A stretch of DNA of 64,000 bases, taken from NCBI GenBank assembly GCA_002690925.1, contig NZGD01000167.1, positions 1 to 64,000 of the forward strand. The letters are read 5' to 3'. A program made the translations under genes and the position numbers. A model generated the notes under the pieces. That model ran no database searches. It saw only the letters and a list, made by a program, of their open reading frames with translations, and was not told where the DNA came from. Below are positions 1 to 64,000 of this stretch, one piece after another; positions within the stretch are counted from its first letter, which is position 1; each line of letters begins with the position of its first letter. This stretch comes from Rhodopirellula sp. GTDB taxonomy: Bacteria; Planctomycetota; Planctomycetia; Pirellulales; Pirellulaceae.

Positions 1-689
1 ACCTGACCGCTTGCCCAGGCGCTGAACGCCTTTTCCCTCTGCTTTTCAAATAGGTAAAACACAAAACCTCGATAAAGGCCCTGCTTTTTCGTACCATCAC
101 GGTTGAGAGCTTCGTTCTTTTCACGGATGCGTAATAAACAAATAGGTTCATCAGCGGAAAAGGAACGTGTGACGCCGAAGTCGACTACTTCTTCGACGAC
201 AAGGTCATCAACCGAATTGATATCGAAATCTTTGGGAACTGCATGCGAACTTGCGCCACCTATGTGATTCACCGACAGCGTCCACTCGCCATTGTCTTGG
301 ACGAAGGAAACCGAAAAGACGACTTCTGAGGGCTCAGGATTTGGGCTTCCCCAAGTACGGCTGGAGCCTCCCAAACCCCCTGGCGCGTCCGCTTTTACCA
401 GCCCCTGATGATTCTGGTAGCACAAATGATACTTAGCAGGAATCGAAAGACGGTACCGCCAAATCTTGCAATTACTCATCTCTGATGTAATTAAGTCCTC
501 GGGTACACCCGCACGTACCACGTGCACCTTCGTCAAATCAGATTCCTCGAACAGCCCAACTCGCATCAGCAATTCATGATGAACTTCACGAAGGCTCGAA
601 AGCCGCAAATCGGCACTGACAGTGAAGATGAGCCCCGTGGCAATTACCATCAACAGCAAAATGCGTAAGGCAGAACGTTTGGTAGCCAA
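1..689 (-). CDS. Membrane-anchored hypothetical protein, C-terminus beyond the window
   Basis: An uninterrupted reading frame of 229 codons runs on the minus strand from a TTG at 689 off the left edge. The frame is closed upstream by a TGA at about 718-720, so the start must lie between there and the hydrophobic segment. TTG at 689 is preceded by GAGG at a good distance and gives a short basic N-terminus (MATKRSALRI) followed by one hydrophobic helix at about residues 8-24, an inside-out anchor or uncleaved signal. The rest is soluble and mixed alpha/beta, with no motif I recognise. It is a real gene by frame length and N-terminal design, but the function is unknown. Confidence 0.65.
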   Translation of the reverse strand, partial: MATKRSALRILLLMVIATGLIFTVSADLRLSSLREVHHELLMRVGLFEESDLTKVHVVRAGVPEDLITSEMSNCKIWRYRLSIPAKYHLCYQNHQGLVKADAPGGLGGSSRTWGSPNPEPSEVVFSVSFVQDNGEWTLSVNHIGGASSHAVPKDFDINSVDDLVVEEVVDFGVTRSFSADEPICLLRIREKNEALNRDGTKKQGLYRGFVFYLFEKQREKAFSAWASGQ

Positions 690-1315
690 GGATGCCTCAT
701 TGATCAGGACGGACAGTCAAAATTGTGTGCCAGCTATTCCTTCAATGCTAAGTTATGAAGCGGAAATGTTGCAGCCCTCAAATACCCCCTCAGCACATGA
801 ACCAGCCTCAAGACGTCCCCCGCCAGCAGCCCCAAACCGCAGAGAACCAACACGCCTCGAGAGGCGTGGCCTGACGTCTCACCTAGATTAACATCTTCTT
901 AAGTGGCCGTGCGTCCGCATCAACCCCCCTCAGCGGCACGCCCAGGCACGATTCACTTTCACGTATTTTGGCTTCATTGCAGCAGCTAAAGCTGCTTGAA
1001 CTTAAAAAAAGAGCTTTTAGGCTACGCGTTCCACATCCTACTACATAAGCCAGCATTCCAACTGTCACGAGAAGGGCCGTCACTCCCCATCTCAAAACCA
1101 TTGCTTATACTGCCCGTCACACCAGCCATCCGAAGCAGCTATCCCAACGCCCGGCCCACTAATGTTGTAAAGCGATTCGCGTTGGAAATCATTGTTGCAA
1201 CCACCTAAGAAAATGTGCCATTGCCGTGTTACGCCAGGCTATCTGAACTGGACCTGACAACCGGTCGAGCCACGAAGCTTCCGTATTCCAATTGCCCCCA
1301 TGCTCGTTGGACCCC
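690..1315. other. Intergenic stretch, at most doubtful small ORFs
   Basis: No convincing gene. A minus-strand 72-codon frame (883-1101) starts at ATG and has one hydrophobic segment ending in V-V-G-C, which could be a lipobox, but it has no ribosome binding site and a low-complexity tail. A second short minus-strand frame around 720-890 encodes a leucine-rich helix but has only GTG/TTG starts. Either could be a small membrane protein; neither is supported well enough to call. Confidence 0.4.
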
Positions 1316-2572
1316 ATGTTTACTTTCCTTCACGCAGCTGACATTCACCTCGATAGCCCGTTAACAGGATTATCACAACACGATGAGGCGCCCACGGAAA
1401 CAATTCGAGTTGCCACACGCGCGGCTCTCACACGATTAGTGGACGTGGCGTTGGAAGAGAAAGTTGACTTCGTCCTGATTGCAGGAGATTTATACGACGG
1501 TGACTGGAAAGATTTCGGCACAGGCATTTCATTCAACAAAGAAATGCGGCGTCTTGAATCACAGCAAATCCTCGTTTACCTGATCTACGGAAACCACGAT
1601 GCTGCATCGCGCGTTACAAAGAGTTTGACGTTGCCAGAAAACGTTCATGTGTTCCCGACGAAACAGCCAGCAACGTTTAACCATCCAACGTTACCTGTCA
1701 GTCTGCACGGCCAGGGGTTTGCGACCCAGTCTGTTACTGAGAACCTTGCGGAAAATTATCCGGTCCCAACCGAAAATCACTACAACATCGGTTTGCTACA
1801 TACCAACCTGGGTGACCGCGAGGGACACGGCAATTATGCACCTAGCAGCCTTTCACAGCTGGTAGCCCATGGATACCACTACTGGGCACTGGGGCACATT
1901 CACATCCGAGAGATCCACCACAAGAACCCCCACGTGGTTTACTCTGGCAATACACAGGGAAGACACGTGAAGGAAACGGGTCCCAAGGGGTGCTATCTCG
2001 TCACTGTTGATGATGATTTGGAAAATACCAAGTGCAAGTTCGTTGCACTCGATAGTGTTCGCTGGGAAAACCTGCAGGTGAGTTGCGACGGAATTGTGTT
2101 TGAGCACGAACTACTGCAGCAAATTCGTGTCCAACTGATCGAATCTCTGAGCGAGGCTGACGGGCGTTTACTCGCGGCGAGAATAACCCTCACTGGGCAT
2201 ACAAAGCTCCATGAACTGCTGCACGCGGAACGCAGTCGTCTACGTGCGGAATGCCAAAGCATCGGTCTGGAAATTGATCCGGACCTGATCTGGCTCGAAG
2301 ACCTGCGTCTCAAGACTCATACCCTGATCAATCCGGAGGAGCTTGCAAAACAGGACGATTTGACAGCCTTCGTCTTGGACGCCCTCAAGGCATTCGACCC
2401 TAATACCTTGCCTGCTCCCGTAGAGACTTTAATGCGAAAGATCCCCGCTGAAGCGACAAACGCATTGCAAGCAAGCCTAAAGCCCCAAACTGAACAGGAA
2501 CGGGAGGCGATGCGTGACGAGATCAGCGCCATCGTGCTTCAAGCCATTGCAACCTCGGATTCAGTCGAATAG
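1316..2572 (+). CDS. Metallophosphoesterase, YhaO/SbcD-like DNA exonuclease subunit
   Basis: Calcineurin-like phosphoesterase of the Mre11/SbcD/YhaO group, expected to be the Mn2+-dependent nuclease partner of the ATPase encoded next. The metal-ligand motifs are in order: H-A-A-D-I-H-L-D at residues 6-13, G-D-L-Y-D near 59, G-N-H-D near 93, and G-H-I-H near 191. The C-terminal 200 residues are the helical cap that contacts the coiled-coil partner. I place the start at ATG 1316 (MFTFLHAADIHLD), which matches the usual N-terminus of the family; an upstream in-frame TTG at 1292 would add eight unlikely residues. The gene ends 38 bp before the partner gene on the same strand, a typical yhaO-yhaN arrangement. 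The role is double-strand-break or hairpin processing in the cytoplasm, inferred from the family. Confidence 0.88.
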   Translation: MFTFLHAADIHLDSPLTGLSQHDEAPTETIRVATRAALTRLVDVALEEKVDFVLIAGDLYDGDWKDFGTGISFNKEMRRLESQQILVYLIYGNHDAASRVTKSLTLPENVHVFPTKQPATFNHPTLPVSLHGQGFATQSVTENLAENYPVPTENHYNIGLLHTNLGDREGHGNYAPSSLSQLVAHGYHYWALGHIHIREIHHKNPHVVYSGNTQGRHVKETGPKGCYLVTVDDDLENTKCKFVALDSVRWENLQVSCDGIVFEHELLQQIRVQLIESLSEADGRLLAARITLTGHTKLHELLHAERSRLRAECQSIGLEIDPDLIWLEDLRLKTHTLINPEELAKQDDLTAFVLDALKAFDPNTLPAPVETLMRKIPAEATNALQASLKPQTEQEREAMRDEISAIVLQAIATSDSVE

Positions 2573-2610
2573 TAACCGCATTCCGCCCTTTCACTCCCCA
2601 CGCCAATTAC

Positions 2611-5600
2611 ATGCGCTTCGATTCACTCAACATTCCTGCGTTTGGGCCGTTCACTTCCTGTGCCTACGAATTCCAGCAATCCGAGCATGACTTGCATGTC
2701 ATTTACGGTGAGAATGAAGCTGGAAAAAGCTCGCTATTGAGAGGAATTCACCACCTTTTGTACGGCTTCCCGTCGTCAACAGATGACGACTTCCTTCACG
2801 ACTATCGAAAACTCAGAATCGGTGCAACCATCAGCGACGGAGAACAGACGCTTACCTTTATGAGAAAGAAAGGAAACGTCGGTACGCTACTAGACGAGCA
2901 TCAGAATACGATTGACGAAGGAAAACTGAAGGCATTCTGTGGTTCGGTAAGTCCTGATTTCTTCACCCATATGTTTGGCCTCAGTACCGACACCCTACGA
3001 AGCGGCGCAGACAGCCTTCTATCAGCCCAGGGGGAACTCGGAGCCTTACTTTTCGCAGCCAGTGTGGGCGGTTCACCTATTGAGGCGGCAATTCAAAAAC
3101 TGCAAGCCGAGGCAGATAAGCTATTTGCAGGGAATGGACGAAAAGCGAACACGATTGTATCTGCATACACCACGGTGAAAGAAAAAGAAAAAGAGTCAAG
3201 AACACACTCACTTTCCCCTTCAGACTGGAAAAAACTGAACCAGGCAATCGCTACAGCCCAAACCGAATTTGACCTCAAGGACGCCCAACTTACCGATTGT
3301 CGCAAACGTCTAAAACGCGTCGACAACCTTCTAAAAGCCATTCCTTTGATCCAGGAACTAAAAACGGCAAACGCGGATTTGGCTAAGGTCACCCTGCCAC
3401 CCTTAGCTTCTGATTTTCCTGCTCGAGTCGCTGCCGCGCAATCAAATATCGCAAGCGCAATTGCACTGATCAACGAGAACCAAGCGTCTCTTCTAAGCAA
3501 AACAGAACGACTCAGTGCCATCATTCCTTTTCAAACGATTGTCGCGGACGCACCGGAAATCGACTCACTTCACCAGACAATTACTCGTCACCTAGACGAC
3601 ATCGCAAATGTTGAAGTGCTTAAACGCAAACTAGACGACCTGCAAGGCGAGCAAGAACGCCGCATAAAATATTTGAACTTGGATGATGGGGACAGTCTGG
3701 CAGTTTTGCCCGAGGTCGAAAAAGCGGAACTCTCCCGAATGAAGGATGTGATCGAATCTATCGCAAACGCCGAACGTGAACGTGATCAAGCACGCCGCCA
3801 TCTCACCGATACAGGCAGAACACTTACCAGACAACAAGAAAAACTCGAAGCCCTGGGTGAAAACAATATCCACCACACCCTGCTCGAACTTAGCTCGCAA
3901 GTTGCAGAACATAATCAAAACATCAGAGTCGCAGCAGATTGGCAAGAAAAGTACGACATCGTTGATGCCTCGATGAAGCAACTGGAAAACCAGCTTGGAA
4001 TTGTCGATCTGAACAAGGAAGAAGCCCGGCGGATTCAGGTACCTCCGCTGGCCGTCGTGGAACAATTTCAAATTGAGCAGACACAACTCAAAGAAGACCT
4101 ACGGCAGAACCAGAAGAAACTAGATGACTTCAACACGTCCTGTGCTGAGATCGAGTCCGAAATCCAGTCTGTTTCAGATACTGTTGGTGTGCTCAGTGAG
4201 GAGGAGTTGTCAGCCTCCAGACTGAAAAGAGACCAGCACTGGGACCACCTTGCCCAAAAACTTACGAACCAGTCGCCTGCAGAAGACGGGGAGGCCGAAG
4301 CCTTCTCTCGTGAAATTGCAGAGAGCGATCAGATTGCAGACGCACTGCGTGATCACGCCGAAACCATTGGACAAATTACAACGCTCCAACAAAGACGAAA
4401 CAGCACTGAAGCCAAACAAAAGCAGGCCGAGGCAATCGTTGCTCGAATCGAAGGTGAGCAGGACGCTCTTGAAACACAGTGGCATCAGCACGCCTGTTTT
4501 CTTCCCGGACGTCATTTTGGCGTGACTGAACTTGGTGCTTGGCTGATAGATTGGGAAAAATGGCGTGAACTTGAATCAGAACAAGCCTTATTGAAAGCTA
4601 AACTTGATACTCATCAACAGTCACAAGACAAGCTACATGAAGCCCTGCGTGACAGCCTGGATCGTGATGATTCCAGTTACGAAGTGCTTTCGAAGTACCT
4701 AAACGACACGATTAAGGAGGCAGAGTCGATCAACGGTGAACGAAGAGCAATCCGTTCAGACCTAGAAACGCTCACAGCAAAGCTACAGACACAAAAAGAC
4801 ATTTTAGCGCACGCCGACGAAGATCTTGAGTCGTCTTTACGAACATGGGACGAGTGTACTGCTGAATTAATGCTCGACAACGCCACTTCAAGAACAGTTG
4901 CACTTAAGGAACTGGAAGAGCGGAATACTGCTCACAAGACAGCCCGCGAAATAAAGGACTGCACGCAACAAATCGAATCACTTATGCAACGCATGGCCTC
5001 TTACATCGAGACCTTGGAGAAATACCGAAGCCGCCACCTTCCTGACTCTCCCGTCATTGACCCTGTTCATCCAGATATAGCCGAGAAGCGTCTTGCGGTT
5101 CTCGTTGCATCGGCCAAAATTCGGCAAACTGAGTTTAAGACACTCACTCAGGACATCGAACAAGTCGAGGAGACCCTGCGTGTTAAGGAAAAGGCATGTG
5201 AGGCTGCAACTGCCGCAATCGACAAGCTCATTGCAGAAGCAAAACTCACCTCACAGGATGAACTGAGTGATGCGATCACCGAGTTTGAGCTCCGGAACAG
5301 GCTTCAGCAAAAGCTTGAATTTACCAACGCAGCGTTAACAAATCTCGCTGGCTCGCTTAGTGTTGATGTTCTCACTCAGCAAGCCGATGCAGAGGACAGT
5401 GATGCCTTGCATGTGGAAGTCCAAAATCTGGAAGAACAGATCGAAGCCCTTCAAGCTGATAGGGATACCGCTCGCGATCTACTCAAGGACGCGAAAAAAG
5501 ATCGTGACCTTTTTGGAAGGGCAACTGACGATGCGGCCCTCGCGAAACAGTTAGCCACCAATGCACTCGCTACCGTGATCACAGACAGCGAGCGATTCAT

Positions 5601-6096
5601 TCGATTACAGCATTCAATCTCATTTCTTCGAGATCAGATCGAAGCGTATCGAAAGAACAGTCAAGGCCCCATGATTCAAAAGACTTCCGCCTTTTTCAAT
5701 ACCCTAACCAATGGCTCCTTCAGTGGCGTAGCGGCCCAGCAGGACGAACAGAACCCCAACCAGATTAACCTTGTGGCACTCAGGAATTCCCCGCAGAACC
5801 CGGACGCAACGCCAGACGCCCTTAACACACAGGCGTTATCGGAGGGGACCCGTGACCAACTTTATCTCGCCCTGCGGATGGCAGCCATCGACATACATCT
5901 TGATCACCATGCGGCTATGCCGTTGATACTTGATGATGTGCTGATGACATTCGACGATTCCCGATCGCATGCATTCTTCCAACTCATGAAGAAGCTCTCA
6001 GAAAAAACGCAAGTGATTATCTTCACACACCATCACCACACCGCAAAAATGGCTGAGCAGTTCGTGTCGCCTGATCAAATCTTGAGTCTCTCCTGA
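2611..6096 (+). CDS. SbcC/Rad50-type AAA ATPase, YhaN-like
   Basis: Large ABC-type ATPase of 1161 residues. The N-terminus carries the Walker A motif GENEAGKS (residues 33-40), very close to the YhaN form. Residues of about 180-1010 are heptad-rich coiled coil (E, K, Q, L throughout), and the C-terminus has the signature L-S-E-G-T-R-D-Q-L-Y-L-A-L-R and the Walker B I-L-D-D (D1108-D1109) followed by F-D-D. I see no central CxxC zinc hook, which fits YhaN rather than SbcC. With the preceding phosphoesterase it should form a Mre11-Rad50-like complex that tethers and trims DNA ends. The GC-rich hairpin 26 bp after the stop probably ends this two-gene operon. Confidence 0.9.
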   Translation: MRFDSLNIPAFGPFTSCAYEFQQSEHDLHVIYGENEAGKSSLLRGIHHLLYGFPSSTDDDFLHDYRKLRIGATISDGEQTLTFMRKKGNVGTLLDEHQNTIDEGKLKAFCGSVSPDFFTHMFGLSTDTLRSGADSLLSAQGELGALLFAASVGGSPIEAAIQKLQAEADKLFAGNGRKANTIVSAYTTVKEKEKESRTHSLSPSDWKKLNQAIATAQTEFDLKDAQLTDCRKRLKRVDNLLKAIPLIQELKTANADLAKVTLPPLASDFPARVAAAQSNIASAIALINENQASLLSKTERLSAIIPFQTIVADAPEIDSLHQTITRHLDDIANVEVLKRKLDDLQGEQERRIKYLNLDDGDSLAVLPEVEKAELSRMKDVIESIANAERERDQARRHLTDTGRTLTRQQEKLEALGENNIHHTLLELSSQVAEHNQNIRVAADWQEKYDIVDASMKQLENQLGIVDLNKEEARRIQVPPLAVVEQFQIEQTQLKEDLRQNQKKLDDFNTSCAEIESEIQSVSDTVGVLSEEELSASRLKRDQHWDHLAQKLTNQSPAEDGEAEAFSREIAESDQIADALRDHAETIGQITTLQQRRNSTEAKQKQAEAIVARIEGEQDALETQWHQHACFLPGRHFGVTELGAWLIDWEKWRELESEQALLKAKLDTHQQSQDKLHEALRDSLDRDDSSYEVLSKYLNDTIKEAESINGERRAIRSDLETLTAKLQTQKDILAHADEDLESSLRTWDECTAELMLDNATSRTVALKELEERNTAHKTAREIKDCTQQIESLMQRMASYIETLEKYRSRHLPDSPVIDPVHPDIAEKRLAVLVASAKIRQTEFKTLTQDIEQVEETLRVKEKACEAATAAIDKLIAEAKLTSQDELSDAITEFELRNRLQQKLEFTNAALTNLAGSLSVDVLTQQADAEDSDALHVEVQNLEEQIEALQADRDTARDLLKDAKKDRDLFGRATDDAALAKQLATNALATVITDSERFIRLQHSISFLRDQIEAYRKNSQGPMIQKTSAFFNTLTNGSFSGVAAQQDEQNPNQINLVALRNSPQNPDATPDALNTQALSEGTRDQLYLALRMAAIDIHLDHHAAMPLILDDVLMTFDDSRSHAFFQLMKKLSEKTQVIIFTHHHHTAKMAEQFVSPDQILSLS

Positions 6097-6121
6097 TACG
6101 AAAATCGCGTCTGTGATTGCG

Positions 6122-6151
6122 GTGCGTGGCAACCGTTTGGTTGCCACGCAC
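6122..6151 (+). terminator. Perfect 13-bp hairpin after the yhaN-like gene
   Basis: The arms 6122-6134 and 6139-6151 are exact reverse complements around a GTTT loop, 25 bp after the stop codon. There is no T-run, so it may be a transcript-stabilising or weak terminator hairpin rather than a classical intrinsic terminator. Confidence 0.5.
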
Positions 6152-6458
6152 TGATCCTCACGCCATTTCCGTGGTTATCCGTCGCAGGAAGAGTTTACGC
6201 TGTCATTTATGACGTACCGAGAACTGAGTTGTTTTCGTTTCTTGGTCACCAGAAGTCTTCTTCCAGGGAAGCTTCCTGTAACACGCATCATGTTTTGGGG
6301 ACCACTGCAGCCGAGCAAGGATTGTGAAGTCACAGGCGTCCAATGAGTATTACGCCGCTAAGGTTCCAACGACTGGCCTTCAGTTGTTGAACAGCATCCA
6401 GTGAACCATTGACTCCCGGTAATAATTCGACGTTACTTAATTCAACCCGAGGGATGCC
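6152..6458. other. Intergenic, nothing recognised
   Basis: About 300 bp between the hairpin and the DUF6435 gene. No frame of note was seen. It should hold the promoter of the small downstream gene. Confidence 0.4.
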
Positions 6459-6623
6459 ATGTTTGGATTTGCTAGTCGCGAAGAGAAGTTGCAGGACAAG
6501 TACAGCAAGCTGATGCAGGAAGCTTATGATCTTTCGACCGTAAATCGAAAGAAAAGCGATCTAAAACTTGCTGAGGCAGAGGAAATTGGAAGACAACTCG
6601 AGGAACTCAAGGCAACTTCTTGA
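6459..6623 (+). CDS. Small DUF6435 (Lacal_2735-type) protein, 54 aa
   Basis: Starts ATG at 6459 with GAGGG just upstream. The protein begins MFGFASREEKLQDKYSKLM and continues with a second charged helix rich in E, A, K and L, a two-helix hairpin with no signal or membrane segment. Length, the M-F-G-F start, the K-L-x-x-K-Y-x-K-L-x-x-E-A pattern and the N-R-K-K-S-D turn match the short family known as Lacal_2735/DUF6435, common in Bacteroidetes and planctomycetes and of unknown function. It stands alone, 58 bp before the next gene. It is a real gene that a length cut-off would miss. Confidence 0.75.
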   Translation: MFGFASREEKLQDKYSKLMQEAYDLSTVNRKKSDLKLAEAEEIGRQLEELKATS

Positions 6624-6681
6624 GCCTGTAGTTTTAACCAGCTAGGTGATTCTTCGGCCGTCCATCGAATTGGAGACAGGA

Positions 6682-7845
6682 ATGTCGTACGCCCGTTCAC
6701 GACTCTTGTTAGGCATGTTGGGGGTAGGCCTGCTTGTGTTGACCAGTTTTTACTGCCTCATCAAACAGGTTCCGTTGAAATGGCTTCCCGGCACGGAAGT
6801 TTGGTCCGGCTCTGATCTTATTGCATTGGCAACTGTTTTTGGCGGCCTGATAACAATATTGCTTCCGCTGGACCTACTCGGCGGTTACTTATTACCAAAC
6901 CGTGCAGGCCCCAAACCGATCCTGTGGCGGCGCTTCGTCATTGGTTGGGTCCGCGGCGTCGGTTTCCAAGGGTGCTTTTTTCTCCTCGCGAGTCTTCTCA
7001 TTTTGGCACTCGGCCGGTGGCAGGGGTTGCTCGCAGTGTCGTGTGGGATCATCGCGCTAGGTTTCTTACTAATAGCGTTCCAACTGAAACTTGGGGGTCT
7101 AATTGGCGGCTTCCAGCAAGTCACCGGGCTTAGCACGTCTGACCGTGACCGTATGGACGCGGCAACCCGGCAGACCGTGGCTTGGGGTTGGAAACCCCGA
7201 GACCTGATCCTGCTAACTCATCAAGATCCCGGTTTCACCGGCGGAGTGGTCGGCATTCCGGGGTTCGAGAAGGTGGTTGTACCTGACACAGCTTTGCTGC
7301 GTCTGTCCTCCGACGAGCTAGCTGCAACGCTAGCAAGGCGGTTTGAGGCAATCGAAGACGGGAGTCGTGCCCGCGGGATACTTGTAGCATTTTTTTGGGT
7401 TGTACTCGGATTCAACCTGTCCGCGTTTCTTCCGGGTGCAGGAGTTACGAGCGTTGGCGGCCTTGCGATGACCTGTCTGGGGTTCACTTTGTGGACATTT
7501 ATCGGATTGTTGACTCTGCCAACACTCAGTCGTCAAGCCTCTTTCGCAATCGACAAGCGTGTCCTCGGGCGGGGGGTTGCCCCCGAATCACTTCATCGTT
7601 CGGTAAGAAAATTTGACGAGCTTCAGGATGATGAACCGGAACGGCCGGCGGTAATAGAAGCGATTTTCCATCCCGTTCCCAGCGTTATTCGACGGCAAGG
7701 GCAAACCGGGACCGGGCCCCCCCTGGCGTGGCATGTGGCGCGGATGACGCTGTTTCTTTCTTGGGCCTGCATGGGGACACTTGCACGTGCTGTTCACTGC
7801 AACGTTGGCCGTCCCGAACTTTGGGTGATGTATCCATCGGATTGA
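6682..7845 (+). CDS. M48-like integral membrane protein lacking the HExxH motif
   Basis: 387 residues from ATG 6682, which follows GGAGACAGGA; a GTG at 6646 would only add twelve polar residues. There are about four membrane segments in the first 150 residues and two more near 245-290. In between is a stretch with the layout of an M48 (HtpX/Ste24) peptidase: K-V-V-V-P-D-T-A-L-L-R-L-S-S-D-E-L-A-A followed by R-R-F-E-A at residues 219-223, where active members have HExxH. The zinc ligands are therefore missing, and an enzymatic role is unlikely. Such inactive members may act as membrane scaffolds or regulators, but that is inference. The assignment rests on this one alignable block and the topology. 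Confidence 0.6.
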   Translation: MSYARSRLLLGMLGVGLLVLTSFYCLIKQVPLKWLPGTEVWSGSDLIALATVFGGLITILLPLDLLGGYLLPNRAGPKPILWRRFVIGWVRGVGFQGCFFLLASLLILALGRWQGLLAVSCGIIALGFLLIAFQLKLGGLIGGFQQVTGLSTSDRDRMDAATRQTVAWGWKPRDLILLTHQDPGFTGGVVGIPGFEKVVVPDTALLRLSSDELAATLARRFEAIEDGSRARGILVAFFWVVLGFNLSAFLPGAGVTSVGGLAMTCLGFTLWTFIGLLTLPTLSRQASFAIDKRVLGRGVAPESLHRSVRKFDELQDDEPERPAVIEAIFHPVPSVIRRQGQTGTGPPLAWHVARMTLFLSWACMGTLARAVHCNVGRPELWVMYPSD

Positions 7846-7996
7846 GACATCCCTCAGCAGCGGCAGTCTCCGTTCCGCACAAGCGTTACAGCAGGGAAAT
7901 CGAGCAAGCCTTTCAGAATCCATCCACGACCGATGCACTCTGGTTCATAACGGGGACAATTTACAACCATTTTCTAACGGTTAGCTCTGCAAAATG

Positions 7997-8977
7997 TCAT
8001 TTAGGGTTCGCTGCGAAAAACGCAAAGATGCCGTCGAAGTGTTGCCAAGCAAGGAATACATGTCCGCCATTCTTGACTTCCACGTATTCGTGCTTCATTC
8101 CAAGATCCTGCATTTTATCGACCCACAGTCGGGTTTGCCGAACGGATACAAGCCGATCCTGATCTCCTTGCACAACGTAAGCAGGGATATTCTTCGCCGG
8201 TGCAAGTCGATCACGATTCCCGTAGAGAGCGGGCGCGATGACTGCGATGGCTGCCCACACTTTGGGATAGGTCATTGCTAAATGCATAGAACCACCTCCC
8301 CCCATCGAATGCCCGAACAAATAGATTCTGTCAGGGTCGATATCGAAATTCTTTCGTGTGAGCTTAAGCACCTCCATGACGTCCTGTTCGCTAAGTTCCC
8401 CCAGATTTCGCGGGTCTGATCCTCTGCCTCCACCTTTTCCGCGACTCCCGTACCACCCGCGGGCGTTGTAACCCATCGGAGCAACCAAAATATAGCCCTC
8501 GTCATCGGCATGTTTTGTGAGTCCAGGATAAGCCAGTATTTGGCCTGGGCTACCGTTCAAACCATGCAGAACAACAATCAGCGGGTACGTTTTGGATCGG
8601 TCGAATCCCTTGGGTAGATATAGCCCATAGAACAGACGCTTTTTGCCCATCTCGAACTCATACGTCGGAAAGGCAATACGCCCAACCTCTACCTTAAGGG
8701 CTTCGTCATCAGCAAGCTGAATGGTTGAGTTAGTAGCACCTTTCTCGTCAGCATCAGTAGCATCCTCAGTGTCAGTTTCACTCGCAGGCTTTTCATTCTC
8801 AGCTATAGCGCCCGAAGGCTCCTCCTCCCCTGTAGCCTGTTGCTGTTGCGAGCTGTTAGCCAATTGTGCAATGCATGGCGCAGTATCCGCAAAATATATG
8901 AAAAACCAAACAATTGAAAAATAACACGGCATTAATGAACTGCACAACGTACGCATGACAAGTATTCCTAAAGACAT
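7997..8977 (-). CDS. Secreted alpha/beta hydrolase, esterase/depolymerase type
   Basis: 326 residues. N-terminal hydrophobic signal to about residue 38, then a low-complexity acidic/polar linker (about 40-85, rich in E, T, A, D), then an alpha/beta-hydrolase domain. The nucleophile elbow is G-H-S-M-G with Ser224, the acid is in Q-G-D-Q-D-R-L (Asp272/274) and the base is His306 in G-G-H-V-F. V-V-L-H-G-L-N-G near 145 supplies the oxyanion-hole region. The layout is that of PHB-depolymerase/feruloyl-esterase-like and prolyl-oligopeptidase-like exported esterases; the substrate cannot be read from sequence. It converges on the M48-like gene. Confidence 0.85.
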   Translation of the reverse strand: MSLGILVMRTLCSSLMPCYFSIVWFFIYFADTAPCIAQLANSSQQQQATGEEEPSGAIAENEKPASETDTEDATDADEKGATNSTIQLADDEALKVEVGRIAFPTYEFEMGKKRLFYGLYLPKGFDRSKTYPLIVVLHGLNGSPGQILAYPGLTKHADDEGYILVAPMGYNARGWYGSRGKGGGRGSDPRNLGELSEQDVMEVLKLTRKNFDIDPDRIYLFGHSMGGGGSMHLAMTYPKVWAAIAVIAPALYGNRDRLAPAKNIPAYVVQGDQDRLVSVRQTRLWVDKMQDLGMKHEYVEVKNGGHVFLAWQHFDGIFAFFAANPK

Positions 8978-9698
8978 AAAAGCAGGCTACTACGGTTCCG
9001 CTGAAAACGTAATCGAAACAAAAAGGCTGATACTCGCCTCCTCGCAGCTTGGCTACGAGGTTTCACTATTTACAAGCAATGAACCTCGCGAGAGCGATTG
9101 TACCAAAATATTCCCCCTGCACTTCAGGACGCTTCCAGACAACCTGGTACCGGCGCCCATGCATCGGCTCTAATTTGAACTGATGGAACGTTACGAAGTG
9201 CGTCGCCCAGAGAACGTCCCGCGTTGCGGCAGGACAGAACTTTGGAATCACAGCAACTGACAGTTACCAGCACCGGGAAGGAACACGTTTCTAGTCGGAA
9301 AACTTCAACGGCATCCATCATTTGCAAAACGCCTCGAGCTACCTCGCAGGCTTCTCTTTTACTTATCTGCCGACAACGCATCGTGATTGCATTTCACGAC
9401 CCCAAGCTCAAGCAGACAAATTGAGGGCGGCGGACTTGCCGACATTAAGATTCCCGGCCGATGTTGAACCCTTACGCTGAACGCGACGGAACGCCGCGAC
9501 TAACCAGCGTCAGGCTGCGCCCCAACCGATCATCCTGGCGCACTGCCTCAGGCTACCCACCCAAGCTCGGAACGAACCGACACTGACACCACACCGTCCC
9601 AACGTGTTTTTCGTGTTCCCGGCAGCGTGTGGCATCGTGGGAACAAAATCGTAAAGCCCTCAACCTGCCTATCCACATCTGACTACAGGAGGTGACAC
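8978..9698. other. Intergenic, about 720 bp, nothing firm
   Basis: No frame with family resemblance on either strand. A 72-codon plus-strand frame starting inside the esterase 5' end (8955-9173) has no Shine-Dalgarno sequence and is not supported. The stretch probably carries the divergent promoters of the esterase and of the DUF1552 transcript. Confidence 0.4.
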
Positions 9699-9890
9699 GT
9701 GGCAATAGAAAAGCGAACAAAGCACATTCATACGGGTCATGTGAGTCGAATCGCATTTGCTCTCAAAAACCCGTCAATCGGAACTGCAAACCGCCCTGTC
9801 TTATCTCGGAAACCGCGTTTCGTCGCCATTCCGATGCCACAAATCAATTCCAAACACGTTGGCGTTGGAATCACTGCAGCAACGGGTTAA
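9699..9890 (+). CDS. Possible 63-aa leader protein ahead of the DUF1552 gene
   Basis: A GTG at 9699 is preceded at 5-6 nt by AGGAGGTGA, the best Shine-Dalgarno match in this part of the window. The frame gives a basic 63-residue product (starting MAIEKRTKHIHTGHVSR) that ends only 8 bp before the ATG of the DUF1552 gene, the usual geometry of translational coupling. It shows no signal peptide, membrane segment or family motif. It could be a small protein, a leader peptide, or a chance frame behind a strong ribosome binding site. Confidence 0.35.
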   Translation: MAIEKRTKHIHTGHVSRIAFALKNPSIGTANRPVLSRKPRFVAIPMPQINSKHVGVGITAATG

Positions 9891-9898
9891 AATATGGC

Positions 9899-11188
9899 AT
9901 GCAAAAAACAAACCCGCTTCATCACCGCCGCCTCGTCCTGCAGTCAGTCACCGGCTCACTGCTCATTCCCTCACTGGCATCGTTATCGAGAGCGTCTGAC
10001 CATTCTGTGAGTCCGACGACGGGAAAAGAAGCTAATGCGGGTCAGCCGCGCCGTTTTGTCGCTGTCGGCAATCTCCTAGGTTTTCAGCAAAAACATTTTT
10101 TTCCGGAAGCAGCAGGAAAGAACTACAAGACCACGACTTTGCTGACCCCCCTCGAGGCACAACGTGAAAAGTTCACAGTGTACCGAGGCCTTGACCACGG
10201 ACTCCGGGGCGGCCACTTTGCCGTGCACACGTTTCTTTCGGGGGTTTTGCACCATGAATCAAAGAACCGCCACAGTGGGAACATCACCCTCGATCAGTAC
10301 CTTGCCGATTCCATTGGGGGCGAGACAAGGTTCCCGTCGCTCACGGTGGGTTCAGAAGGTGGCATCCATGGCGGATGCCAATTGTCTTGGACTCGATCTG
10401 GTGTGCGTGTTCCACCCATCACAGGCCCCGCTGAGCTATTCGAAAAGTTATTTGTAGGTAACACCAAAGTTCAGCGCGAACGTAAAGTCCGTGAGAACCA
10501 ACTTCAGGCGTCGATACTGGACTCAGTGACTTTGGAAGCAACAGAACTGTCCAAAAGAATCAACAGTGAAGACCGAAACAAGTTGGATGAATATCTGAGC
10601 TCGATTCGCGACGTTGAAAAAACACTGCAAACCCGCAAAACCTGGACCAATCAACCAAAACCAACCGCCCCCTTCGAAAAACCGGCTAATACCAACACGG
10701 TCGACGATCTGCCAATCCTCTACGAATTGATCGCCTTAGCGTTGCAGACAGATTCAACTCGGGTTGCAACCCTGGAAATTGGTGGCAGTTTCCTACCGCA
10801 AAACCTGGGAATCAATAAGTCGTACCACAGCATGTCTCACCATGGAAATGATGAGGAAGTCATCGCCAACCTGCTCACCTTGGAAACTTATCAGTTGGAT
10901 CAGTTTTCAAAGTTCCTTTCACGCCTATCGGACATGACTTCGGAGCACGGATCATTGCTGGATTCAACAGCTGTTCTTTTTGGCAGTGGAATGGGCAACG
11001 GTAGCGCACACACAAACACCGATCTTCCCATCATTCTTGCTGGGGGTGGATATGAGTCTGGCGATTTCAAAAAGGTCGAACCCAACGGTATCAATAAAAC
11101 TCCGCTGTGCAACCTTTTCGTCGACATTGCCCAGCGGAGTGGTGTCAAAACGGAGTCATTCGGAACGAGCACTGGATCCTATTCGTGA
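9899..11188 (+). CDS. DUF1552 domain protein, Tat-like signal
   Basis: 429 residues from ATG 9899. The N-terminus HHRRLVLQSVTGSLLIPSL is a Tat-like signal, as is usual in DUF1552 proteins. The body shows the family blocks: the T-L-L-T-P-L-E-A and Y-R-G-L-D-H segment near 75-95, S-L-T-V-G-S-E-G-G near 147, the coiled L-x-x-Y-L-S-S-I-R-D-V-E segment near 230, D-S-T-R-V-A-T-L-E near 285 and G-S-G-M-G-N-G near 362. DUF1552 proteins resemble the alkaline-phosphatase-like DUF1501 family, and their activity is unknown. The next gene encodes the DUF1592-family partner and starts 3 bp after this stop, so the two are surely co-transcribed and probably act together in the envelope. Confidence 0.9.
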   Translation: MQKTNPLHHRRLVLQSVTGSLLIPSLASLSRASDHSVSPTTGKEANAGQPRRFVAVGNLLGFQQKHFFPEAAGKNYKTTTLLTPLEAQREKFTVYRGLDHGLRGGHFAVHTFLSGVLHHESKNRHSGNITLDQYLADSIGGETRFPSLTVGSEGGIHGGCQLSWTRSGVRVPPITGPAELFEKLFVGNTKVQRERKVRENQLQASILDSVTLEATELSKRINSEDRNKLDEYLSSIRDVEKTLQTRKTWTNQPKPTAPFEKPANTNTVDDLPILYELIALALQTDSTRVATLEIGGSFLPQNLGINKSYHSMSHHGNDEEVIANLLTLETYQLDQFSKFLSRLSDMTSEHGSLLDSTAVLFGSGMGNGSAHTNTDLPIILAGGGYESGDFKKVEPNGINKTPLCNLFVDIAQRSGVKTESFGTSTGSYS

Positions 11189-11190
11189 GC

Positions 11191-13737
11191 ATGGATACCG
11201 ATCTGCTATCGCAGACATTTAGTCCAGTGCGTTTTTATTTACGTACAAGCCGTTACTTTTCGATGTTTGTTTTCTTTGGCATTCACGCAGTGTTTGCCAC
11301 TGCGAGCGATCCGAACGACAGTCGTTCAACCAAAAGCCACACAACATCAGAATTCCTTCGATCCTTCTGCACTGATTGCCATGGTAACGGAACCGAGGAG
11401 GGCGAGCGTAACTTCGATGCGTTTGAGCTACCAATCAAAACCGTGGGTCAACTGATCACCGCTGATGAGATCATTGACCAGTTGACCCTGAGATTGATGC
11501 CTCCACCCGACGCGGCACAACCAACCAACCCGCAGCGGATCGCTACTCTCAAATCGCTTCGTCAAGCAATTGCGGACGCAAGAGCGTCGTTTGACTCATC
11601 AGGCGGGCGAACCGTGATGCGGCGTCTTTCAAATCGTGAATACGAGAACACGTTGGCAGCCCTGTTCAATCGACGGGTCGATACTATGGGGCTGACTGCC
11701 AATTTTCCTAAGGATGGCACAAGCAATCACATCGACACCATCGGTGACTCATTAGTGACGTCTGGGTTCCTCCTTGATGAGTATTTTCATGCGGCATCGC
11801 GGCTCGTCGACTTGCGACTCGGAAAGCCGGATACTCCCGAACAAACTTGGCATTTCACCGAAAACTTCAAGCAGTATGAAGAGCTGGCTGGATCTCATAA
11901 GAGCGTCTTTAACAACAAATTCCTGTGTCTATACGAGCAGCCCAACACCGACACCCGACAAGGTGGCTATGGGCACATCGAAGACTTTTTAGAAGGTGTA
12001 CCAGTCTCGGGGTTCTACGAAATACAGTGTCTTACCCAGGCGATGCACCGGGATACGCACTATGATGCGAAGATATTTCGTATAGATTTCTCTGAACCAT
12101 TTCAACTTGGCATTGTTCCGGGAGATATTACAAAGGGACACATTCATTACCCACAACCAGTCGAACCGGTGCTTGCCACTGCCACAGTTCCGGATCATCA
12201 ACCCGAATGGTTAACATTTCGAGTCTGGCTCGAGGCCGGGCAAACACCTCGGTTTATCTTCCCCAATGGCCCGTATGAATCTCGTGCATCCGTAATTGAG
12301 GCCAACCGTCGCTACAAACACGAATTCAAAAACCCCAAGGAGGGCGTAAGCCGTGCCACGTTGCTGAGAGAGGGTGCACTGCCACACATTCGGATCGGAG
12401 AAATCAAAATTCGTGGTCCGCTTCTCGAGCCAGGGGGCAACAAAGAAGAGCATGCAGTTTTTGGTGAATCCGGATTCCAACCTGATCGTGCACTCGACCA
12501 GCTAACGCAATTCGCTCAGAAGGCTTATCGCAGACCGCTTACAGAATCTGACAGGAGTCGCATTGAGGAGTTTTACCAATCCCACATTGCACAAGAGATG
12601 TCAGCACGGGAAGCGGCTTTGTCTACGGTCAAGATGATCCTTTGCTCACCATCTTTTTTGTACTTCAGTGAAATCACTCAGGAGTCGGAGCCGACACTTC
12701 TTTCGCACGACCTGGCGACACGACTTTCCTATGCCTTGTGGGCGGCGCCCCCTGATAGCGCCCTTCTTCAAAGCGCCTCCGACAATCAATTGAAAACCAC
12801 CCCTCAGTTGCTCACCCAAATTGAACGTTTGCTCAACGATCCAAGATCTGCGGCATTCGTATCCGGTTTTCTCGACAGCTGGCTTAACCTTCGAGATTTA
12901 GGAGATCAACCTCCACCGCGGAAGACGGCAAACTCCTATTATGCGGAAAACTTGCCTCGTTCCATGAAGCGGGAAACACAACTCCTCTTCCAGGATGTGT
13001 TAGCCCGTAACGGTTCCATCATGGAGCTCTTGGACTCAGACTACACTTTCGTCGACAAGCAACTCGCGAAGCTTTACCAATTGCCAATACTAACCTCCAT
13101 CCGTCAGGCCGATGGATTCCAATGGGTCGATCTTCGTGATAATCCCCGCCGCGGAGGTTTGCTCGGAATGGCCAGTGTGTTGACCGTCAGCGCAAACGGC
13201 GTAGATACTTCACCTGTGACGCGGGGTGCGTGGGTTTTGGAAAACATCCTCGGAACAAAGCCACCACCCCCTCCCGACGAAGTTCCCTCTCTTGATGCTG
13301 ATGTAAGCGGTGCCAAGAATATTCGTGAAAAACTTGCCCTTCACCGAGAGGATCAAGCTTGCAGCTTGTGCCATCGAAATATCGACCCCCTTGGGTTTCC
13401 ACTCGAACACTTCGATCCCATCGGTAGGTGGCGGTCCAAATATCCCGCCACCAAAAAAAACTCTGAACGCGCCCCCATTAATCCCTCTGGCGAACTGACT
13501 ACTGGCGAATCATTCGCGAACTTCGCTGAATTCAAGCGTGTACTCGTCAAGTCCCGCGGTGATGCGTTTGTTCGGAGCTTGATCGAATCACTTCTCTCCT
13601 ATTCGGCCGGGAGAAACATGGAACGGCTGGACCAGTATGAAATTGATGACATCCTGAGAAAGGTCAAAGCCCATAATTACGGATTGAGGACAGCAGTGAT
13701 CGAAGTTCTGTGCAGCCACATATTTCGCTCTCGCTAA
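11191..13737 (+). CDS. DUF1587/1595/1592/1588/1585 planctomycete cytochrome-type protein
   Basis: 848 residues from ATG 11191, two bases after the DUF1552 stop; an upstream in-frame start at 11107 would overlap that gene for no gain. An N-terminal anchor (about 20-38) precedes a c-type heme site C-T-D-C-H (Cys60, Cys63, His64). Then come the DUF1587-like R-R-L-S-N-R-E-Y-E-N-T-L block, a carbohydrate-binding-like middle region, DUF1595 (A-Y-R-R-P-L-T), DUF1592 and DUF1588 (R-G-G-L-L-G-M-A-S-V-L-T). A second heme-type motif C-S-L-C-H follows, in the context CSLCHRNIDPLGFPLEHFD, and DUF1585 ends the protein. This multi-domain order is typical of Planctomycetes. The function is unproven; extracytoplasmic electron transfer coupled to polymer breakdown is an inference. 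Confidence 0.9.
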   Translation: MDTDLLSQTFSPVRFYLRTSRYFSMFVFFGIHAVFATASDPNDSRSTKSHTTSEFLRSFCTDCHGNGTEEGERNFDAFELPIKTVGQLITADEIIDQLTLRLMPPPDAAQPTNPQRIATLKSLRQAIADARASFDSSGGRTVMRRLSNREYENTLAALFNRRVDTMGLTANFPKDGTSNHIDTIGDSLVTSGFLLDEYFHAASRLVDLRLGKPDTPEQTWHFTENFKQYEELAGSHKSVFNNKFLCLYEQPNTDTRQGGYGHIEDFLEGVPVSGFYEIQCLTQAMHRDTHYDAKIFRIDFSEPFQLGIVPGDITKGHIHYPQPVEPVLATATVPDHQPEWLTFRVWLEAGQTPRFIFPNGPYESRASVIEANRRYKHEFKNPKEGVSRATLLREGALPHIRIGEIKIRGPLLEPGGNKEEHAVFGESGFQPDRALDQLTQFAQKAYRRPLTESDRSRIEEFYQSHIAQEMSAREAALSTVKMILCSPSFLYFSEITQESEPTLLSHDLATRLSYALWAAPPDSALLQSASDNQLKTTPQLLTQIERLLNDPRSAAFVSGFLDSWLNLRDLGDQPPPRKTANSYYAENLPRSMKRETQLLFQDVLARNGSIMELLDSDYTFVDKQLAKLYQLPILTSIRQADGFQWVDLRDNPRRGGLLGMASVLTVSANGVDTSPVTRGAWVLENILGTKPPPPPDEVPSLDADVSGAKNIREKLALHREDQACSLCHRNIDPLGFPLEHFDPIGRWRSKYPATKKNSERAPINPSGELTTGESFANFAEFKRVLVKSRGDAFVRSLIESLLSYSAGRNMERLDQYEIDDILRKVKAHNYGLRTAVIEVLCSHIFRSR

Positions 13738-14108
13738 GGGAGTACCTGTAGGCCATTTCCACAGCTTGGCAACCTTCACAGCCTCAGTACACAAATTATT
13801 CCAGCCCTAGATTTTCAGCATAGAGAACGCGTTCCAGCGCTAGCTATTATCGATCCTCAAATCGTACTGCTTGCTCAAATTTCGATAAGAATGCCTGCAA
13901 TCCCTACATGCTTTTTCAGGCCTTGCCCAAACAACCAAACAACCAAACAACCAAACGGCGAAGAGCCAAAAAAACGGAGAACAGCGGGCAGACAATGGAC
14001 CGTGTTCAGGTACATGGCATTTTGCATTTTTCAGTACAACAGAACGGACCATATCATGGCGTGTGTTTGCGAGTTTCGCCCACCAGTGAAGGTATCAAGG
14101 CGTAGCAC
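13738..14108. other. Intergenic, 370 bp, holds an AAACAACC tandem repeat
   Basis: No gene supported. The octamer AAACAACC is repeated three and a half times at 13929-13956. A minus-strand frame over it (13840-14052) reads as tryptophan/phenylalanine-rich sequence only because of the repeat. Confidence 0.5.
13929..13956. repeat. Octanucleotide tandem repeat, 3.5 copies
   Basis: Perfect head-to-tail copies of AAACAACC in front of the senB-like gene, about 150 bp upstream of its ATG. Repeat number could vary between strains and alter spacing in the 5' region. Confidence 0.8.
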
Positions 14109-15131
14109 ATGAGACTACTTTTGCATGTCCCTCTTGCTCGCGGCAGTACCCGGGGTAACTGGATCACAGCCTTACGTTGGACAAAAATACTGAGTGACCT
14201 TGGGCATACGGTACGTACCGTCGATCCGTCAGAGTATGCTTCCGTTGTTCATAAATCTTACGATGCCCTCATTGCCCTGCACGCGCGACGCAGTGCTGAC
14301 GCGATTGAACTGTTCCGCATCGCGGCGCCACGAAGCCAGGTCATTGTCGCACTAACAGGGACAGATTTGCATATTGACCTGACTGGCCACGGTGCCGACT
14401 ATCGCAGTGTAACCAAGAGTTTGGCCGTCGCTGACCATATCGTCTTGCTTGAGCCTGAGGGTCTCAAACAACTTGAACCCTCGTTGCGTTCCAAATGTGT
14501 CGTTATTTATCAGTCAACCGAAATCCCGAAGCTTTCGCGACAATCTCACGCTGCCTGCTTCAAGATCTCACTTTTGGCACATCTAAGAGCAGTGAAAGAT
14601 CCGTTCCTGATTATCCGAGCTGTTGAACTGTTGCCAAGCTCCTCTAAAGCAACAGTGATTCACGCCGGCGAAGCCACCTCACCGGAGTGGCGGAACGAAG
14701 CTGTCCGGTGGACGCAAAGATGCCCACGCTATGAGTGGGTAGGCGCACTTCCCCACCTAAACGCAATGCAGCTACTTGCCAACAGTCACGTTACTGTCCT
14801 TACTTCCCGTCATGAAGGTGCGCCGAGTGTTTTCTCTGAGGCTGCCAGACAGGGAATCCCAATGCTATCGACGCGAATTCCCGCCTCAGTCGGGATCTTA
14901 GGCCCCTCGCACCCAGGTTTATTCGAGATTGATGATGCGTTGGACCTTGCCAAGTTAATCGACAAAGCTGAGACCAACAAAAAGTTTTATCACGAGTTAT
15001 GCGGCGCGAGTGCTGCACTTGAACATCGCTTGTCCCCACAGGCTGAGCAGAACGCATGGAACGCACTTGTGAACCGTGTCGCACGTGGCCAGGAACCTAC
15101 GAGTCTCCGCTCTGGCAAACCTCCCGCATAA
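14109..15131 (+). CDS. senB: SenB-like selenosugar synthase (TIGR04348 glycosyltransferase)
   Basis: 340-residue GT-B-fold protein. The following landmarks agree with TIGR04348, the family that contains SenB of selenoneine biosynthesis, which makes a selenosugar from a UDP-sugar and selenophosphate: N-W-I-T-A-L-R-W (17-24), A-L-H-A-R-R-S (56-62), A-L-T-G-T-D-L-H-I-D (81-90), H-L-R-A-V-K-D-P (158-165), L-T-S-R-H-E-G-A-P (231-239), R-I-P-A-S-V-G-I-L-G (256-265). It is cytoplasmic, with no signal. The usual partners, the SenA (EgtB-like) and SenC (SelD-like) genes, are not adjacent or anywhere in the window. It is therefore an orphan that either works with distant genes or makes a different seleno- or thio-sugar. 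The family call is firm; the substrate is inferred. Confidence 0.8.
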   Translation: MRLLLHVPLARGSTRGNWITALRWTKILSDLGHTVRTVDPSEYASVVHKSYDALIALHARRSADAIELFRIAAPRSQVIVALTGTDLHIDLTGHGADYRSVTKSLAVADHIVLLEPEGLKQLEPSLRSKCVVIYQSTEIPKLSRQSHAACFKISLLAHLRAVKDPFLIIRAVELLPSSSKATVIHAGEATSPEWRNEAVRWTQRCPRYEWVGALPHLNAMQLLANSHVTVLTSRHEGAPSVFSEAARQGIPMLSTRIPASVGILGPSHPGLFEIDDALDLAKLIDKAETNKKFYHELCGASAALEHRLSPQAEQNAWNALVNRVARGQEPTSLRSGKPPA

Positions 15132-15263
15132 CAACAGCGAGGTGGACCGAGCCTTCGAACCTTCCCCGGAAGAAATTGCCGAGCATTCTTCGAGCCTTTA
15201 GACTGAACGCGAAATCTGCGGAACCCAGACCTATTGACCTACCATTGTATCAGCCTCTGTATC

Positions 15264-16256
15264 ATGAATTACTTCACCAGCCCCACGATGAAGCTTCTCT
15301 TCGGCGTCGAATTGCATGACAGAAGTCGAACGTTGCGGTTGCGGATCGCGTTATTCACCATGGGCTTTTTTTCCTGCGTGTCTCCTGCATTAGGCGAGTC
15401 TCCAAAAGAGCCACCGCCCACGCACGTGAAAGTTGCGGCAGTGCAAATCAGCGGTTACGACAAGGGAGAGCTCCCCCGGCCGAACTACCACCCCGAGCAA
15501 TCGTTCATCCCATATATCGATCAAGCAGGGAGGGATAACGCTGATTTAGTCGTTTTTCCCGAATATGTGCTTGGACATATCCCCGTTCCAGGAGACGCAA
15601 CCCAACTGATCGCCGCAGCGGCAAAACGCAACCACTTGTACGTGATCATTGGCTGCTGGGAAGTGGCCCCCGATGGCACCTACGCCAATACCGCTCTCAT
15701 TTTCGATCGAGAGGGTAGTATTTTCGGGAGGTACCACAAAACACACGCGGCCGTCGACACCTTTGAAGGCACTCCTGCCTATTCCGATCCTCCCGCCAAC
15801 CGTACTCGCGAGTGGTTCCTCAAAAATGATCCCGAATGGAAAATGAAAAAAGGGCAACTCTTGCCTGTATTTCAACTCGACTTCGGGACCGTAGGAGTCA
15901 TGACCTGTTACGACGGATGGTTTCCAGAGCCCCCTCGAATCCTGTCATTGGAGGGAGCCGAGTTGATCGTTTGGATTAATGGCAGGCGGGGTAACGTTGA
16001 GGACTACATCGTTAAGACCATTATGTTTCAAAGCCACGTCTCAATGGTCGCCAGCAATCAGGCTTATGGCGGCGGCACCATGATCGCAGGTCAGGGCAAT
16101 CAGATTCTTGCTCAAGCCCCTGATAAATCAGAGGCGTACATCAGTGCAACACTCGATCTAGCAAAAGTGCGGAAACGCCGGCAACGTAGTCGCAACTTCC
16201 AACAACGTCGACCTGATCTATATAAGCCACTGCTGCACCCAATACCAAAACGTTGA
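15264..16256 (+). CDS. Exported carbon-nitrogen hydrolase (nitrilase superfamily)
   Basis: 330 residues from ATG 15264; ATG 15288 is an equally good start and TTG 15234 a poorer one. A hydrophobic signal (about 27-44, ending A-L-G-E) precedes the nitrilase fold. The catalytic triad is visible: Glu100 in V-V-F-P-E-Y, Lys159 in G-R-Y-H-K-T-H, Cys215 in V-M-T-C-Y-D-G-W-F. Most superfamily members are cytoplasmic amidases or nitrilases, so an exported one probably acts on peptides, amides or N-acyl compounds in the periplasm. It follows the senB-like gene on the same strand after 130 bp and converges on the sulfatase gene; functional linkage with selenium metabolism is not shown. Confidence 0.85.
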   Translation: MNYFTSPTMKLLFGVELHDRSRTLRLRIALFTMGFFSCVSPALGESPKEPPPTHVKVAAVQISGYDKGELPRPNYHPEQSFIPYIDQAGRDNADLVVFPEYVLGHIPVPGDATQLIAAAAKRNHLYVIIGCWEVAPDGTYANTALIFDREGSIFGRYHKTHAAVDTFEGTPAYSDPPANRTREWFLKNDPEWKMKKGQLLPVFQLDFGTVGVMTCYDGWFPEPPRILSLEGAELIVWINGRRGNVEDYIVKTIMFQSHVSMVASNQAYGGGTMIAGQGNQILAQAPDKSEAYISATLDLAKVRKRRQRSRNFQQRRPDLYKPLLHPIPKR

Positions 16257-16327
16257 GGCACAACCGCACCATACGAACCGCTGCTTCACCGGCGTTCCGT
16301 GGTGACAAATCGCACAGTTCCGACTAA

Positions 16328-17761
16328 TCAATTACGTTCGGGGTTGCTCAGTGGAACCCAAGGTTCACTTGGAACGAATTCGTTTTCATAGTCACCACCT
16401 GCGTGACTATTCCTGACTGAACCTTCAGTTGATTCAAGCAGTTTTGTCATCCGTTGAACCAGATCAACTCGATCCGTCGCTATGGATGTACTCTCTTCTC
16501 GGTCTAGCTTCAAGTCAAAAAGCTCAGCATCGTCTCCGGAATAATCACGAACGACAAGCTTGTACCTTCCATCAATCAGACTCGCCGTTTTCCCAACACG
16601 GAATGCTATGGGTCTCCGCACGTCAGTGATGCCCCGTAGTATGGGAAGGATATCGTCCCCATCAACGGGACGACTGTCCGGCATCTTGTAGCCCACAATA
16701 TTTTGCACAGTTGGCATATAATCCAAAGTGCTCAGTGGCACATCCACGACTCGGCCCGCTGGAATATGCCCCGGCCACTTAGCGAATGCTGGTACCCGGA
16801 CTCCACCTTCATACGGACTGCGTTTGCGGCCCCGCAGTCCATTAGTGACGCCGGCGGTCACGCCATTCGAGTTCTTACCCTCTGGTCCATTGTCGCTGCA
16901 AAAAAAGATCAGCGTCTTGTTATCAATATCCAGATCGTCCAATCTCTTCTGCAAACGACCAACCTGCTCGTCCATGGCAGTAATGCACCCATAATAATGC
17001 GCTGCTTCTCCCTTACCTGGATACATCGCCAAATATTTTGGACCTGCGACCACAGGCATATGGGGAGCATGGAACCATACCACCGCCAAAAACGGTTGTT
17101 GAATCGTGCAAGCCTCCTCAATGAATGGGAGAACGCGATCCATGATCACGCGTGAATCGCATCCAGCCAAATTACCGTGCGCAATCTGACCATCATCCCA
17201 ATAAGGATTGTTTCTGTAACGTTCATTTGTGACTGGGTCCCAGGTAGCGACCGCTGACTCAGTCACAAATGAACGATCATAATCACGCTCCCAAGGTGGA
17301 GCATAATGAACCGCAGGCTTCCGTTGTTCACCTTTGGCCGAGAATCTTCTGCTAAGCGTTCCCAGATGCCATTTTCCAAAATGCCCAGTCCGATAGCCCA
17401 AACTCTTCAGCATTTTTGCCAGGGTGACTTCCTCTTTGGGAAGATGCCCCTTGTTGGCACTCCAAATTCCGTACCGGTAGTGATGCCTTCCTGTCAAGCA
17501 AGTGGCGCGGGTGGGTGAACATACAGCTGCTCCTGAGTGAAAATTCGTGAGCCTCACACCCAGCTGCGCCATCCGATCCAGATTCGGCGTGTGAATCGTA
17601 GCGTTGCCGTTAAAGCCAGTGTCACCATAACCCAAATCATCACACATCAGCAGAACGATATTTGGAGGATTTTTCGCACCTCCAGAAGCGGTGAAAGGCG
17701 TTCCATAGACACAAATCATCAAAACGAACAAGTTTCTCCACACTACCATGACTATTCGCAT
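16328..17761 (-). CDS. Exported sulfatase, arylsulfatase A type
   Basis: 477 residues. Cleavable signal to about residue 28, then the sulfatase start N-I-V-L-L-M-C-D-D-L-G-Y-G-D with the metal-binding Asp pair. The formylglycine site is C-S-P-T-R at Cys81, followed by G-R-H-H. Later metal ligands fall in F-F-C-S-D-N-G-P-E, and the C-terminal subdomain has Y-K-L-V-V-R-D-Y. Activity needs formylglycine-generating enzyme, which is not in the window. Substrate cannot be assigned from sequence; sulfated polysaccharide is the usual inference in planctomycetes. A 16-bp perfect inverted repeat lies inside the gene at 17220-17275. Confidence 0.93.
   Translation of the reverse strand: MRIVMVVWRNLFVLMICVYGTPFTASGGAKNPPNIVLLMCDDLGYGDTGFNGNATIHTPNLDRMAQLGVRLTNFHSGAAVCSPTRATCLTGRHHYRYGIWSANKGHLPKEEVTLAKMLKSLGYRTGHFGKWHLGTLSRRFSAKGEQRKPAVHYAPPWERDYDRSFVTESAVATWDPVTNERYRNNPYWDDGQIAHGNLAGCDSRVIMDRVLPFIEEACTIQQPFLAVVWFHAPHMPVVAGPKYLAMYPGKGEAAHYYGCITAMDEQVGRLQKRLDDLDIDNKTLIFFCSDNGPEGKNSNGVTAGVTNGLRGRKRSPYEGGVRVPAFAKWPGHIPAGRVVDVPLSTLDYMPTVQNIVGYKMPDSRPVDGDDILPILRGITDVRRPIAFRVGKTASLIDGRYKLVVRDYSGDDAELFDLKLDREESTSIATDRVDLVQRMTKLLESTEGSVRNSHAGGDYENEFVPSEPWVPLSNPERN
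17220..17275. repeat. 16-bp perfect inverted repeat within a sulfatase gene
   Basis: Left arm 17220-17235 and right arm 17260-17275 are exact reverse complements (CGTTCATTTGTGACTG and its complement) separated by 24 bp. The arms code for different peptides of the sulfatase (R-S-F-V-T-E and P-V-T-N-E-R). The mRNA could form a long hairpin here. Confidence 0.9.
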
Positions 17762-18030
17762 CCTTTGAAGAATATGATCTCAGCCGCAACAACAACTCTT
17801 AGCCGCACCCCAATAAATGGCTTGTACCTGACAAGCTCACGTTTAACATGCACGATGAACACGACCTGACGATACAATCGAGCACGCATTGTCATGTCAT
17901 ACTGACATCAACAGCCTACCTGATGGCGTGGTTTTCGTCCCATGCCCCTTCATACCATTAGCGTGTCTCACTGATTGGTAAAACGCGTTCCTTACCCCCT
18001 CACAAAACGTCATCCCCTTCCCACTGAATT

Positions 18031-20913
18031 ATGCATAGTCGTGTTTGTGTTTTCTTGTTTAGCTGCCTTACCTGCATCCCCTGCACTCATGCAGCAGACT
18101 TCTACATAGCCCCCAATGGCAATGACACCGGGCCAGGGACGTTCGAGCAACCATTAAAAACCCTTGCAGGTGCGCAAGCACGAGTGCGTGCCGCCTCATT
18201 CCGTGGTCGTGAAACAATCAAAGTGTTCCTTCGCAAAGGAACCTATTATCTCCCCAAAGCCTTACAACTGGACGCACGGGACTCCGGCACCGCTTCAGCC
18301 CCAGTTATCTACACTGCGTATGCGGGCGAAAAAGTGATTGTCAGCGGCGGCGCGGTTCTCACGCCCTCGTGGACGCCCGCAGAAAACGGCATCTACCGGA
18401 CCAGCGTGAAGGCAGGAATGGTATTTGACCAATTGTTCATCAACGGTTCACGACAGGTGCTGGCGCGGTACCCCAATTACGACAAAGACGCCAGTCCTTA
18501 CAACGGCGCTTCTCCCGACGCGTTTTCAAAAGCCCGCGCTAGCAGGTGGCATAATCCTGCAGGTGGTTTTATACACGCCATGCATCGTCACCATTGGGGT
18601 GGATACCACTATCGGATCACCGGCAAGAATTCCAACAGCGAAGTTGTTTATGAAGGAGGATGGCAAAACAACCGCCAAATGGGTATGCACCCAAAACATC
18701 GCATGGTGGAAAATATCAGGGAAGAACTGGATGCACCCGGCGAGTGGTTTCTGGATTCCCGAAACAACCTGCTTTTCTACCTACCGCTGAATCCGAAAAT
18801 GCTTCCAACAGCAATAGTGGAAGCAGCCCAACTGAAGCACCTTGTAGAATTCGCGGGGTCCACAGAGCAACCAGTAGCACATGTATCCCTCAACGGGCTG
18901 ATTTTTCGCCACACAACCCGAACATTCATGGAGACGCGCGAACCGTTACTGCGCAGTGACTGGACTATCTATCGTGGAGGCGCGATTGTTTTTCAAAATG
19001 CTGAACATTGCGGCATACACAATTGCGAATTTGATCAACTGGGCGGGAATGGCGTTTTCGTAAACAAGTATAACCGCCACATAAATATCTCTGGTTGCCA
19101 CTTCCACCACTGCGGAGCAAGTGGAATTTGTTTTGTCGGTGACCCAAACACGGTTCGAAATCCAAAATTTGAGTATGGACAGACCAACCACTATCAACAC
19201 ATTGATCGCGAACACGGCCCGAAAGGCAAGAACTTTCCGGCCGATTGCGTAGTAGACGACTGTCTGATTCACAATATGAGCGTAGTCGAAAAGCAGGCGA
19301 CCGGCGTGCAAATCTCGATGTCCAAACGCATTACGGTGCGACACTGCTCCATCTACGACATGGGCCGCGCAGGTATCAATATCAGCGAAGGTACATTCGG
19401 CGGCCATGTTATTGAACATTGCGATGTGTTTAATACAGTCCGTGAAACCGGTGACCACGGCAGCTTCAACTCATGGGGAAGGGATCGCTTCTGGCATCTC
19501 AATGATGCTCCCACCGTTGAGTTACCTGCTTTGTCCAGACTCGACACCGATCCTACCATCATCCGGAACAGTCGGTGGAGATGCGACCACGGTTGGGATG
19601 TTGACTTGGATGATGGTTCATCACACTACGAAATCTACAACAATCTCTTCCTGAAGGGTGGACTCAAACTCAGGGAAGGCTTCTACCGGAACGTGTACAA
19701 CAATATTGCGATCAACAACACGCTACATCCGCATGTTTGGTATGAGAACAGCAATGACCGCGTCACCCGAAATATCTGGATGGGCGCCTACCGACCCGCA
19801 GGAGGCATGCCTGCTGGAAAATGGGGCGTGGAGATTGATCACAATTTTTTCACCACGCAGGCAGCAAAGCAACAGCACCAAAACCACGGATGTGATTTGC
19901 ATTCGCTCGTCGGCAACCCACTGTTTCTCGATCCAGCCAATGGTGATTATCGGGTTGGGCCAAAATCGTCAGCTCTCAAGACTGGCTTCAAAAATTTTCC
20001 AATGGACCGTTTTGGGGTTCGTAGTGAATCCCTGAAGGCAATTGCAGAAACTCCACAGTTCCCAGCCCCTTCGACAACCTTCCTGACTGCGGCGAACAGC
20101 CGTCCGAAAAAAGTTGCCGAAGTCCTCTGGTTGGGAATGACCCTACGCCCACTCGAAGGTGAACAGTTCTCAGCCTTTGGCGTGAGCCGGGAGAAAGGTG
20201 GGCTCGCAATCACCCGCCTGAATCCAAGTATACCCTCGCCGCTTCAGATCGATGATGTGATCCAGTTAGTCAATAGTCATCCGGTTCGGGATGTAGAGAC
20301 ATTTCTTGAAAACATGATAAAGCTGCAGGGCGAACCCGTTGAAATTGAGTTCGTTCGAGCCCAACAAACGCAACGTGAAGTAATCGAACACTATCCGTTC
20401 GTTATTGTTGAGACTGCCAAAACCACTGCAAGCCTGAAGCATCTGTCTGTGCCGCTTGTTCAACCACGCGTCATTTATGCGAAGCCATTAACCAACAACG
20501 AACCATTGTCGGTATTGTCCGACCAGCAAGTTGCTCCCAACTACGGTCCTGTCTTCGCAAACGGTGTAGACGATGGTTGTTACAAAACGGATTTGGGCAG
20601 ATTGATTCCCGTCAAACAATTGGCCAGCTGGTCATATGGCCTGCAAGCACGAGGTACCCAAAAAATATTGCTTTACGGAAGTGCGGCAACAGCTGACCCC
20701 GGCTGGGACCCTGCTGACTTCTCCCCAATAGGAACCATCTGGGCCCCTGGTTCACCAACACAATATACCGCAGCAGCCCTACGGGCAGCCGCCAACCGGT
20801 CGCTCGGAAGCTATCGGTGGATTCTTTGGCAAACGCAACCGATCAACAACGTGTCGGGGGGTGAGAACACGGCATTTCAGGAGCTAGCAATCGAATCAGT
20901 TCCACGACGTTGA
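18031..20913 (+). CDS. Secreted right-handed parallel beta-helix protein with PDZ-like domain
   Basis: 960 residues. Signal peptide to about residue 22 (cut after T-H-A-A). The mature protein opens D-F-Y-I-A-P-N-G-N-D-T-G-P-G-T, the usual start of pectate-lyase-fold proteins. Right-handed beta-helix repeats with many N-x-I/C and H-N-C-x-F turns follow to about residue 650. Around 690-790 is a PDZ-like block (L-W-L-G-M-T-L-R-P-L, then D-D-V-I-Q-L-V-N and D-V-E-T-F-L-E-N). The last 150 residues are a C-terminal domain of unknown type. The beta-helix suggests polysaccharide binding, lyase or glycosidase activity. It sits among sulfatases, which fits a carbohydrate-breakdown role. The PDZ fusion is unusual. 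Confidence 0.85.
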   Translation: MHSRVCVFLFSCLTCIPCTHAADFYIAPNGNDTGPGTFEQPLKTLAGAQARVRAASFRGRETIKVFLRKGTYYLPKALQLDARDSGTASAPVIYTAYAGEKVIVSGGAVLTPSWTPAENGIYRTSVKAGMVFDQLFINGSRQVLARYPNYDKDASPYNGASPDAFSKARASRWHNPAGGFIHAMHRHHWGGYHYRITGKNSNSEVVYEGGWQNNRQMGMHPKHRMVENIREELDAPGEWFLDSRNNLLFYLPLNPKMLPTAIVEAAQLKHLVEFAGSTEQPVAHVSLNGLIFRHTTRTFMETREPLLRSDWTIYRGGAIVFQNAEHCGIHNCEFDQLGGNGVFVNKYNRHINISGCHFHHCGASGICFVGDPNTVRNPKFEYGQTNHYQHIDREHGPKGKNFPADCVVDDCLIHNMSVVEKQATGVQISMSKRITVRHCSIYDMGRAGINISEGTFGGHVIEHCDVFNTVRETGDHGSFNSWGRDRFWHLNDAPTVELPALSRLDTDPTIIRNSRWRCDHGWDVDLDDGSSHYEIYNNLFLKGGLKLREGFYRNVYNNIAINNTLHPHVWYENSNDRVTRNIWMGAYRPAGGMPAGKWGVEIDHNFFTTQAAKQQHQNHGCDLHSLVGNPLFLDPANGDYRVGPKSSALKTGFKNFPMDRFGVRSESLKAIAETPQFPAPSTTFLTAANSRPKKVAEVLWLGMTLRPLEGEQFSAFGVSREKGGLAITRLNPSIPSPLQIDDVIQLVNSHPVRDVETFLENMIKLQGEPVEIEFVRAQQTQREVIEHYPFVIVETAKTTASLKHLSVPLVQPRVIYAKPLTNNEPLSVLSDQQVAPNYGPVFANGVDDGCYKTDLGRLIPVKQLASWSYGLQARGTQKILLYGSAATADPGWDPADFSPIGTIWAPGSPTQYTAAALRAAANRSLGSYRWILWQTQPINNVSGGENTAFQELAIESVPRR

Positions 20914-20918
20914 ACGTA

Positions 20919-22037
20919 TCATTCTCTCACTGCGATCCTTTCCACCGCGTACAGGCCAAACGTCGCCAACCAATGATCACCCTCATAGTGACCACTGTTG
21001 ATGTACTGCAGGCCGGCATTCAGATGATTCTGAGCACTCTCATTCAACGCAATTGCGAGCGAGGCTTGTTCAGGAAGTGCAGCTGCAACGGCCTGTAAAC
21101 ACCAAGCACGGCTGAGATTGAGTCCAGCAAGATGAACTATCTTCGGGTCCGTCACATCAGAGACGATGACAGGCGAGATAGTGCCATCCACGAGCTGAGT
21201 TGCAAGTTTTGGTAGAAATTTCCCCAACCAGATTTCAAATTCCTGCGTTGGTAAAACCCGTCGCATTAAATCAGCTTCGTTCCAGCATGAAGAGAAAAAA
21301 TCATGCCCCGATGGCTCATAATGCACAGGATAGGCCACATCCGAGCCATAAAATTCCTTCGAACGCTTTTCGACAAGAAGTCCCAGTGAGTTCCGTTCCA
21401 TCGCAACGGCATAATCGTGAATTTGTCCGAGGGCAAATGCTGTGTCTGTGTGCTGTCCAATCCGAATAGGATAGCTCAGCCTCGGCAGATAGTTCTCAAT
21501 CCTCTGAACCAGGACGTCTTCCAAAGGCGCAAGATTCTGCCTCCAAATCTTTGCGTCATTGTCATCCCACGAGTCCAGTTCGATCACTAACCGAAGTAAC
21601 CAAGCCCATCCGTACATGCGTTCAAAGGTCTTCTGTTCGTCAAGCGCAAAAAACTCGGCCTCTTTTGCTAACTTCGCTGCCGTTAAATGATCAGCGAGTG
21701 CAGCGCGCAGACGTGCCGCATTTTCAATGTTGGGATAGTGCTTCAACAAACGCACAAGCACCCAATGGCCATGCACACTGCTGTGCCAATCGAAACAACC
21801 AAAAAACGCAGGGAAATGGCTCCGTGGCCTGCGAATCTGGGTTTCCTTGGTATACATCAGGGACAACTTGGTGGGAAATTCAGTATCGACGCCCTTCAGC
21901 ACCAACTCGCCCCATTCCTCAGCGGTCGAAGTCTGCATCATCCCCTGACCATCACTTCCTACGCCTTGCCCAACAACGGTATTCATTGTTCCTGCCAGGA
22001 TTCCCACAACAAAAAACGCAAGCAAACTTTTTAACAC
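20919..22037 (-). CDS. Exported DUF2891 protein
   Basis: 372 residues with an N-terminal signal (about 1-23). The block F-P-A-F-F-G-C-F-D-W-H-S-S-V-H-G-H-W, then L-V-R-L-L near 105, and the later Y-P-V-H-Y-E-P-S-G-H-D-F-F-S-S and H-Y-E-G-D-H-W-L-A segments are the hallmarks of DUF2891, an all-helical (alpha/alpha-barrel-like) family of unknown activity. Conserved His, Asp and Trp residues suggest an enzyme acting on sugars, but this is unproven. It converges on the beta-helix gene, with only 5 bp between the two stops. Confidence 0.85.
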   Translation of the reverse strand: MLKSLLAFFVVGILAGTMNTVVGQGVGSDGQGMMQTSTAEEWGELVLKGVDTEFPTKLSLMYTKETQIRRPRSHFPAFFGCFDWHSSVHGHWVLVRLLKHYPNIENAARLRAALADHLTAAKLAKEAEFFALDEQKTFERMYGWAWLLRLVIELDSWDDNDAKIWRQNLAPLEDVLVQRIENYLPRLSYPIRIGQHTDTAFALGQIHDYAVAMERNSLGLLVEKRSKEFYGSDVAYPVHYEPSGHDFFSSCWNEADLMRRVLPTQEFEIWLGKFLPKLATQLVDGTISPVIVSDVTDPKIVHLAGLNLSRAWCLQAVAAALPEQASLAIALNESAQNHLNAGLQYINSGHYEGDHWLATFGLYAVERIAVRE

Positions 22038-22230
22038 AGCTTTTCTACCCTGTTCGGCACATCTAACCAGAAATTTTACACATTCAGACCACGAAGTACC
22101 CGTGAGCTCCTCAACTCACCTCATGAATCTGCATTCAGCAAACTTGATGTGCAGACTGCGCAGAAGAATCACTCACTGTGAGTACTACGCACGATCTGAC
22201 ACCCCTCAGCTAAGTTATGGCTCCCTACCA

Positions 22231-23508
22231 TCATTCGATCGCCCACAAAGCATCAAAGGTTCGCAGGTAAATGATTCCATTGGAAATCACAGGCGACGCT
22301 GATGTCGTTTCCCCTGTATCATTTTGGGCAACGATCTTAAACTCGCGACCTGTTTTCACCACCGTTACTTTGCCATCCCGCGCAGTTAAATAAATGTGAC
22401 CATCTGCAAGGACAGGTGATGCTCGGTGTCGATGACTATGCGTTCGCTCCATGTAAACCTGTTCGCCCGTGTTGCGGTCAAGTACAAGCAGCATTCCGTT
22501 TTCCCGACACAGGTACACAAGTTCTTCATGAATGATCGGTGAGGGGACATCGGGCGTGTTGTCGTCGCGTACCCACAAAACTGCTTCACTATCGGTCAAA
22601 TCACCAACTTTGGACGCATCGATTGCAAATACGGGTCCGTTCTTCGCTGTTGGGCAAACCACGATTCCCTCGGCGGCTGCAGGTGAGGAAACGAAACGCA
22701 ACGTTGGATGGTAGCTTTTCCCCTGAGGATTCAACCCTCCCAACCGCCACCGCTCTTTACCATCCTTCAATGAATACGCCACCGTGTAATCCGCGCCGTG
22801 CGTGATCAAGTAAGTCATCCCATCAAAGTTGTACAGGATTGGTGAAGCATACGAATGTTCGTTTTCCCGAGACGCGCCGGTGACCCTTTCGGTAGCCCAC
22901 AGTGGTTCACCAGTCGACGCCCCAACCGCAACAACCATCGCTTCTTGGGTTTCAGGCTTACCGTCGCCATGAATCAATTGCACAAAAAGCCGGTTCTGAA
23001 ACAGGACCGGTGTAGCGGACATTCCAAACGCGATATCAAACTTTCCATACCTTTGCTGCAGGTCGGCTTCCCACACCAAGTCACCGCCCACTGTGTAGCA
23101 AACGAGTTTCCCCGTTCCAATGAACGCCCAAACATGCACCCCATCGGTAATTGGTGACGGGCTTGCCGAGTTACCTTCATCTCCACGAGCATTCTTGTTT
23201 CCCTGCCCGATCAGACGACTCCAACGCTGCTTCCCATCTGTTCCATAGCAAAGTAACACCAACTCGGTGCCGGACGTACTTGTCAAGAAGATGTTGTCAT
23301 CCCAGACCACAGGCGTCGCACCCGCAGGACCTGGCAATTTTGCCCGCCACTTAACATTTAAATCTGCAGACCAAGTTTTCGGAACATTAGTCTCCTTTGA
23401 AATTCCGTTTTGCGTCGGGCCGCGCCAAGACCCCCAATTCTCTGCAGACAACGGCTGAACCAGAAACAGTCCGCAAATAGCGAAAATCATCAATTGCAAA
23501 GGCTTCAT
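22231..23508 (-). CDS. Exported PQQ-like beta-propeller protein
   Basis: 425 residues from ATG 23508, giving a clean signal peptide (MKPLQLMIFAICGLFL, cut after L-S-A); the longer in-frame start at 23613 would bury that signal. The mature part begins W-G-S-W-R-G-P-T-Q-N-G-I-S, the standard N-terminus of planctomycete PQQ-like propellers. Six to eight blades follow, with the repeated pattern V-F-A-I-D or L-V-C-Y and W-x-A or W-x-x-D. Most proteins of this group lack the residues of true PQQ dehydrogenases, so binding or scaffolding is more likely than redox catalysis. Confidence 0.88.
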   Translation of the reverse strand: MKPLQLMIFAICGLFLVQPLSAENWGSWRGPTQNGISKETNVPKTWSADLNVKWRAKLPGPAGATPVVWDDNIFLTSTSGTELVLLCYGTDGKQRWSRLIGQGNKNARGDEGNSASPSPITDGVHVWAFIGTGKLVCYTVGGDLVWEADLQQRYGKFDIAFGMSATPVLFQNRLFVQLIHGDGKPETQEAMVVAVGASTGEPLWATERVTGASRENEHSYASPILYNFDGMTYLITHGADYTVAYSLKDGKERWRLGGLNPQGKSYHPTLRFVSSPAAAEGIVVCPTAKNGPVFAIDASKVGDLTDSEAVLWVRDDNTPDVPSPIIHEELVYLCRENGMLLVLDRNTGEQVYMERTHSHRHRASPVLADGHIYLTARDGKVTVVKTGREFKIVAQNDTGETTSASPVISNGIIYLRTFDALWAIE

Positions 23509-23689
23509 ATCTGATCTTTGATCGGGAGTACAGTAGAGAGTGTCGAACGTGAACCTGCGGCGATGTCGCTGCCGATCACTGGCCCTCATCATACAGCATC
23601 TCGCGAAGTGCAAGAAATCGTACGCCCCTCAACGAACCATGACCAATGCATAAGAACAACACACGGGTGAGTACTGCGGGTCACGACTG

Positions 23690-24121
23690 CTATCTGATTG
23701 CCGGTCCGCCCGCACGCCTCCACCGAACGAAACCCACCAGCCCGGCCATCGCGATAGCTCCCACTACCGACCCGATAAACACGCCACCAATGAAACCAAA
23801 CGAATCCCGAAAATCCATCTCTGGCAGGTCAGGATTGAATGTCGCGATCATCCATGAACCGAAACCACTGGTCACGCCCAAGTATCCCCCAGCGACCGTG
23901 CCTAAAAATGCGCCGACAAGCCCAGCCACGCTGGTCTTTTTCACATCCACCTTGAGACCAGCATGTACGCCTGAAACAAGCACCCGCCCCAATCCTCCCG
24001 CAATCAATCCCACTGTCCCTAAGATAATGGAAGCAGAAAAATCACTCGATGAAATGAGCCAACCGTAGGCAGCACCTGCACCACCGGGAATCAATGGCCA
24101 AACAAGAGAATCTAGCTTCAT
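23690..24121 (-). CDS. Small glycine-rich integral membrane protein, unknown function
   Basis: 143 residues with four glycine/alanine-rich hydrophobic segments (about 7-24, 31-52, 63-85, 108-132). Short loops and a basic C-terminus (R-W-R-R) should face the cytoplasm. The many G-x-x-x-G steps suggest tightly packed helices, as in small pore or glycine-zipper proteins. No family recognised. The long frame with consistent membrane topology makes it a likely real gene. Confidence 0.55.
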   Translation of the reverse strand: MKLDSLVWPLIPGGAGAAYGWLISSSDFSASIILGTVGLIAGGLGRVLVSGVHAGLKVDVKKTSVAGLVGAFLGTVAGGYLGVTSGFGSWMIATFNPDLPEMDFRDSFGFIGGVFIGSVVGAIAMAGLVGFVRWRRAGGPAIR

Positions 24122-24426
24122 GGATAAACCCTTTTTTTGTCGAGAACCATCGACAAGCCCGTGATCCTAAACGATCAAATTTCGACGCAGTTCCACAACC
24201 CTCGCTTCAGTTCAACCATGTTACCAAAGCCTCGTGCATAGAGTTGCACAAAACCACGTGTTACCAACTCCCAGAAGAGGCGCGAGGCAAATGCAAGGTT
24301 GAATCCATTAAACACTTTCCTCTAACCCTTCCGAACAAATCCCAAACAGCCCTCGCCAATCACTTTGGGCGAGGGACCCAAAAATCCACACCATGGATAC
24401 TCAACTTCCAATCAAACCGAAATGGC
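24122..24426. other. Intergenic, 300 bp with one hairpin
   Basis: Between two minus-strand genes. It contains the hairpin at 24350-24375 and otherwise nothing recognised. Confidence 0.5.
24350..24375 (-). terminator. 8-bp GC-rich hairpin after the arylsulfatase gene
   Basis: Arms 24350-24357 and 24368-24375 (CCCTCGCC/GGCGAGGG) pair exactly around a 10-nt loop, about 50 bp past the sulfatase stop. It is followed on the minus strand by a short T-rich stretch. Probably a transcription terminator. Confidence 0.5.
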
Positions 24427-25830
24427 TCAACGCTTCTTTTTATTCCCAAAAGACCACAAGTCTGACGGGGTATATGCATCACGCATGTAGCCATCAATGC
24501 GTTTCACAATATCAGGATGATCCGCAGCAACATTATCGACTTCACCCAGGTCGCGGGTAAGGTTATAGAGTTCGAGGGTAGAGTCAGGGTTCTTCCCAAC
24601 ATTGTTTCGAACGCCCTTCCATTGGCCCCACCGGACTGCCTGTTTCCCACCGCGTTCATAAAAAGCCCAGTACAGATAGTCGTGACGCTGTTGCTTTCCT
24701 TCGTTTCCCAGCATGGCAGGCAAGTAACTGATCCCATCGATAGCCTTGGGCGCGCCGACCCCCGCGATCTCCATACAAGTCGGCATCACATCCCACATTG
24801 CTACCGGTATGTTGCAAACTGTTCCTGCCTTTATTTTCCCTGGCCAACGCGCGAGAAACGGAACACGGATACCACCCTCATACAGATCCCGTTTATGGCC
24901 CCGCAATGGACCGTTGGAATCAAAAAATTTCGGGTCATGACCACCCTCCATGTGTGGCCCATTGTCACTCGTAAAAGAAACAATGGTATTGTCATCAATC
25001 CCAAGCTCTTTGAGCAGATCAAGCAATTGGCCCACATGCCGATCCATTCGCGTCATCATCCCTGCAAATGCAGCAATCGGATTCACCACCAATGGCCCTT
25101 GATACTTCCCAATTTTGCTATCGAACTGTGGCCACAATTCTCGGAAGGGCGCGTGATCCTCTTCAGGTACGTGCATCGCGGCATGGGGAATGGTGAAGGG
25201 CACATAAGCGAAAAACGATTTATCTTGATTGTTTCTTACAAATTTGAGCAACTCATCGTTGATCAGGTCAGCCGAGTAAGTGTCTTCTTTCAGGAGAACC
25301 TTCTTATCGTTGTGCCACAAGTGTGTCGGGTAGAACGTATGGGCCTGCCGTTGGCAGTTGTATCCAAAGAACTCGTCAAAATGGCGTGATGGATCGCTCG
25401 CAGACCCGGGAGCTCCGAGCCCCCACTTCCCAAACATCCCCGTCGTGTAACCCGCATCCTTGAGTCGTCTTGGAAGAGTGACAATCTCCGCGGGCATCGG
25501 CGCCTGCCCCTCGGGTTGAACCTCACGATTTCCTCGTACGAATGCGTGACCCGTGTGCAACCCAGTCATCAAAACACATCGTGTGGGTGCACACACGGTT
25601 GATCCCGCGTAGTAGTCTGTAAACGTCACACCCTCGGAAGCCAACCGGTCAATGTTCGGCGTTTTGAACTTCTTCTGTCCAAAACATGACAGGTCACCAT
25701 ACCCAAGGTCATCGGCCATGATGTAAATAATGTTGGGAGCTCTCTCAGCTGCAAACAGCGGTGACGCCAGTGCGCACAACAGCGCCGTGATCATTAGTTT
25801 CTGCATTAGTTTCTGACTACGCTTTATCAA
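24427..25830 (-). CDS. Exported arylsulfatase
   Basis: 467 residues. Signal peptide through about residue 28 (P-L-F-A-A), then N-I-I-Y-I-M-A-D-D-L-G-Y-G-D. The formylglycine motif is C-A-P-T-R at Cys80, and D-N-G-P-H-M-E-G-G-H-D carries further metal ligands. Y-L-Y-W-A-F-Y-E-R-G-G-K-Q-A-V-R near the C-terminus is typical of the arylsulfatase A / N-sulfoglucosamine-type family in planctomycetes. A 12-bp direct duplication (CAGAAACTAATG) at the 5' end gives three in-frame ATG codons (residues 1, 9 and 13), so the exact start is uncertain. Confidence 0.93.
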   Translation of the reverse strand: MIKRSQKLMQKLMITALLCALASPLFAAERAPNIIYIMADDLGYGDLSCFGQKKFKTPNIDRLASEGVTFTDYYAGSTVCAPTRCVLMTGLHTGHAFVRGNREVQPEGQAPMPAEIVTLPRRLKDAGYTTGMFGKWGLGAPGSASDPSRHFDEFFGYNCQRQAHTFYPTHLWHNDKKVLLKEDTYSADLINDELLKFVRNNQDKSFFAYVPFTIPHAAMHVPEEDHAPFRELWPQFDSKIGKYQGPLVVNPIAAFAGMMTRMDRHVGQLLDLLKELGIDDNTIVSFTSDNGPHMEGGHDPKFFDSNGPLRGHKRDLYEGGIRVPFLARWPGKIKAGTVCNIPVAMWDVMPTCMEIAGVGAPKAIDGISYLPAMLGNEGKQQRHDYLYWAFYERGGKQAVRWGQWKGVRNNVGKNPDSTLELYNLTRDLGEVDNVAADHPDIVKRIDGYMRDAYTPSDLWSFGNKKKR

Positions 25831-25946
25831 GGATCGTTGTAGTTATTCGGGACTGATTTACCCATTGCATCATACAGTGGATACGCTTGGCTGCTCATTC
25901 AGGTGGGATTGAGGTGCCAAATTTCCGTTTAGGATGGCTCACACGG

Positions 25947-28900
25947 CTACCTCTGACGTTGTGTGGAAGCAAACTCCTGCACTTCTTCAAGAATCACACG
26001 AAAATCCTCTAAACGTGTCTTCATTCGTGGCAGTTTCGCAAGGTTTTTCTTCTCTTCAGGGTCGAGGCTCAAGTCATAAAGTTCCTCACCGTCTGGCCAC
26101 TGCCCATAACGCCAACGTTGATTCCGTAGCGCAAAGCCGAGCTTGGGGCCGCGTGTAACAACGCTATACGCATACTTCTTTTTTCCAAGTCGGTCTGGGT
26201 GCCCCAACAATGGACGCAGAGAATTCCCCTGCAGATGTTCCGGTGTTTCGAGCCCCGTTAAATGGGTAAGCGTGGGAAAAACATCGATCAGTTCGACCAT
26301 TGCCTGGGAGTGTGCACCCTCACTTGTCAATCCTGGCGCTCGAATCATAAATGGCACCTTGGCACCAATATCAAACAAGGTCACCTTGCCCCAAAGAAAG
26401 TGATCCCCCAAATGGTAACCATGATCAGAAGTCAGAATGATGGTTGTGTCCTCCCAGTGTCCACTCTCTTTGACAGCATCGAGCACAATCTGGATTTGAG
26501 CATCGATAAAACTAATGCAAGCATGGTAGGCCTGCATGTACTCGCGACGTAGTCGATCGTCCTCAACCCCAAGTTGAAAACCGAAAGCCTCATACCGCTT
26601 TGACTGGGCGAGACCTGGTAGCGTCTTCCAGAGTCCGGGCAAGTCGGGCGTATACCGAATCGACTCGAGTGGATAGAGGTCAAAATATTTCCCCGGCGCC
26701 AGAAACGGCACGTGCGGTTTCTGAATGCCGCAGGCAATGAAGAACGGCTTTTCCCCATGGCTCTTTTCCTTCAACCACTTAGCCACCTGCCTAACGTTTT
26801 TTCCATCCTTGTGTTGCGCATCAACGAGGCCACTTTCACCATAACCAGGCGGTGTCTGGGCATCCAAAGAGGCGGACACCTCCTTCTTCAAGGCTTTCCA
26901 CTTACGCCGATTGGGTCCCTCTTCTATCGAGCCATACACTGACTCAAATTCAATCCGAGCCGTTTTCACGACCTCCAATTCGTCGTTCTCAAACCGAAGG
27001 TATTTATCCCACGCCTTCTCACCATGCTCATGACGGGGTGAGTGAAAAACTTTTCCAACGCTCCCTGTCCAAAACCCATTCTGACGAAAAAACTGCGGCA
27101 TTGAGACGGTTCCGGGACGTTCATTACGAATGTCATCGGTATTATTCAAAACGCCTGTCGATTGCGGATACAGACCGCTAAGCATCGATGCCCGAGACGG
27201 TCCACAGACAGGATACTGACAGAATGCGCGGTCAAATGTCATCGCCTGCGACGCAAACGCATCCATGGCCGGGGTAACGATAGGGGTATACCCGGACGGT
27301 GTGACATGAGTGTTCAGGTCGTCACAGACGATCAGTAGCACATTCTTAGTCAGGTTACGTGCGGCATTCTCGACAACCCCGGTTGGTTTTTCCTTCGTGG
27401 TTGTTTCGCTCGTCTTAGGATTCGCCTGACTATAAGGCAAATGCTTTGGAGGTGGTGTGTAGTTTCCTTCACCGGTCTGCCAATGATATGTCTCACCTTG
27501 AATTACAAGATCCTTGCGCGGATTCATCGATGGCTCGGGCAACGCAAAGTCCTGCGGTGCACTTTTCTTCATTGTCGATATCAGCTCTGCATACCGCGTA
27601 TCGCCTGCCAAGTTATTCCACTCGTTTGGATCGGCCTGAACGTTGTAAAGCTCGTCTCCATCATCCCCATAGCAGATGTAACGCCAATCGCGATTGATGA
27701 TGGCGTACTCACCACGATTCATGTGAGGAAGAAAAACGTTTCGGTCAACCGCAGAGCCAGGATTCATCAACGTTGAGGCAAGTGACGTCCCCTCGAGCGT
27801 CTGCCTGGGGGGACTGAGGCCACACATCTCGACAAACGTCGGATACATGTCGACCAGACTGGCTGACACATCTGTTTTTTCTCCCTTTGCGATACCGGGG
27901 CCAGCCCAGATAAAGGGCACATTGGAGGTGCGTTCCCACAACGTGTGCTTTCCCCAGTCGCCTTTTTCTCCATGGTGATAACCATGGTCACTCCACAAGA
28001 CCACAATGGTATTCTTCGCGTGCGGACTTTTATCGAGTGCATCCAACACCCTGCCCATCATGGCGTCTGCGTAACTAATGCACGCTAAATAACCATGAAT
28101 CGCGTCGTCGACCGCATCCAGTTTTTCAAGCTTCTGATGAATACGTGACCGCGCGGTTTTCATCTTTTTAATTTTCGGGGGCAGATCCTCCAGATCATCT
28201 GCGTGGTACTGGGGCAACGGAATCTCAGCGGGATCATACAGATCGAAATATTTCTGAGGGCAATAGTTAGGAAAGTGGGGTGCATAAATCCCTACACCGA
28301 GAAAGAATGGTTGATCATGTTCCTGATTGAGTTGTTCAACAGCCCAGTCCACTCGTTGTGAGTCAGCCATCTCATCTTCTCTATTGTTGGGTATTGCTCC
28401 CCACTCGAGAAACAGACCGCCGGTAATCTCTTCACCCCGGTTATAAACGCTGTTCGGGAAAGGCTGAGGAAACGGCGTACCTAGCCCCCATGAATCCAAA
28501 GCCCAACCGTTCTGTCTCTGTTTCTGGGTACGCAGAAAGAACTTATCCCAGCCACGGACATCGATCGCTCCCACCGGATGGTGAAACAATTTCCCTGCAC
28601 CGAGCGTTTTGTAACCAGCCTTTGAGAAACTGACTTGAAGGGGTTCAATCTCAGGTTTGGTCTTGAAATAGTTTGCCGTTCGATAACACCCTGTTGTTGA
28701 CGCGAATTGCCCAGTAAAGATGGCTGCCCTGCTGGGGGCGCAAAACACTCCCGCGGTATGAGCATTGGTAAAGCAGACTCCCCGAGCCGCAAGCCGATCA
28801 AAATTCGGCGTGAGCGCTTTGGTTTTCGCGTCATGACATCCTATCCAATCATTCATGTCATCGACCGCAAGAAACAGCACGTTCGCCCTAGGCGTTATCT

Positions 28901-28982
28901 CTGGCTGTTTCGCCGCCGCGGACGACGAGAAGAACTTCATTACCACAAGACAAAACAAGACGAAACAATCGAATCTCAGCAT
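25947..28982 (-). CDS. Tandem double sulfatase, iduronate-2-sulfatase-like
   Basis: 1011 residues holding two complete sulfatase domains in one frame. Signal peptide to about residue 24. Domain 1 (about 30-530) has [12 protein letters not shown] and the formylglycine motif C-A-P-S-R at Cys81. A linker rich in T, E, K and P follows near 535-565. Domain 2 (about 570-1000) has [10 protein letters not shown] and C-G-P-S-R at Cys593. Both contain S-D-H-G-Y-H-x-G-[ED] metal-ligand blocks and Y-A-P-H-F or Q-K-P-H-V-P-F segments as in iduronate-2-sulfatases. Planctomycete sulfatases of this subfamily are normally about 480-520 residues, so this is a fusion with both active sites intact by motif. The pair may act on two sulfates of one polysaccharide. 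Confidence 0.93.
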
Positions 28983-30059
28983 GGCGTACCTTCGCTACTT
29001 TGACGCACAATTTCCAGAAAGTTACGCATCACATCAAAGCATGTGGATGATCACTTCCAAACGACTCATTCTAAACCACGATTTCCTAGCCATAATCAAA
29101 GCAGAGACAAGCATTTGATGGGCAGCCACGGGCGACGCCACGCTTAGAAATGCCACCATCCGCTTCGGCGTAATACCGAAAATGCTTGATTCACCTGCTT
29201 AACCACGGCTGACCCTATTCGGGCACCTCAATGAAACGAATTCAAACAAATTGTCAAGTTTCGGGGCATTTCCAGGCAACCTGCATTGGTCCTCTAACCG
29301 AAATTCACAAGAATGATTCCGTCCTAGTGTACCGGGCTCCATTCCTGCCCAACACGACACTTGACAAAGAATCGGCGGCTTTCCGGGCGGAATCCGCTAG
29401 CTACCAAGCTGTGAGCGAGCAACGAATCCGCAGCAACGGAAACTTCTTAGTGCCCCAAAGTCCCCCAGACACAAACGATCAGCCCCTTGCCATCGTTAAC
29501 ACACGCACAGTGTTCTGCCTAAGCAACGTGAATACTCGCACGCATCACTTTTGTTTTTCATACAGTGGCGGTCACTTGCGTTGCCTACATCAATCACACC
29601 CCGGTGACAGACCCAACAAGTTTGCTTCATTAACAGAAAGCGACGCGATTATGCAGCAGTCACATTCGTGTTCCAAACTGGAACGGACGGCCCCGCGCTG
29701 ATGGCATCGACAATGTGAAATCTGTTTACGGACAATGAGATTTTTTCGCACCAACGGCTCCCAGTCTTGCTTGCAGAAAATCGACATTGGGACCGCCAAG
29801 CAACTGTCAGTTCGCAACTCCGTGGCTGGCGACATTTACCTGAAAACTCTCATACACTCTCTCTTCGTGCGGAGGATCATTGCGCCAAACATGGATCAAA
29901 CGAATGCGCACAGCCTTCGCCTTCGTGCTGCAAAGACAGTGACTCGGAAAACTTTGAGCTCTTGAACATGCAGGGAGGTCGCAACGGACCACGCGAAATG
30001 CGGATTCTTGCATCGTATCGAGACATCGTGCGGCGTGTACTACCTTTCAATCTGTAACG
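28983..30059. other. Gene-poor stretch, about 1.1 kb
   Basis: Several plus-strand frames (the longest 29231-29701, 156 codons) show no signal, motif or plausible composition and are rich in His, Cys and Ser as expected for chance frames. No RNA gene or repeat was recognised. It probably includes the double-sulfatase promoter. Confidence 0.4.
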
Positions 30060-30101
30060 AAAAAACGCCCGCCGGGTCTCCCCAACAGGCGTTTATTTTT
30101 T
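30060..30101 (-). terminator. Intrinsic terminator after the HMA selenoprotein gene
   Basis: Arms AAACGCC/GGCGTTT (30063-30069 and 30088-30094) with an inner GGG/CCC pairing, flanked by T-runs on both strands. On the minus strand it follows the TAG of the HMA gene by about 30 bp and ends in six T. It could work in both directions. Confidence 0.75.
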
Positions 30102-30128
30102 CATAGTGTGAAGGCTATTCCAAGTTGT

Positions 30129-30491
30129 CTACTGAATCGTGTAGTCAGCCAAGTGACTGTTGGTTTCAGCGTACTTCTTCAACTCTGCCTTGTAGTCCAC
30201 ACTGGGATCAGTGAGCTCAAACGTGCAGTTTCGACCCGCGATGTCTGTCGTGATGTTGACAACACCGGGGATTTTGGTCAGATCGCCTCGGACCGAGGCG
30301 GCACAACCACCTCAGTGCATGTTTGGCACTTTGAGGCTAACAAGCGTGGCGATATCGGAATTGTCCGCCGCTGTCTCCGCAACCGCGGAAACCTCGCTTT
30401 CAACCGTTGGTGATGCAACCGGAGTCGTCGACCCCGTGCATCCCACCAAGGCCAGTAACGCGACTTGCAAAAGCACTGCGTTTCTTTTCAT
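30129..30491 (-). CDS. HMA-domain lipoprotein with in-frame TGA, predicted selenoprotein
   Basis: 120 residues counting the TGA at codon 60 (30312-30314) as selenocysteine. ATG 30491 follows GGAG at 8 nt. The N-terminus is a lipoprotein signal with lipobox L-V-G-C at Cys18, then an Ala/Glu/Thr-rich linker (19-48). A heavy-metal-associated domain follows: S-L-K-V-P-N-M-H-U-G-G-C, A-A-S-V-R-G-D-L, I-P-G-V-V-N-I. The normal HMA metal motif is M-x-C-x-x-C; here the first Cys is TGA and the second is Cys63. The reading frame, HMA pattern and codon use continue unbroken for 60 codons after the TGA to a TAG followed by a terminator. A GC-rich hairpin sits at SECIS distance. It should be an envelope metal-binding (Cu or Hg type) or redox protein. 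A sequencing error (TGC or TGT read as TGA) is the main alternative. Confidence 0.75.
30284..30311 (-). promoter_or_regulatory. Putative bacterial SECIS hairpin
   Basis: Directly after the TGA on the minus strand. The stem CGCCTCG (30300-30294) pairs perfectly with CGAGGCG (30290-30284) around a loop that begins with G. The apical loop starts 18 nt after the TGA. Bacterial SECIS elements lie inside the coding region, within roughly 16-37 nt of the UGA, and have a G early in the apical loop, so the geometry fits. Recognition by SelB is inferred. Confidence 0.6.
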
Positions 30492-31067
30492 GAGCTCTGC
30501 TCCAGAATTTGGTAATACATAACAACTTAAAGGACATTGGAATCTGCCCCCTTAGTATCGGCAAGAGTCAAATTCGCCTTGAATACCGATTTTTCGCCCA
30601 ACACAAGCGAAAATTGTCACCAGCGGCAGCAATCAGCAATAACGTGTCCAAACACCAAAAAATGAGCTTATCACGCGATATACAGGACACCAGCCGCAGC
30701 CAATCTCCCACAATCGCCGACCCTCAACGTAAGTCATGCCTTCCAATCCCCCCCCAAATCCTCGAGCAACCCACAGTCATCAACGTGCGGGATTCAATCG
30801 CGAACATCGCGTTTTCCCCGTAATCCCGGCTTTTGACAGCTAAAATACCACTTTGGTGAACCCGAAGTCTTCATAAATGATTGGCTGCTGAGGTTGGATC
30901 TCAAACTCAATCCTTCTGCTTCGGTGCGGCACCAGTTGGAGAACTGGAATTGCTCCATGAATGCTCACCTCGTCGAGTCCACCCGCGTTCTTCCCAACGA
31001 GTTAGAATTCGTGGTGTTCTCGGCTGCGCCGGAAATTAATCCATCCAAACAATCCGGACACAAACTC
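30492..31067. other. Divergent intergenic region
   Basis: About 570 bp between the divergent HMA and zinc-ribbon/TPR genes, taking the later start of the latter. The plus-strand frame 30509-30823 has no features and is taken as chance. Promoters for both genes should be here, but I could not pick -35/-10 boxes with confidence. Confidence 0.4.
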
Positions 31068-31865
31068 ATGCCCATGACGATCAACGGGATAGGAACCACT
31101 TACTTTGGACGAAAGAATATCCGCGAATATGTCGGAATGTGTGAGCAGTGCCAGTCCCATGGGAAATTGACTGACTACGAGACCGGTCATTTTTTCTCGA
31201 TCATTTTCATTCCTGTGATTCCATTAGGCAGAAGACAGATTGTCGCGGAATGCGCGGCTTGCAAGCGTCACCGAGCGATGCCACTCAAACAATGGCAAAC
31301 CCTGAGGGAAGAAACACTCAACGCTGGACTCGCCGACCTAGGTGAGAACATGGAAAACGCGGAGAAGGCATTGAAACTGATCTACGACATGACGGTATTC
31401 AACCAACTCGCGGAAGCGAACGAATTGGCTGTCGTCTGTGCCAAGCAGTACGAGAATGACTTTGATGTCATGATTCAACTTGGCTCGTGGTATGAACAGA
31501 TGGGTAAGGAAGTGGAGACTGAAAAGTGCTTTTCGCGGGCAATTGAAATCGACCCAAAACATCCCCACAGCCAGCGTATTCAAGCCATCCAGGCCATTGA
31601 CAGTCAAAAGCCTCAACTCGCGGCTCAGTTTCTCGACTCGATGAGGCCGGGTTCCAGCGCCTATGACCCAAGCCTGTTCTTATTATTTGCCAATGCCCTT
31701 CAGGAAGCGGACCTGCACGAACAAGCTCTTCAAGAATATCAGCAACTCATCAAGCAAGCCCCCGAACTTGGTGCAGATAAGGTGTTCCGAAAACGCGTCA
31801 AACTCTCAGAAAAAATCCAAGGCACCCCAGTCACGATGCTCCCGAAAGCAGGATTGTTTGGATAG
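31068..31865 (+). CDS. Zinc-ribbon and TPR protein
   Basis: 265 residues if started at ATG 31068; the frame extends up to a TTG at 30894, but those residues look non-coding. The N-terminal part reads G-T-T-Y-F-G-R-K-N and then C-E-Q-C (about 25-28). It continues into a hydrophobic F-F-S-I-I-F-I-P-V-I-P-L-G hairpin and a second pair C-A-A-C, together a four-cysteine zinc ribbon with an intervening membrane-like strand. The C-terminal 160 residues form about four TPR repeats (for example W-Y-E-Q-M-G-K-E-V-E-T-E-K-C-F-S-R-A-I-E). The function is unknown; TPRs suggest a protein-binding adaptor. No signal peptide. Confidence 0.75.
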   Translation: MPMTINGIGTTYFGRKNIREYVGMCEQCQSHGKLTDYETGHFFSIIFIPVIPLGRRQIVAECAACKRHRAMPLKQWQTLREETLNAGLADLGENMENAEKALKLIYDMTVFNQLAEANELAVVCAKQYENDFDVMIQLGSWYEQMGKEVETEKCFSRAIEIDPKHPHSQRIQAIQAIDSQKPQLAAQFLDSMRPGSSAYDPSLFLLFANALQEADLHEQALQEYQQLIKQAPELGADKVFRKRVKLSEKIQGTPVTMLPKAGLFG

Positions 31866-32403
31866 TCCTCAATTCAAGCCCCCCTTGAAAGCGAGTGCCT
31901 GATTGTTGCAGTTGATCAATCGCCCGTGACTTGCTTGTCCATCGTCAGGAAAGCAGCACCTCCTGCGACAGGCAAAGCGACGCAGCGCGACAATTGTCAC
32001 ACGGAACAGCCGAAACACCTTTGAAATTCTGAAGTTTTTCATCCCAAGTGGAACCTCAGAGCAGAATAGCCTCAGTTAGCATGAATCAGTTACCTGCAAC
32101 GCGTTCGCAAAAACGATGATTTCGGCTGACCCAATCGTCAAACGAGCATAATTTGAGATGGTCTGCTATGATCGGGGAAACAAACCGAAGGGGTTTGCCG
32201 TAATTTTGCGGGGTTGTTCGCACGACCAGTCGCTTCGAATGTCGCATTCTCAACCATTGGCGTTTCCGACTATAATTTGGTCAGATGAGCTGGGGCTCCC
32301 AGCCCGCACCCGTCTCACCCCTCAGACACTGCTGCAATTCGTTGGAACATCGTCCCCCGAAACCGCACAGTAAAATCCTCCCTCAGAGCAGTAGACCAAG
32401 CGT
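31866..32403. other. Intergenic, about 540 bp, nothing recognised
   Basis: No supported frame, repeat or RNA. It should contain the promoter for the large SGNH/heme protein. Confidence 0.4.
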
Positions 32404-35400
32404 ATGAACCTCAGTGAAATGAATCAACTGAAGCGTCCCCTAAAGATTCTAGTGGTGGTATTTGCCGCGGTGCAGCTAGTCTTTGCGGCACCATCAAAGG
32501 CAGCCGAACCATTTCAGTTCCGAGCGAACGACGTGGTTGCCATCTACGGAAATGGCCTCGCGGACCGTATGCAGCACGATCCCTGGGTAGAAGCGAATCT
32601 GCAAGCCCAGTTGGCCGGAAAGCAAATCAGCTTTCGCAATATGAGTTTTGCTGGAGACATGGTCAACAAACGGCCGCGTAACAAAGGTTTCACAAATGAT
32701 GCGGAGTACCTACAGCACGTCGGCCCATCCGTCGTATTCGTCTTTTACGGATACAACGAGTCATTTGCTGGGCCAACAGGAGTTGCCGCATATCAAGGTG
32801 AGCTGGTCAAGCTAGTTGAGCGATACACCGCACTTAGGAAAGAAAAGGGCGTTGACTTACGATTTGTATTCTTCAGCCCAATCGCCTACGAGAACAAAGG
32901 TGACCGGCATCTACCTGACGGTATCGAGCTGAACGAGAATTTAGCTCTCTACACGGAGGCGACCAAACTTGCCGCAGAGCAAACCGGACAAGCGTTTGTT
33001 GACCTTTTCCACACCTCGCAGGAACTGTATCGCAGTAGCACCGATCGCTTCACTCTCAACGGCATTCACCTCAATGCAAAAGGGTACCTCGGGCTTTCGA
33101 AGATCATTTCTGCGGCATTGACCGGGAGCAATTCCGAGGCAAAGGACGATCTTTACAAAGCAGTTGAGGACAAAAACTGGCACTGGCACAACCGATACCA
33201 TGCGACCGATGGCAACGACATCTGGGGTGGACGCTCGGGTCTTAAGTTTGTCGATGGACAAAGTAATGCCGACGTACTCAAGCATGAGTTGGTGATGCTT
33301 GACGTGATGACCGCAAACCGGGACAAGGCGATTTGGGCCGCAGCCACCAACCAGCCCTACGAAATTGACGACAGCAACGTTCCGCCCCCCGTCAAGGTGA
33401 TTTCGAACGTTGGTGGCGGCAGTGCGAGCTCAAGCGCGGCGAAAGAGGGCAGCGTTGACTACCTCTCCGCAGAAGAATCACGAGCAAAGATCACTGTCCC
33501 GGATGGATACGAGCTGAATGTGTTCGCATCAGAAGAGCAATTCCCTGATTTAGCAAACCCTGTGCAGCTACAGGTGGACGGCAAAGGCCGCCTCTGGGCA
33601 GCGAGCTGGAACACCTACCCCAAGTGGGAACCCGGCAAACAGATGAACGATAGTTTGATGATCTTTGAAGACACTGATGGCGACGGTGTCGCCGACAAAC
33701 GCAAGATCTTCGCACACGTCCACAATCCGCTGGGCTTTGAGTTTTGGGGTGGAGGCGTCATCGTGACCTCTGGCCCCGACCTGCTTTTCCTGAAGGATAC
33801 AGACGGTGATGACAAAGCTGACATTCGCTATCCACTGTTGCAGGGTCTCGGAACCGCTGACACTCATCATGCAGCCAACAATCTCATCATGGGACCAGAT
33901 GGTGGCATTTATTGGCAAAGTGGCATCTTCCTGGTCCACAACCACGAAACACCCTGGAAACCCAATCTGAATATCGGGTCCTCAGGGATGTATCGCTTCA
34001 ATCCTCGAACGTATGCCATCACGCCGCACGCTGGCAACAGTCCGAATCCCCACGGAACCAGTTTTGACAAGTGGGGCTACTGCTATGCCAATGATGGAAC
34101 GGGTGGACGCTCGTATCAGGTGCGACCTGAAGGGAACGGATTCAAAATGCACACGCTCCTTACGAAAGAATTTCGCCCAGTCGCAGCGAACGAAATTCTG
34201 TCATCTCAGCACTTTCCCGATGACCTCCAGGATGACTTCCTGATCTGTAATACGATTGGATTCTTAGGAATCAAGCAGTACAGTCTCGACCGTGGCGGCA
34301 CCGCTCCTGAGCCGACCCCAGCGGTTGTCAAGGCACCCGAAGATGTATCCATCACACAAGGTGGTGGCCTCATCACAGTCAATCACCCGGCACTAAAAGG
34401 AGCGAAGGTTACCGGCTTCAAGCTGAGTGTGAATGGTGTTCAGGAAATGAACATTTCCGAGGTCGAAGTGATGAGCGGCAACAGGAATGTTGCCAAAACT
34501 GCAGAACTCGCATTGTCCAGCGACTACCAGAACGGAGCTTATCCAGCCTCCCTTCTTGTTGATGGAAACAAAGGCAACTTTGCACACACCAATAAAGAGA
34601 AGAACCCTTGGATGAAAGGTGAATTCCCCGCACCCATTGAAATCTCGGAATTTCGGGTCTGGAATCGCAAGGGCTTCGAGAAACGCTTTAACAACGGCAA
34701 AATCGAATTTTTCAATGGCGACAAACTTGTCGCAGCCGTTGACGTCCAAATCAAGGGAGGCGGAAGCGTCGATGGAAGCAAGAATCGGAAACTTGGTGAA
34801 GTTTGGGGTACACCGGGAATAGAACTCCTCAACAGTTCCGACCGCAATTTCCGTCCCACCGATGCGATCATCGGTGAAGATGGCGCACTGTACGTCGCCG
34901 ACTGGCACAATGCCATCATTGGGCACATGCAACACAACATTCGCGACCCCAATCGAGATCACAAGCATGGACGCATCTTCCGCTTGACTGCCAAGAACCG
35001 TCCCCTACAGAAACCGGTAAAAATTGCGGGTCAGCCGATTGAAGTGCTCCTTGAAAACCTCAAGCATCCCGTTGACGGCGTACGTCATCGAACACGTGTT
35101 GAATTGAGTGCCCGAGACTCAGACGAAGTGATCGCTGCAGCGCAGAAGTGGTGCAAGAACTTCGATCCGGACAATGAGACCGAAGCCCATCACCTGCTGG
35201 AAGCACTTTGGCTGCATCAGCAACATGGCGCAGTGAACGAAGATCTTCTCAACACGCTTCTCGCATCGCACGTTCCGCACGCTGCAAACGCGGCAAAGAC
35301 AGTGAAGCATCTGTGGTACAACGTTGAGTCTGGTGCAAGCGGTTTTGCGGCACCCGCGGAACTGGAGTTCGTCAAATTTGACACACCCAAGCACCTCAAA

Positions 35401-36366
35401 GGGAAAGACAAAGACGCCTACCAACTTGGATCAGTGGTTTACCAGCGTGAATCACACTGCTCCACCTGCCACCTTGCCCACGGTAAAGGTAATGCAAGCG
35501 TCTATCCTTCGTTGCTCAACAGCCCCTGGGTTAATGGCAGCAAGGACCGCCTGATCAAACTGGCGTTACATGGCCTTCATGGAAAAATTCGCGTCAACGG
35601 AAAAACCTACGATCCTGCACGTGGCGTCCCCCCGATGACAGCGTTCCGGGATCTGCTGAACGATGAAGAATTAGCAGCTGTCCTAACTTTCGTTCGCAAC
35701 AGTTGGGGCAATCAAGCATCCGCCGTCAACGCATCCGCCGTCGCGCGTATTCGTGCTGAGACTGAGGGGAGATTTACAGTCTGGACGCCTGAAGAATTGA
35801 CGAACCAACACCCTCTTGAACTGGAGTTGATGGCAGAAGTTGACAAACAACCTGAGGTAGAATTCTCCAACGATGAGCTTGAGACGGAACTGATGAGCCA
35901 AGCCACTAGCGACATTGCCGCTGAGGCAATTGCAAAAGGCAACGCGTTGCGAGGGAAGAAACTCTTTTACGAGTCTGCCGCTGCCTGTTATGCCTGTCAC
36001 GACCCACCAGGGCGTGTTGCACGACTGGGCCCCGCGTTGGCACAACTGAAAACCCGTCTGACCAACGAGCAATTGGTGGATTCAATCCTGCGACCTGCTG
36101 AGCTGATTGAGAAAGAGTATGCCCAAGTGAGTGTGTTGACGGTGGACGGGCAAATCTTTACCGGCATCAGAGTTTCAGAAAACGATGATGAGTTGGTGTT
36201 AAGAAACCTGGCAAATCCAAAACCGGTGGTTATCGCACAGGATGACATTGAACAGGTCAAAGATTCGAAAACCTCTCTGATGCCTGCCAACCTCGTGAAG
36301 CAACTGAAGAGTCGCCAAGAATTCAATGACCTGATGAAATACGTTATCGAAGTCAGACGCAGATAA
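32404..36366 (+). CDS. SGNH hydrolase fused to PVC-type heme-binding propeller with two cytochrome c sites
   Basis: 1320 residues. Signal peptide to about residue 35 (cut near S-K-A-A-E). Residues 40-245 form an SGNH/GDSL-type hydrolase, with G-N-G-L in block I, G-Y-N-E-S-F in block III and N-G-I-H-L-N in block V. Residues of about 355-650 are the PVC-type membrane-bound-dehydrogenase propeller ([29 protein letters not shown]). About 690-800 looks like a discoidin/galactose-binding insert. A HEAT-like part follows, then heme site C-S-T-C-H (Cys1019) and heme site C-Y-A-C-H (Cys1195), with a C-terminal PVC cytochrome tail. The first SGNH block lacks the classic G-D-S, so esterase activity is uncertain. 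A clear terminator follows. Confidence 0.9.
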
Positions 36367-36416
36367 ACCGATGGAATTGCCTACGAGGTGCTGCCTCGCA
36401 GGCTCACAGCTTCATG

Positions 36417-36453
36417 ACCTGAAGTCGACCCACCGTCGGCTTCAGGTTTTTTT
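36417..36453 (+). terminator. Intrinsic terminator after the SGNH/heme gene
   Basis: ACCTGAAG pairs with CTTCAGGT, with an inner CGAC/GTCG stem, followed by a run of seven T. It lies 50 bp after the stop at 36366. Confidence 0.9.
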
Positions 36454-36927
36454 ATGGTACAGCTTTTATCGGCAGTTCCATCCTTTCCCTGAATAACCAC
36501 GCACGTCCTACCTGCACCACAAAAAAAGGCAAGCCGAAAAATCAGTACCTGCCAGGTACAAATGCTCTCTTTCCATTCATACGCACAAGTTCAACCATCG
36601 GCCGGCGACTTGTCTCGAGAGGTAAACATTCTAGATTCGGGGGGTAGAGGCAACGCTTAGTGAACCGGATCAAAGCGTGTGAAAGTTTTTTATCAACACT
36701 GTTCGCCGTACGATTGGACTGGTTCTGTACAATCGGTTCATAGCATCCACAGACTGCGAGAGCGAGGAGACTCCCTACGGATTCAGAATCATTCACTTTT
36801 GAGTTCCCTGCACCCGCGAACATCCGCAAAAAGGTCACGCGTTAAAACCTTGCCCTTCGGGCTTGCTCAGCACGAAGGGCGATTCAAAACAACCCATCCT
36901 AACAGAGTCTGATACGAACACCCCATC
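36454..36927. other. Intergenic, about 470 bp, with a 15-bp palindrome
   Basis: A perfect palindrome GTACCTG-C-CAGGTAC lies at 36545-36559 and could be an operator or a small hairpin. Another hairpin (GCCCTTCG/CGAAGGGC) lies near 36850-36880, upstream of the TPR gene. A 98-codon minus-strand frame (36542-36838) is not supported. Confidence 0.45.
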
Positions 36928-37692
36928 ATGAATCACCCTGAGCAACAATTGCGTATGTTACTCACGAATGGATGGTGGCAACACCTGGATGCGTTTTCAG
37001 ACATCGCGCTTGCTTCTGCACCTGACTCCTCGTTAGCCATTGCTTCAAAGGGCTTTGCATCTTTGCGGCGTGGCAAGACCGACGAGGCCCTTGCTCTTTT
37101 TCATGACTCACTTGCGATCGATGCCACCGACGTCGCTGCGAGAACTGGCCTCTTCAACTTGCATTATCAGGATGCAAACTTTCCAAAGGCGGATGAGATC
37201 ATCATGGGTCTTTTACGGGACCTGCCCCATGAACCCGCACTACACGCGGCCCGATGCAGGTTATATGCCATTTTCGATACTCGGAAACGCACGGATGAGG
37301 CCCTCCGAGAAGGCTTACAATTGCACCCGCAGGATCGAGAACTTCGGACAGTCGAACTTTATCACGCCTACCATGGATCAGATGAGCAAAAGAAAATCGC
37401 TTTGAGTCTGAAGTTGTTACAGCTGGACCCTGAAAACTTGATTGCTCACGTGATCCTTGGATCAACATGTCTGAAGGAAAGAGATTTTGATAATGCACAA
37501 CACCACCTGAAAACATGCATGGCGATAGCGCCATCCGAGGACACTGCCCGAATGCTAGAAGTCCTTGAGGCTTCGCGGAGCGGGAAAGGGTCATGGCGTC
37601 TTGCCGTATGGGCGTATCGACAAAAACTGCTGAAACGCCTGTTCCCGAAATATTATCGACGCAAACGCGTGAAAATCAGATGGGACCATTGA
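36928..37692 (+). CDS. TPR repeat protein, cytoplasmic
   Basis: 254 residues, no signal peptide. Five or six helix pairs of TPR type, for example A-S-L-R-R-G-K-T-D-E-A-L-A-L-F near 50 and A-H-V-I-L-G-S-T-C-L-K-E near 175. A strongly basic tail follows (R-R-K-R-V-K-I-R-W). It stands alone between a terminator and a long spacer. A protein-protein interaction role is likely; the partner is unknown. The basic tail might bind nucleic acid or membrane. Confidence 0.75.
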   Translation: MNHPEQQLRMLLTNGWWQHLDAFSDIALASAPDSSLAIASKGFASLRRGKTDEALALFHDSLAIDATDVAARTGLFNLHYQDANFPKADEIIMGLLRDLPHEPALHAARCRLYAIFDTRKRTDEALREGLQLHPQDRELRTVELYHAYHGSDEQKKIALSLKLLQLDPENLIAHVILGSTCLKERDFDNAQHHLKTCMAIAPSEDTARMLEVLEASRSGKGSWRLAVWAYRQKLLKRLFPKYYRRKRVKIRWDH

Positions 37693-38103
37693 CCAGTGTT
37701 TTATTTCGACGCGTGCGTCCGCTCCAATCTCTGCCCTGCGTTACACGGTTTCCCACCGTGTGCTAACGATGTTCGTATCTGCGAGTTCCCCCGAACACAT
37801 GAGTGTATCCGCTCCGAACTCCGATACATTGATTCGAACCTGCCGGCCACAGCTGTTTTTTGCAGAACTAAATAAGGCAAGGCAATGCTGATATTTCTGT
37901 AAAGCTACCGTGAGGTTAAGTTAAATATCGAATTTGGGGTTCATCATCCGACGGACTCCAGCGGAGCATTCACTTCCCCCGTAGGTATCAAACTGTCAAC
38001 TCAGGAGGCTTTACCCAAACAGACATTCCAACGATTTCACGATTCAAACCATGCACCACTTCACCGCTTCTCAACCTTATTTCTGTCGCTTGAAAGTAAT
38101 CCA
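37693..38103. other. Intergenic, about 410 bp, nothing recognised
   Basis: No frame or repeat of note. A purine-rich patch (CAGGAGG, about 38001) is not followed by a usable start at the right distance. Confidence 0.4.
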
Positions 38104-38988
38104 ATGTTTAAGCAAGTTCAGCCGGTTTTAGTATTTGCTCTGTTGTTTTTCCTCCTCGGCGCCCGCTCCGCTGCCACGGCAGCAATCGCTCCACTCAGCC
38201 AAACTCAACTTGAGGAAAAAGCAGAAGACATTTTCGTTGGTAAGGTCCTATCCATCTCTGACATTGCGGAGCCATCAAAGCGATTTGACAAAGGAACGAA
38301 GTTTACAGATCGCACTTACACAATAACGATAGGCGTGATCACAGTGCTGAAATACAAATCAGTAAAGGTCGCCACGGAGGTCACGGTGAAAGCATGGCAG
38401 CCAGTGGGCAGCGAGCAGACCGGATTGATCGGTTTCGTTGGCCCGCAAGGTCATGTGCCAATTCCCAAGAAAGGCGATATCGTCACCGTCTATACAGAGA
38501 AGTCTGAGACGAACAAAGATGCCGATGAAAAAACGGACGCGAGTAAGACGCAGGTTTACATACCATTGCTGCCAAACGGAATGGTCATACAAAAAGAAGA
38601 AACCAAGGAAGAGACTTCCGCACCGGGAACACAGCAGGACGGTACCACGACATTGCAGACCTTAAGCAATGCCACCTCTTTCCAATTCATGGCAACTGTT
38701 GCTCTGTACAAAGAAATGTTACTCAACACGTGGGATGAAAAGACCTATCGTCAATTCGCTTACTACCATGGGCTCAACCAGGTAACTCTCTCCGAACTGG
38801 CAACCACAAATGAAAACCACAAGATCTGGGGCCCTTGGTTTAAAGAGAAACTTGCCTACCAAGCCTCCGTGTTCAAGACGCTCCAAACTTACATTGGCAA
38901 GAAGCGGAAAGGTGATCCAATGACCGCCCAGGACATTGCGGAACTCACTCGAATTCAGCGGGAAACAACTGCCAAGCTGGGCAGGTGA
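38104..38988 (+). CDS. Exported protein of unknown function
   Basis: 294 residues. Signal peptide to about residue 26 (A-A-T-A-A). The N-terminal half is beta-rich (F-V-G-K-V-L-S-I, Y-T-I-T-I-G-V-I-T-V-L-K, V-T-V-K-A-W, K-K-G-D-I-V-T-V-Y), consistent with an OB-like or TIMP/netrin-like barrel. A Lys/Glu/Thr-rich linker lies near 135-185 and the C-terminal 100 residues are helical. No catalytic motif. The consistent signal and folded-domain pattern support a real gene; I do not recognise the family. Confidence 0.65.
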   Translation: MFKQVQPVLVFALLFFLLGARSAATAAIAPLSQTQLEEKAEDIFVGKVLSISDIAEPSKRFDKGTKFTDRTYTITIGVITVLKYKSVKVATEVTVKAWQPVGSEQTGLIGFVGPQGHVPIPKKGDIVTVYTEKSETNKDADEKTDASKTQVYIPLLPNGMVIQKEETKEETSAPGTQQDGTTTLQTLSNATSFQFMATVALYKEMLLNTWDEKTYRQFAYYHGLNQVTLSELATTNENHKIWGPWFKEKLAYQASVFKTLQTYIGKKRKGDPMTAQDIAELTRIQRETTAKLGR

Positions 38989-39372
38989 ACTCCCGCCGGA
39001 CCCACCCGGGGTGGGCAACCGACTGAGCCATAGACTGCCGCCACCCCGCAAGCCATTGGGCCAACTGATCAACTAAATACAGATTTTGCGTACGAGCGTC
39101 TGCTGCGGTGTCCGCGTCATGATCCTTGCGAACAACATTTTTTCCAACTCGTGATGGAAACGCCGTTTGCCAACAAGCCCCAAAGGGCGGGGTCAACGCC
39201 CGGAGCATCGAGTTCCGGGACGAATGCACAGTCCACACCTCTTGTTCGACGTGAGACCTAACTTCCCCGAATTTCGACAGAACGTCGCCATTGTCTGCAT
39301 CCACGCTGACCGCCGTAAGCCTACCAACCAAGCACCCTGTCAGATCACTGCAAATCGGTTACCTGCAGGCTG
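38989..39372. other. Convergent intergenic region, about 380 bp
   Basis: Frames here (for example minus-strand 38945-39331) overlap the end of the preceding gene and have no recognisable features. Confidence 0.4.
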
Positions 39373-40875
39373 TTATCCCAGAACCTCTTTGACCACGTGC
39401 CCGTGAACGTTCGTGAGTCGCCTCTCAAGACCATTGTGGTAGAACGTCAGCCGTTCATGATCCAGCCCCATCAGGTGCAGCAAAGTTGCATTGAAATCGT
39501 AAACCGTCGTCTTGTTCACTGCTGCCTTGAAACCGAACTCGTCACTCTCTCCAAAACTGAACCCTGACTTAACGCCTGCACCAGCAAGAAAACAGGTAAA
39601 TGCCCCTGGATTGTGGTCTCTTCCGCTCCCGTTTGCCTGCAGAAAAGGCATGCGGCCAAATTCAGTGGCCCAAACCACCAGAGTGCTTTCTAACATTCCC
39701 CGTTGCTTTAAATCCGCAATCAGAGCAGCGGTCGGCTGATCCATGATCTCCGCTTGCATCGCATGCGTGTCTGCGATGTTTGAATGCGAGTCCCAGTTCG
39801 TGATTCCATTGCCCCCGGACGGATCACTGCCATTAAATAGCTGCACCACTCTCACGCCTTTTTCCAGTAACCGACGCGCAAGAAGACAATTCTTGGCATA
39901 TTTTCCACGCAAGTCACTCCCGCCTTCTACTCCATAGGCTTTCAACGTAGCTTGGGTTTCCCCTGACAGGTCCATCACATCAGGAACCGACGTCTGCATC
40001 TTGCCTGCTAATTCATAGCTTGCGATCCTCCCGGCAAGGTTCGCGTCACCGGGGTACTTTTCGAGATGCCCTGCATTCAGACGCGCTAATAGCTCAACAG
40101 TTCGTTGATCCGTGTTAGGCGATATCGATTGTGGACGGTTGAGGTTGTTGGGCGGATTCGATGCGGTGAAGTCTGTCCCTTGATAAGCTGCTGGCAAGAA
40201 TCCATTGCCAAAATTGTTCTTGCCGCTTCGTGCCAATCCCCGGGGATCGTTGATCGCGACGAACGCTGGCAGTTGCTGATTCTCAGTACCTAAAGCGTAA
40301 GTGACCCAGGAACCAAACGACGGAAAACCCTCCATAGTGAACCCCGTGTTCATAAAATTCTCGCCCTGCGGGTGCGCACTCGTATCGGTAGACAAGGCAT
40401 GAAAGAAGCAGAAATCATCTACCTGTTCACCGAGTTTTGGTAGCAAGTCAGAAACCATTTTTCCCGACTGGCCCCGCGGCTTAAACTCCCAGAACGGTTT
40501 GGCGATATTGCCCGACGGCCCTTCAAACGTGACAGCAGGCAGTCCCGGCGGCTTCTTACCGTGAAACTTACTAAGCGCTGGCTTGTAGTCAAACGTATCG
40601 ACATGACTTACCGCCCCGGGACAGTAGATAACTAGAACCCGTTTGGCTGGAACCTCAAAATGTGGGCTTCTTGCCGCGTAGGGTTTACTCGTATCGATTG
40701 CGGGACGTATGGGATTAACTCCCCCTGCAGCAGCAGGGTCGCTTGCCAGCAGGCCATCGTGGTCCAACAAGCTAGTCAAAGCGAGACCCATTGTGGAAAG
40801 GCCTGCAGTTCCAAGGAAAATCCGGCGGTCCAGCATACTTCTACCATGCCGGGACAACTGTTCTGGGTTCGTCAT
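39373..40875 (-). CDS. DUF1501 protein with Tat-like signal
   Basis: 500 residues. The N-terminus contains L-D-R-R-I-F-L-G-T-A-G-L, a twin-arginine signal. The body has the DUF1501 blocks: R-V-L-V-I-Y-C-P-G-A-V-S-H-V-D-T-F-D-Y-K-P near 80-100, A-H-P-Q-G-E-N-F near 165, W-D-S-H-S-N near 355, V-V-W-A-T-E-F-G-R-M-P near 400 and G-R-D-H-N-P-G-A-F near 417. The fold is alkaline-phosphatase-like, and the activity is unknown. It is the second gene of an operon: the DUF1549/DUF1553 gene ends 8 bp before its ATG. Confidence 0.93.
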   Translation of the reverse strand: MTNPEQLSRHGRSMLDRRIFLGTAGLSTMGLALTSLLDHDGLLASDPAAAGGVNPIRPAIDTSKPYAARSPHFEVPAKRVLVIYCPGAVSHVDTFDYKPALSKFHGKKPPGLPAVTFEGPSGNIAKPFWEFKPRGQSGKMVSDLLPKLGEQVDDFCFFHALSTDTSAHPQGENFMNTGFTMEGFPSFGSWVTYALGTENQQLPAFVAINDPRGLARSGKNNFGNGFLPAAYQGTDFTASNPPNNLNRPQSISPNTDQRTVELLARLNAGHLEKYPGDANLAGRIASYELAGKMQTSVPDVMDLSGETQATLKAYGVEGGSDLRGKYAKNCLLARRLLEKGVRVVQLFNGSDPSGGNGITNWDSHSNIADTHAMQAEIMDQPTAALIADLKQRGMLESTLVVWATEFGRMPFLQANGSGRDHNPGAFTCFLAGAGVKSGFSFGESDEFGFKAAVNKTTVYDFNATLLHLMGLDHERLTFYHNGLERRLTNVHGHVVKEVLG

Positions 40876-40883
40876 ATCTCAGG

Positions 40884-43661
40884 TCAGGGTAGGAAGGCAA
40901 ATTCGTTGGAATTAATCAACGCGCGACAAACAATATCCAAACTGTCCGACTCAGCAACTTTTGCACTAGCGACCATCTCACCAGCGGTGGGTTCGCGTCC
41001 GAGAATCAGCTCAAAGCAACGAGCGACCGCGACCTCAGTGTTCTCGCCCCCATGCTTGCTAGCACGAACTGCGATGAATCTGGACTGCTCCAAAACAAAA
41101 TCACTATTCATTAGATTCAGCGCCTGCAAAGGAGTGGTCGAGATCGGTCGAAGCGCCCTTACCTGCCCACAATCGGGAAAATCAAACGCAGTGAATATCT
41201 GGTCATCGACCCGCCGCATTCTCTCTTGGTAGATCATTCTGCGCCACGTGTCCGGGCCAAAGTTATTGACCACCTGCCATTGTGAATACCGTTTCTTAAC
41301 GTTGTGAATCCGATAGCTCCGTCCGCCGATGGCACCTTCAAGCTTTCCGGATGCCTGCAGGATCGCATCGCGAATCACTTCTGCTTCAAGGCGTTTGGGA
41401 GGGAATCTCCACAACAGAGCGGTGTTTGCATCAATCTCGAGTGCCTGCGGTCGTGGGAAACTGCGTTGCTGGAAAGCATCGGACAATACCATCAATCGGA
41501 TCAGATGCTTGATAGACCAAGGCTCTGTGACCGAATTCTTTACATCAGCACCGACCGTGGGTTTCATCAATTCAGCTGACAACCAATCGAGCAATTCCGG
41601 ATGTGTCGGCATCGCTCCAGCAGATCCGAAATCACTGGTGGTGGTGACAATTCCACGACCAAACACATGATGCCAAATCCGATTCACTGCGACCCGCGGT
41701 GTCAAAGGATTCGCTTTGCTCGTAAGCCATTTGGCAAATGCCGCTCTACGTGCACGTCCTGAGCTGTTGGGCGGTAACCGCAAACTGCCATCGATCTCCA
41801 GCAGCCCGGCAGGCGCCACAACCTCTCGCGGGTTCTCAGGGCTCCCCCGTCCCAACACATGGGTGGGAACCGGTTTGATGAATCGGGCGACGAAACTGGG
41901 CGTCGGCCCCTCTTCACTTACGACCGCGATCAATTCCTGCAGCTGTTCCAATAACTGCACCCGTTCTGGATGCCGCTTGTTCTGCTTATCCGACGACATG
42001 GTGAGGGCCACAGTGTGCCACTCTCCGTCATCCCCCACTGCTTCCACCGTATAGCCACCAAAATTAAAGCGATGCAGCCCCTCCAGGTAGTCTGTCTCCA
42101 AGTAGTCTTCACGATTAGTACTCAACCGTATCCGATTAAACTCAGCCACCTCAGCAAAGGTAATCTCAATGTACGGCTTAAGCTTTGACTTCGGTGGAGC
42201 TTTCGCACCCCAAGCTTGCGTCCCGTATTCGCCATCATTAACACGCTCAATCTGAGCACGGACCACTTTGAATTCAGGAGGGCTGAAGGTCTTAGCACCG
42301 TTAGCAGCGAGAGCCAAATTGTATTGGCGATCTTTAGCACCAAAGATTTCCAACTCATCCAACCGCACACCATTCCAATTGAAAGTGATACGTACTTTGT
42401 CAGTCTTCGTCACCGGGACGTGAAACTCGCGGTAGCCAGTCCAGTTTTCTTCCCACGCTCCCATCTTCTCAAGTTGATGATGGACTGCAGCGATCTGACC
42501 ATAAACCTCCTTGCCACGAACACGACGCGGATGATCCGGGGCCAATTCCGGAAAACGACTACCGAATTCGACGCCTTGAAACACGGCGGTCATAGCGTAG
42601 TAATCTTGTATTGAAATCGGGTCAAACTTGTGGTTGTGACACCTTGCACATCCAATGGTCATGCCCATCGCCGAAGCTCCCACCGTTTGCAGGATCTCGT
42701 CCATGCGATCTGCACGTGCCTGCCGACGTGCACTCGGCACTTGACCTACGGTCGCGACCGGCACATGGGATCCAGAAACCAAAAACCCTGTGGCATCCCC
42801 CTGTCCGACCGTATCGCCAGCAATCTGTTCGAATAGAAATCGATCATAGGGTTTGTCGTCGTTCAAAGCACGGATCACATAATCGCGAAAGATCCATGCG
42901 TTTTTCCGGTACATGTTGCTTTCACTACCGTTGGTTTCCGCCCACCTGATCACATCCAACCAATGTTGTGCCCACCGTTCTCCGAAGTGAGGAGAAGCAA
43001 GCAGGCGCTCTACCGCAGTCGTGTAAGCTTCCGCACCGCGGGTTGCCCAGTCTGAAAGAAACTGCGACGTTTCAGCGACCGTGGGCGGTAAACCGGTCAG
43101 CACGATCGACACGCGTCGCAGCAGCGTCCGCGGGTCGGCCCTGCCAGAAAAGCTGAGGTTGCTTTCGGCCAGCTTTTGTAGCAAGAACACATCGATTGGA
43201 TTACGATCCGTTTCCTCACCCACCGGTACCGTGGGTCGTTTGATCGGCTGAAAAGACCAGTGTCTGGACTTCTCCCGGGCGACCGCCTTCATTTGTCCCG
43301 GCCAAACTGCACCCGCTTCAATCCAACTGGTCAACAAATTGATCTGCTCTTCTGGGATCTTGTCCTCATCCGGAGGCATCGCCATCTCTACATCGACGTG
43401 ATTAATCACCTCGATGAGATAGCTATTCTTTACATCGCCTGGCACAAGGGCGGCCAACCCTGAATCTCCTCCACGCAACATGCTTGCACGCCTATCAAGT
43501 CGCAAACCAGATTCCTGCTCATCCTCGCCATGGCAATGCAGACAATGCACTTCGAAAATAGGCGCTATATCACGTTCATAAAGAACCTCATCCGCGTGAA
43601 GGATGACAGGTGCTCCGATTAGCACAAACAGCATCAACTGTGGCAGAGAAAAAACACTCAT
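40884..43661 (-). CDS. DUF1549/DUF1553 planctomycete cytochrome protein
   Basis: 925 residues from ATG 43661, which exposes a clean signal (MSVFSLPQLMLFVLIGAPV, cut near H-A-D); upstream in-frame starts to 43736 would only add basic non-signal sequence. A Planctomycete-type cytochrome C domain with C-L-H-C-H (Cys40-His44) comes first. DUF1549 follows (R-R-V-S-I-V-L-T-G-L-P-P-T, E-R-W-A-Q-H-W-L-D, C-A-R-C-H-N-H-K-F-D-P near 340), then a discoidin-like insert, and DUF1553 in the last 300 residues (N-R-I-W-H-H-V-F-G-R-G-I-V, T-T-P-L-Q-A-L). Together with the DUF1501 gene 8 bp downstream it is one of the commonest paired modules in Planctomycetes. Electron transfer or sugar oxidation in the envelope is inferred only. 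Confidence 0.93.
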   Translation of the reverse strand: MSVFSLPQLMLFVLIGAPVILHADEVLYERDIAPIFEVHCLHCHGEDEQESGLRLDRRASMLRGGDSGLAALVPGDVKNSYLIEVINHVDVEMAMPPDEDKIPEEQINLLTSWIEAGAVWPGQMKAVAREKSRHWSFQPIKRPTVPVGEETDRNPIDVFLLQKLAESNLSFSGRADPRTLLRRVSIVLTGLPPTVAETSQFLSDWATRGAEAYTTAVERLLASPHFGERWAQHWLDVIRWAETNGSESNMYRKNAWIFRDYVIRALNDDKPYDRFLFEQIAGDTVGQGDATGFLVSGSHVPVATVGQVPSARRQARADRMDEILQTVGASAMGMTIGCARCHNHKFDPISIQDYYAMTAVFQGVEFGSRFPELAPDHPRRVRGKEVYGQIAAVHHQLEKMGAWEENWTGYREFHVPVTKTDKVRITFNWNGVRLDELEIFGAKDRQYNLALAANGAKTFSPPEFKVVRAQIERVNDGEYGTQAWGAKAPPKSKLKPYIEITFAEVAEFNRIRLSTNREDYLETDYLEGLHRFNFGGYTVEAVGDDGEWHTVALTMSSDKQNKRHPERVQLLEQLQELIAVVSEEGPTPSFVARFIKPVPTHVLGRGSPENPREVVAPAGLLEIDGSLRLPPNSSGRARRAAFAKWLTSKANPLTPRVAVNRIWHHVFGRGIVTTTSDFGSAGAMPTHPELLDWLSAELMKPTVGADVKNSVTEPWSIKHLIRLMVLSDAFQQRSFPRPQALEIDANTALLWRFPPKRLEAEVIRDAILQASGKLEGAIGGRSYRIHNVKKRYSQWQVVNNFGPDTWRRMIYQERMRRVDDQIFTAFDFPDCGQVRALRPISTTPLQALNLMNSDFVLEQSRFIAVRASKHGGENTEVAVARCFELILGREPTAGEMVASAKVAESDSLDIVCRALINSNEFAFLP

Positions 43662-43763
43662 GATGGTCAGTTTGTCGTATTGAAGTTTAAGGAGATGCAT
43701 GCACCGCTGCTCATAAAGCATAACCGAGCGTGCCAAGGAATTCGCACGCAGAACCGGTTGTTT

Positions 43764-45644
43764 TCATCGTCCCGCAGGCGGCGGATCGTATTTTTTTCGA
43801 TAGGCTTTGTATTCAGGCCAACTAAGCTTTCCATCCCGGTCAACGTCAGCTTCTGGATGTTTGGCAAAATACTGGTTCTTCCAAGACTCTGCCTCCCCGC
43901 CTGACGATTTGGCCGCCCCTTTTTTCTCAGCTGCTCTTTCATTCGTTTCCTTAACTGCGACCTGCTTGGCCTTGAAAACCGGTTGATTGGGAATTTCATC
44001 TCCTGATGCCGGGATCCGCAACATCAGTTCTTTCCGATAGTCAGACAAATGATTGGCGTAGGAAGGATCACCAGCAACGTTCCTCCACTCATGCGGATCT
44101 TTTTCAGTGTCATACAGCTCCTCGCGGCCATTCTCGTACCGTATGTAACGGTGTGTTTTGCTTCTCAACGCATAACTTTCCTTTGACGGATCGTACTTGG
44201 TTCTCCATTTGTAAAGACCGGTCAGCGCAGACCTGGGTCCGAGCCACGTCCCGTGTGAGGGATCCTCAAGTAGTGTTCTTAAGCTATACCCGTCCAGCTC
44301 ATGCCCCTTCTTGTTTTTTTGGGTATCCGCAGGCACGGAACACAAGTCCAACAGCGTTGGATAAATGTCAACCAGGGAAACCGGCTGCGATGACTCGCCC
44401 CCAGAAGGCGTCACCCCGGGTGCACGGATGATCAAAGGCACACGCGTGCTCTCCTGCCAAAGAGAATTCTTGTAAAGGTAATTCTTTTCTCCCATGCCCC
44501 AGCCATGATCGCTCGTCAAAACAATGATCGTATTGTCTCTTAAAGTTGAATGATCAACCGCATCCAGAATCTTCCCTACTTGCTCATCCACCGATGCAAC
44601 ACTGGCGAGATAGGCTTGTATGAAGTGCCGCAATGCTTCTTTATCAGATTCATATGAATCGACCAGCGTGTTGTACAACTTTGTCCCCATGTCTTCGCTA
44701 CGTGGACCATCGGCTCCCTCAGGAATTCCCCGAACCGTCCGCGCAAACGTGTCTTCCACATCCCCTTTCCGGATTTTCGGCAGTTGAATCGATTCTAAAG
44801 GGAACTGATCAAAGAAACGCTTCGGAACAATCAACGGTGTGTGCGGCCTTATAAATCCAACCCCCATGAAGAAAGGTTGCTGCCCCCTATCTTCCGCACA
44901 CCGTCTGATCTGATCGACCGCCCACTGCCCATTAAGTTCATCAGCCGTCGCGTCACGCTCCTGTTGGGATGCCACGCGCAATGTACGTTGCTTCGCCCAG
45001 CTACCTGTCCGCCACGTCAATGGTTCGCCCGATGATGTCCGCTTCCCCCGCAGGCTTACCAACGGTCCGAACGAGCCATCCACCGCCCCGATATCACGGT
45101 ACGGAGATGGAACTTCCGGGTGAGCAATCTTATTCTTCCCATCAAAGGCAAATGGACCGTAATCTGCTCTGTTTCCAAAATTCTTCCACTCGCTCCGCAC
45201 CATGTGGTGCATCAACTTACCGGTCCCCAAAGTCTGGTACCCATGCGCACGAAAATGATCCATCATCGTCCGGGAATTTTTCAATACTTCATATCCATCC
45301 CAATTGGTAAACCCAAAGCATCCAGAATGATGCGGATAGATACCTGTAAACATACTCGCTCGCGAAGGTCCGCAAATCGGTATATTGCAGTGCGCCTGTT
45401 TGAAAGCAACTCCACTGTTGGCTAGTCGTCTCATGTTCGGAGTGAAGGCTTGCGGATGCCCTTCGAAGCCATCTACATAATCATTGAGATCATCGCAGAT
45501 GATCAAAATCACATTTGGCTGCTCAGCTTTGAGCGTCCCTTCAAAACTGAAAAAAGAAGAAAACACAGATAACACGAGGCATGGAAGCAAGAATAACCCT
45601 GACTTGCAAGTGTGTTGCGTTTTCCGATGAAAAGCAAACGTCAT
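43764..45644 (-). CDS. Exported iduronate-2-sulfatase-like sulfatase with C-terminal EF-hand loop
   Basis: 626 residues from ATG 45644, which follows GGAACGGAAGAC. Signal segment about 15-40. The sulfatase domain has N-V-I-L-I-I-C-D-D-L-N-D-Y, formylglycine motif C-G-P-S-R at Cys91, and S-D-H-G-W-G-M-G-E-K-N. Residues of about 550-590 are a Lys/Glu/Ala-rich linker, and the last 40 contain D-V-D-R-D-G-K-L-S-W-P-E-Y, a canonical EF-hand calcium loop. The EF-hand tail is an add-on to the normal sulfatase length and may control folding or attachment in calcium-rich seawater. It is 100 bp upstream, on the same strand, of the DUF1549/DUF1501 operon. Confidence 0.93.
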   Translation of the reverse strand: MTFAFHRKTQHTCKSGLFLLPCLVLSVFSSFFSFEGTLKAEQPNVILIICDDLNDYVDGFEGHPQAFTPNMRRLANSGVAFKQAHCNIPICGPSRASMFTGIYPHHSGCFGFTNWDGYEVLKNSRTMMDHFRAHGYQTLGTGKLMHHMVRSEWKNFGNRADYGPFAFDGKNKIAHPEVPSPYRDIGAVDGSFGPLVSLRGKRTSSGEPLTWRTGSWAKQRTLRVASQQERDATADELNGQWAVDQIRRCAEDRGQQPFFMGVGFIRPHTPLIVPKRFFDQFPLESIQLPKIRKGDVEDTFARTVRGIPEGADGPRSEDMGTKLYNTLVDSYESDKEALRHFIQAYLASVASVDEQVGKILDAVDHSTLRDNTIIVLTSDHGWGMGEKNYLYKNSLWQESTRVPLIIRAPGVTPSGGESSQPVSLVDIYPTLLDLCSVPADTQKNKKGHELDGYSLRTLLEDPSHGTWLGPRSALTGLYKWRTKYDPSKESYALRSKTHRYIRYENGREELYDTEKDPHEWRNVAGDPSYANHLSDYRKELMLRIPASGDEIPNQPVFKAKQVAVKETNERAAEKKGAAKSSGGEAESWKNQYFAKHPEADVDRDGKLSWPEYKAYRKKYDPPPAGR

Positions 45645-46018
45645 GTCTTCCGTTCCCGATCTGGATAAAACGCACATAAAAACCCAACAGCAGAAAAACG
45701 AAACTCACCAACGCAGACCACCTGTAGCCGTCACTCAACTGGTCTAACAGTCAACGAGCAGCATGACTTATGAAGCACACACCAAAGCGACGGCCTGCTT
45801 TTCTGAAACATTACGAATACAGCTAAAATCAAAAGATAGATCAACGAGGTAGAACGCTGCTTGTTATCAGCGATTTTAATTGTTCTCGTCAGATAGGCAA
45901 TGACCGGAGTCCCAACTCAACTGACCCACCAATGGTACCGCGCTCGACCAGTGACCTGACGAAGCAAACCGTTGCATGCGTTCTGAGGCCAAGTGACGCA
46001 TCAGGACGTGCAGAATCG
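45645..46018. other. Intergenic, about 370 bp, nothing recognised
   Basis: Between two minus-strand genes. It should carry the promoter of the EF-hand sulfatase gene. Confidence 0.4.
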
Positions 46019-46843
46019 TCATTTCTCCTCAGCGCCGACTGGAGCCCAACTCTTGACTTCATCGCCGGATACCATCTCGAACATCCGATGGCGTTTCACC
46101 CCCTCACCATCACGACTATACTCCCGCACGATCAGATACTTTCCATCCGATGAGATGACCCAATCTGCTGGAAAAAGACGATCAATCTTCAACACCAGCG
46201 TTTGTTTGTTGGACGCCGTATTCAAGGTCATCAACGAACGCTCTCTTCCGTTGATAACTTCGATCACCAACATGGGACCGGATTTCGCGAACCTAGGTCG
46301 GATACTGTTCCGATCCCAAGCCTCGTCCATGAGTGGTGTATCAACGTTTATTTCCCGAAGTATCTTTCCTGTTTCGACATCCCACAAAGTAAGTCGCTGA
46401 AGCCCTACCTTGTTCACAAGACCACTTCCGATAAGTCGAGAACCATCCGCTGAGAAACGCAGCTCATAGCCGACCCCACTGTTGGCAAATTTTCTTAGCA
46501 TCTCCCCCGTTTTGACATCCCACAAAGTGACCGGCAGCCAAGCACAGACCGAAGCCAAAACGCGTCCATCTGGTGAAAACACAAACCTTGGGATCCAAGA
46601 CACCGCACTTGATCTACGCTCCTGACGCGGAGGTACACCCTCGTGCTGAAGCGTTACGATCCCACCACCACTAGAGATGGGCCGCAGCTCAATCAGACCT
46701 CCCTCGGCAGCCGTAGCCACCACGTTTCCCTGCGGTGATGTTGAGATCACATCGCTCGCGTGCAACTGTGGCATCGCGCAGAGCAGTAGCAAGGACGCCT
46801 TGAAACCGTACCCCAAGCAGACTTGAATGCTTCCACGTACCAT
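46019..46843 (-). CDS. Exported WD40-type propeller protein
   Basis: 274 residues from ATG 46843, which is preceded by GAGGG at 4-5 nt and opens a signal peptide (hydrophobic 14-28, cut at L-H-A); longer in-frame starts up to 47017 would hide that signal. WD40-like strands recur: F-S-P-D-G-R-V-L-A-S, V-T-L-W-D-V-K-T-G, F-S-A-D-G-S-R-L-I-G-S-G, L-T-L-W-D-V-E-T-G. Only about four blades are visible, fewer than the usual seven, so it may assemble as a dimer or be a truncated propeller. Function unknown. Confidence 0.8.
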   Translation of the reverse strand: MVRGSIQVCLGYGFKASLLLLCAMPQLHASDVISTSPQGNVVATAAEGGLIELRPISSGGGIVTLQHEGVPPRQERRSSAVSWIPRFVFSPDGRVLASVCAWLPVTLWDVKTGEMLRKFANSGVGYELRFSADGSRLIGSGLVNKVGLQRLTLWDVETGKILREINVDTPLMDEAWDRNSIRPRFAKSGPMLVIEVINGRERSLMTLNTASNKQTLVLKIDRLFPADWVISSDGKYLIVREYSRDGEGVKRHRMFEMVSGDEVKSWAPVGAEEK

Positions 46844-47050
46844 CTTTCCCTCTATATCCACATCCACACGTTGCGAGTGACGTTGCAAAATGTCACCGTC
46901 TAGATTTAAAACCGTCTGATCTATTTTCCAAGCATAACCACGACTAGTAGTTGCTCGTGTAACGTTTCGGTAACGAATCGCTTTTGAAAGACACCAATGA
47001 TTGCTACACGCTCGCAAATCCCCAATTGTGGAGTATCACCGCGCGGCGAT

Positions 47051-47881
47051 TCACTTCAGCTTCACCCGCAGACTCACAACTGGCACTTCGCTGCCCCGAG
47101 CAATCACAGCAATGCCGGTGACATACGTCCCGTTTGGATTTCCGTTGCTGCCTTTACCAGGACGCGAAATGGTTGCCGAAATTGACCCATCCTGTTTTAA
47201 GTATGAACCACTGAAATCGCTCACCTTCAAAGGAGCAACATCCGGATACTCCTCTTTCAACTTCTTGTTGATCGGTCCGAGTAAACTCTTGATCCCTTTT
47301 TTACCTCCCACTCGGGTTTCGCTCATCAACTGGTTGACGCCTTTGCGAATCGCCAATAGCTGCTGTAAGGACTTGACCTCTTTAAACTCCGACGGCATTC
47401 CGACAGCTGGCTGACGAACGCTTTGGGTGTGTCCGGGAATCTTCAAATCGATAATCGTGTCTGGCGCATCAGCAATCTGCGGAACTTGTCGCTTCTCGCG
47501 GATCTCCTCGATCTGTCCCTGCACTCTGCTGGCATCAAAGGCGAGGAATTTGTTCTCATCGATGACAAACTTTAAAAACGCCTGCAGTTCCTTTGCGCTC
47601 AGTTTACCTTTGATATCCCTGCCTTCTCCGTACAAGGATGGCATTTCGACTGTCCCATTGGCTCGAATCAGAAGCACTGGGGCATTGTTCTGCCGCGGAG
47701 GGGTGAAACCATTTTGTAAATCGTAAGCAAAAATCACCTCGTTTCCGTTCTCAGGTAGTGCATATGGCACAGTTTTCCCGGTCTGAGCAAAGACAGTCAC
47801 GTGCGATGATGGCGCCCACAACGCAAAAACCAAAAATGAAATACCGAGCAAAACTGCCGTTTGATTAGAGGAAATCAACAT
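47051..47881 (-). CDS. Exported protein of unknown function
   Basis: 276 residues with a signal peptide (hydrophobic 9-25, cut near V-F-A-Q). The mature part is alpha/beta, with P-V-L-L-I-R-A-N-G-T-V near 68, K-L-S-A-K-E-L-Q-A-F-L-K-F-V near 92, and a C-terminal beta block with G-T-Y-V-T-G-I-A-V. There is no motif I can name. It lies 207 bp upstream of the WD40 gene on the same strand and could be co-transcribed with it. Confidence 0.65.
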   Translation of the reverse strand: MLISSNQTAVLLGISFLVFALWAPSSHVTVFAQTGKTVPYALPENGNEVIFAYDLQNGFTPPRQNNAPVLLIRANGTVEMPSLYGEGRDIKGKLSAKELQAFLKFVIDENKFLAFDASRVQGQIEEIREKRQVPQIADAPDTIIDLKIPGHTQSVRQPAVGMPSEFKEVKSLQQLLAIRKGVNQLMSETRVGGKKGIKSLLGPINKKLKEEYPDVAPLKVSDFSGSYLKQDGSISATISRPGKGSNGNPNGTYVTGIAVIARGSEVPVVSLRVKLK

Positions 47882-48425
47882 AGTGATAAGCTTTCAAAGC
47901 GGACATTTCTTGAAATTACGATGCAACAGCAAAATGCACAACAGCCGCGACCTTGGATACGTGCCTTAGCCAAACTGACTGCCATGAAGGCTCCCCTGCC
48001 GTATCGTGGTGTCGAGACACAATCATCACTGCTGCACTGCCACACGCCGCTGTGAGTGTGGCATTCCGGAACGCTAAAAAACACCTGATTCCATGACAGG
48101 ACGCCTCAATAACATCATGACTATAACCAAAAAGTAACGTTTTACGCTACTTGCCACAGACCCATGCACGTTGATCAGCGGCCTTGTGATTCAGCAAAAA
48201 GCCAAATCCAATATAAAAATTGTACGCGAACTATCAAACACACAAGACTCGCGGCAGCGGTTGCAGCACTAAACTGACGCTTACGACCCTGCTTCACTAA
48301 AAGTCGCATCACGCATGGAACGACTGCAAACGCTCGTGATCACTGCCATACTCCTTCCTACACAATCGCCTCTGGTACCCTCGATGCTATCTCACACCAT
48401 ACCCACACATTCACGATCTCGCACT
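47882..48425. other. Divergent intergenic region
   Basis: About 540 bp between divergent genes. In-frame codons from 48315 belong to the longest version of the next gene but lack coding character. No other feature recognised. Confidence 0.4.
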
Positions 48426-50339
48426 ATGCGGCGTTCCTGCATCCCTCCGTTTAGACTGCGTTCCGCAATGGTGTTTATTGCATTGCTCTACGGTATCCAA
48501 GCATCGCTTTCCGGGAATGCACAATCCCCTTCAATGCCCCGTGAAGATGTTGTTGACATCCCAGCAGTGGGCGATGGCCTTTGGGTAAGCAACCTGTTTC
48601 AATCCAATATGGTGTTACAGCGTGACCAGCCCATTTCAATCTGGGGTTGGGCGGAACCCGGAACGCAAGTGCAAGTTGTCCTGCAGGACACAAAGATGAG
48701 TACCAGAGTGAACCAAGATCGCGTGTGGAGAGTCAAACTGCCAGCACGCCCAGCTTCCGCCGAACCTCTCACAATTGAAATCAGTGCAGCCGAGCACAAA
48801 GTCTTGTTGAACAACGTGCTAATCGGCGATGTCTGGGTGCTCGGTGGACAAAGCAATATGGAGTTTCCGCTCGACCGCATCGAAAACGGCCAACTTGAGA
48901 TTGCGTCTGCCAACTACGAGGAAATACGAGTCTTAACTATCCCCGCGGCCAATGGCCCAGAACCGAAATCAGGTTTTGCGAGACTGCATGAGTGGAGTGG
49001 CTGGTTTAACCGTCACTATCGAAAGGGCGATTGGGACGTCTGCTCTCCAGAAATTGCTCGAGAACTGAGCGCCATCGGTTATGTCTTTGCGAGGCGGGTC
49101 CACATGGCAAGCAAAGTTCCCATTGGTGTGATTGATGCCTCACGCGGCGGAACCACTGTGGAGACGTGGACGCCAATCGACGTGCTTGCATCTATCAACA
49201 CGCCTCAAGTAAATGAACTCTTAGCAGATTGGGATCTAAAAATTGCAGACTGGAACCCTGCGGCCGATCTGGAACGACGTGTCCTAGGTTTCAACAACAA
49301 GATCGCAAAACTTAAGAAAGAAGGAAAACCCATCCCTGCGAATGAAAAAATCCCGACTGATCTTCGTCCCGGTCCCGCAATGGATCAAAACCGCCCGGGG
49401 AATTGTTTTGCAAGCATGATCACTCCACTCCAGGGACTGCAAATCAAAGGGGTTATTTTTCATCAGGGATACAACAATTGCTTCAATGGTACGCAAGGTG
49501 CTGTCATGTATCGTCAAGTATTCCCGGAGATGGTGCGGGCATGGCGACAAGCTTTTAACAACCCAAACATGCCATTTGGAATCTTATCGCTATGCACCGA
49601 AGGAACCGCTCAGAACCTCGACAACTTTTGCGAAATGATGGCTAATGCAGGGCCCTACATCCGTGAAGCCCAATACCAGACATTCCTGGATTTCTACCAA
49701 TCGGGCGACGCAAATATCGGATTCGCCAGCACCTACGATCTAAGACGCAGGTGGTACCATCCCCAACTGAAAATACCTGCGGGTGAACGCATAGCACGCT
49801 GGGCTCTCGCGACTCAGTACCAAATGGAACGCAACGTTCGATGGAAACCGCCAATGCTGAAGAAAATGGTCGCCAAGGATGGCAAACTTTTGTTGGAATT
49901 TGACGAGGCAGTGGGCGGAGTTGATGACGGTGGTCCGATCACCGGTTTTGCAATCGCAGGAACGGATCGCAAATTTCATCCCGCTGACGCAACACACCTT
50001 ACTGAAAAACAGCAAGGATCCAATCGCACCGTGACAAAACGCCACTTCCTGATTCTGAAAACCCCGATGGTGCCTGCTCCAGTTCATTACCGATATGCAT
50101 GGGCCAGAAACCCACTCGGGAATTTGCAGGGAGATCGAAACACCGACATCCCCTTTGCGACACAACGCAGCGATCACTGGCCAATGGAAACCACGCCCTT
50201 GGGTGTGTTTGGTACAAACGAACCCCTAAAGCTCGAAAGAGGCCAGCGACGTGAACTACAGCAGGCCTTGCAAGCACAAGACCAAGACCGTCTCCGTTTC
50301 GAAGCAGAACAATTTCTCAAATCGAGCCTCAAAAATTAG
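48426..50339 (+). CDS. Sialate O-acetylesterase-like secreted SGNH hydrolase
   Basis: 637 residues from ATG 48426, giving a normal signal peptide (basic R-R, then hydrophobic 14-29, cut near G-N-A-Q-S); a start at 48315 is possible but less likely. Residues 52-135 form a beta-sandwich (S-N-L-F-Q-S-N-M-V-L-Q-R-D, W-G-W-A-E-P-G) as in sialate O-acetylesterases. The SGNH domain follows with the nucleophile Ser143 in V-W-V-L-G-G-Q-S-N-M-E-F-P-L, and G-V-I-F-H-Q-G-Y-N-N near 345. The substrate may be acetylated sialic acid or acetylated polysaccharide, which would fit a sulfated, acetylated glycan diet beside the sulfatases. Confidence 0.9.
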   Translation: MRRSCIPPFRLRSAMVFIALLYGIQASLSGNAQSPSMPREDVVDIPAVGDGLWVSNLFQSNMVLQRDQPISIWGWAEPGTQVQVVLQDTKMSTRVNQDRVWRVKLPARPASAEPLTIEISAAEHKVLLNNVLIGDVWVLGGQSNMEFPLDRIENGQLEIASANYEEIRVLTIPAANGPEPKSGFARLHEWSGWFNRHYRKGDWDVCSPEIARELSAIGYVFARRVHMASKVPIGVIDASRGGTTVETWTPIDVLASINTPQVNELLADWDLKIADWNPAADLERRVLGFNNKIAKLKKEGKPIPANEKIPTDLRPGPAMDQNRPGNCFASMITPLQGLQIKGVIFHQGYNNCFNGTQGAVMYRQVFPEMVRAWRQAFNNPNMPFGILSLCTEGTAQNLDNFCEMMANAGPYIREAQYQTFLDFYQSGDANIGFASTYDLRRRWYHPQLKIPAGERIARWALATQYQMERNVRWKPPMLKKMVAKDGKLLLEFDEAVGGVDDGGPITGFAIAGTDRKFHPADATHLTEKQQGSNRTVTKRHFLILKTPMVPAPVHYRYAWARNPLGNLQGDRNTDIPFATQRSDHWPMETTPLGVFGTNEPLKLERGQRRELQQALQAQDQDRLRFEAEQFLKSSLKN

Positions 50340-50669
50340 GCGCGGGCCACCGCGATACCTTTTGCGCCCCAGACCCAAACCTTCTCGAGTCATGCTACAG
50401 CATGCAGCCCCGTGCATGTCACAAAAAATTTTAATCATACCATGCAGCAGGTTGGATCCCCGTACCCCAAGTCAACGCCGCCTGTGCCTGGTAGGTCACC
50501 TAATGACCGTTACTTGTTGAATTATCAGCCGCAGAAGTGCAACGGAGTTTTGTAGTTCGACGGAGGCTTGCGGCGTGACAGATCATTGCAGTCCGACACA
50601 GTTTTGCAGTGCACCAACCAGGTTCCTTTACTGCGTTTCAAATAGTTCGAGCTGCATCTGGATTCCAGC
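50340..50669. other. Convergent intergenic region, about 330 bp
   Basis: Nothing recognised between the two convergent stops. Confidence 0.4.
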
Positions 50670-52478
50670 TCACTTGGGCAATTTAAGCAGCCTCGCAATG
50701 GGATATTTTAGATGCGACGTTTCATAGTTTTTAGACCGCTTGTACAAAAAATCCAGTTGTGCACGCCGGTCAGCTGCAAACTCCGGATCGGACTGTTTCC
50801 TCGCGGTGAATTCCTCGCGTACCGCTTGATCCTCGGCAAGCAGCTTCTCCGCCGTTTTCTCAAACACGTAGGGTGAGAAATATTCCTTCTGCTGCAGCAC
50901 TGTATCAAACCGATTCCAGCGGAAAAGCGAATCCATGGCTTTGGGCTCTAATGCCTCGACAATATATCTCGCGCGATCCTGATTCACAGGAACAACGACA
51001 TCACCTTCTCGAACGAGCATTGGGCCAGTCAGCGTAGTCAGATCAACCTTGTCATGAAAAAAGTGTCCCTCGTACGGAGCTGAACGGGACTCAACACTGT
51101 CAATGCGATAGATCTCAGCGGGAACGGTGTCCGGTGTTTTGATAATTCGCATTGCAACTGAATTCAGTTTCAACAGATCGATGACCGTATGCCACTCGCG
51201 AGGAATCAAATATCCAGCAGGTAACTCTACCGACTCACTTACTCTGTATTTGTTAAAATACGGGATATTGCGTTTGTAAGGTTTTTCCCTGTCATAAAAC
51301 AGACGGGTTCCGCCGGTCACATCGCTGGCGATCCGACTCGCTTCGTAACCATGAAACTCAAGTCGAGCGGGATGATTGCGATCTACTTCCCAAGCAATGG
51401 GTGCGAACTTCTGCTTCCGATATGCATCGCGATCTTCTTGACGCAGCATCTGAATCTGTTTTCCTTCTTTGGCAAGCAACCTTAATGACGCGTCCAAAAA
51501 CGCGCGTGTTGCGGCAACGCGTTGCGGATAGGGTTTCAACATATGAGTTTCCGACATGTAGCCCATGGTCTGAAAAAGCCCGGCAAAACCTGTCGAATAT
51601 CGCGGCGTCTCTAAAAACTGTGCAAAACCGCCGTCCGGATCTGCTCCTCCGGAGTTCACGTACGGGATCGTGGGGTACCCAGCTGTTCGCATTGCTTCGA
51701 ACAGCATCGGTTCAAACTGAGTGTGCATGTATTCCCCCAGACTTAAACCCAATTTATCTTTCTGGCTCTGCGAGGTTGTCATGACATGTTGATAATCGGC
51801 TCCGTTGCTCACATGCGTATCGATAAAGAAATCAGGATCCAGAAGATGAAATATCTCAGCAAATGAACGCGCGTTCCGTGTATCACACTTCATGAAATCG
51901 CGATTCAGATCGTAATTTCTGCCATTTCCACGAAACCCATACTCACGGGGACCATTTTGATTTGCCCGCGTTCCTGAATTCCGATTCAGTACCCCGCCAA
52001 CGTTGTAAAAAGGAATGATCGCAATGATCACTTTCTGCAATGCTTTGGTGTATCCCTCCTCGTCACTAACGAGGTCTCTGGCAAAGGCCATGGATGCGTC
52101 GACCCCATCTGATTCACCAGGATGAATTGCATTGTTGATAAGTAAAACCGCTCGCGGGTCCCGCGCAACGGCATCCAAAGCGATGTGATCCTCGTTCGTG
52201 ATCAGGACGACGCTTAGCGGAAATCCGCTGTCGGTTTTCCCCATCGAATGTATCGTCAAGTGATCACAAGAGTCCGCGAGATCCGTGTAGTACTTCATGC
52301 CCTCATCGTAAGTAGCAGTATTCCAACCGTCACTTAGCTCAAACGGTGTCGGAAAACCGCCTTGGGAACCATCATCGCCCCTCCCTATCTGCGCCCCGAC
52401 GTCCTCACTGAACAAAGCCACCAACACCACACCACCCAGGCAACCAATCCATACCCGCCTAATTACGGAAATAATCAT
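50670..52478 (-). CDS. Exported M14 zinc carboxypeptidase
   Basis: 602 residues with a signal peptide (hydrophobic 11-23, cut near V-G-A-Q). Zinc ligands of the M14 family are visible: H-P-G-E (His119, Glu122) and D-T-H-V-S-N-G (His222). The substrate-binding G-R-N-Y-D-L-N-R-D-F lies near 196-205. The region after 330 is an additional beta-rich domain typical of large bacterial M14 members. It should cleave C-terminal residues from peptides or act on peptidoglycan peptides outside the cytoplasm. It stands as a single gene. Confidence 0.9.
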   Translation of the reverse strand: MIISVIRRVWIGCLGGVVLVALFSEDVGAQIGRGDDGSQGGFPTPFELSDGWNTATYDEGMKYYTDLADSCDHLTIHSMGKTDSGFPLSVVLITNEDHIALDAVARDPRAVLLINNAIHPGESDGVDASMAFARDLVSDEEGYTKALQKVIIAIIPFYNVGGVLNRNSGTRANQNGPREYGFRGNGRNYDLNRDFMKCDTRNARSFAEIFHLLDPDFFIDTHVSNGADYQHVMTTSQSQKDKLGLSLGEYMHTQFEPMLFEAMRTAGYPTIPYVNSGGADPDGGFAQFLETPRYSTGFAGLFQTMGYMSETHMLKPYPQRVAATRAFLDASLRLLAKEGKQIQMLRQEDRDAYRKQKFAPIAWEVDRNHPARLEFHGYEASRIASDVTGGTRLFYDREKPYKRNIPYFNKYRVSESVELPAGYLIPREWHTVIDLLKLNSVAMRIIKTPDTVPAEIYRIDSVESRSAPYEGHFFHDKVDLTTLTGPMLVREGDVVVPVNQDRARYIVEALEPKAMDSLFRWNRFDTVLQQKEYFSPYVFEKTAEKLLAEDQAVREEFTARKQSDPEFAADRRAQLDFLYKRSKNYETSHLKYPIARLLKLPK

Positions 52479-54574
52479 TACTTTTCCTCAAATGCCCTAA
52501 CACTCACCAAGTCTAACCCAACGGTGGCACAAAAAAGAACAACGAGGTTTCAGCCTCAATCCCTTTCACGCCGCACATTAACCCACCCGCCCTTCCAAAC
52601 ACGGAACCCTCAACAGTTCATTCACACGAACAGTGACAACCATGTCACAACCGCGATTACGTTCCGCGTTTGGAGTATTCTACTACTACTTTACGTGAAA
52701 GCGCAGTCCAGACATTCATCCAAGAGTCTCGCTCACGTGGACCTACGGGTCCAATCAAGCTGCGCCAGAAACTAACCATGAATTCGTTTCCTCTGGAATC
52801 CATTAGAAGCACGAACCCTTCCCACCGCCGTAACTTTGACTTCAGCACTGTTAATATTTCCCACCTCTGCATTTCCCACCTCTGCATTTCCCACGCCGGA
52901 ATCGTTTGCCTGTGCTGCCCGTAGCACCGGCAACCGTTATCGCATCACTTGTTATGCGTCAGTCGAAAACCAGACATCGGATCGTCCCTCAACCGAGAAA
53001 ATGAAAACGCAATTCATTCGGCGTCAACATTTACGGCCCCTGAGAACAGCACAACTTCCCAGCGGTATCGAAGTCCGATTTCAACGCTCCTAAGTACTCC
53101 AATACGATTTGCTTACACTAACTCGCCCACCTTGTAGGGTCGGACTCAATCTCATGGGTCCTAAGATTCACTGGCCTTGCCCCTCAGCTCCGTGTTCATT
53201 TCCTCGCACCGCACGTCATTTCTGTCGATCTCGCCTGAAGGGTTTCAGCTGCCGTTCTGGAAACGGCCGCAACAGCAGACTTGCAGCGTTTTCGCTGATA
53301 ACCCCGTCTGTGGGCGGAGAACGCGTTCGCTGAGCAACAGAACCGACATCTCGATCACATCGACATTGACGGCAAATGGAAAAAGCCACCAAGCCGTTCT
53401 ACCAGAAGTCGAGACGCAACGGCGTACCGCCTAGCGTTTACGGTCAGATGATCTCCTTTGGATATTTTAAAGACACCTAATCGCAGCAGGGAATCAAGTA
53501 GTGGGGTGACGACATCCGATCGCACGCTCGACTTCTTGGGTACGGTCCGGGTGAGTAAACCCCGATCGCTGCAAGCGTTACCCGAAACCGGAAACGCTTG
53601 CCGATAGAGCCTCATCAATTGCTCTTTGAATTATTTGCCCAACTCCTATCCAGCTCCGTGCCCCAAACCTATTCGGCTTCAGCGTTGAAAACCTCTTTTT
53701 CCAGTGAATGAGATGGCCAGCACGCGATTTCTGTTACTTCTTAGCCCCATGCCCGCAGAACCGCAAAAGTCAGAAAGGGCATGCGTCATTTCTTTGACAG
53801 GATTCGGCTCATCTGTGACACCATTTTGAACCGGAGGGAAAACACCATTCGGATTATCAGGGACGCATCCTGACAGGTGGGCTTGCGGATGTTGCCTACA
53901 AGAATCAATGCTGCAAGATAAGAGCCGCAATGATTGAACATGCACTAACAATTTATGTAAGACAACGTCCGCATGCTTTCGTGATTCAGACGCGTGTCCG
54001 CTACAGCCCAACCAACAGGAAAGATCGAGAACGTCAGTTCGTTGCTGGATCTTAAACACCACGTCAACTCGTGACTTTTCTGCGAGAACCGGAGGTGTTC
54101 GATGTTAAAAGAGAAACAACCGACCTTTCGTCAAATCGATTTCGCATCAACCATCCACATGAGGAAGCCATCGTGACACGGAAGGTTCCATATTAGGAAA
54201 ATTAAACGAACAATCCACACTCATTGAAGACTCACGCATCACTCTTAAAACCAACTAAAGCGTTTAGCAAATCAACCACAAATGGCAGGACTTTCTACCA
54301 ATCTCACTTGATTGGGTAACACTGGACGAATGTGTGAACACACCGACTGAAAACTATTTAATTTCTAAAAGAAGCCGATTTTCCATACTGAGACGGGAAA
54401 ATCCAACCCATTTTGGTGCGTTGGATGATGGGAAAACTTGAAAACCTGCTAAACTGGTAAGCAGCGAAAAAAGACTCAGATGCGTCAATTGAACGTTCGT
54501 TCGGTTTTCAGCATCCGTGTTCCAGTTGCTCCCGCCAGAAACACCGCCTACCGAGGCCACGTTTCCAAATTTCC
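52479..54574. other. 2.1-kb gene-poor region
   Basis: The longest stretch without a supported gene. It contains a 15-bp tandem repeat (52856-52894), a perfect 9-bp hairpin GCAAGCGTT/AACGCTTGC near 53568-53600, and a strong Shine-Dalgarno GGAGGTG at 54091 followed by ATG 54102 that opens only 24 codons before TGA. The latter could be the 5' remnant of a decayed gene. Frames of 60-140 codons on both strands (52362-52775, 53679-54062) lack family features. Confidence 0.5.
52856..52894. repeat. 15-bp tandem repeat, 2.6 copies
   Basis: Two perfect copies of ATTTCCCACCTCTGC and nine bases of a third, in non-coding sequence. Confidence 0.9.
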
Positions 54575-57397
54575 ATGGATCGCCACGCAACCCTGGTGCC
54601 CGCCTTGTTAAGAATGAAGCCCCTGATTGACGCCCCCACAGTGGACGTACCAGGCACCGTTACTGGCTGCAGCGAAACGCTCGCCAAAGTCACTTCGGGT
54701 ACGGGAAGTCAACACGTCAGTAAATCTGTGAGACACCGATTTGAGCCCGCGCTATCGAGACTCAATCTTGTTGCCCTGAGCTTGTTTCTAGCTTTAAGTC
54801 TGATCGATGCCTCGCGCATCTTTGCAGCCGACCCATCTTCCCCGATAGATGAGAACAGCTTTGCTCAGATCAAACGCGAGGGACGAGCGAAATCCAGCTT
54901 TCTCAACCAGACGACCGAAAGCGTGGTATTTGAAAGTATCCCAACAGCTGATCTGCAGCAGTACCACGATTTTGTTGCTCCGCTACTGAGAGACAAATGT
55001 CTATCTTGCCATGGGCCAGACGAACAGCACGCCAACCTTCGTGTCGACAAGATTAGTCCGAATCTGCTCGCGGGAGAAAGCGTAGAACGCTGGCGAGAAA
55101 TCTACAAAGTTTTGAGCAATTCAGAGATGCCGCCGGATGACGAGCCGGACATCGGACTTACCGATTCCGAGCGAAAACGCTTGGTGTCCTGGATCAGCAC
55201 TGAGATGAACAAGGCATCCTTCGTGCGACGCAACACATCAGAGCACACATCGTTCCGCCGCATGACCAAGGCGGAATATAACTACGCAATGCAGGATTTG
55301 TTGGGGCTTCCTTATCCGATTGGTCACGCTCTTCCTACTGAGACAGCATCGGAGGATGGATTCATAAAGAATTCAGAGCTACTGCAGATGTCGGCCATGC
55401 AGTTCCAAACCTATCGGGAACTCGCGTTGGACGCATTAAAGCGTGTCACTGTCCGAGGCGCACGATCCGAGTCCGTCGTTTATGACATCTCCATGCGTAA
55501 CCAGATGGAGCAGCTCACAACCGCCAAGAATGCAAAACCCTTTCACAAATCAGATGACGACTACAAAAACAAGGCGAGACAACAGCACCTTTTGAATCTG
55601 GAAACAGGTGACGCGCTCTCTTTTTCCAATGCAAGCGTGAAGCCAAGCGTCAGCCCAGCTGACGAACCAGAGGCTTCCCCCTCGCCGGTTGTCCTTTCCC
55701 TCAGTCGGTCCCAGGAATCCAAGTGGAACCTTGATCGCTTTCTGCCTGATGACGGCATCATGCGTGTGAGTATCCGCGTTGGGCGCACCACGATGGAACC
55801 AAACGAGTACGCGAGTCTTCGCCTGATTTTCAGTGCTCACACCAGCAACAACGCCAACTTCACTGAGGTGATCAGCCAGAGTGACATCCCCGTCACCGCC
55901 AATGCAAAGCACCCCGAGTACATCCATTTTGATATTCCATTGAGCGAGATACAACGGAATCCCTTCCGTAAACTTGCAACTGATTTCCCACGACGTGACG
56001 AGTTCCTGCACATTCGAAATGTATCCAGCACGAGAAATAACAAGGACCCATTACGACTGCACATCGACCATGTGCGCATTACGGCACCGTATTATTCCCA
56101 ATGGCCGCCAAAGAGCCACACGAACTTATTCTTCCCTAGCGAACTGAGCCACGAAGAAGACACCTACGGTCGGGAGATACTCAACAAGTTCTTACTGCGA
56201 GTTTGGCGCCGTCCTGCTGACAAACGCGAGATCGATCAGTTCATGGCGTTATTCGATTCGTTCCGCACAGACCTACCCACCTTTGAAGATGCGATGCTTG
56301 AGGTGCTGGCTACAGCGTTGTCCACCCCCGAGTTTCTGTACGTTGCCGAGCGATCCAGTGACGACGAAAAAACACACAAGATCAACGATTTTGAGCTCGC
56401 CAGCCGCCTCTCTTTTTTTCTTTGGTCGAGCATTCCAGACGACGAACTGCTAATGCTTGCAAAGCAGGGGCGACTGCATCAGGAACAAACGCTACGGTCG
56501 CAAGTGAACCGAATGCTTGCTGATCCCAAAATAAGACGTTTTGAGGAAAGCTTCGTGGGTCAGTGGCTAGGCTTGGAAGGGCTAAACAGCATCACCCACA
56601 TTAAGGACACTGATCTGTTGTCCGCGATTAAAGAAGAACCTATAGCGTTCTTCGATGAATTATTGACGCGCAACGGGAGTGTTTTAGATTTCATTCATTC
56701 GGATTATGTGCTCGTCAATGAGCGTCTTGCGCAGCATTATGGCGTTCGAGACGTGTTTGGCCCTCACTTCCAGCGCGTGGAAGTGTCCGCCGGACAACAT
56801 CGCGGTGGTCTGCTTACCGGAGCCGCCGTCATGGCCATGAACTCCGACGGTGCTGACTCCAACCCACTGAAACGCGGCGTTTGGTTACTCGAACGCATTC
56901 TGGATGATCCACCGCCGCCACCTCCACCGGATGTACCAGAAGTTGACCTAACCGATCCCAGAATATTGGAGATGACGCTGAAGGAGCGAATTGCGGACCA
57001 TCGCAACAAACCCGCGTGCGCTTCCTGCCACTCCCGGATCGACCCATGGGGCATTGCTTTTGAAAACTTCGACGCACAGGGTGCCTTTCGTACCCGTATC
57101 GATGATCAAACCGTCGACGCAACCTCCACCCTCTTCAATCAACACGTATTGAGCGGCATTGATGGTCTTAAGCAATATTTATTAAGTGATCGTCAGGATC
57201 AGTTCATCCGAGCCATCGTCCACAAAATGACCGCATACGCATTGGGCCGTCCCCTTACCTTCGCGGACCGAGCTGACGTTGACAGACTTGCGACCCAGTT
57301 CCGACAATCGGGTGATAGGCTGAACGATCTGATTCACCTAATCATCAATAGTGACCTATTTCATGCCAAACAGAAGACAGGATCGAATCATGACTGA
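54575..57397 (+). CDS. DUF1587/1595/1592/1588/1585 planctomycete cytochrome-type protein
   Basis: 940 residues from ATG 54575. The start is uncertain: the hydrophobic signal is at about 64-85 (cut near I-F-A-A-D), so ATG 54614 or GTG 54728 would give a more normal signal length. Heme site C-L-S-C-H at Cys142 is followed by G-P-D-E-Q-H-A-N-L-R-V-D. Then come DUF1587 (R-R-M-T-K-A-E-Y-N-Y-A-M), a carbohydrate-binding-like middle part, DUF1595 (V-W-R-R-P-A-D), DUF1592, DUF1588 (R-G-G-L-L-T-G-A-A-V-M-A-M), C-A-S-C-H at Cys815 and DUF1585. Its stop overlaps the ATG of the DUF1552 partner by 8 bp, so translation is coupled. It is a paralogue of the gene at 11191 but its partner lies on the other side. 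Confidence 0.9.
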   Translation: MDRHATLVPALLRMKPLIDAPTVDVPGTVTGCSETLAKVTSGTGSQHVSKSVRHRFEPALSRLNLVALSLFLALSLIDASRIFAADPSSPIDENSFAQIKREGRAKSSFLNQTTESVVFESIPTADLQQYHDFVAPLLRDKCLSCHGPDEQHANLRVDKISPNLLAGESVERWREIYKVLSNSEMPPDDEPDIGLTDSERKRLVSWISTEMNKASFVRRNTSEHTSFRRMTKAEYNYAMQDLLGLPYPIGHALPTETASEDGFIKNSELLQMSAMQFQTYRELALDALKRVTVRGARSESVVYDISMRNQMEQLTTAKNAKPFHKSDDDYKNKARQQHLLNLETGDALSFSNASVKPSVSPADEPEASPSPVVLSLSRSQESKWNLDRFLPDDGIMRVSIRVGRTTMEPNEYASLRLIFSAHTSNNANFTEVISQSDIPVTANAKHPEYIHFDIPLSEIQRNPFRKLATDFPRRDEFLHIRNVSSTRNNKDPLRLHIDHVRITAPYYSQWPPKSHTNLFFPSELSHEEDTYGREILNKFLLRVWRRPADKREIDQFMALFDSFRTDLPTFEDAMLEVLATALSTPEFLYVAERSSDDEKTHKINDFELASRLSFFLWSSIPDDELLMLAKQGRLHQEQTLRSQVNRMLADPKIRRFEESFVGQWLGLEGLNSITHIKDTDLLSAIKEEPIAFFDELLTRNGSVLDFIHSDYVLVNERLAQHYGVRDVFGPHFQRVEVSAGQHRGGLLTGAAVMAMNSDGADSNPLKRGVWLLERILDDPPPPPPPDVPEVDLTDPRILEMTLKERIADHRNKPACASCHSRIDPWGIAFENFDAQGAFRTRIDDQTVDATSTLFNQHVLSGIDGLKQYLLSDRQDQFIRAIVHKMTAYALGRPLTFADRADVDRLATQFRQSGDRLNDLIHLIINSDLFHAKQKTGSNHD

Positions 57398-58787
57398 GAC
57401 GTCTCGGGGAATCCATCGCCGGAACTTCCTTCGCGGTTCAGGCATTGCGCTGGCGTTACCCTGGCTTGAAGCGACATCAGCCTCAGGAAATGACGCGAAG
57501 CAAACCCCAAAACGCTTCGTCAGCGTGTACCATCCTGACGGCGTTGGGCTTCCGCTGAAAACCGACCCAGCCTGGCATGACTGGAGTTGGTTCCCTCGCG
57601 GTGGAGAGTACAACTTTGAGTTAACCAAGGTCCTCGATGTGTTGGAACCGCTCCGCAGTGATATCACGATCTATTCAGGACTGTCCCACCCCCACGCCCG
57701 AAAGGTCCACGGGCACTCGAACGCCGACCAATATTTAACAGGCGCCGCAACGGGCGGGCACGGCCCTTACAAGAATACGGTTTCCGTAGATCAGTTGATT
57801 GCCCAGCACATCAATGAAGCCACCAGACACTCCTCCTTGGTGATGTCCACTAATGGTGGTATCGGAGGTCCTCGCGGCGCCCAGACCCAATCTTTTGATC
57901 AAGCTGGGCGACCCATACCGGCCATGAACAAGCCAAAGCAGATCTTTGACACTCTGTTCGTCGCTAGCGGAAAAGACGCCAGCGGAAGACTGGCTCGATC
58001 AAAAAGCGCACTGGACTTTCTGATTGAAAACACCCATTCACTCGACAGGAAGATCTCTCAACGTGATCGACGGAAACTTCAGCAATACCTCGATGCGGTT
58101 CGCGATACGGAAGTGAAGCTTGAAAGAGCTCAGAAATGGGTAGACACGCCCGTCCCTGTAGTCGATACACAAAATCTACATCTCGAGTCAGGTCCCGAGG
58201 AAGCACGACTCTACTTCCAGACGATGTACGAACTGATCTATCTTTCTTTTTTCAGTGACTCAACGCGAGTTGCAACCTTCCAACTGGGTCGAGAGAACGG
58301 TGGAGGTCCTCATAACCTTCTCTCCAAAGCCGTTGACTTGGGCAATGCACATGCATTGACTCATGACGTCAAGAAACCAGATGGGTGGAAAAACCTGGGA
58401 ACCTACAACCGATATCAGGCTAGCGAATTTGGGCGTTTCCTTGATCGTTTGAAGGCTACACCGGAACCAGATGGCAATGGAACCTTGCTTGACAATACGT
58501 TCGCGATGCACGGCTCCGCGTCAAGCAGTTTCCACCTGTCTCGCAACTATCCCATCATCTCAGCTGGGGGGAAAAATCTCGGTTTCAATAACGGACGTTA
58601 TCTGAAGTTTGGAAAAGGAAACGATGACAATCAGGCAGGAGCCGGGATCGTCACCGATGCTGGCTGGCGGGGAAAGGTTGTCGCAGAAGAAGAACCTTTG
58701 GCGTTATTCTTCACAACGATACTTCAACGCTTCGGTGTGGAAACGGACACGTTTGCCGGCATTACTGGCACGCTCGACCGAGTCTAG
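57390..58787 (+). CDS. DUF1552 protein with Tat signal
   Basis: 465 residues from ATG 57390, inside the end of the preceding gene. Twin-arginine signal H-R-R-N-F-L-R-G-S-G-I-A-L-A-L-P-W-L-E. DUF1552 blocks are clear: F-V-S-V-Y-H-P-D-G-V-G near 39, I-Y-S-G-L-S-H-P near 92, the coiled L-Q-Q-Y-L-D-A-V-R-D-T-E near 230, D-S-T-R-V-A-T-F-Q-L-G near 290 and H-G-S-A-S-S-S-F-H near 373. It forms a co-translated pair with the DUF1592-family gene. Confidence 0.92.
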   Translation: MTETSRGIHRRNFLRGSGIALALPWLEATSASGNDAKQTPKRFVSVYHPDGVGLPLKTDPAWHDWSWFPRGGEYNFELTKVLDVLEPLRSDITIYSGLSHPHARKVHGHSNADQYLTGAATGGHGPYKNTVSVDQLIAQHINEATRHSSLVMSTNGGIGGPRGAQTQSFDQAGRPIPAMNKPKQIFDTLFVASGKDASGRLARSKSALDFLIENTHSLDRKISQRDRRKLQQYLDAVRDTEVKLERAQKWVDTPVPVVDTQNLHLESGPEEARLYFQTMYELIYLSFFSDSTRVATFQLGRENGGGPHNLLSKAVDLGNAHALTHDVKKPDGWKNLGTYNRYQASEFGRFLDRLKATPEPDGNGTLLDNTFAMHGSASSSFHLSRNYPIISAGGKNLGFNNGRYLKFGKGNDDNQAGAGIVTDAGWRGKVVAEEEPLALFFTTILQRFGVETDTFAGITGTLDRV

Positions 58788-59629
58788 TCGTACACAACCG
58801 ATCAGCCCAAATCCTAAATGTGGGAAGCAGGCTTGCTTTTCTGACCGTGGCTCTTTTACATCACTCGCACCGGACGATCTTCGCTTCAGCGGTAAGCCGA
58901 TGAGTCTTTGTCACATGCTGTGATCATTACAACACTCGAGGCACCGTGCCCACCGTGCAGGTTTCATTCAACCAGAAGCTCGAACGTCGAGCTTCCCGAT
59001 GGGTATCATGCCCTAGATACAACTGGTATTTAGATACCATTTGTTGAGGTCAACCAGCGTCTAGTCAGTGAGTTGCGTCTCACGATATTAATTGTGGCCG
59101 AGCATCGCTGCTCGACACGCCCAACTCCCCCGACTCCCCCAACTTTGCAGTGGGAAGTTGCCCGGAAACAAGGCGATCTGAGTTCCGTCTCGTTCTTGAA
59201 CCCGACCCACAAAACACCTCACCACCAACCTTCACACCGAAACCACTTCCGCAAGCGTTACCAGACTGTCCAGAAGTGGACCTCACAAAATCCATAGCTC
59301 TGCTGTTTTGGTTTTCCAATTCAGGGCGAATATTTCGCAACGCAAAGTCATTCCTCGACCCAATAAATGTTTTTCCAACCTAGGAAACGTTGCTTACGTG
59401 AGTTCTTTCGAGGCCTCACGGGCAAACCAACAAACTTTGAAAATTCAAAAAAGCCACCTCCAAGCAATGCAAGACGGGCACTGATTGCTGAGCCTTCTGA
59501 GGAATATGGATGGAGTCACAGGTTCTGGCGACATGTACAAACGCATGTCAAATGCGAGTTCTCGATTTGAACCTGCTTTAAGGTCTGTTAACATACGCAA
59601 GTCCGCACCAACCACAAGGAAACGTAATC
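58788..59629. other. Intergenic, about 840 bp, nothing firm
   Basis: No supported frame. It contains a CT-rich low-complexity patch near 59115-59140 and the word GCAAGCGTTACC near 59250, which also occurs near 53570. It should carry the promoter of the cysteine-rich propeller operon. Confidence 0.4.
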
Positions 59630-60988
59630 ATGCGAATAGCATTTCTAGCACTGCCTTGCGTCATTCTCGCTTCTTTCGCCAAGGGCGACGAAGTTAAAAG
59701 TATCGACGATCAATCGACGCACGCCCAATCAGGAATCATTCAGTTCAAAGACGCACCGTCCGCTCTCAAGATGAATGCCTTTTGTTTGAATCACCAAGGC
59801 CAAATCATCGCGGTCTGCGGCAACGGTCCGGGTGAAATCCGAATTGCGAACGATGAGGGCAAGATTCTGAACTCGTGGAAGGTGGATGTAAAACCCGAAT
59901 CGGTGGGGGTAGCTGATGATGATACGATCCTGATAGGTGGTGAAGGCAAGTTGTTTCGTTTCTCCCCCGAAGGCAAACTGATCCGGGAAGTCGCCTCTCC
60001 GCACGCCGCCCGCCTACGGGATAGTAAAACGCAACTGCGTGCCGAAGCACTCGCAACGTTAAAACGCTCGATGACCGCAAGAGACCCTCTTGCCATGGCA
60101 AAGAGTCGCGTGACCTCGTATGAGAACATGTTGACCCAACTCAAAGCACGTCAACAAAACGGCACGCTCAACCCATCGGAAGAACGATTGATCAAAATGT
60201 TGCCGGATCTGCTTGAACGTTATCAAAAGCAAGCTGATGATCTCAAGCGTGCTGCAGCACTGAAGACCGATGACGAAGGTGCAAAACCTGACACCGAGCC
60301 TACTGAAAAGCAGATTGACTCACTCGTAGACAGCATGATCCGCACCAAAATGCGAGTATCGTCTATTAGCTCCGCCGGGAATCATCTGTTTGTAACCACC
60401 CGCGGAACCACGGGATATGGTTATGACGTTTGGAGAATGAACCTCGGATTCGAAAATGCAGAAGTAATTGTCAGTGGCTTAAGCGGGTGTTGCGGGCAGA
60501 TGGATGTGCAGTGCTGTGAGAGCGGAATTTACGTCGCCGAGAACTCGCGAGACCGCGTTGTACACTACGACATCAATGGCACAGAAATCAACAAATGGGG
60601 TAAGTCTGACCGAACAGGAATCAACGGGTTTACCAGTTGCTGTAATCCCATGAACGTGTGCTTCGACAACAAGGGGCATGTGTACACCGCGGAATCGGGG
60701 TCAGGCCGCATCAAGTGTTTCAACTCAAGTGGCACGTTGGTGTCGTATGTCGGCGATGTCGACCTTGTGCCGGGTTGCAAAAACGTCTCCATTGCAGTGT
60801 CACCTGTGAATTCCAAGGTCTACATGTTGGACCTGACGCGGAACCACATCAAGGTGATGGAGCCAAAACCTGCTGGCTTGAAAGCTCACAATAACAACGA
60901 AGTTGAAAATCAGAAGAAAGCAAAACTTCAACCAAGCACGATCGGCCAAGGCGTCAGCGCGCGACTCACAATCGAGGCATCCAAATGA
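59630..60988 (+). CDS. Exported cysteine-rich NHL-type propeller protein
   Basis: 452 residues. Short signal peptide (cut near S-F-A-K-G-D, about 19). A propeller is interrupted at about 125-235 by a helical, charged insert (L-K-R-S-M-T-A-R, Q-K-Q-A-D-D-L-K-R). The second half holds cysteine-pair motifs in neighbouring blades: G-C-C-G-Q-M-D-V-Q-C-C (Cys287/288 and 295/296) and S-C-C-N-P-M-N-V-C (Cys337/338 and 344), each followed by Y-V/Y-T-A-E-[NS] strand signatures. The repeated C-C-x-x-M-[DN]-V pattern suggests a metal or redox site built from two blades. The stop overlaps the ATG of the PhnD-like gene (ATGA), so the genes are coupled. Function unknown. Confidence 0.8.
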   Translation: MRIAFLALPCVILASFAKGDEVKSIDDQSTHAQSGIIQFKDAPSALKMNAFCLNHQGQIIAVCGNGPGEIRIANDEGKILNSWKVDVKPESVGVADDDTILIGGEGKLFRFSPEGKLIREVASPHAARLRDSKTQLRAEALATLKRSMTARDPLAMAKSRVTSYENMLTQLKARQQNGTLNPSEERLIKMLPDLLERYQKQADDLKRAAALKTDDEGAKPDTEPTEKQIDSLVDSMIRTKMRVSSISSAGNHLFVTTRGTTGYGYDVWRMNLGFENAEVIVSGLSGCCGQMDVQCCESGIYVAENSRDRVVHYDINGTEINKWGKSDRTGINGFTSCCNPMNVCFDNKGHVYTAESGSGRIKCFNSSGTLVSYVGDVDLVPGCKNVSIAVSPVNSKVYMLDLTRNHIKVMEPKPAGLKAHNNNEVENQKKAKLQPSTIGQGVSARLTIEASK

Positions 60989-61872
60989 ACACCAATCCCG
61001 TAAGACACCGAAAATTATATTCCATCTGTTTCCTTACGATGTTGGGTTTGGCACTGTACCCACACTCAACAAAAGCAGCGGACAAGGCAAAGTCCCTGAC
61101 GATGGTGGTGATGGATCCCCTGGCAGCTCCTCTGTCCTGTCCGTGCGTCGAGGGCTATGCCCAGCGTGATTACACGGTTCTTGCAAAGCATCTTGAAACG
61201 ACGATGAATTGCGAGGTCGTGATCGTTTTCAGTGAATCTCTGCCCTCCGCGTTGAAGAAGACCGGCGGAAAAGCCGACATCGTTATCGGTAAATACTCGG
61301 TCGTAAAATCAGACGCGAAACTTGCCAAACGGGCGATGACAGCGACCAGTGAGCTAACCGACCTGCAGGGCAATACCACGCAATACGGGATGATCGTTGT
61401 CAACAAACAGGACCCGGCAACCTCGGTATCAGATCTCGCTGACTACACGATCATTTTCGGCCCCTCCGAGGCAGAAGAGAAACACAGCGCTGCCCTACAA
61501 TTACTTGAAGCTTCTGATATTCACATTCCATCCAATCGCCAAAAGATTGACGATGCATGCAGCGACGGTGCGTGCAAAGTAATTGACCTTGGCCCCGAAT
61601 CAAGAACTGCAGCGGTCATTTCAAGCTACGCCCAACCGTTGTTGGAAGGTTGCGGTACGATCAAGAAAGGTGATTTACGAGTGGTTGGCAAGACGACCCC
61701 AGTTCCGTTCGTGACAGTCTTTGTTTCAGACATTCTGGACTCATCCACCAGACAACAAGTCGCCACTGCGTTATCAGATGCCGCCATTCGCCCCATGGTG
61801 CTGCAAGCTCTTGAATCACTTGCTGGCTTTGTTCCTCTGACGCTAAGTACGTCTGTTGCAAAAAAAAAGTAG
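60985..61872 (+). CDS. Exported PhnD-like substrate-binding protein with CPC motif
   Basis: 295 residues, or the N-terminal part of a longer frameshifted product. Signal peptide to about 31 (H-S-T-K-A-A). The fold is a periplasmic binding protein of the phosphonate/PhnD type: V-V-M-D-P-L-A-A-P-L, then G-Y-A-Q-R-D-Y-T-V-L-A-K-H-L-E, F-S-E-S-L, G-K-A-D-I-V-I-G-K-Y, and L-A-D-Y-T-I-I-F-G-P-S-E-A near 155. Unlike transport PhnD it carries C-P-C at Cys52-Cys54 in the ligand cleft position, and further Cys in D-A-C-S-D-G-A-C and E-G-C-G-T. There is no permease or ATPase gene nearby, so it is unlikely to feed an ABC importer; metal or thiol binding is an inference. It ends on a slippery A-run and TAG. 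Confidence 0.8.
   Translation: MNTNPVRHRKLYSICFLTMLGLALYPHSTKAADKAKSLTMVVMDPLAAPLSCPCVEGYAQRDYTVLAKHLETTMNCEVVIVFSESLPSALKKTGGKADIVIGKYSVVKSDAKLAKRAMTATSELTDLQGNTTQYGMIVVNKQDPATSVSDLADYTIIFGPSEAEEKHSAALQLLEASDIHIPSNRQKIDDACSDGACKVIDLGPESRTAAVISSYAQPLLEGCGTIKKGDLRVVGKTTPVPFVTVFVSDILDSSTRQQVATALSDAAIRPMVLQALESLAGFVPLTLSTSVAKKK
61863..61869 (+). other. Putative -1 ribosomal frameshift site A-AAA-AAG
   Basis: In the zero frame the PhnD-like gene ends GCA-AAA-AAA-AAG-TAG, so the dnaX-type heptamer A-AAA-AAG sits in the right register directly before the stop. A -1 slip enters the PQQ-like frame. A possible stimulatory hairpin, GATGGCC (61891-61897) with GGCCATC (61923-61929), lies 21 nt downstream, farther than usual. 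Confidence 0.5.
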
Positions 61873-63083
61873 GTTACAGTGAAACAAATCGATGGCCCGG
61901 TTGGCTCGGCCCAAGCCGCGATGGCCATCTCGCAAACCTCCCTTCCGGGCTACCTGAGACCCCCGATGTTGCATGGCAGATACCGTTGATTCATGCAGGT
62001 TTGGGGGGGATCGCTGCAAACGATAAATATGTCGTCTTCGGCGATCGCGATCAGGAAGACTTCCATGACGTTTATCGTTGTCTCGACACGGCGACGGGTA
62101 AGCAACTTTGGCAGGTTGAGAGACTCGCAATTGCAGCTTTCGACTACGGCAATTCACCACGCGCCACCCCGCTGATCACTGATTCAAACGTGATCTGCCA
62201 AGGCGCAATGGGTAACCTGTTGTGCATTGACTTACTTAGTGGAAACGTCCGCTGGGAGAAAAACTTCCGGGACGACTTCCCTTTAAACACTGAACTGCCT
62301 TGGGGATACTGCGGCTCTCCACTACTCGCCGATGGCAAACTCATTGTTGCCCCAGGTGCCCCTGATGCGTCGTTAGTTGCACTAGATCCGGCAAACGGCC
62401 ACTTGCTTTGGAAAGTTGCAGGATCACCTCCCTCACATGGCTCGCTAATCGTTGCCGAACTGGGTGGCATCAACCAGATAGTCGGTCATGACCGTAATAC
62501 GCTCGGAGGTTGGAACCTCGATACTGGAAAACGCTTATGGACCATGGAACCGGACTCGGACGGTGACTTCAATGTGCCCACCCCTATTTTGTACCATGAT
62601 CAACGCGGTAAAGAATTACTTCTAATCGCTACTGAGAATAACGGCACCAGGTCGATTGCGTTTGACAATTCTGATGGGACCCCGTCGAAGATCGTCGCCA
62701 CCACAATGAACTTGCGTACCGACATGAGCACGCCAATTGTGGTTGGTAACTACATTTACTGCGTTAAAGATTTTCTCTTTTGCCTGGACGCTACAGATCT
62801 TTCGGAGAAGTGGCGAATTCGAGATCGCGCGTTGGGGGATTATGCCGCTACATTTGCGACGGAGGAACAAGTACTTGTAGTAGGGAAAGGTGACTTATTG
62901 CTTCTGCGAGCGGACGGCACCAAAAAGATCATCTCCCGATGCAAAGTGTTTGACGAGCCTCAAGTGCTTTATTCCCACCCTGCAATCTACAGAAATCGAA
63001 TGTACATCAGAGGCGAACATCAGCTAAAATGCATCAAGTTACCGCTTGACGCCTTGTCGCCGGATGCAACGAAAGAAAACTAA
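61869..63083 (+). CDS. PQQ-like beta-propeller, probably expressed by -1 frameshift
   Basis: The frame is open from 61815 and encodes 404 residues after the slippery site. The conserved N-terminal motif of these propellers is present at W-P-G-W-L-G-P-S-R-D-G-H (from about 61893), then L-P-E-T-P-D-V-A-W-Q-I-P-L. Upstream of that motif the frame has no ATG, GTG or TTG; the first is TTG 61986, which would remove the motif and leave no signal peptide. Blade repeats are clear: D-T-A-T-G-K-Q-L-W-Q, L-L-C-I-D-L-L-S-G-N-V-R-W, A-L-D-P-A-N-G-H-L-L-W. Fusion to the PhnD-like part would supply the export signal. Alternatives are a sequencing indel in the A-run, or start at TTG 61986. Confidence 0.7.
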   Translation, partial: VGYSETNRWPGWLGPSRDGHLANLPSGLPETPDVAWQIPLIHAGLGGIAANDKYVVFGDRDQEDFHDVYRCLDTATGKQLWQVERLAIAAFDYGNSPRATPLITDSNVICQGAMGNLLCIDLLSGNVRWEKNFRDDFPLNTELPWGYCGSPLLADGKLIVAPGAPDASLVALDPANGHLLWKVAGSPPSHGSLIVAELGGINQIVGHDRNTLGGWNLDTGKRLWTMEPDSDGDFNVPTPILYHDQRGKELLLIATENNGTRSIAFDNSDGTPSKIVATTMNLRTDMSTPIVVGNYIYCVKDFLFCLDATDLSEKWRIRDRALGDYAATFATEEQVLVVGKGDLLLLRADGTKKIISRCKVFDEPQVLYSHPAIYRNRMYIRGEHQLKCIKLPLDALSPDATKEN

Positions 63084-63114
63084 ACCAGCTAAACCCGGGC
63101 TTGAGAGTCCGAAG

Positions 63115-64000
63115 TTACTCCTCTCTTGGAGTAGCCTTCTTTCGTTGCCGAACCCTCGCGAATGAAACCGCTACCAGGACCGCGCACAAAACCCCTGAAA
63201 CTGGCAGCCACACCGAATCACTTTCATTCGATCCTGATGGTGCCCCAACCACTGGCGGTTCGTAATACTCACTCTCAAATGCTTGCTCAACATTGCCCCC
63301 AGCCGTGACCCATTCCTTTTCTTTTTTCTTGATTATTTCATACCACACGTTTGCTTCATTCAATTCCGACTGGAATTGGGATTCCAGTTCCGCAAGAGTG
63401 AACTCTCCTTCGCCCCCATTTTCCCTGGTCTGAAACTTTAGACAACTCTTTGCCTTATCCCGGTAAACCTGCTGTACCGTTTTTTCCTGAACTTCATACG
63501 AAGCCTTCAAATAGGCCCTTGCTGCAAGTTGCTTTGCATCGAAGTCAAATCCACGGCTGACTAACAGATCCCCCAACGCTTCCAGAAGCACCGGGGAGTC
63601 GTAATTGCCGAACTTCATCATGCCAAGCACGCCTGCAATCGCCCCGTCGATCACTTCCCTAGCATCCACCGCAGCAACGGACCCGCCCTCGTTGGCCACA
63701 AGAAACGCGCCGAACCCGACGGGGCCCATCCCGCTGGTACCTTTTTTCGACAGGGGCAGAGACAATTGACTTCCTTGAGTGACACTTAGCAAGTATTCAA
63801 CAAGCAACTCTTGATAGATCTCTCGCCCAAAATGGGCATCAGGATTTATCGCAAGTGCTTTGTCAATCTCGGCCAAGCCCAACTCATACTCCCCAGAATG
63901 GAAGAGGAATGTTCCAAGATTGGCATGCGTGGAATAAAGCCCGGGATACAAGGCAGCTTTCTTTTCAATCACACGGATTGCCTGTTCCGTATTGCCCATT
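63115..64000 (-). CDS. TPR protein with C-terminal membrane anchor, N-terminus beyond the window
   Basis: The frame runs to the right edge; the Met at 63999 lies in the middle of a TPR helix and is probably internal. TPR units read Y-S-T-H-A-N-L-G-T-F-L-F-H-S-G-E-Y-E-L-G near 21-40. A central domain of about 120 residues follows (E-A-L-G-D-L-L, A-R-A-Y-L-K-A-S-Y-E-V), then a Gly/Ser linker and one hydrophobic helix at about 268-283 with R-V-R-Q-R-K-K-A after it, a cytoplasmic-basic stop-transfer. The product is a single-pass protein with its TPR part outside. It is convergent with the PQQ-like gene, and no specific function can be given. Confidence 0.7.
   Translation of the reverse strand, partial: MGNTEQAIRVIEKKAALYPGLYSTHANLGTFLFHSGEYELGLAEIDKALAINPDAHFGREIYQELLVEYLLSVTQGSQLSLPLSKKGTSGMGPVGFGAFLVANEGGSVAAVDAREVIDGAIAGVLGMMKFGNYDSPVLLEALGDLLVSRGFDFDAKQLAARAYLKASYEVQEKTVQQVYRDKAKSCLKFQTRENGGEGEFTLAELESQFQSELNEANVWYEIIKKKEKEWVTAGGNVEQAFESEYYEPPVVGAPSGSNESDSVWLPVSGVLCAVLVAVSFARVRQRKKATPREE

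Follow-up and report, generated by a model that had tools for sequence, protein, structure and literature searches.

A lipoprotein gene with a probable selenocysteine codon at the first metal-ligand position of its HMA domain

Most known selenoproteins are redox enzymes, according to the accessible text of a paper on planctomycete selenoproteins (PMC4807772), whose main text, as far as accessible, contains neither 'heavy metal' nor 'HMA'. Selenocysteine (Sec, U) has also been recorded in metal transport: tables in the available part of PMC2398784 list Sec-containing MerP and mercuric-transport entries from the GOS metagenome, and a cation-transporting E1-E2 ATPase with a UxxC motif is tabulated in the available part of PMC13188914. 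With these proteins on record, the kind of site described here is known. By their names, NF041115 (UxxU metal-binding (seleno)protein) and NF045683 (MerT/CopZ fusion-like selenoprotein) place Sec at HMA-type sites as well; neither is named a lipoprotein. The terms lipoprotein and planctomycete were not found in the accessible main text of PMC2398784, and a term search of PMC5029168 found nothing. A first-pass annotation of the DNA studied here had called a Sec-containing HMA site unusual, which is partly right, given the MerP, mercuric-transport and UxxC ATPase listings in the available parts of PMC2398784 and PMC13188914. Sec-HMA lipoproteins, four-Sec tandem proteins and YceI-fused relatives were not found in NCBIfam or in the open-licence literature searched (partly accessible texts, PMC9312934 and PMC12013277 included), among the best matches listed, by title and start of abstract. 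The Sec-HMA lipoprotein family and its spread appear to be new; an earlier listing of this protein family is possible.

The gene lies on the minus strand of the window (the whole stretch of DNA analysed, 64,000 nucleotides), a strand that the first-pass annotation had left unspecified. When TGA is read as U, 30491-30129 encodes 120 residues and contains a single in-frame TGA, at residue 60. The predicted protein starts MKRNAVLLQVALLALVGC... and continues through a lipobox, a linker and an HMA domain, in which the ligand stretch reads V-S-L-K-V-P-N-M-H-U-G-G-C-A-A-S-V-R-G-D-L. Features are as follows, A1 being an alignment of 27 rows whose starts were picked by hand.

30491-30129, minus strand: Sec-HMA lipoprotein gene, 120 codons with TGA as Sec; stop codon TAG at 30131-30129
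30500..30503, minus strand: likely ribosome-binding site GGAG, 8 nt 5′ of the ATG, read from the sequence
30438..30449, minus strand: lipobox L-V-G-C with predicted lipidated Cys18, read by eye; G17 and C18 invariant in A1
30312..30314, minus strand: TGA codon, probable Sec60, at the first metal-ligand position of M-H-U-G-G-C
30303..30305, minus strand: Cys63, second ligand position, invariant in A1
30225..30227, minus strand: Cys89, third Cys, at the start of strand 3
30189..30335, minus strand: HMA domain, residues 53-101 (PF00403)
30284..30300, minus strand: SECIS-like hairpin of 7 pairs with apical GUC; 18 nt separate the TGA and the loop G
30063..30094, minus strand: intrinsic-terminator-like hairpin of 14 pairs, 3′ of the gene

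The layout proposed from the first reading, a lipoprotein signal followed by a linker and an HMA domain with TGA in the first ligand position and Cys63 in the second, is borne out by the lipobox at Cys18, the PF00403 match at residues 53-101 and a translation that puts codon 60 at the U of M-H-U-G-G-C. The G-C of the lipobox is present in 27 of 27 A1 rows, and a strict regular expression finds a lipobox-like site in 26 of 41 rows. Sixty codons do run from the TGA to a TAG, as had been claimed; the accompanying terminator is less secure, because a scan for terminator-like sites gave 2 here against 1.1 in shuffles, so that the 14-pair hairpin is weak evidence taken alone. An Rfam search of 29900-30700 returned one weak, irrelevant match, and a search for a shared upstream motif found its best 10-mer in only 2 of 17 loci. 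Ordinary gene callers stop at TGA, and genes of this kind are for that reason probably cut short in public annotation or absent from it.

The HMA domain scores 44.5 bits against a Pfam gathering cut-off of 24.8 (36.0 bits in the genome scan) and has an intact M-x-U-x-x-C loop. In A1 there is no variation at M58, the Met preceding the ligand loop, or at the two ligand positions, C60 and C63. We built an AlphaFold2 model on an 18-row alignment drawn from some of the Cys relatives of a contig scan; that scan, of which we kept the best 80 of 120 relatives (mostly proteobacterial), searched for a pattern with Cys codons, which limited it to Cys relatives. The model has pLDDT values of 84-96 in ten-residue blocks from residue 51 on (chain mean 74.5) and a strand-helix-strand-strand-helix topology, with a helix at 61-72 and a strand at 88-93. 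Its best fold match in the PDB is oxidised MerP (1osd, E 2.0e-4), and sequence matches are to Cu-ATPase HMA domains and MerP. The metal end of the HMA fold presumably holds the start of strand 3, where Cys89 lies, and a Cys occurs 20-34 residues past U in 33 of 41 rows (3 rows are nested frames of L038); Cys89 may serve as a third ligand.

We compared the locus across a sample of 149 genomes of the same taxonomic family, 52 of which contain a match at E <= 0.001 (68 matches in total). The family search returned 30 loci from as many genomes; the ligand codon is TGA in 27 of them and Cys in three (L027, L034, L035). Weaker family rows yielded 19 further regions, comprising 12 with Sec at the motif, a degenerate Sec copy (L063), five Cys HMA proteins, some of them ATPases, and one non-HMA protein; another 16 weak rows, none with stops, were left out of the reading. 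In a phylum sample of 392 genomes, 33 had a match at E <= 1e-8, and of the 29 new loci read there, 7 are Sec and 22 are Cys. A class sample, of 297 genomes, gave 32 with a match at E <= 1e-10 and 9 additional Sec loci, the family, phylum and class samples overlapping. With 27 of the 30 family loci returned sharing it, TGA at this codon is far beyond chance. Measured against L010, a relative in the same genus, pS and pN are 0.56 and 0.13 for the codons that follow the TGA and 0.72 and 0.15 for those past the hairpin, and on that measure the codons 3′ of the TGA are under purifying selection.

The in-frame TGA is both conserved in homologues and exchanged with Cys, an alignment with Cys-containing homologues being a check that the first-pass annotation had suggested: besides the three Cys loci of the family, two loci of one genus, L188 (TGA) and L171 (TGT), are identical at 47 of 50 residues from the motif on, the three differences including U versus C (48 of 50 with U counted as C). 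The Cys copy L171 retains a hairpin, AAGUGC-GGUCU-GCACUU, as expected if the loss of Sec was recent. Sec and Cys copies occur together in genome G716 and are 44% identical (U counted as C); the Cys copy forms 3 of the 7 hairpin pairs. We also built a tree of 60 HMA domains, which had few columns and is largely unresolved in its branching; it implies 7 Sec/Cys changes by parsimony, 3 of them forced by supported branches. Three U-G-Q-U rows belonging to another protein were removed before the tree was built, as were single motif matches due to chance in L016 and in L037. Alignment A3 retains L037, whose copy is shortened and has a second TGA. Four UxxC Sec loci of the phylum set that the collecting pattern missed (L166, L167, L179, L185) are absent from A3 and from the tree in their own right.

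A SECIS-like hairpin with a G in its apical loop lies just 3′ of the TGA, its 18-nt spacing from TGA to loop G being judged against the usual distance window for bacterial SECIS elements. We aligned 37 UxxC Sec rows, drawn from 34 loci; from the TGA on, the alignment has no gaps. The hairpin spans 12-28 nt past the TGA, columns 15-21 pairing with 25-31 around a GUC loop. Across the 37 Sec rows, standard pairs fill 82.6% of cells (71.9 +/- 1.2 in shuffles), falling to 31-44% when partners are slid by 1-3 columns; covariation is 0.317 against 0.158 in shuffles, with 0 of 500 shuffles reaching it, and both-sided changes occur in 5 of 7 pairs, whereas further pair types are not above shuffles (105 of 500). 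The rows average 5.78 of 7 pairs; when synonymous codons are resampled the mean drops to 3.79 +/- 0.21, with 4.32 the highest value in 300 trials. In mean folding energy the rows lie only slightly below synonymous resamples (-14.3 vs -13.4 +/- 0.5), and because this test is weak the argument rests on pairing and covariation. Compensation is readily seen in examples such as GCC UCG GUC CGA GGC, GCG UCG GUC CGA CGC and GCG UUG GUC CAA CGC, and the protein changes from S-V-R-G to S-V-R-R and L-V-Q-R in step with the pairing. The 37 rows form a well-compensated SECIS-like set in which pairing is accompanied by amino-acid changes.

At least 5 of 7 pairs form in 28 of the 37 rows. Nine rows (L028, L031, L032, four of L038, L051 and L052) have 2-4 pairs only, and we propose that most of them use a shifted hairpin. 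Its type, CAGUGC-GGUCU-GCACUG, is seen in L031, L038 and L052, with a similar one in L166 and L188, and we take it to resemble the E. coli fdhF SECIS loop. Nine Sec loci were held out, and of these seven form 5-7 pairs while L210 and L211 form 2-3; the UxxC Sec loci that the collecting pattern missed have 3 (L166), 6 (L167), 5 (L179) and 1 (L185). In ten Cys rows 21.4% of cells are paired and the hairpin is not seen.

The genes for Sec insertion that the first-pass annotation had said to look for are present in the genome (G000), all scoring above their cut-offs. A tRNA-Sec lies on C276 (70.3 bits, cut-off 47; the same model exceeds its cut-off in 5 of 14 control genomes and is therefore not perfectly specific), and ARAGORN calls it tRNA-SeC with anticodon TCA. 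On C155, selB (301.4 bits, cut-off 242.25), selA (507.9, cut-off 267.9) and a gene matching the selD model (252.9, cut-off 125) adjoin in overlapping frames. The last is a fusion: its SelD-like domain (L064:6218-8371) sits behind a pyridine-nucleotide oxidoreductase domain and overlaps selA, and its best NCBIfam model is TIGR04369, 'fusion_not_SelD', at 457 bits, below the cut-off of 700. The bin is rated 7.84% contaminated, and these genes are on contigs other than that of the lipoprotein gene, but the relatives G092 and G055 have both genes. With selA, selB, a selD-like gene and tRNA-Sec in place, the objection that a genome lacking them would raise does not arise.

Within the family, selB is above cut-off in 77 of 149 genomes. 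It is found in 33 of 35 Sec-HMA genomes (membership entered by hand) against 44 of 114 others, for which the Fisher p of 1.2e-9 is only a guide because the genomes are related; the two Sec-HMA genomes without selB above cut-off are G024 (78% complete) and G095 (84% complete). In four family genomes the best match at E <= 1e-7 is a Cys form, and one of the four has selB. In the phylum set, all 7 Sec genomes have a selB above cut-off, as do 2 of the 5 Cys genomes tested.

Taken together, the TGA/Cys exchange, the compensated hairpin, the machinery with its selB co-occurrence and the purifying selection after the TGA make it very probable that Sec is inserted at codon 60, at the first HMA ligand position, in line with the first reading of the gene. 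On these comparative grounds, SelB with Sec-tRNA would read UGA codon 60 with the aid of the downstream hairpin.

Relatives extend beyond single lipoproteins to UxxxU lipoproteins (L045-L048) and UxxxC forms (L054, L055), and L031 has an LTXXQ-like fusion that is below cut-off. L038:901-2250 encodes a four-Sec lipoprotein with four tandem HMA domains, each with M-T-U-G-G-C, and a Cys-rich stretch, CCASKKACCKAC. A Sec-HMA domain lies behind a YceI-like domain in L050 and L057 (by Pfam) and in L053 (by resemblance to L050). MerT-HMA fusions with four in-frame TGA codons were also seen (L215:2330-3046, L216:6857-7570, L217:2458-3159 on the minus strand, L218:6443-7177), the TGA sites being D-C-U and S-S-U-C in the MerT part and M-T-U-H-T-U in the HMA part; they occur in the 4 of the 149 family genomes, from two genera, in which UxxxU lipoproteins were seen, on other contigs, and L216 is below the cut-offs of NF033556 and NF045683. 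Another MerT-HMA fusion, L222:1973-2677, has two in-frame TGA codons placed differently (D-C-U, and M-T-C-P-P-U at the HMA site). In L168, L185 and L187 a separate, also HMA-like frame near the match reads G-M-D-U-G-Q-U-A-T-G (UxxU); the L168 genome, G383 (86% complete), has this UxxU frame, and no selB above cut-off was found there.

We consider it quite probable that the gene encodes a true selenoprotein that is exported and acts as a trap or hand-off protein for soft metals. Judging from the lipobox, the product would be exported and lipid-anchored. The MerP/CopZ-like HMA domain would place Sec60 and Cys63 at the two metal-ligand positions, so that a selenolate-thiolate pair, perhaps with Cys89, would bind a soft, thiophilic ion outside the cytoplasm, for example Hg(II), Cu(I), Ag(I) or Cd(II), and the protein would trap or hand off this ion without an operon partner. 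That soft-metal binding is the main role seems reasonably likely from fold and motif, and the four tandem UxxC HMA domains and Cys-rich stretch of L038 support a metal role. No mer or cop genes were found among the seven neighbouring window proteins scanned, and MerT had no match in G000, where two other HMA domains above cut-off lie in a single 875-residue frame. Same-genus synteny apart, no gene family recurs beside the gene in 19 loci; sulfatases occur near it in 7 of 19 loci at scattered distances and protein kinases in 4 of 19. In the window, two sulfatase-domain proteins (1011 and 467 aa) are encoded beside the gene on the same strand at 24427-28982, and the nearest relative has similar proteins on the same side.

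The same selenoprotein could instead have a redox role, with the HMA fold a mere scaffold for a U-x-x-C selenosulfide acting at the cell surface as a reductant of peroxides, disulfides or oxidised metals. In redox UxxC motifs Sec lies just before a helix, as Sec60 does before helix 61-72 in the model; most rows (33 of 41) have the third Cys, no metal operon lies alongside, and multi-Sec arrays would suit redox chemistry too. We nevertheless regard a redox role, the main rival, as rather unlikely, as the fold is that of HMA and is matched best by MerP, M58 is kept invariant in A1 along with both ligand positions, and the tandem copies of L038 with their Cys-rich stretch suit metal storage.

Far less probable is insertion of a standard residue (Cys, Trp or another) at the TGA, through a suppressor tRNA or a genome-wide code change. 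TGA does align with Cys, so that Cys readthrough would yield the same protein; yet selB, selA and the SelD-like gene all end in TGA, which therefore keeps its stop function in this genome, the tRNA-Sec found carries the anticodon TCA, and the hairpin and the selB association favour Sec. On these grounds we reject a code change. Least probable of all is an error in sequencing, or a genuine stop in a gene that has decayed: the source assembly is a fragmented bin of 314 contigs, and in the distant copy L063 the second Cys is lost and the matched stretch contains a TAG, but the comparative data rule this out, in that 27 of 30 family loci share the TGA, purifying selection continues after it, the hairpin is compensated, and the occurrence of the same TGA in many genomes, the single-contig G055 among them, makes a base-call error untenable.

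Returning to an exported Sec protein that handles soft metals, we offer a broader picture tentatively, as somewhat short of an even bet: the family may consist of surface-anchored 'selenometallo-traps', tuned to metals of the mercury class, in which encoded selenium serves as a structural soft-metal ligand rather than a catalytic one, ranging from one U-x-x-C to four-Sec arrays and YceI-linked forms, and in which the RNA hairpin would dictate part of the protein (A-S-V-R-G). A widespread exported lipoprotein with Sec at a metal-ligand position makes the use of Sec as a metal ligand in cells directly testable.

Among described systems the closest is MerP (TIGR02052; PDB 1osd, 1afi), which is likewise an exported HMA-fold protein with an M-x-C-x-x-C site and gives the top fold match; 27 of 27 A1 members match TIGR02052 at E <= 0.001. 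The lipoprotein scores 29.6 bits, below the equivalog cut-off of 92.55, and differs from MerP in having Sec for the first Cys, a lipid anchor and a third Cys, in a genome without MerT. It also falls below the cut-offs of NF041115 (18.1 vs 95 bits) and NF045683 (21.2 vs 375 bits). Compared by table rows in the available part of PMC2398784, the GOS entries resemble the present protein in having Sec in mercury-transport-like proteins, MerP included. The cation ATPase tabulated in the available part of PMC13188914 shares with it a UxxC motif in a metal-transport protein, and differs in being a large membrane ATPase rather than a stand-alone lipoprotein.
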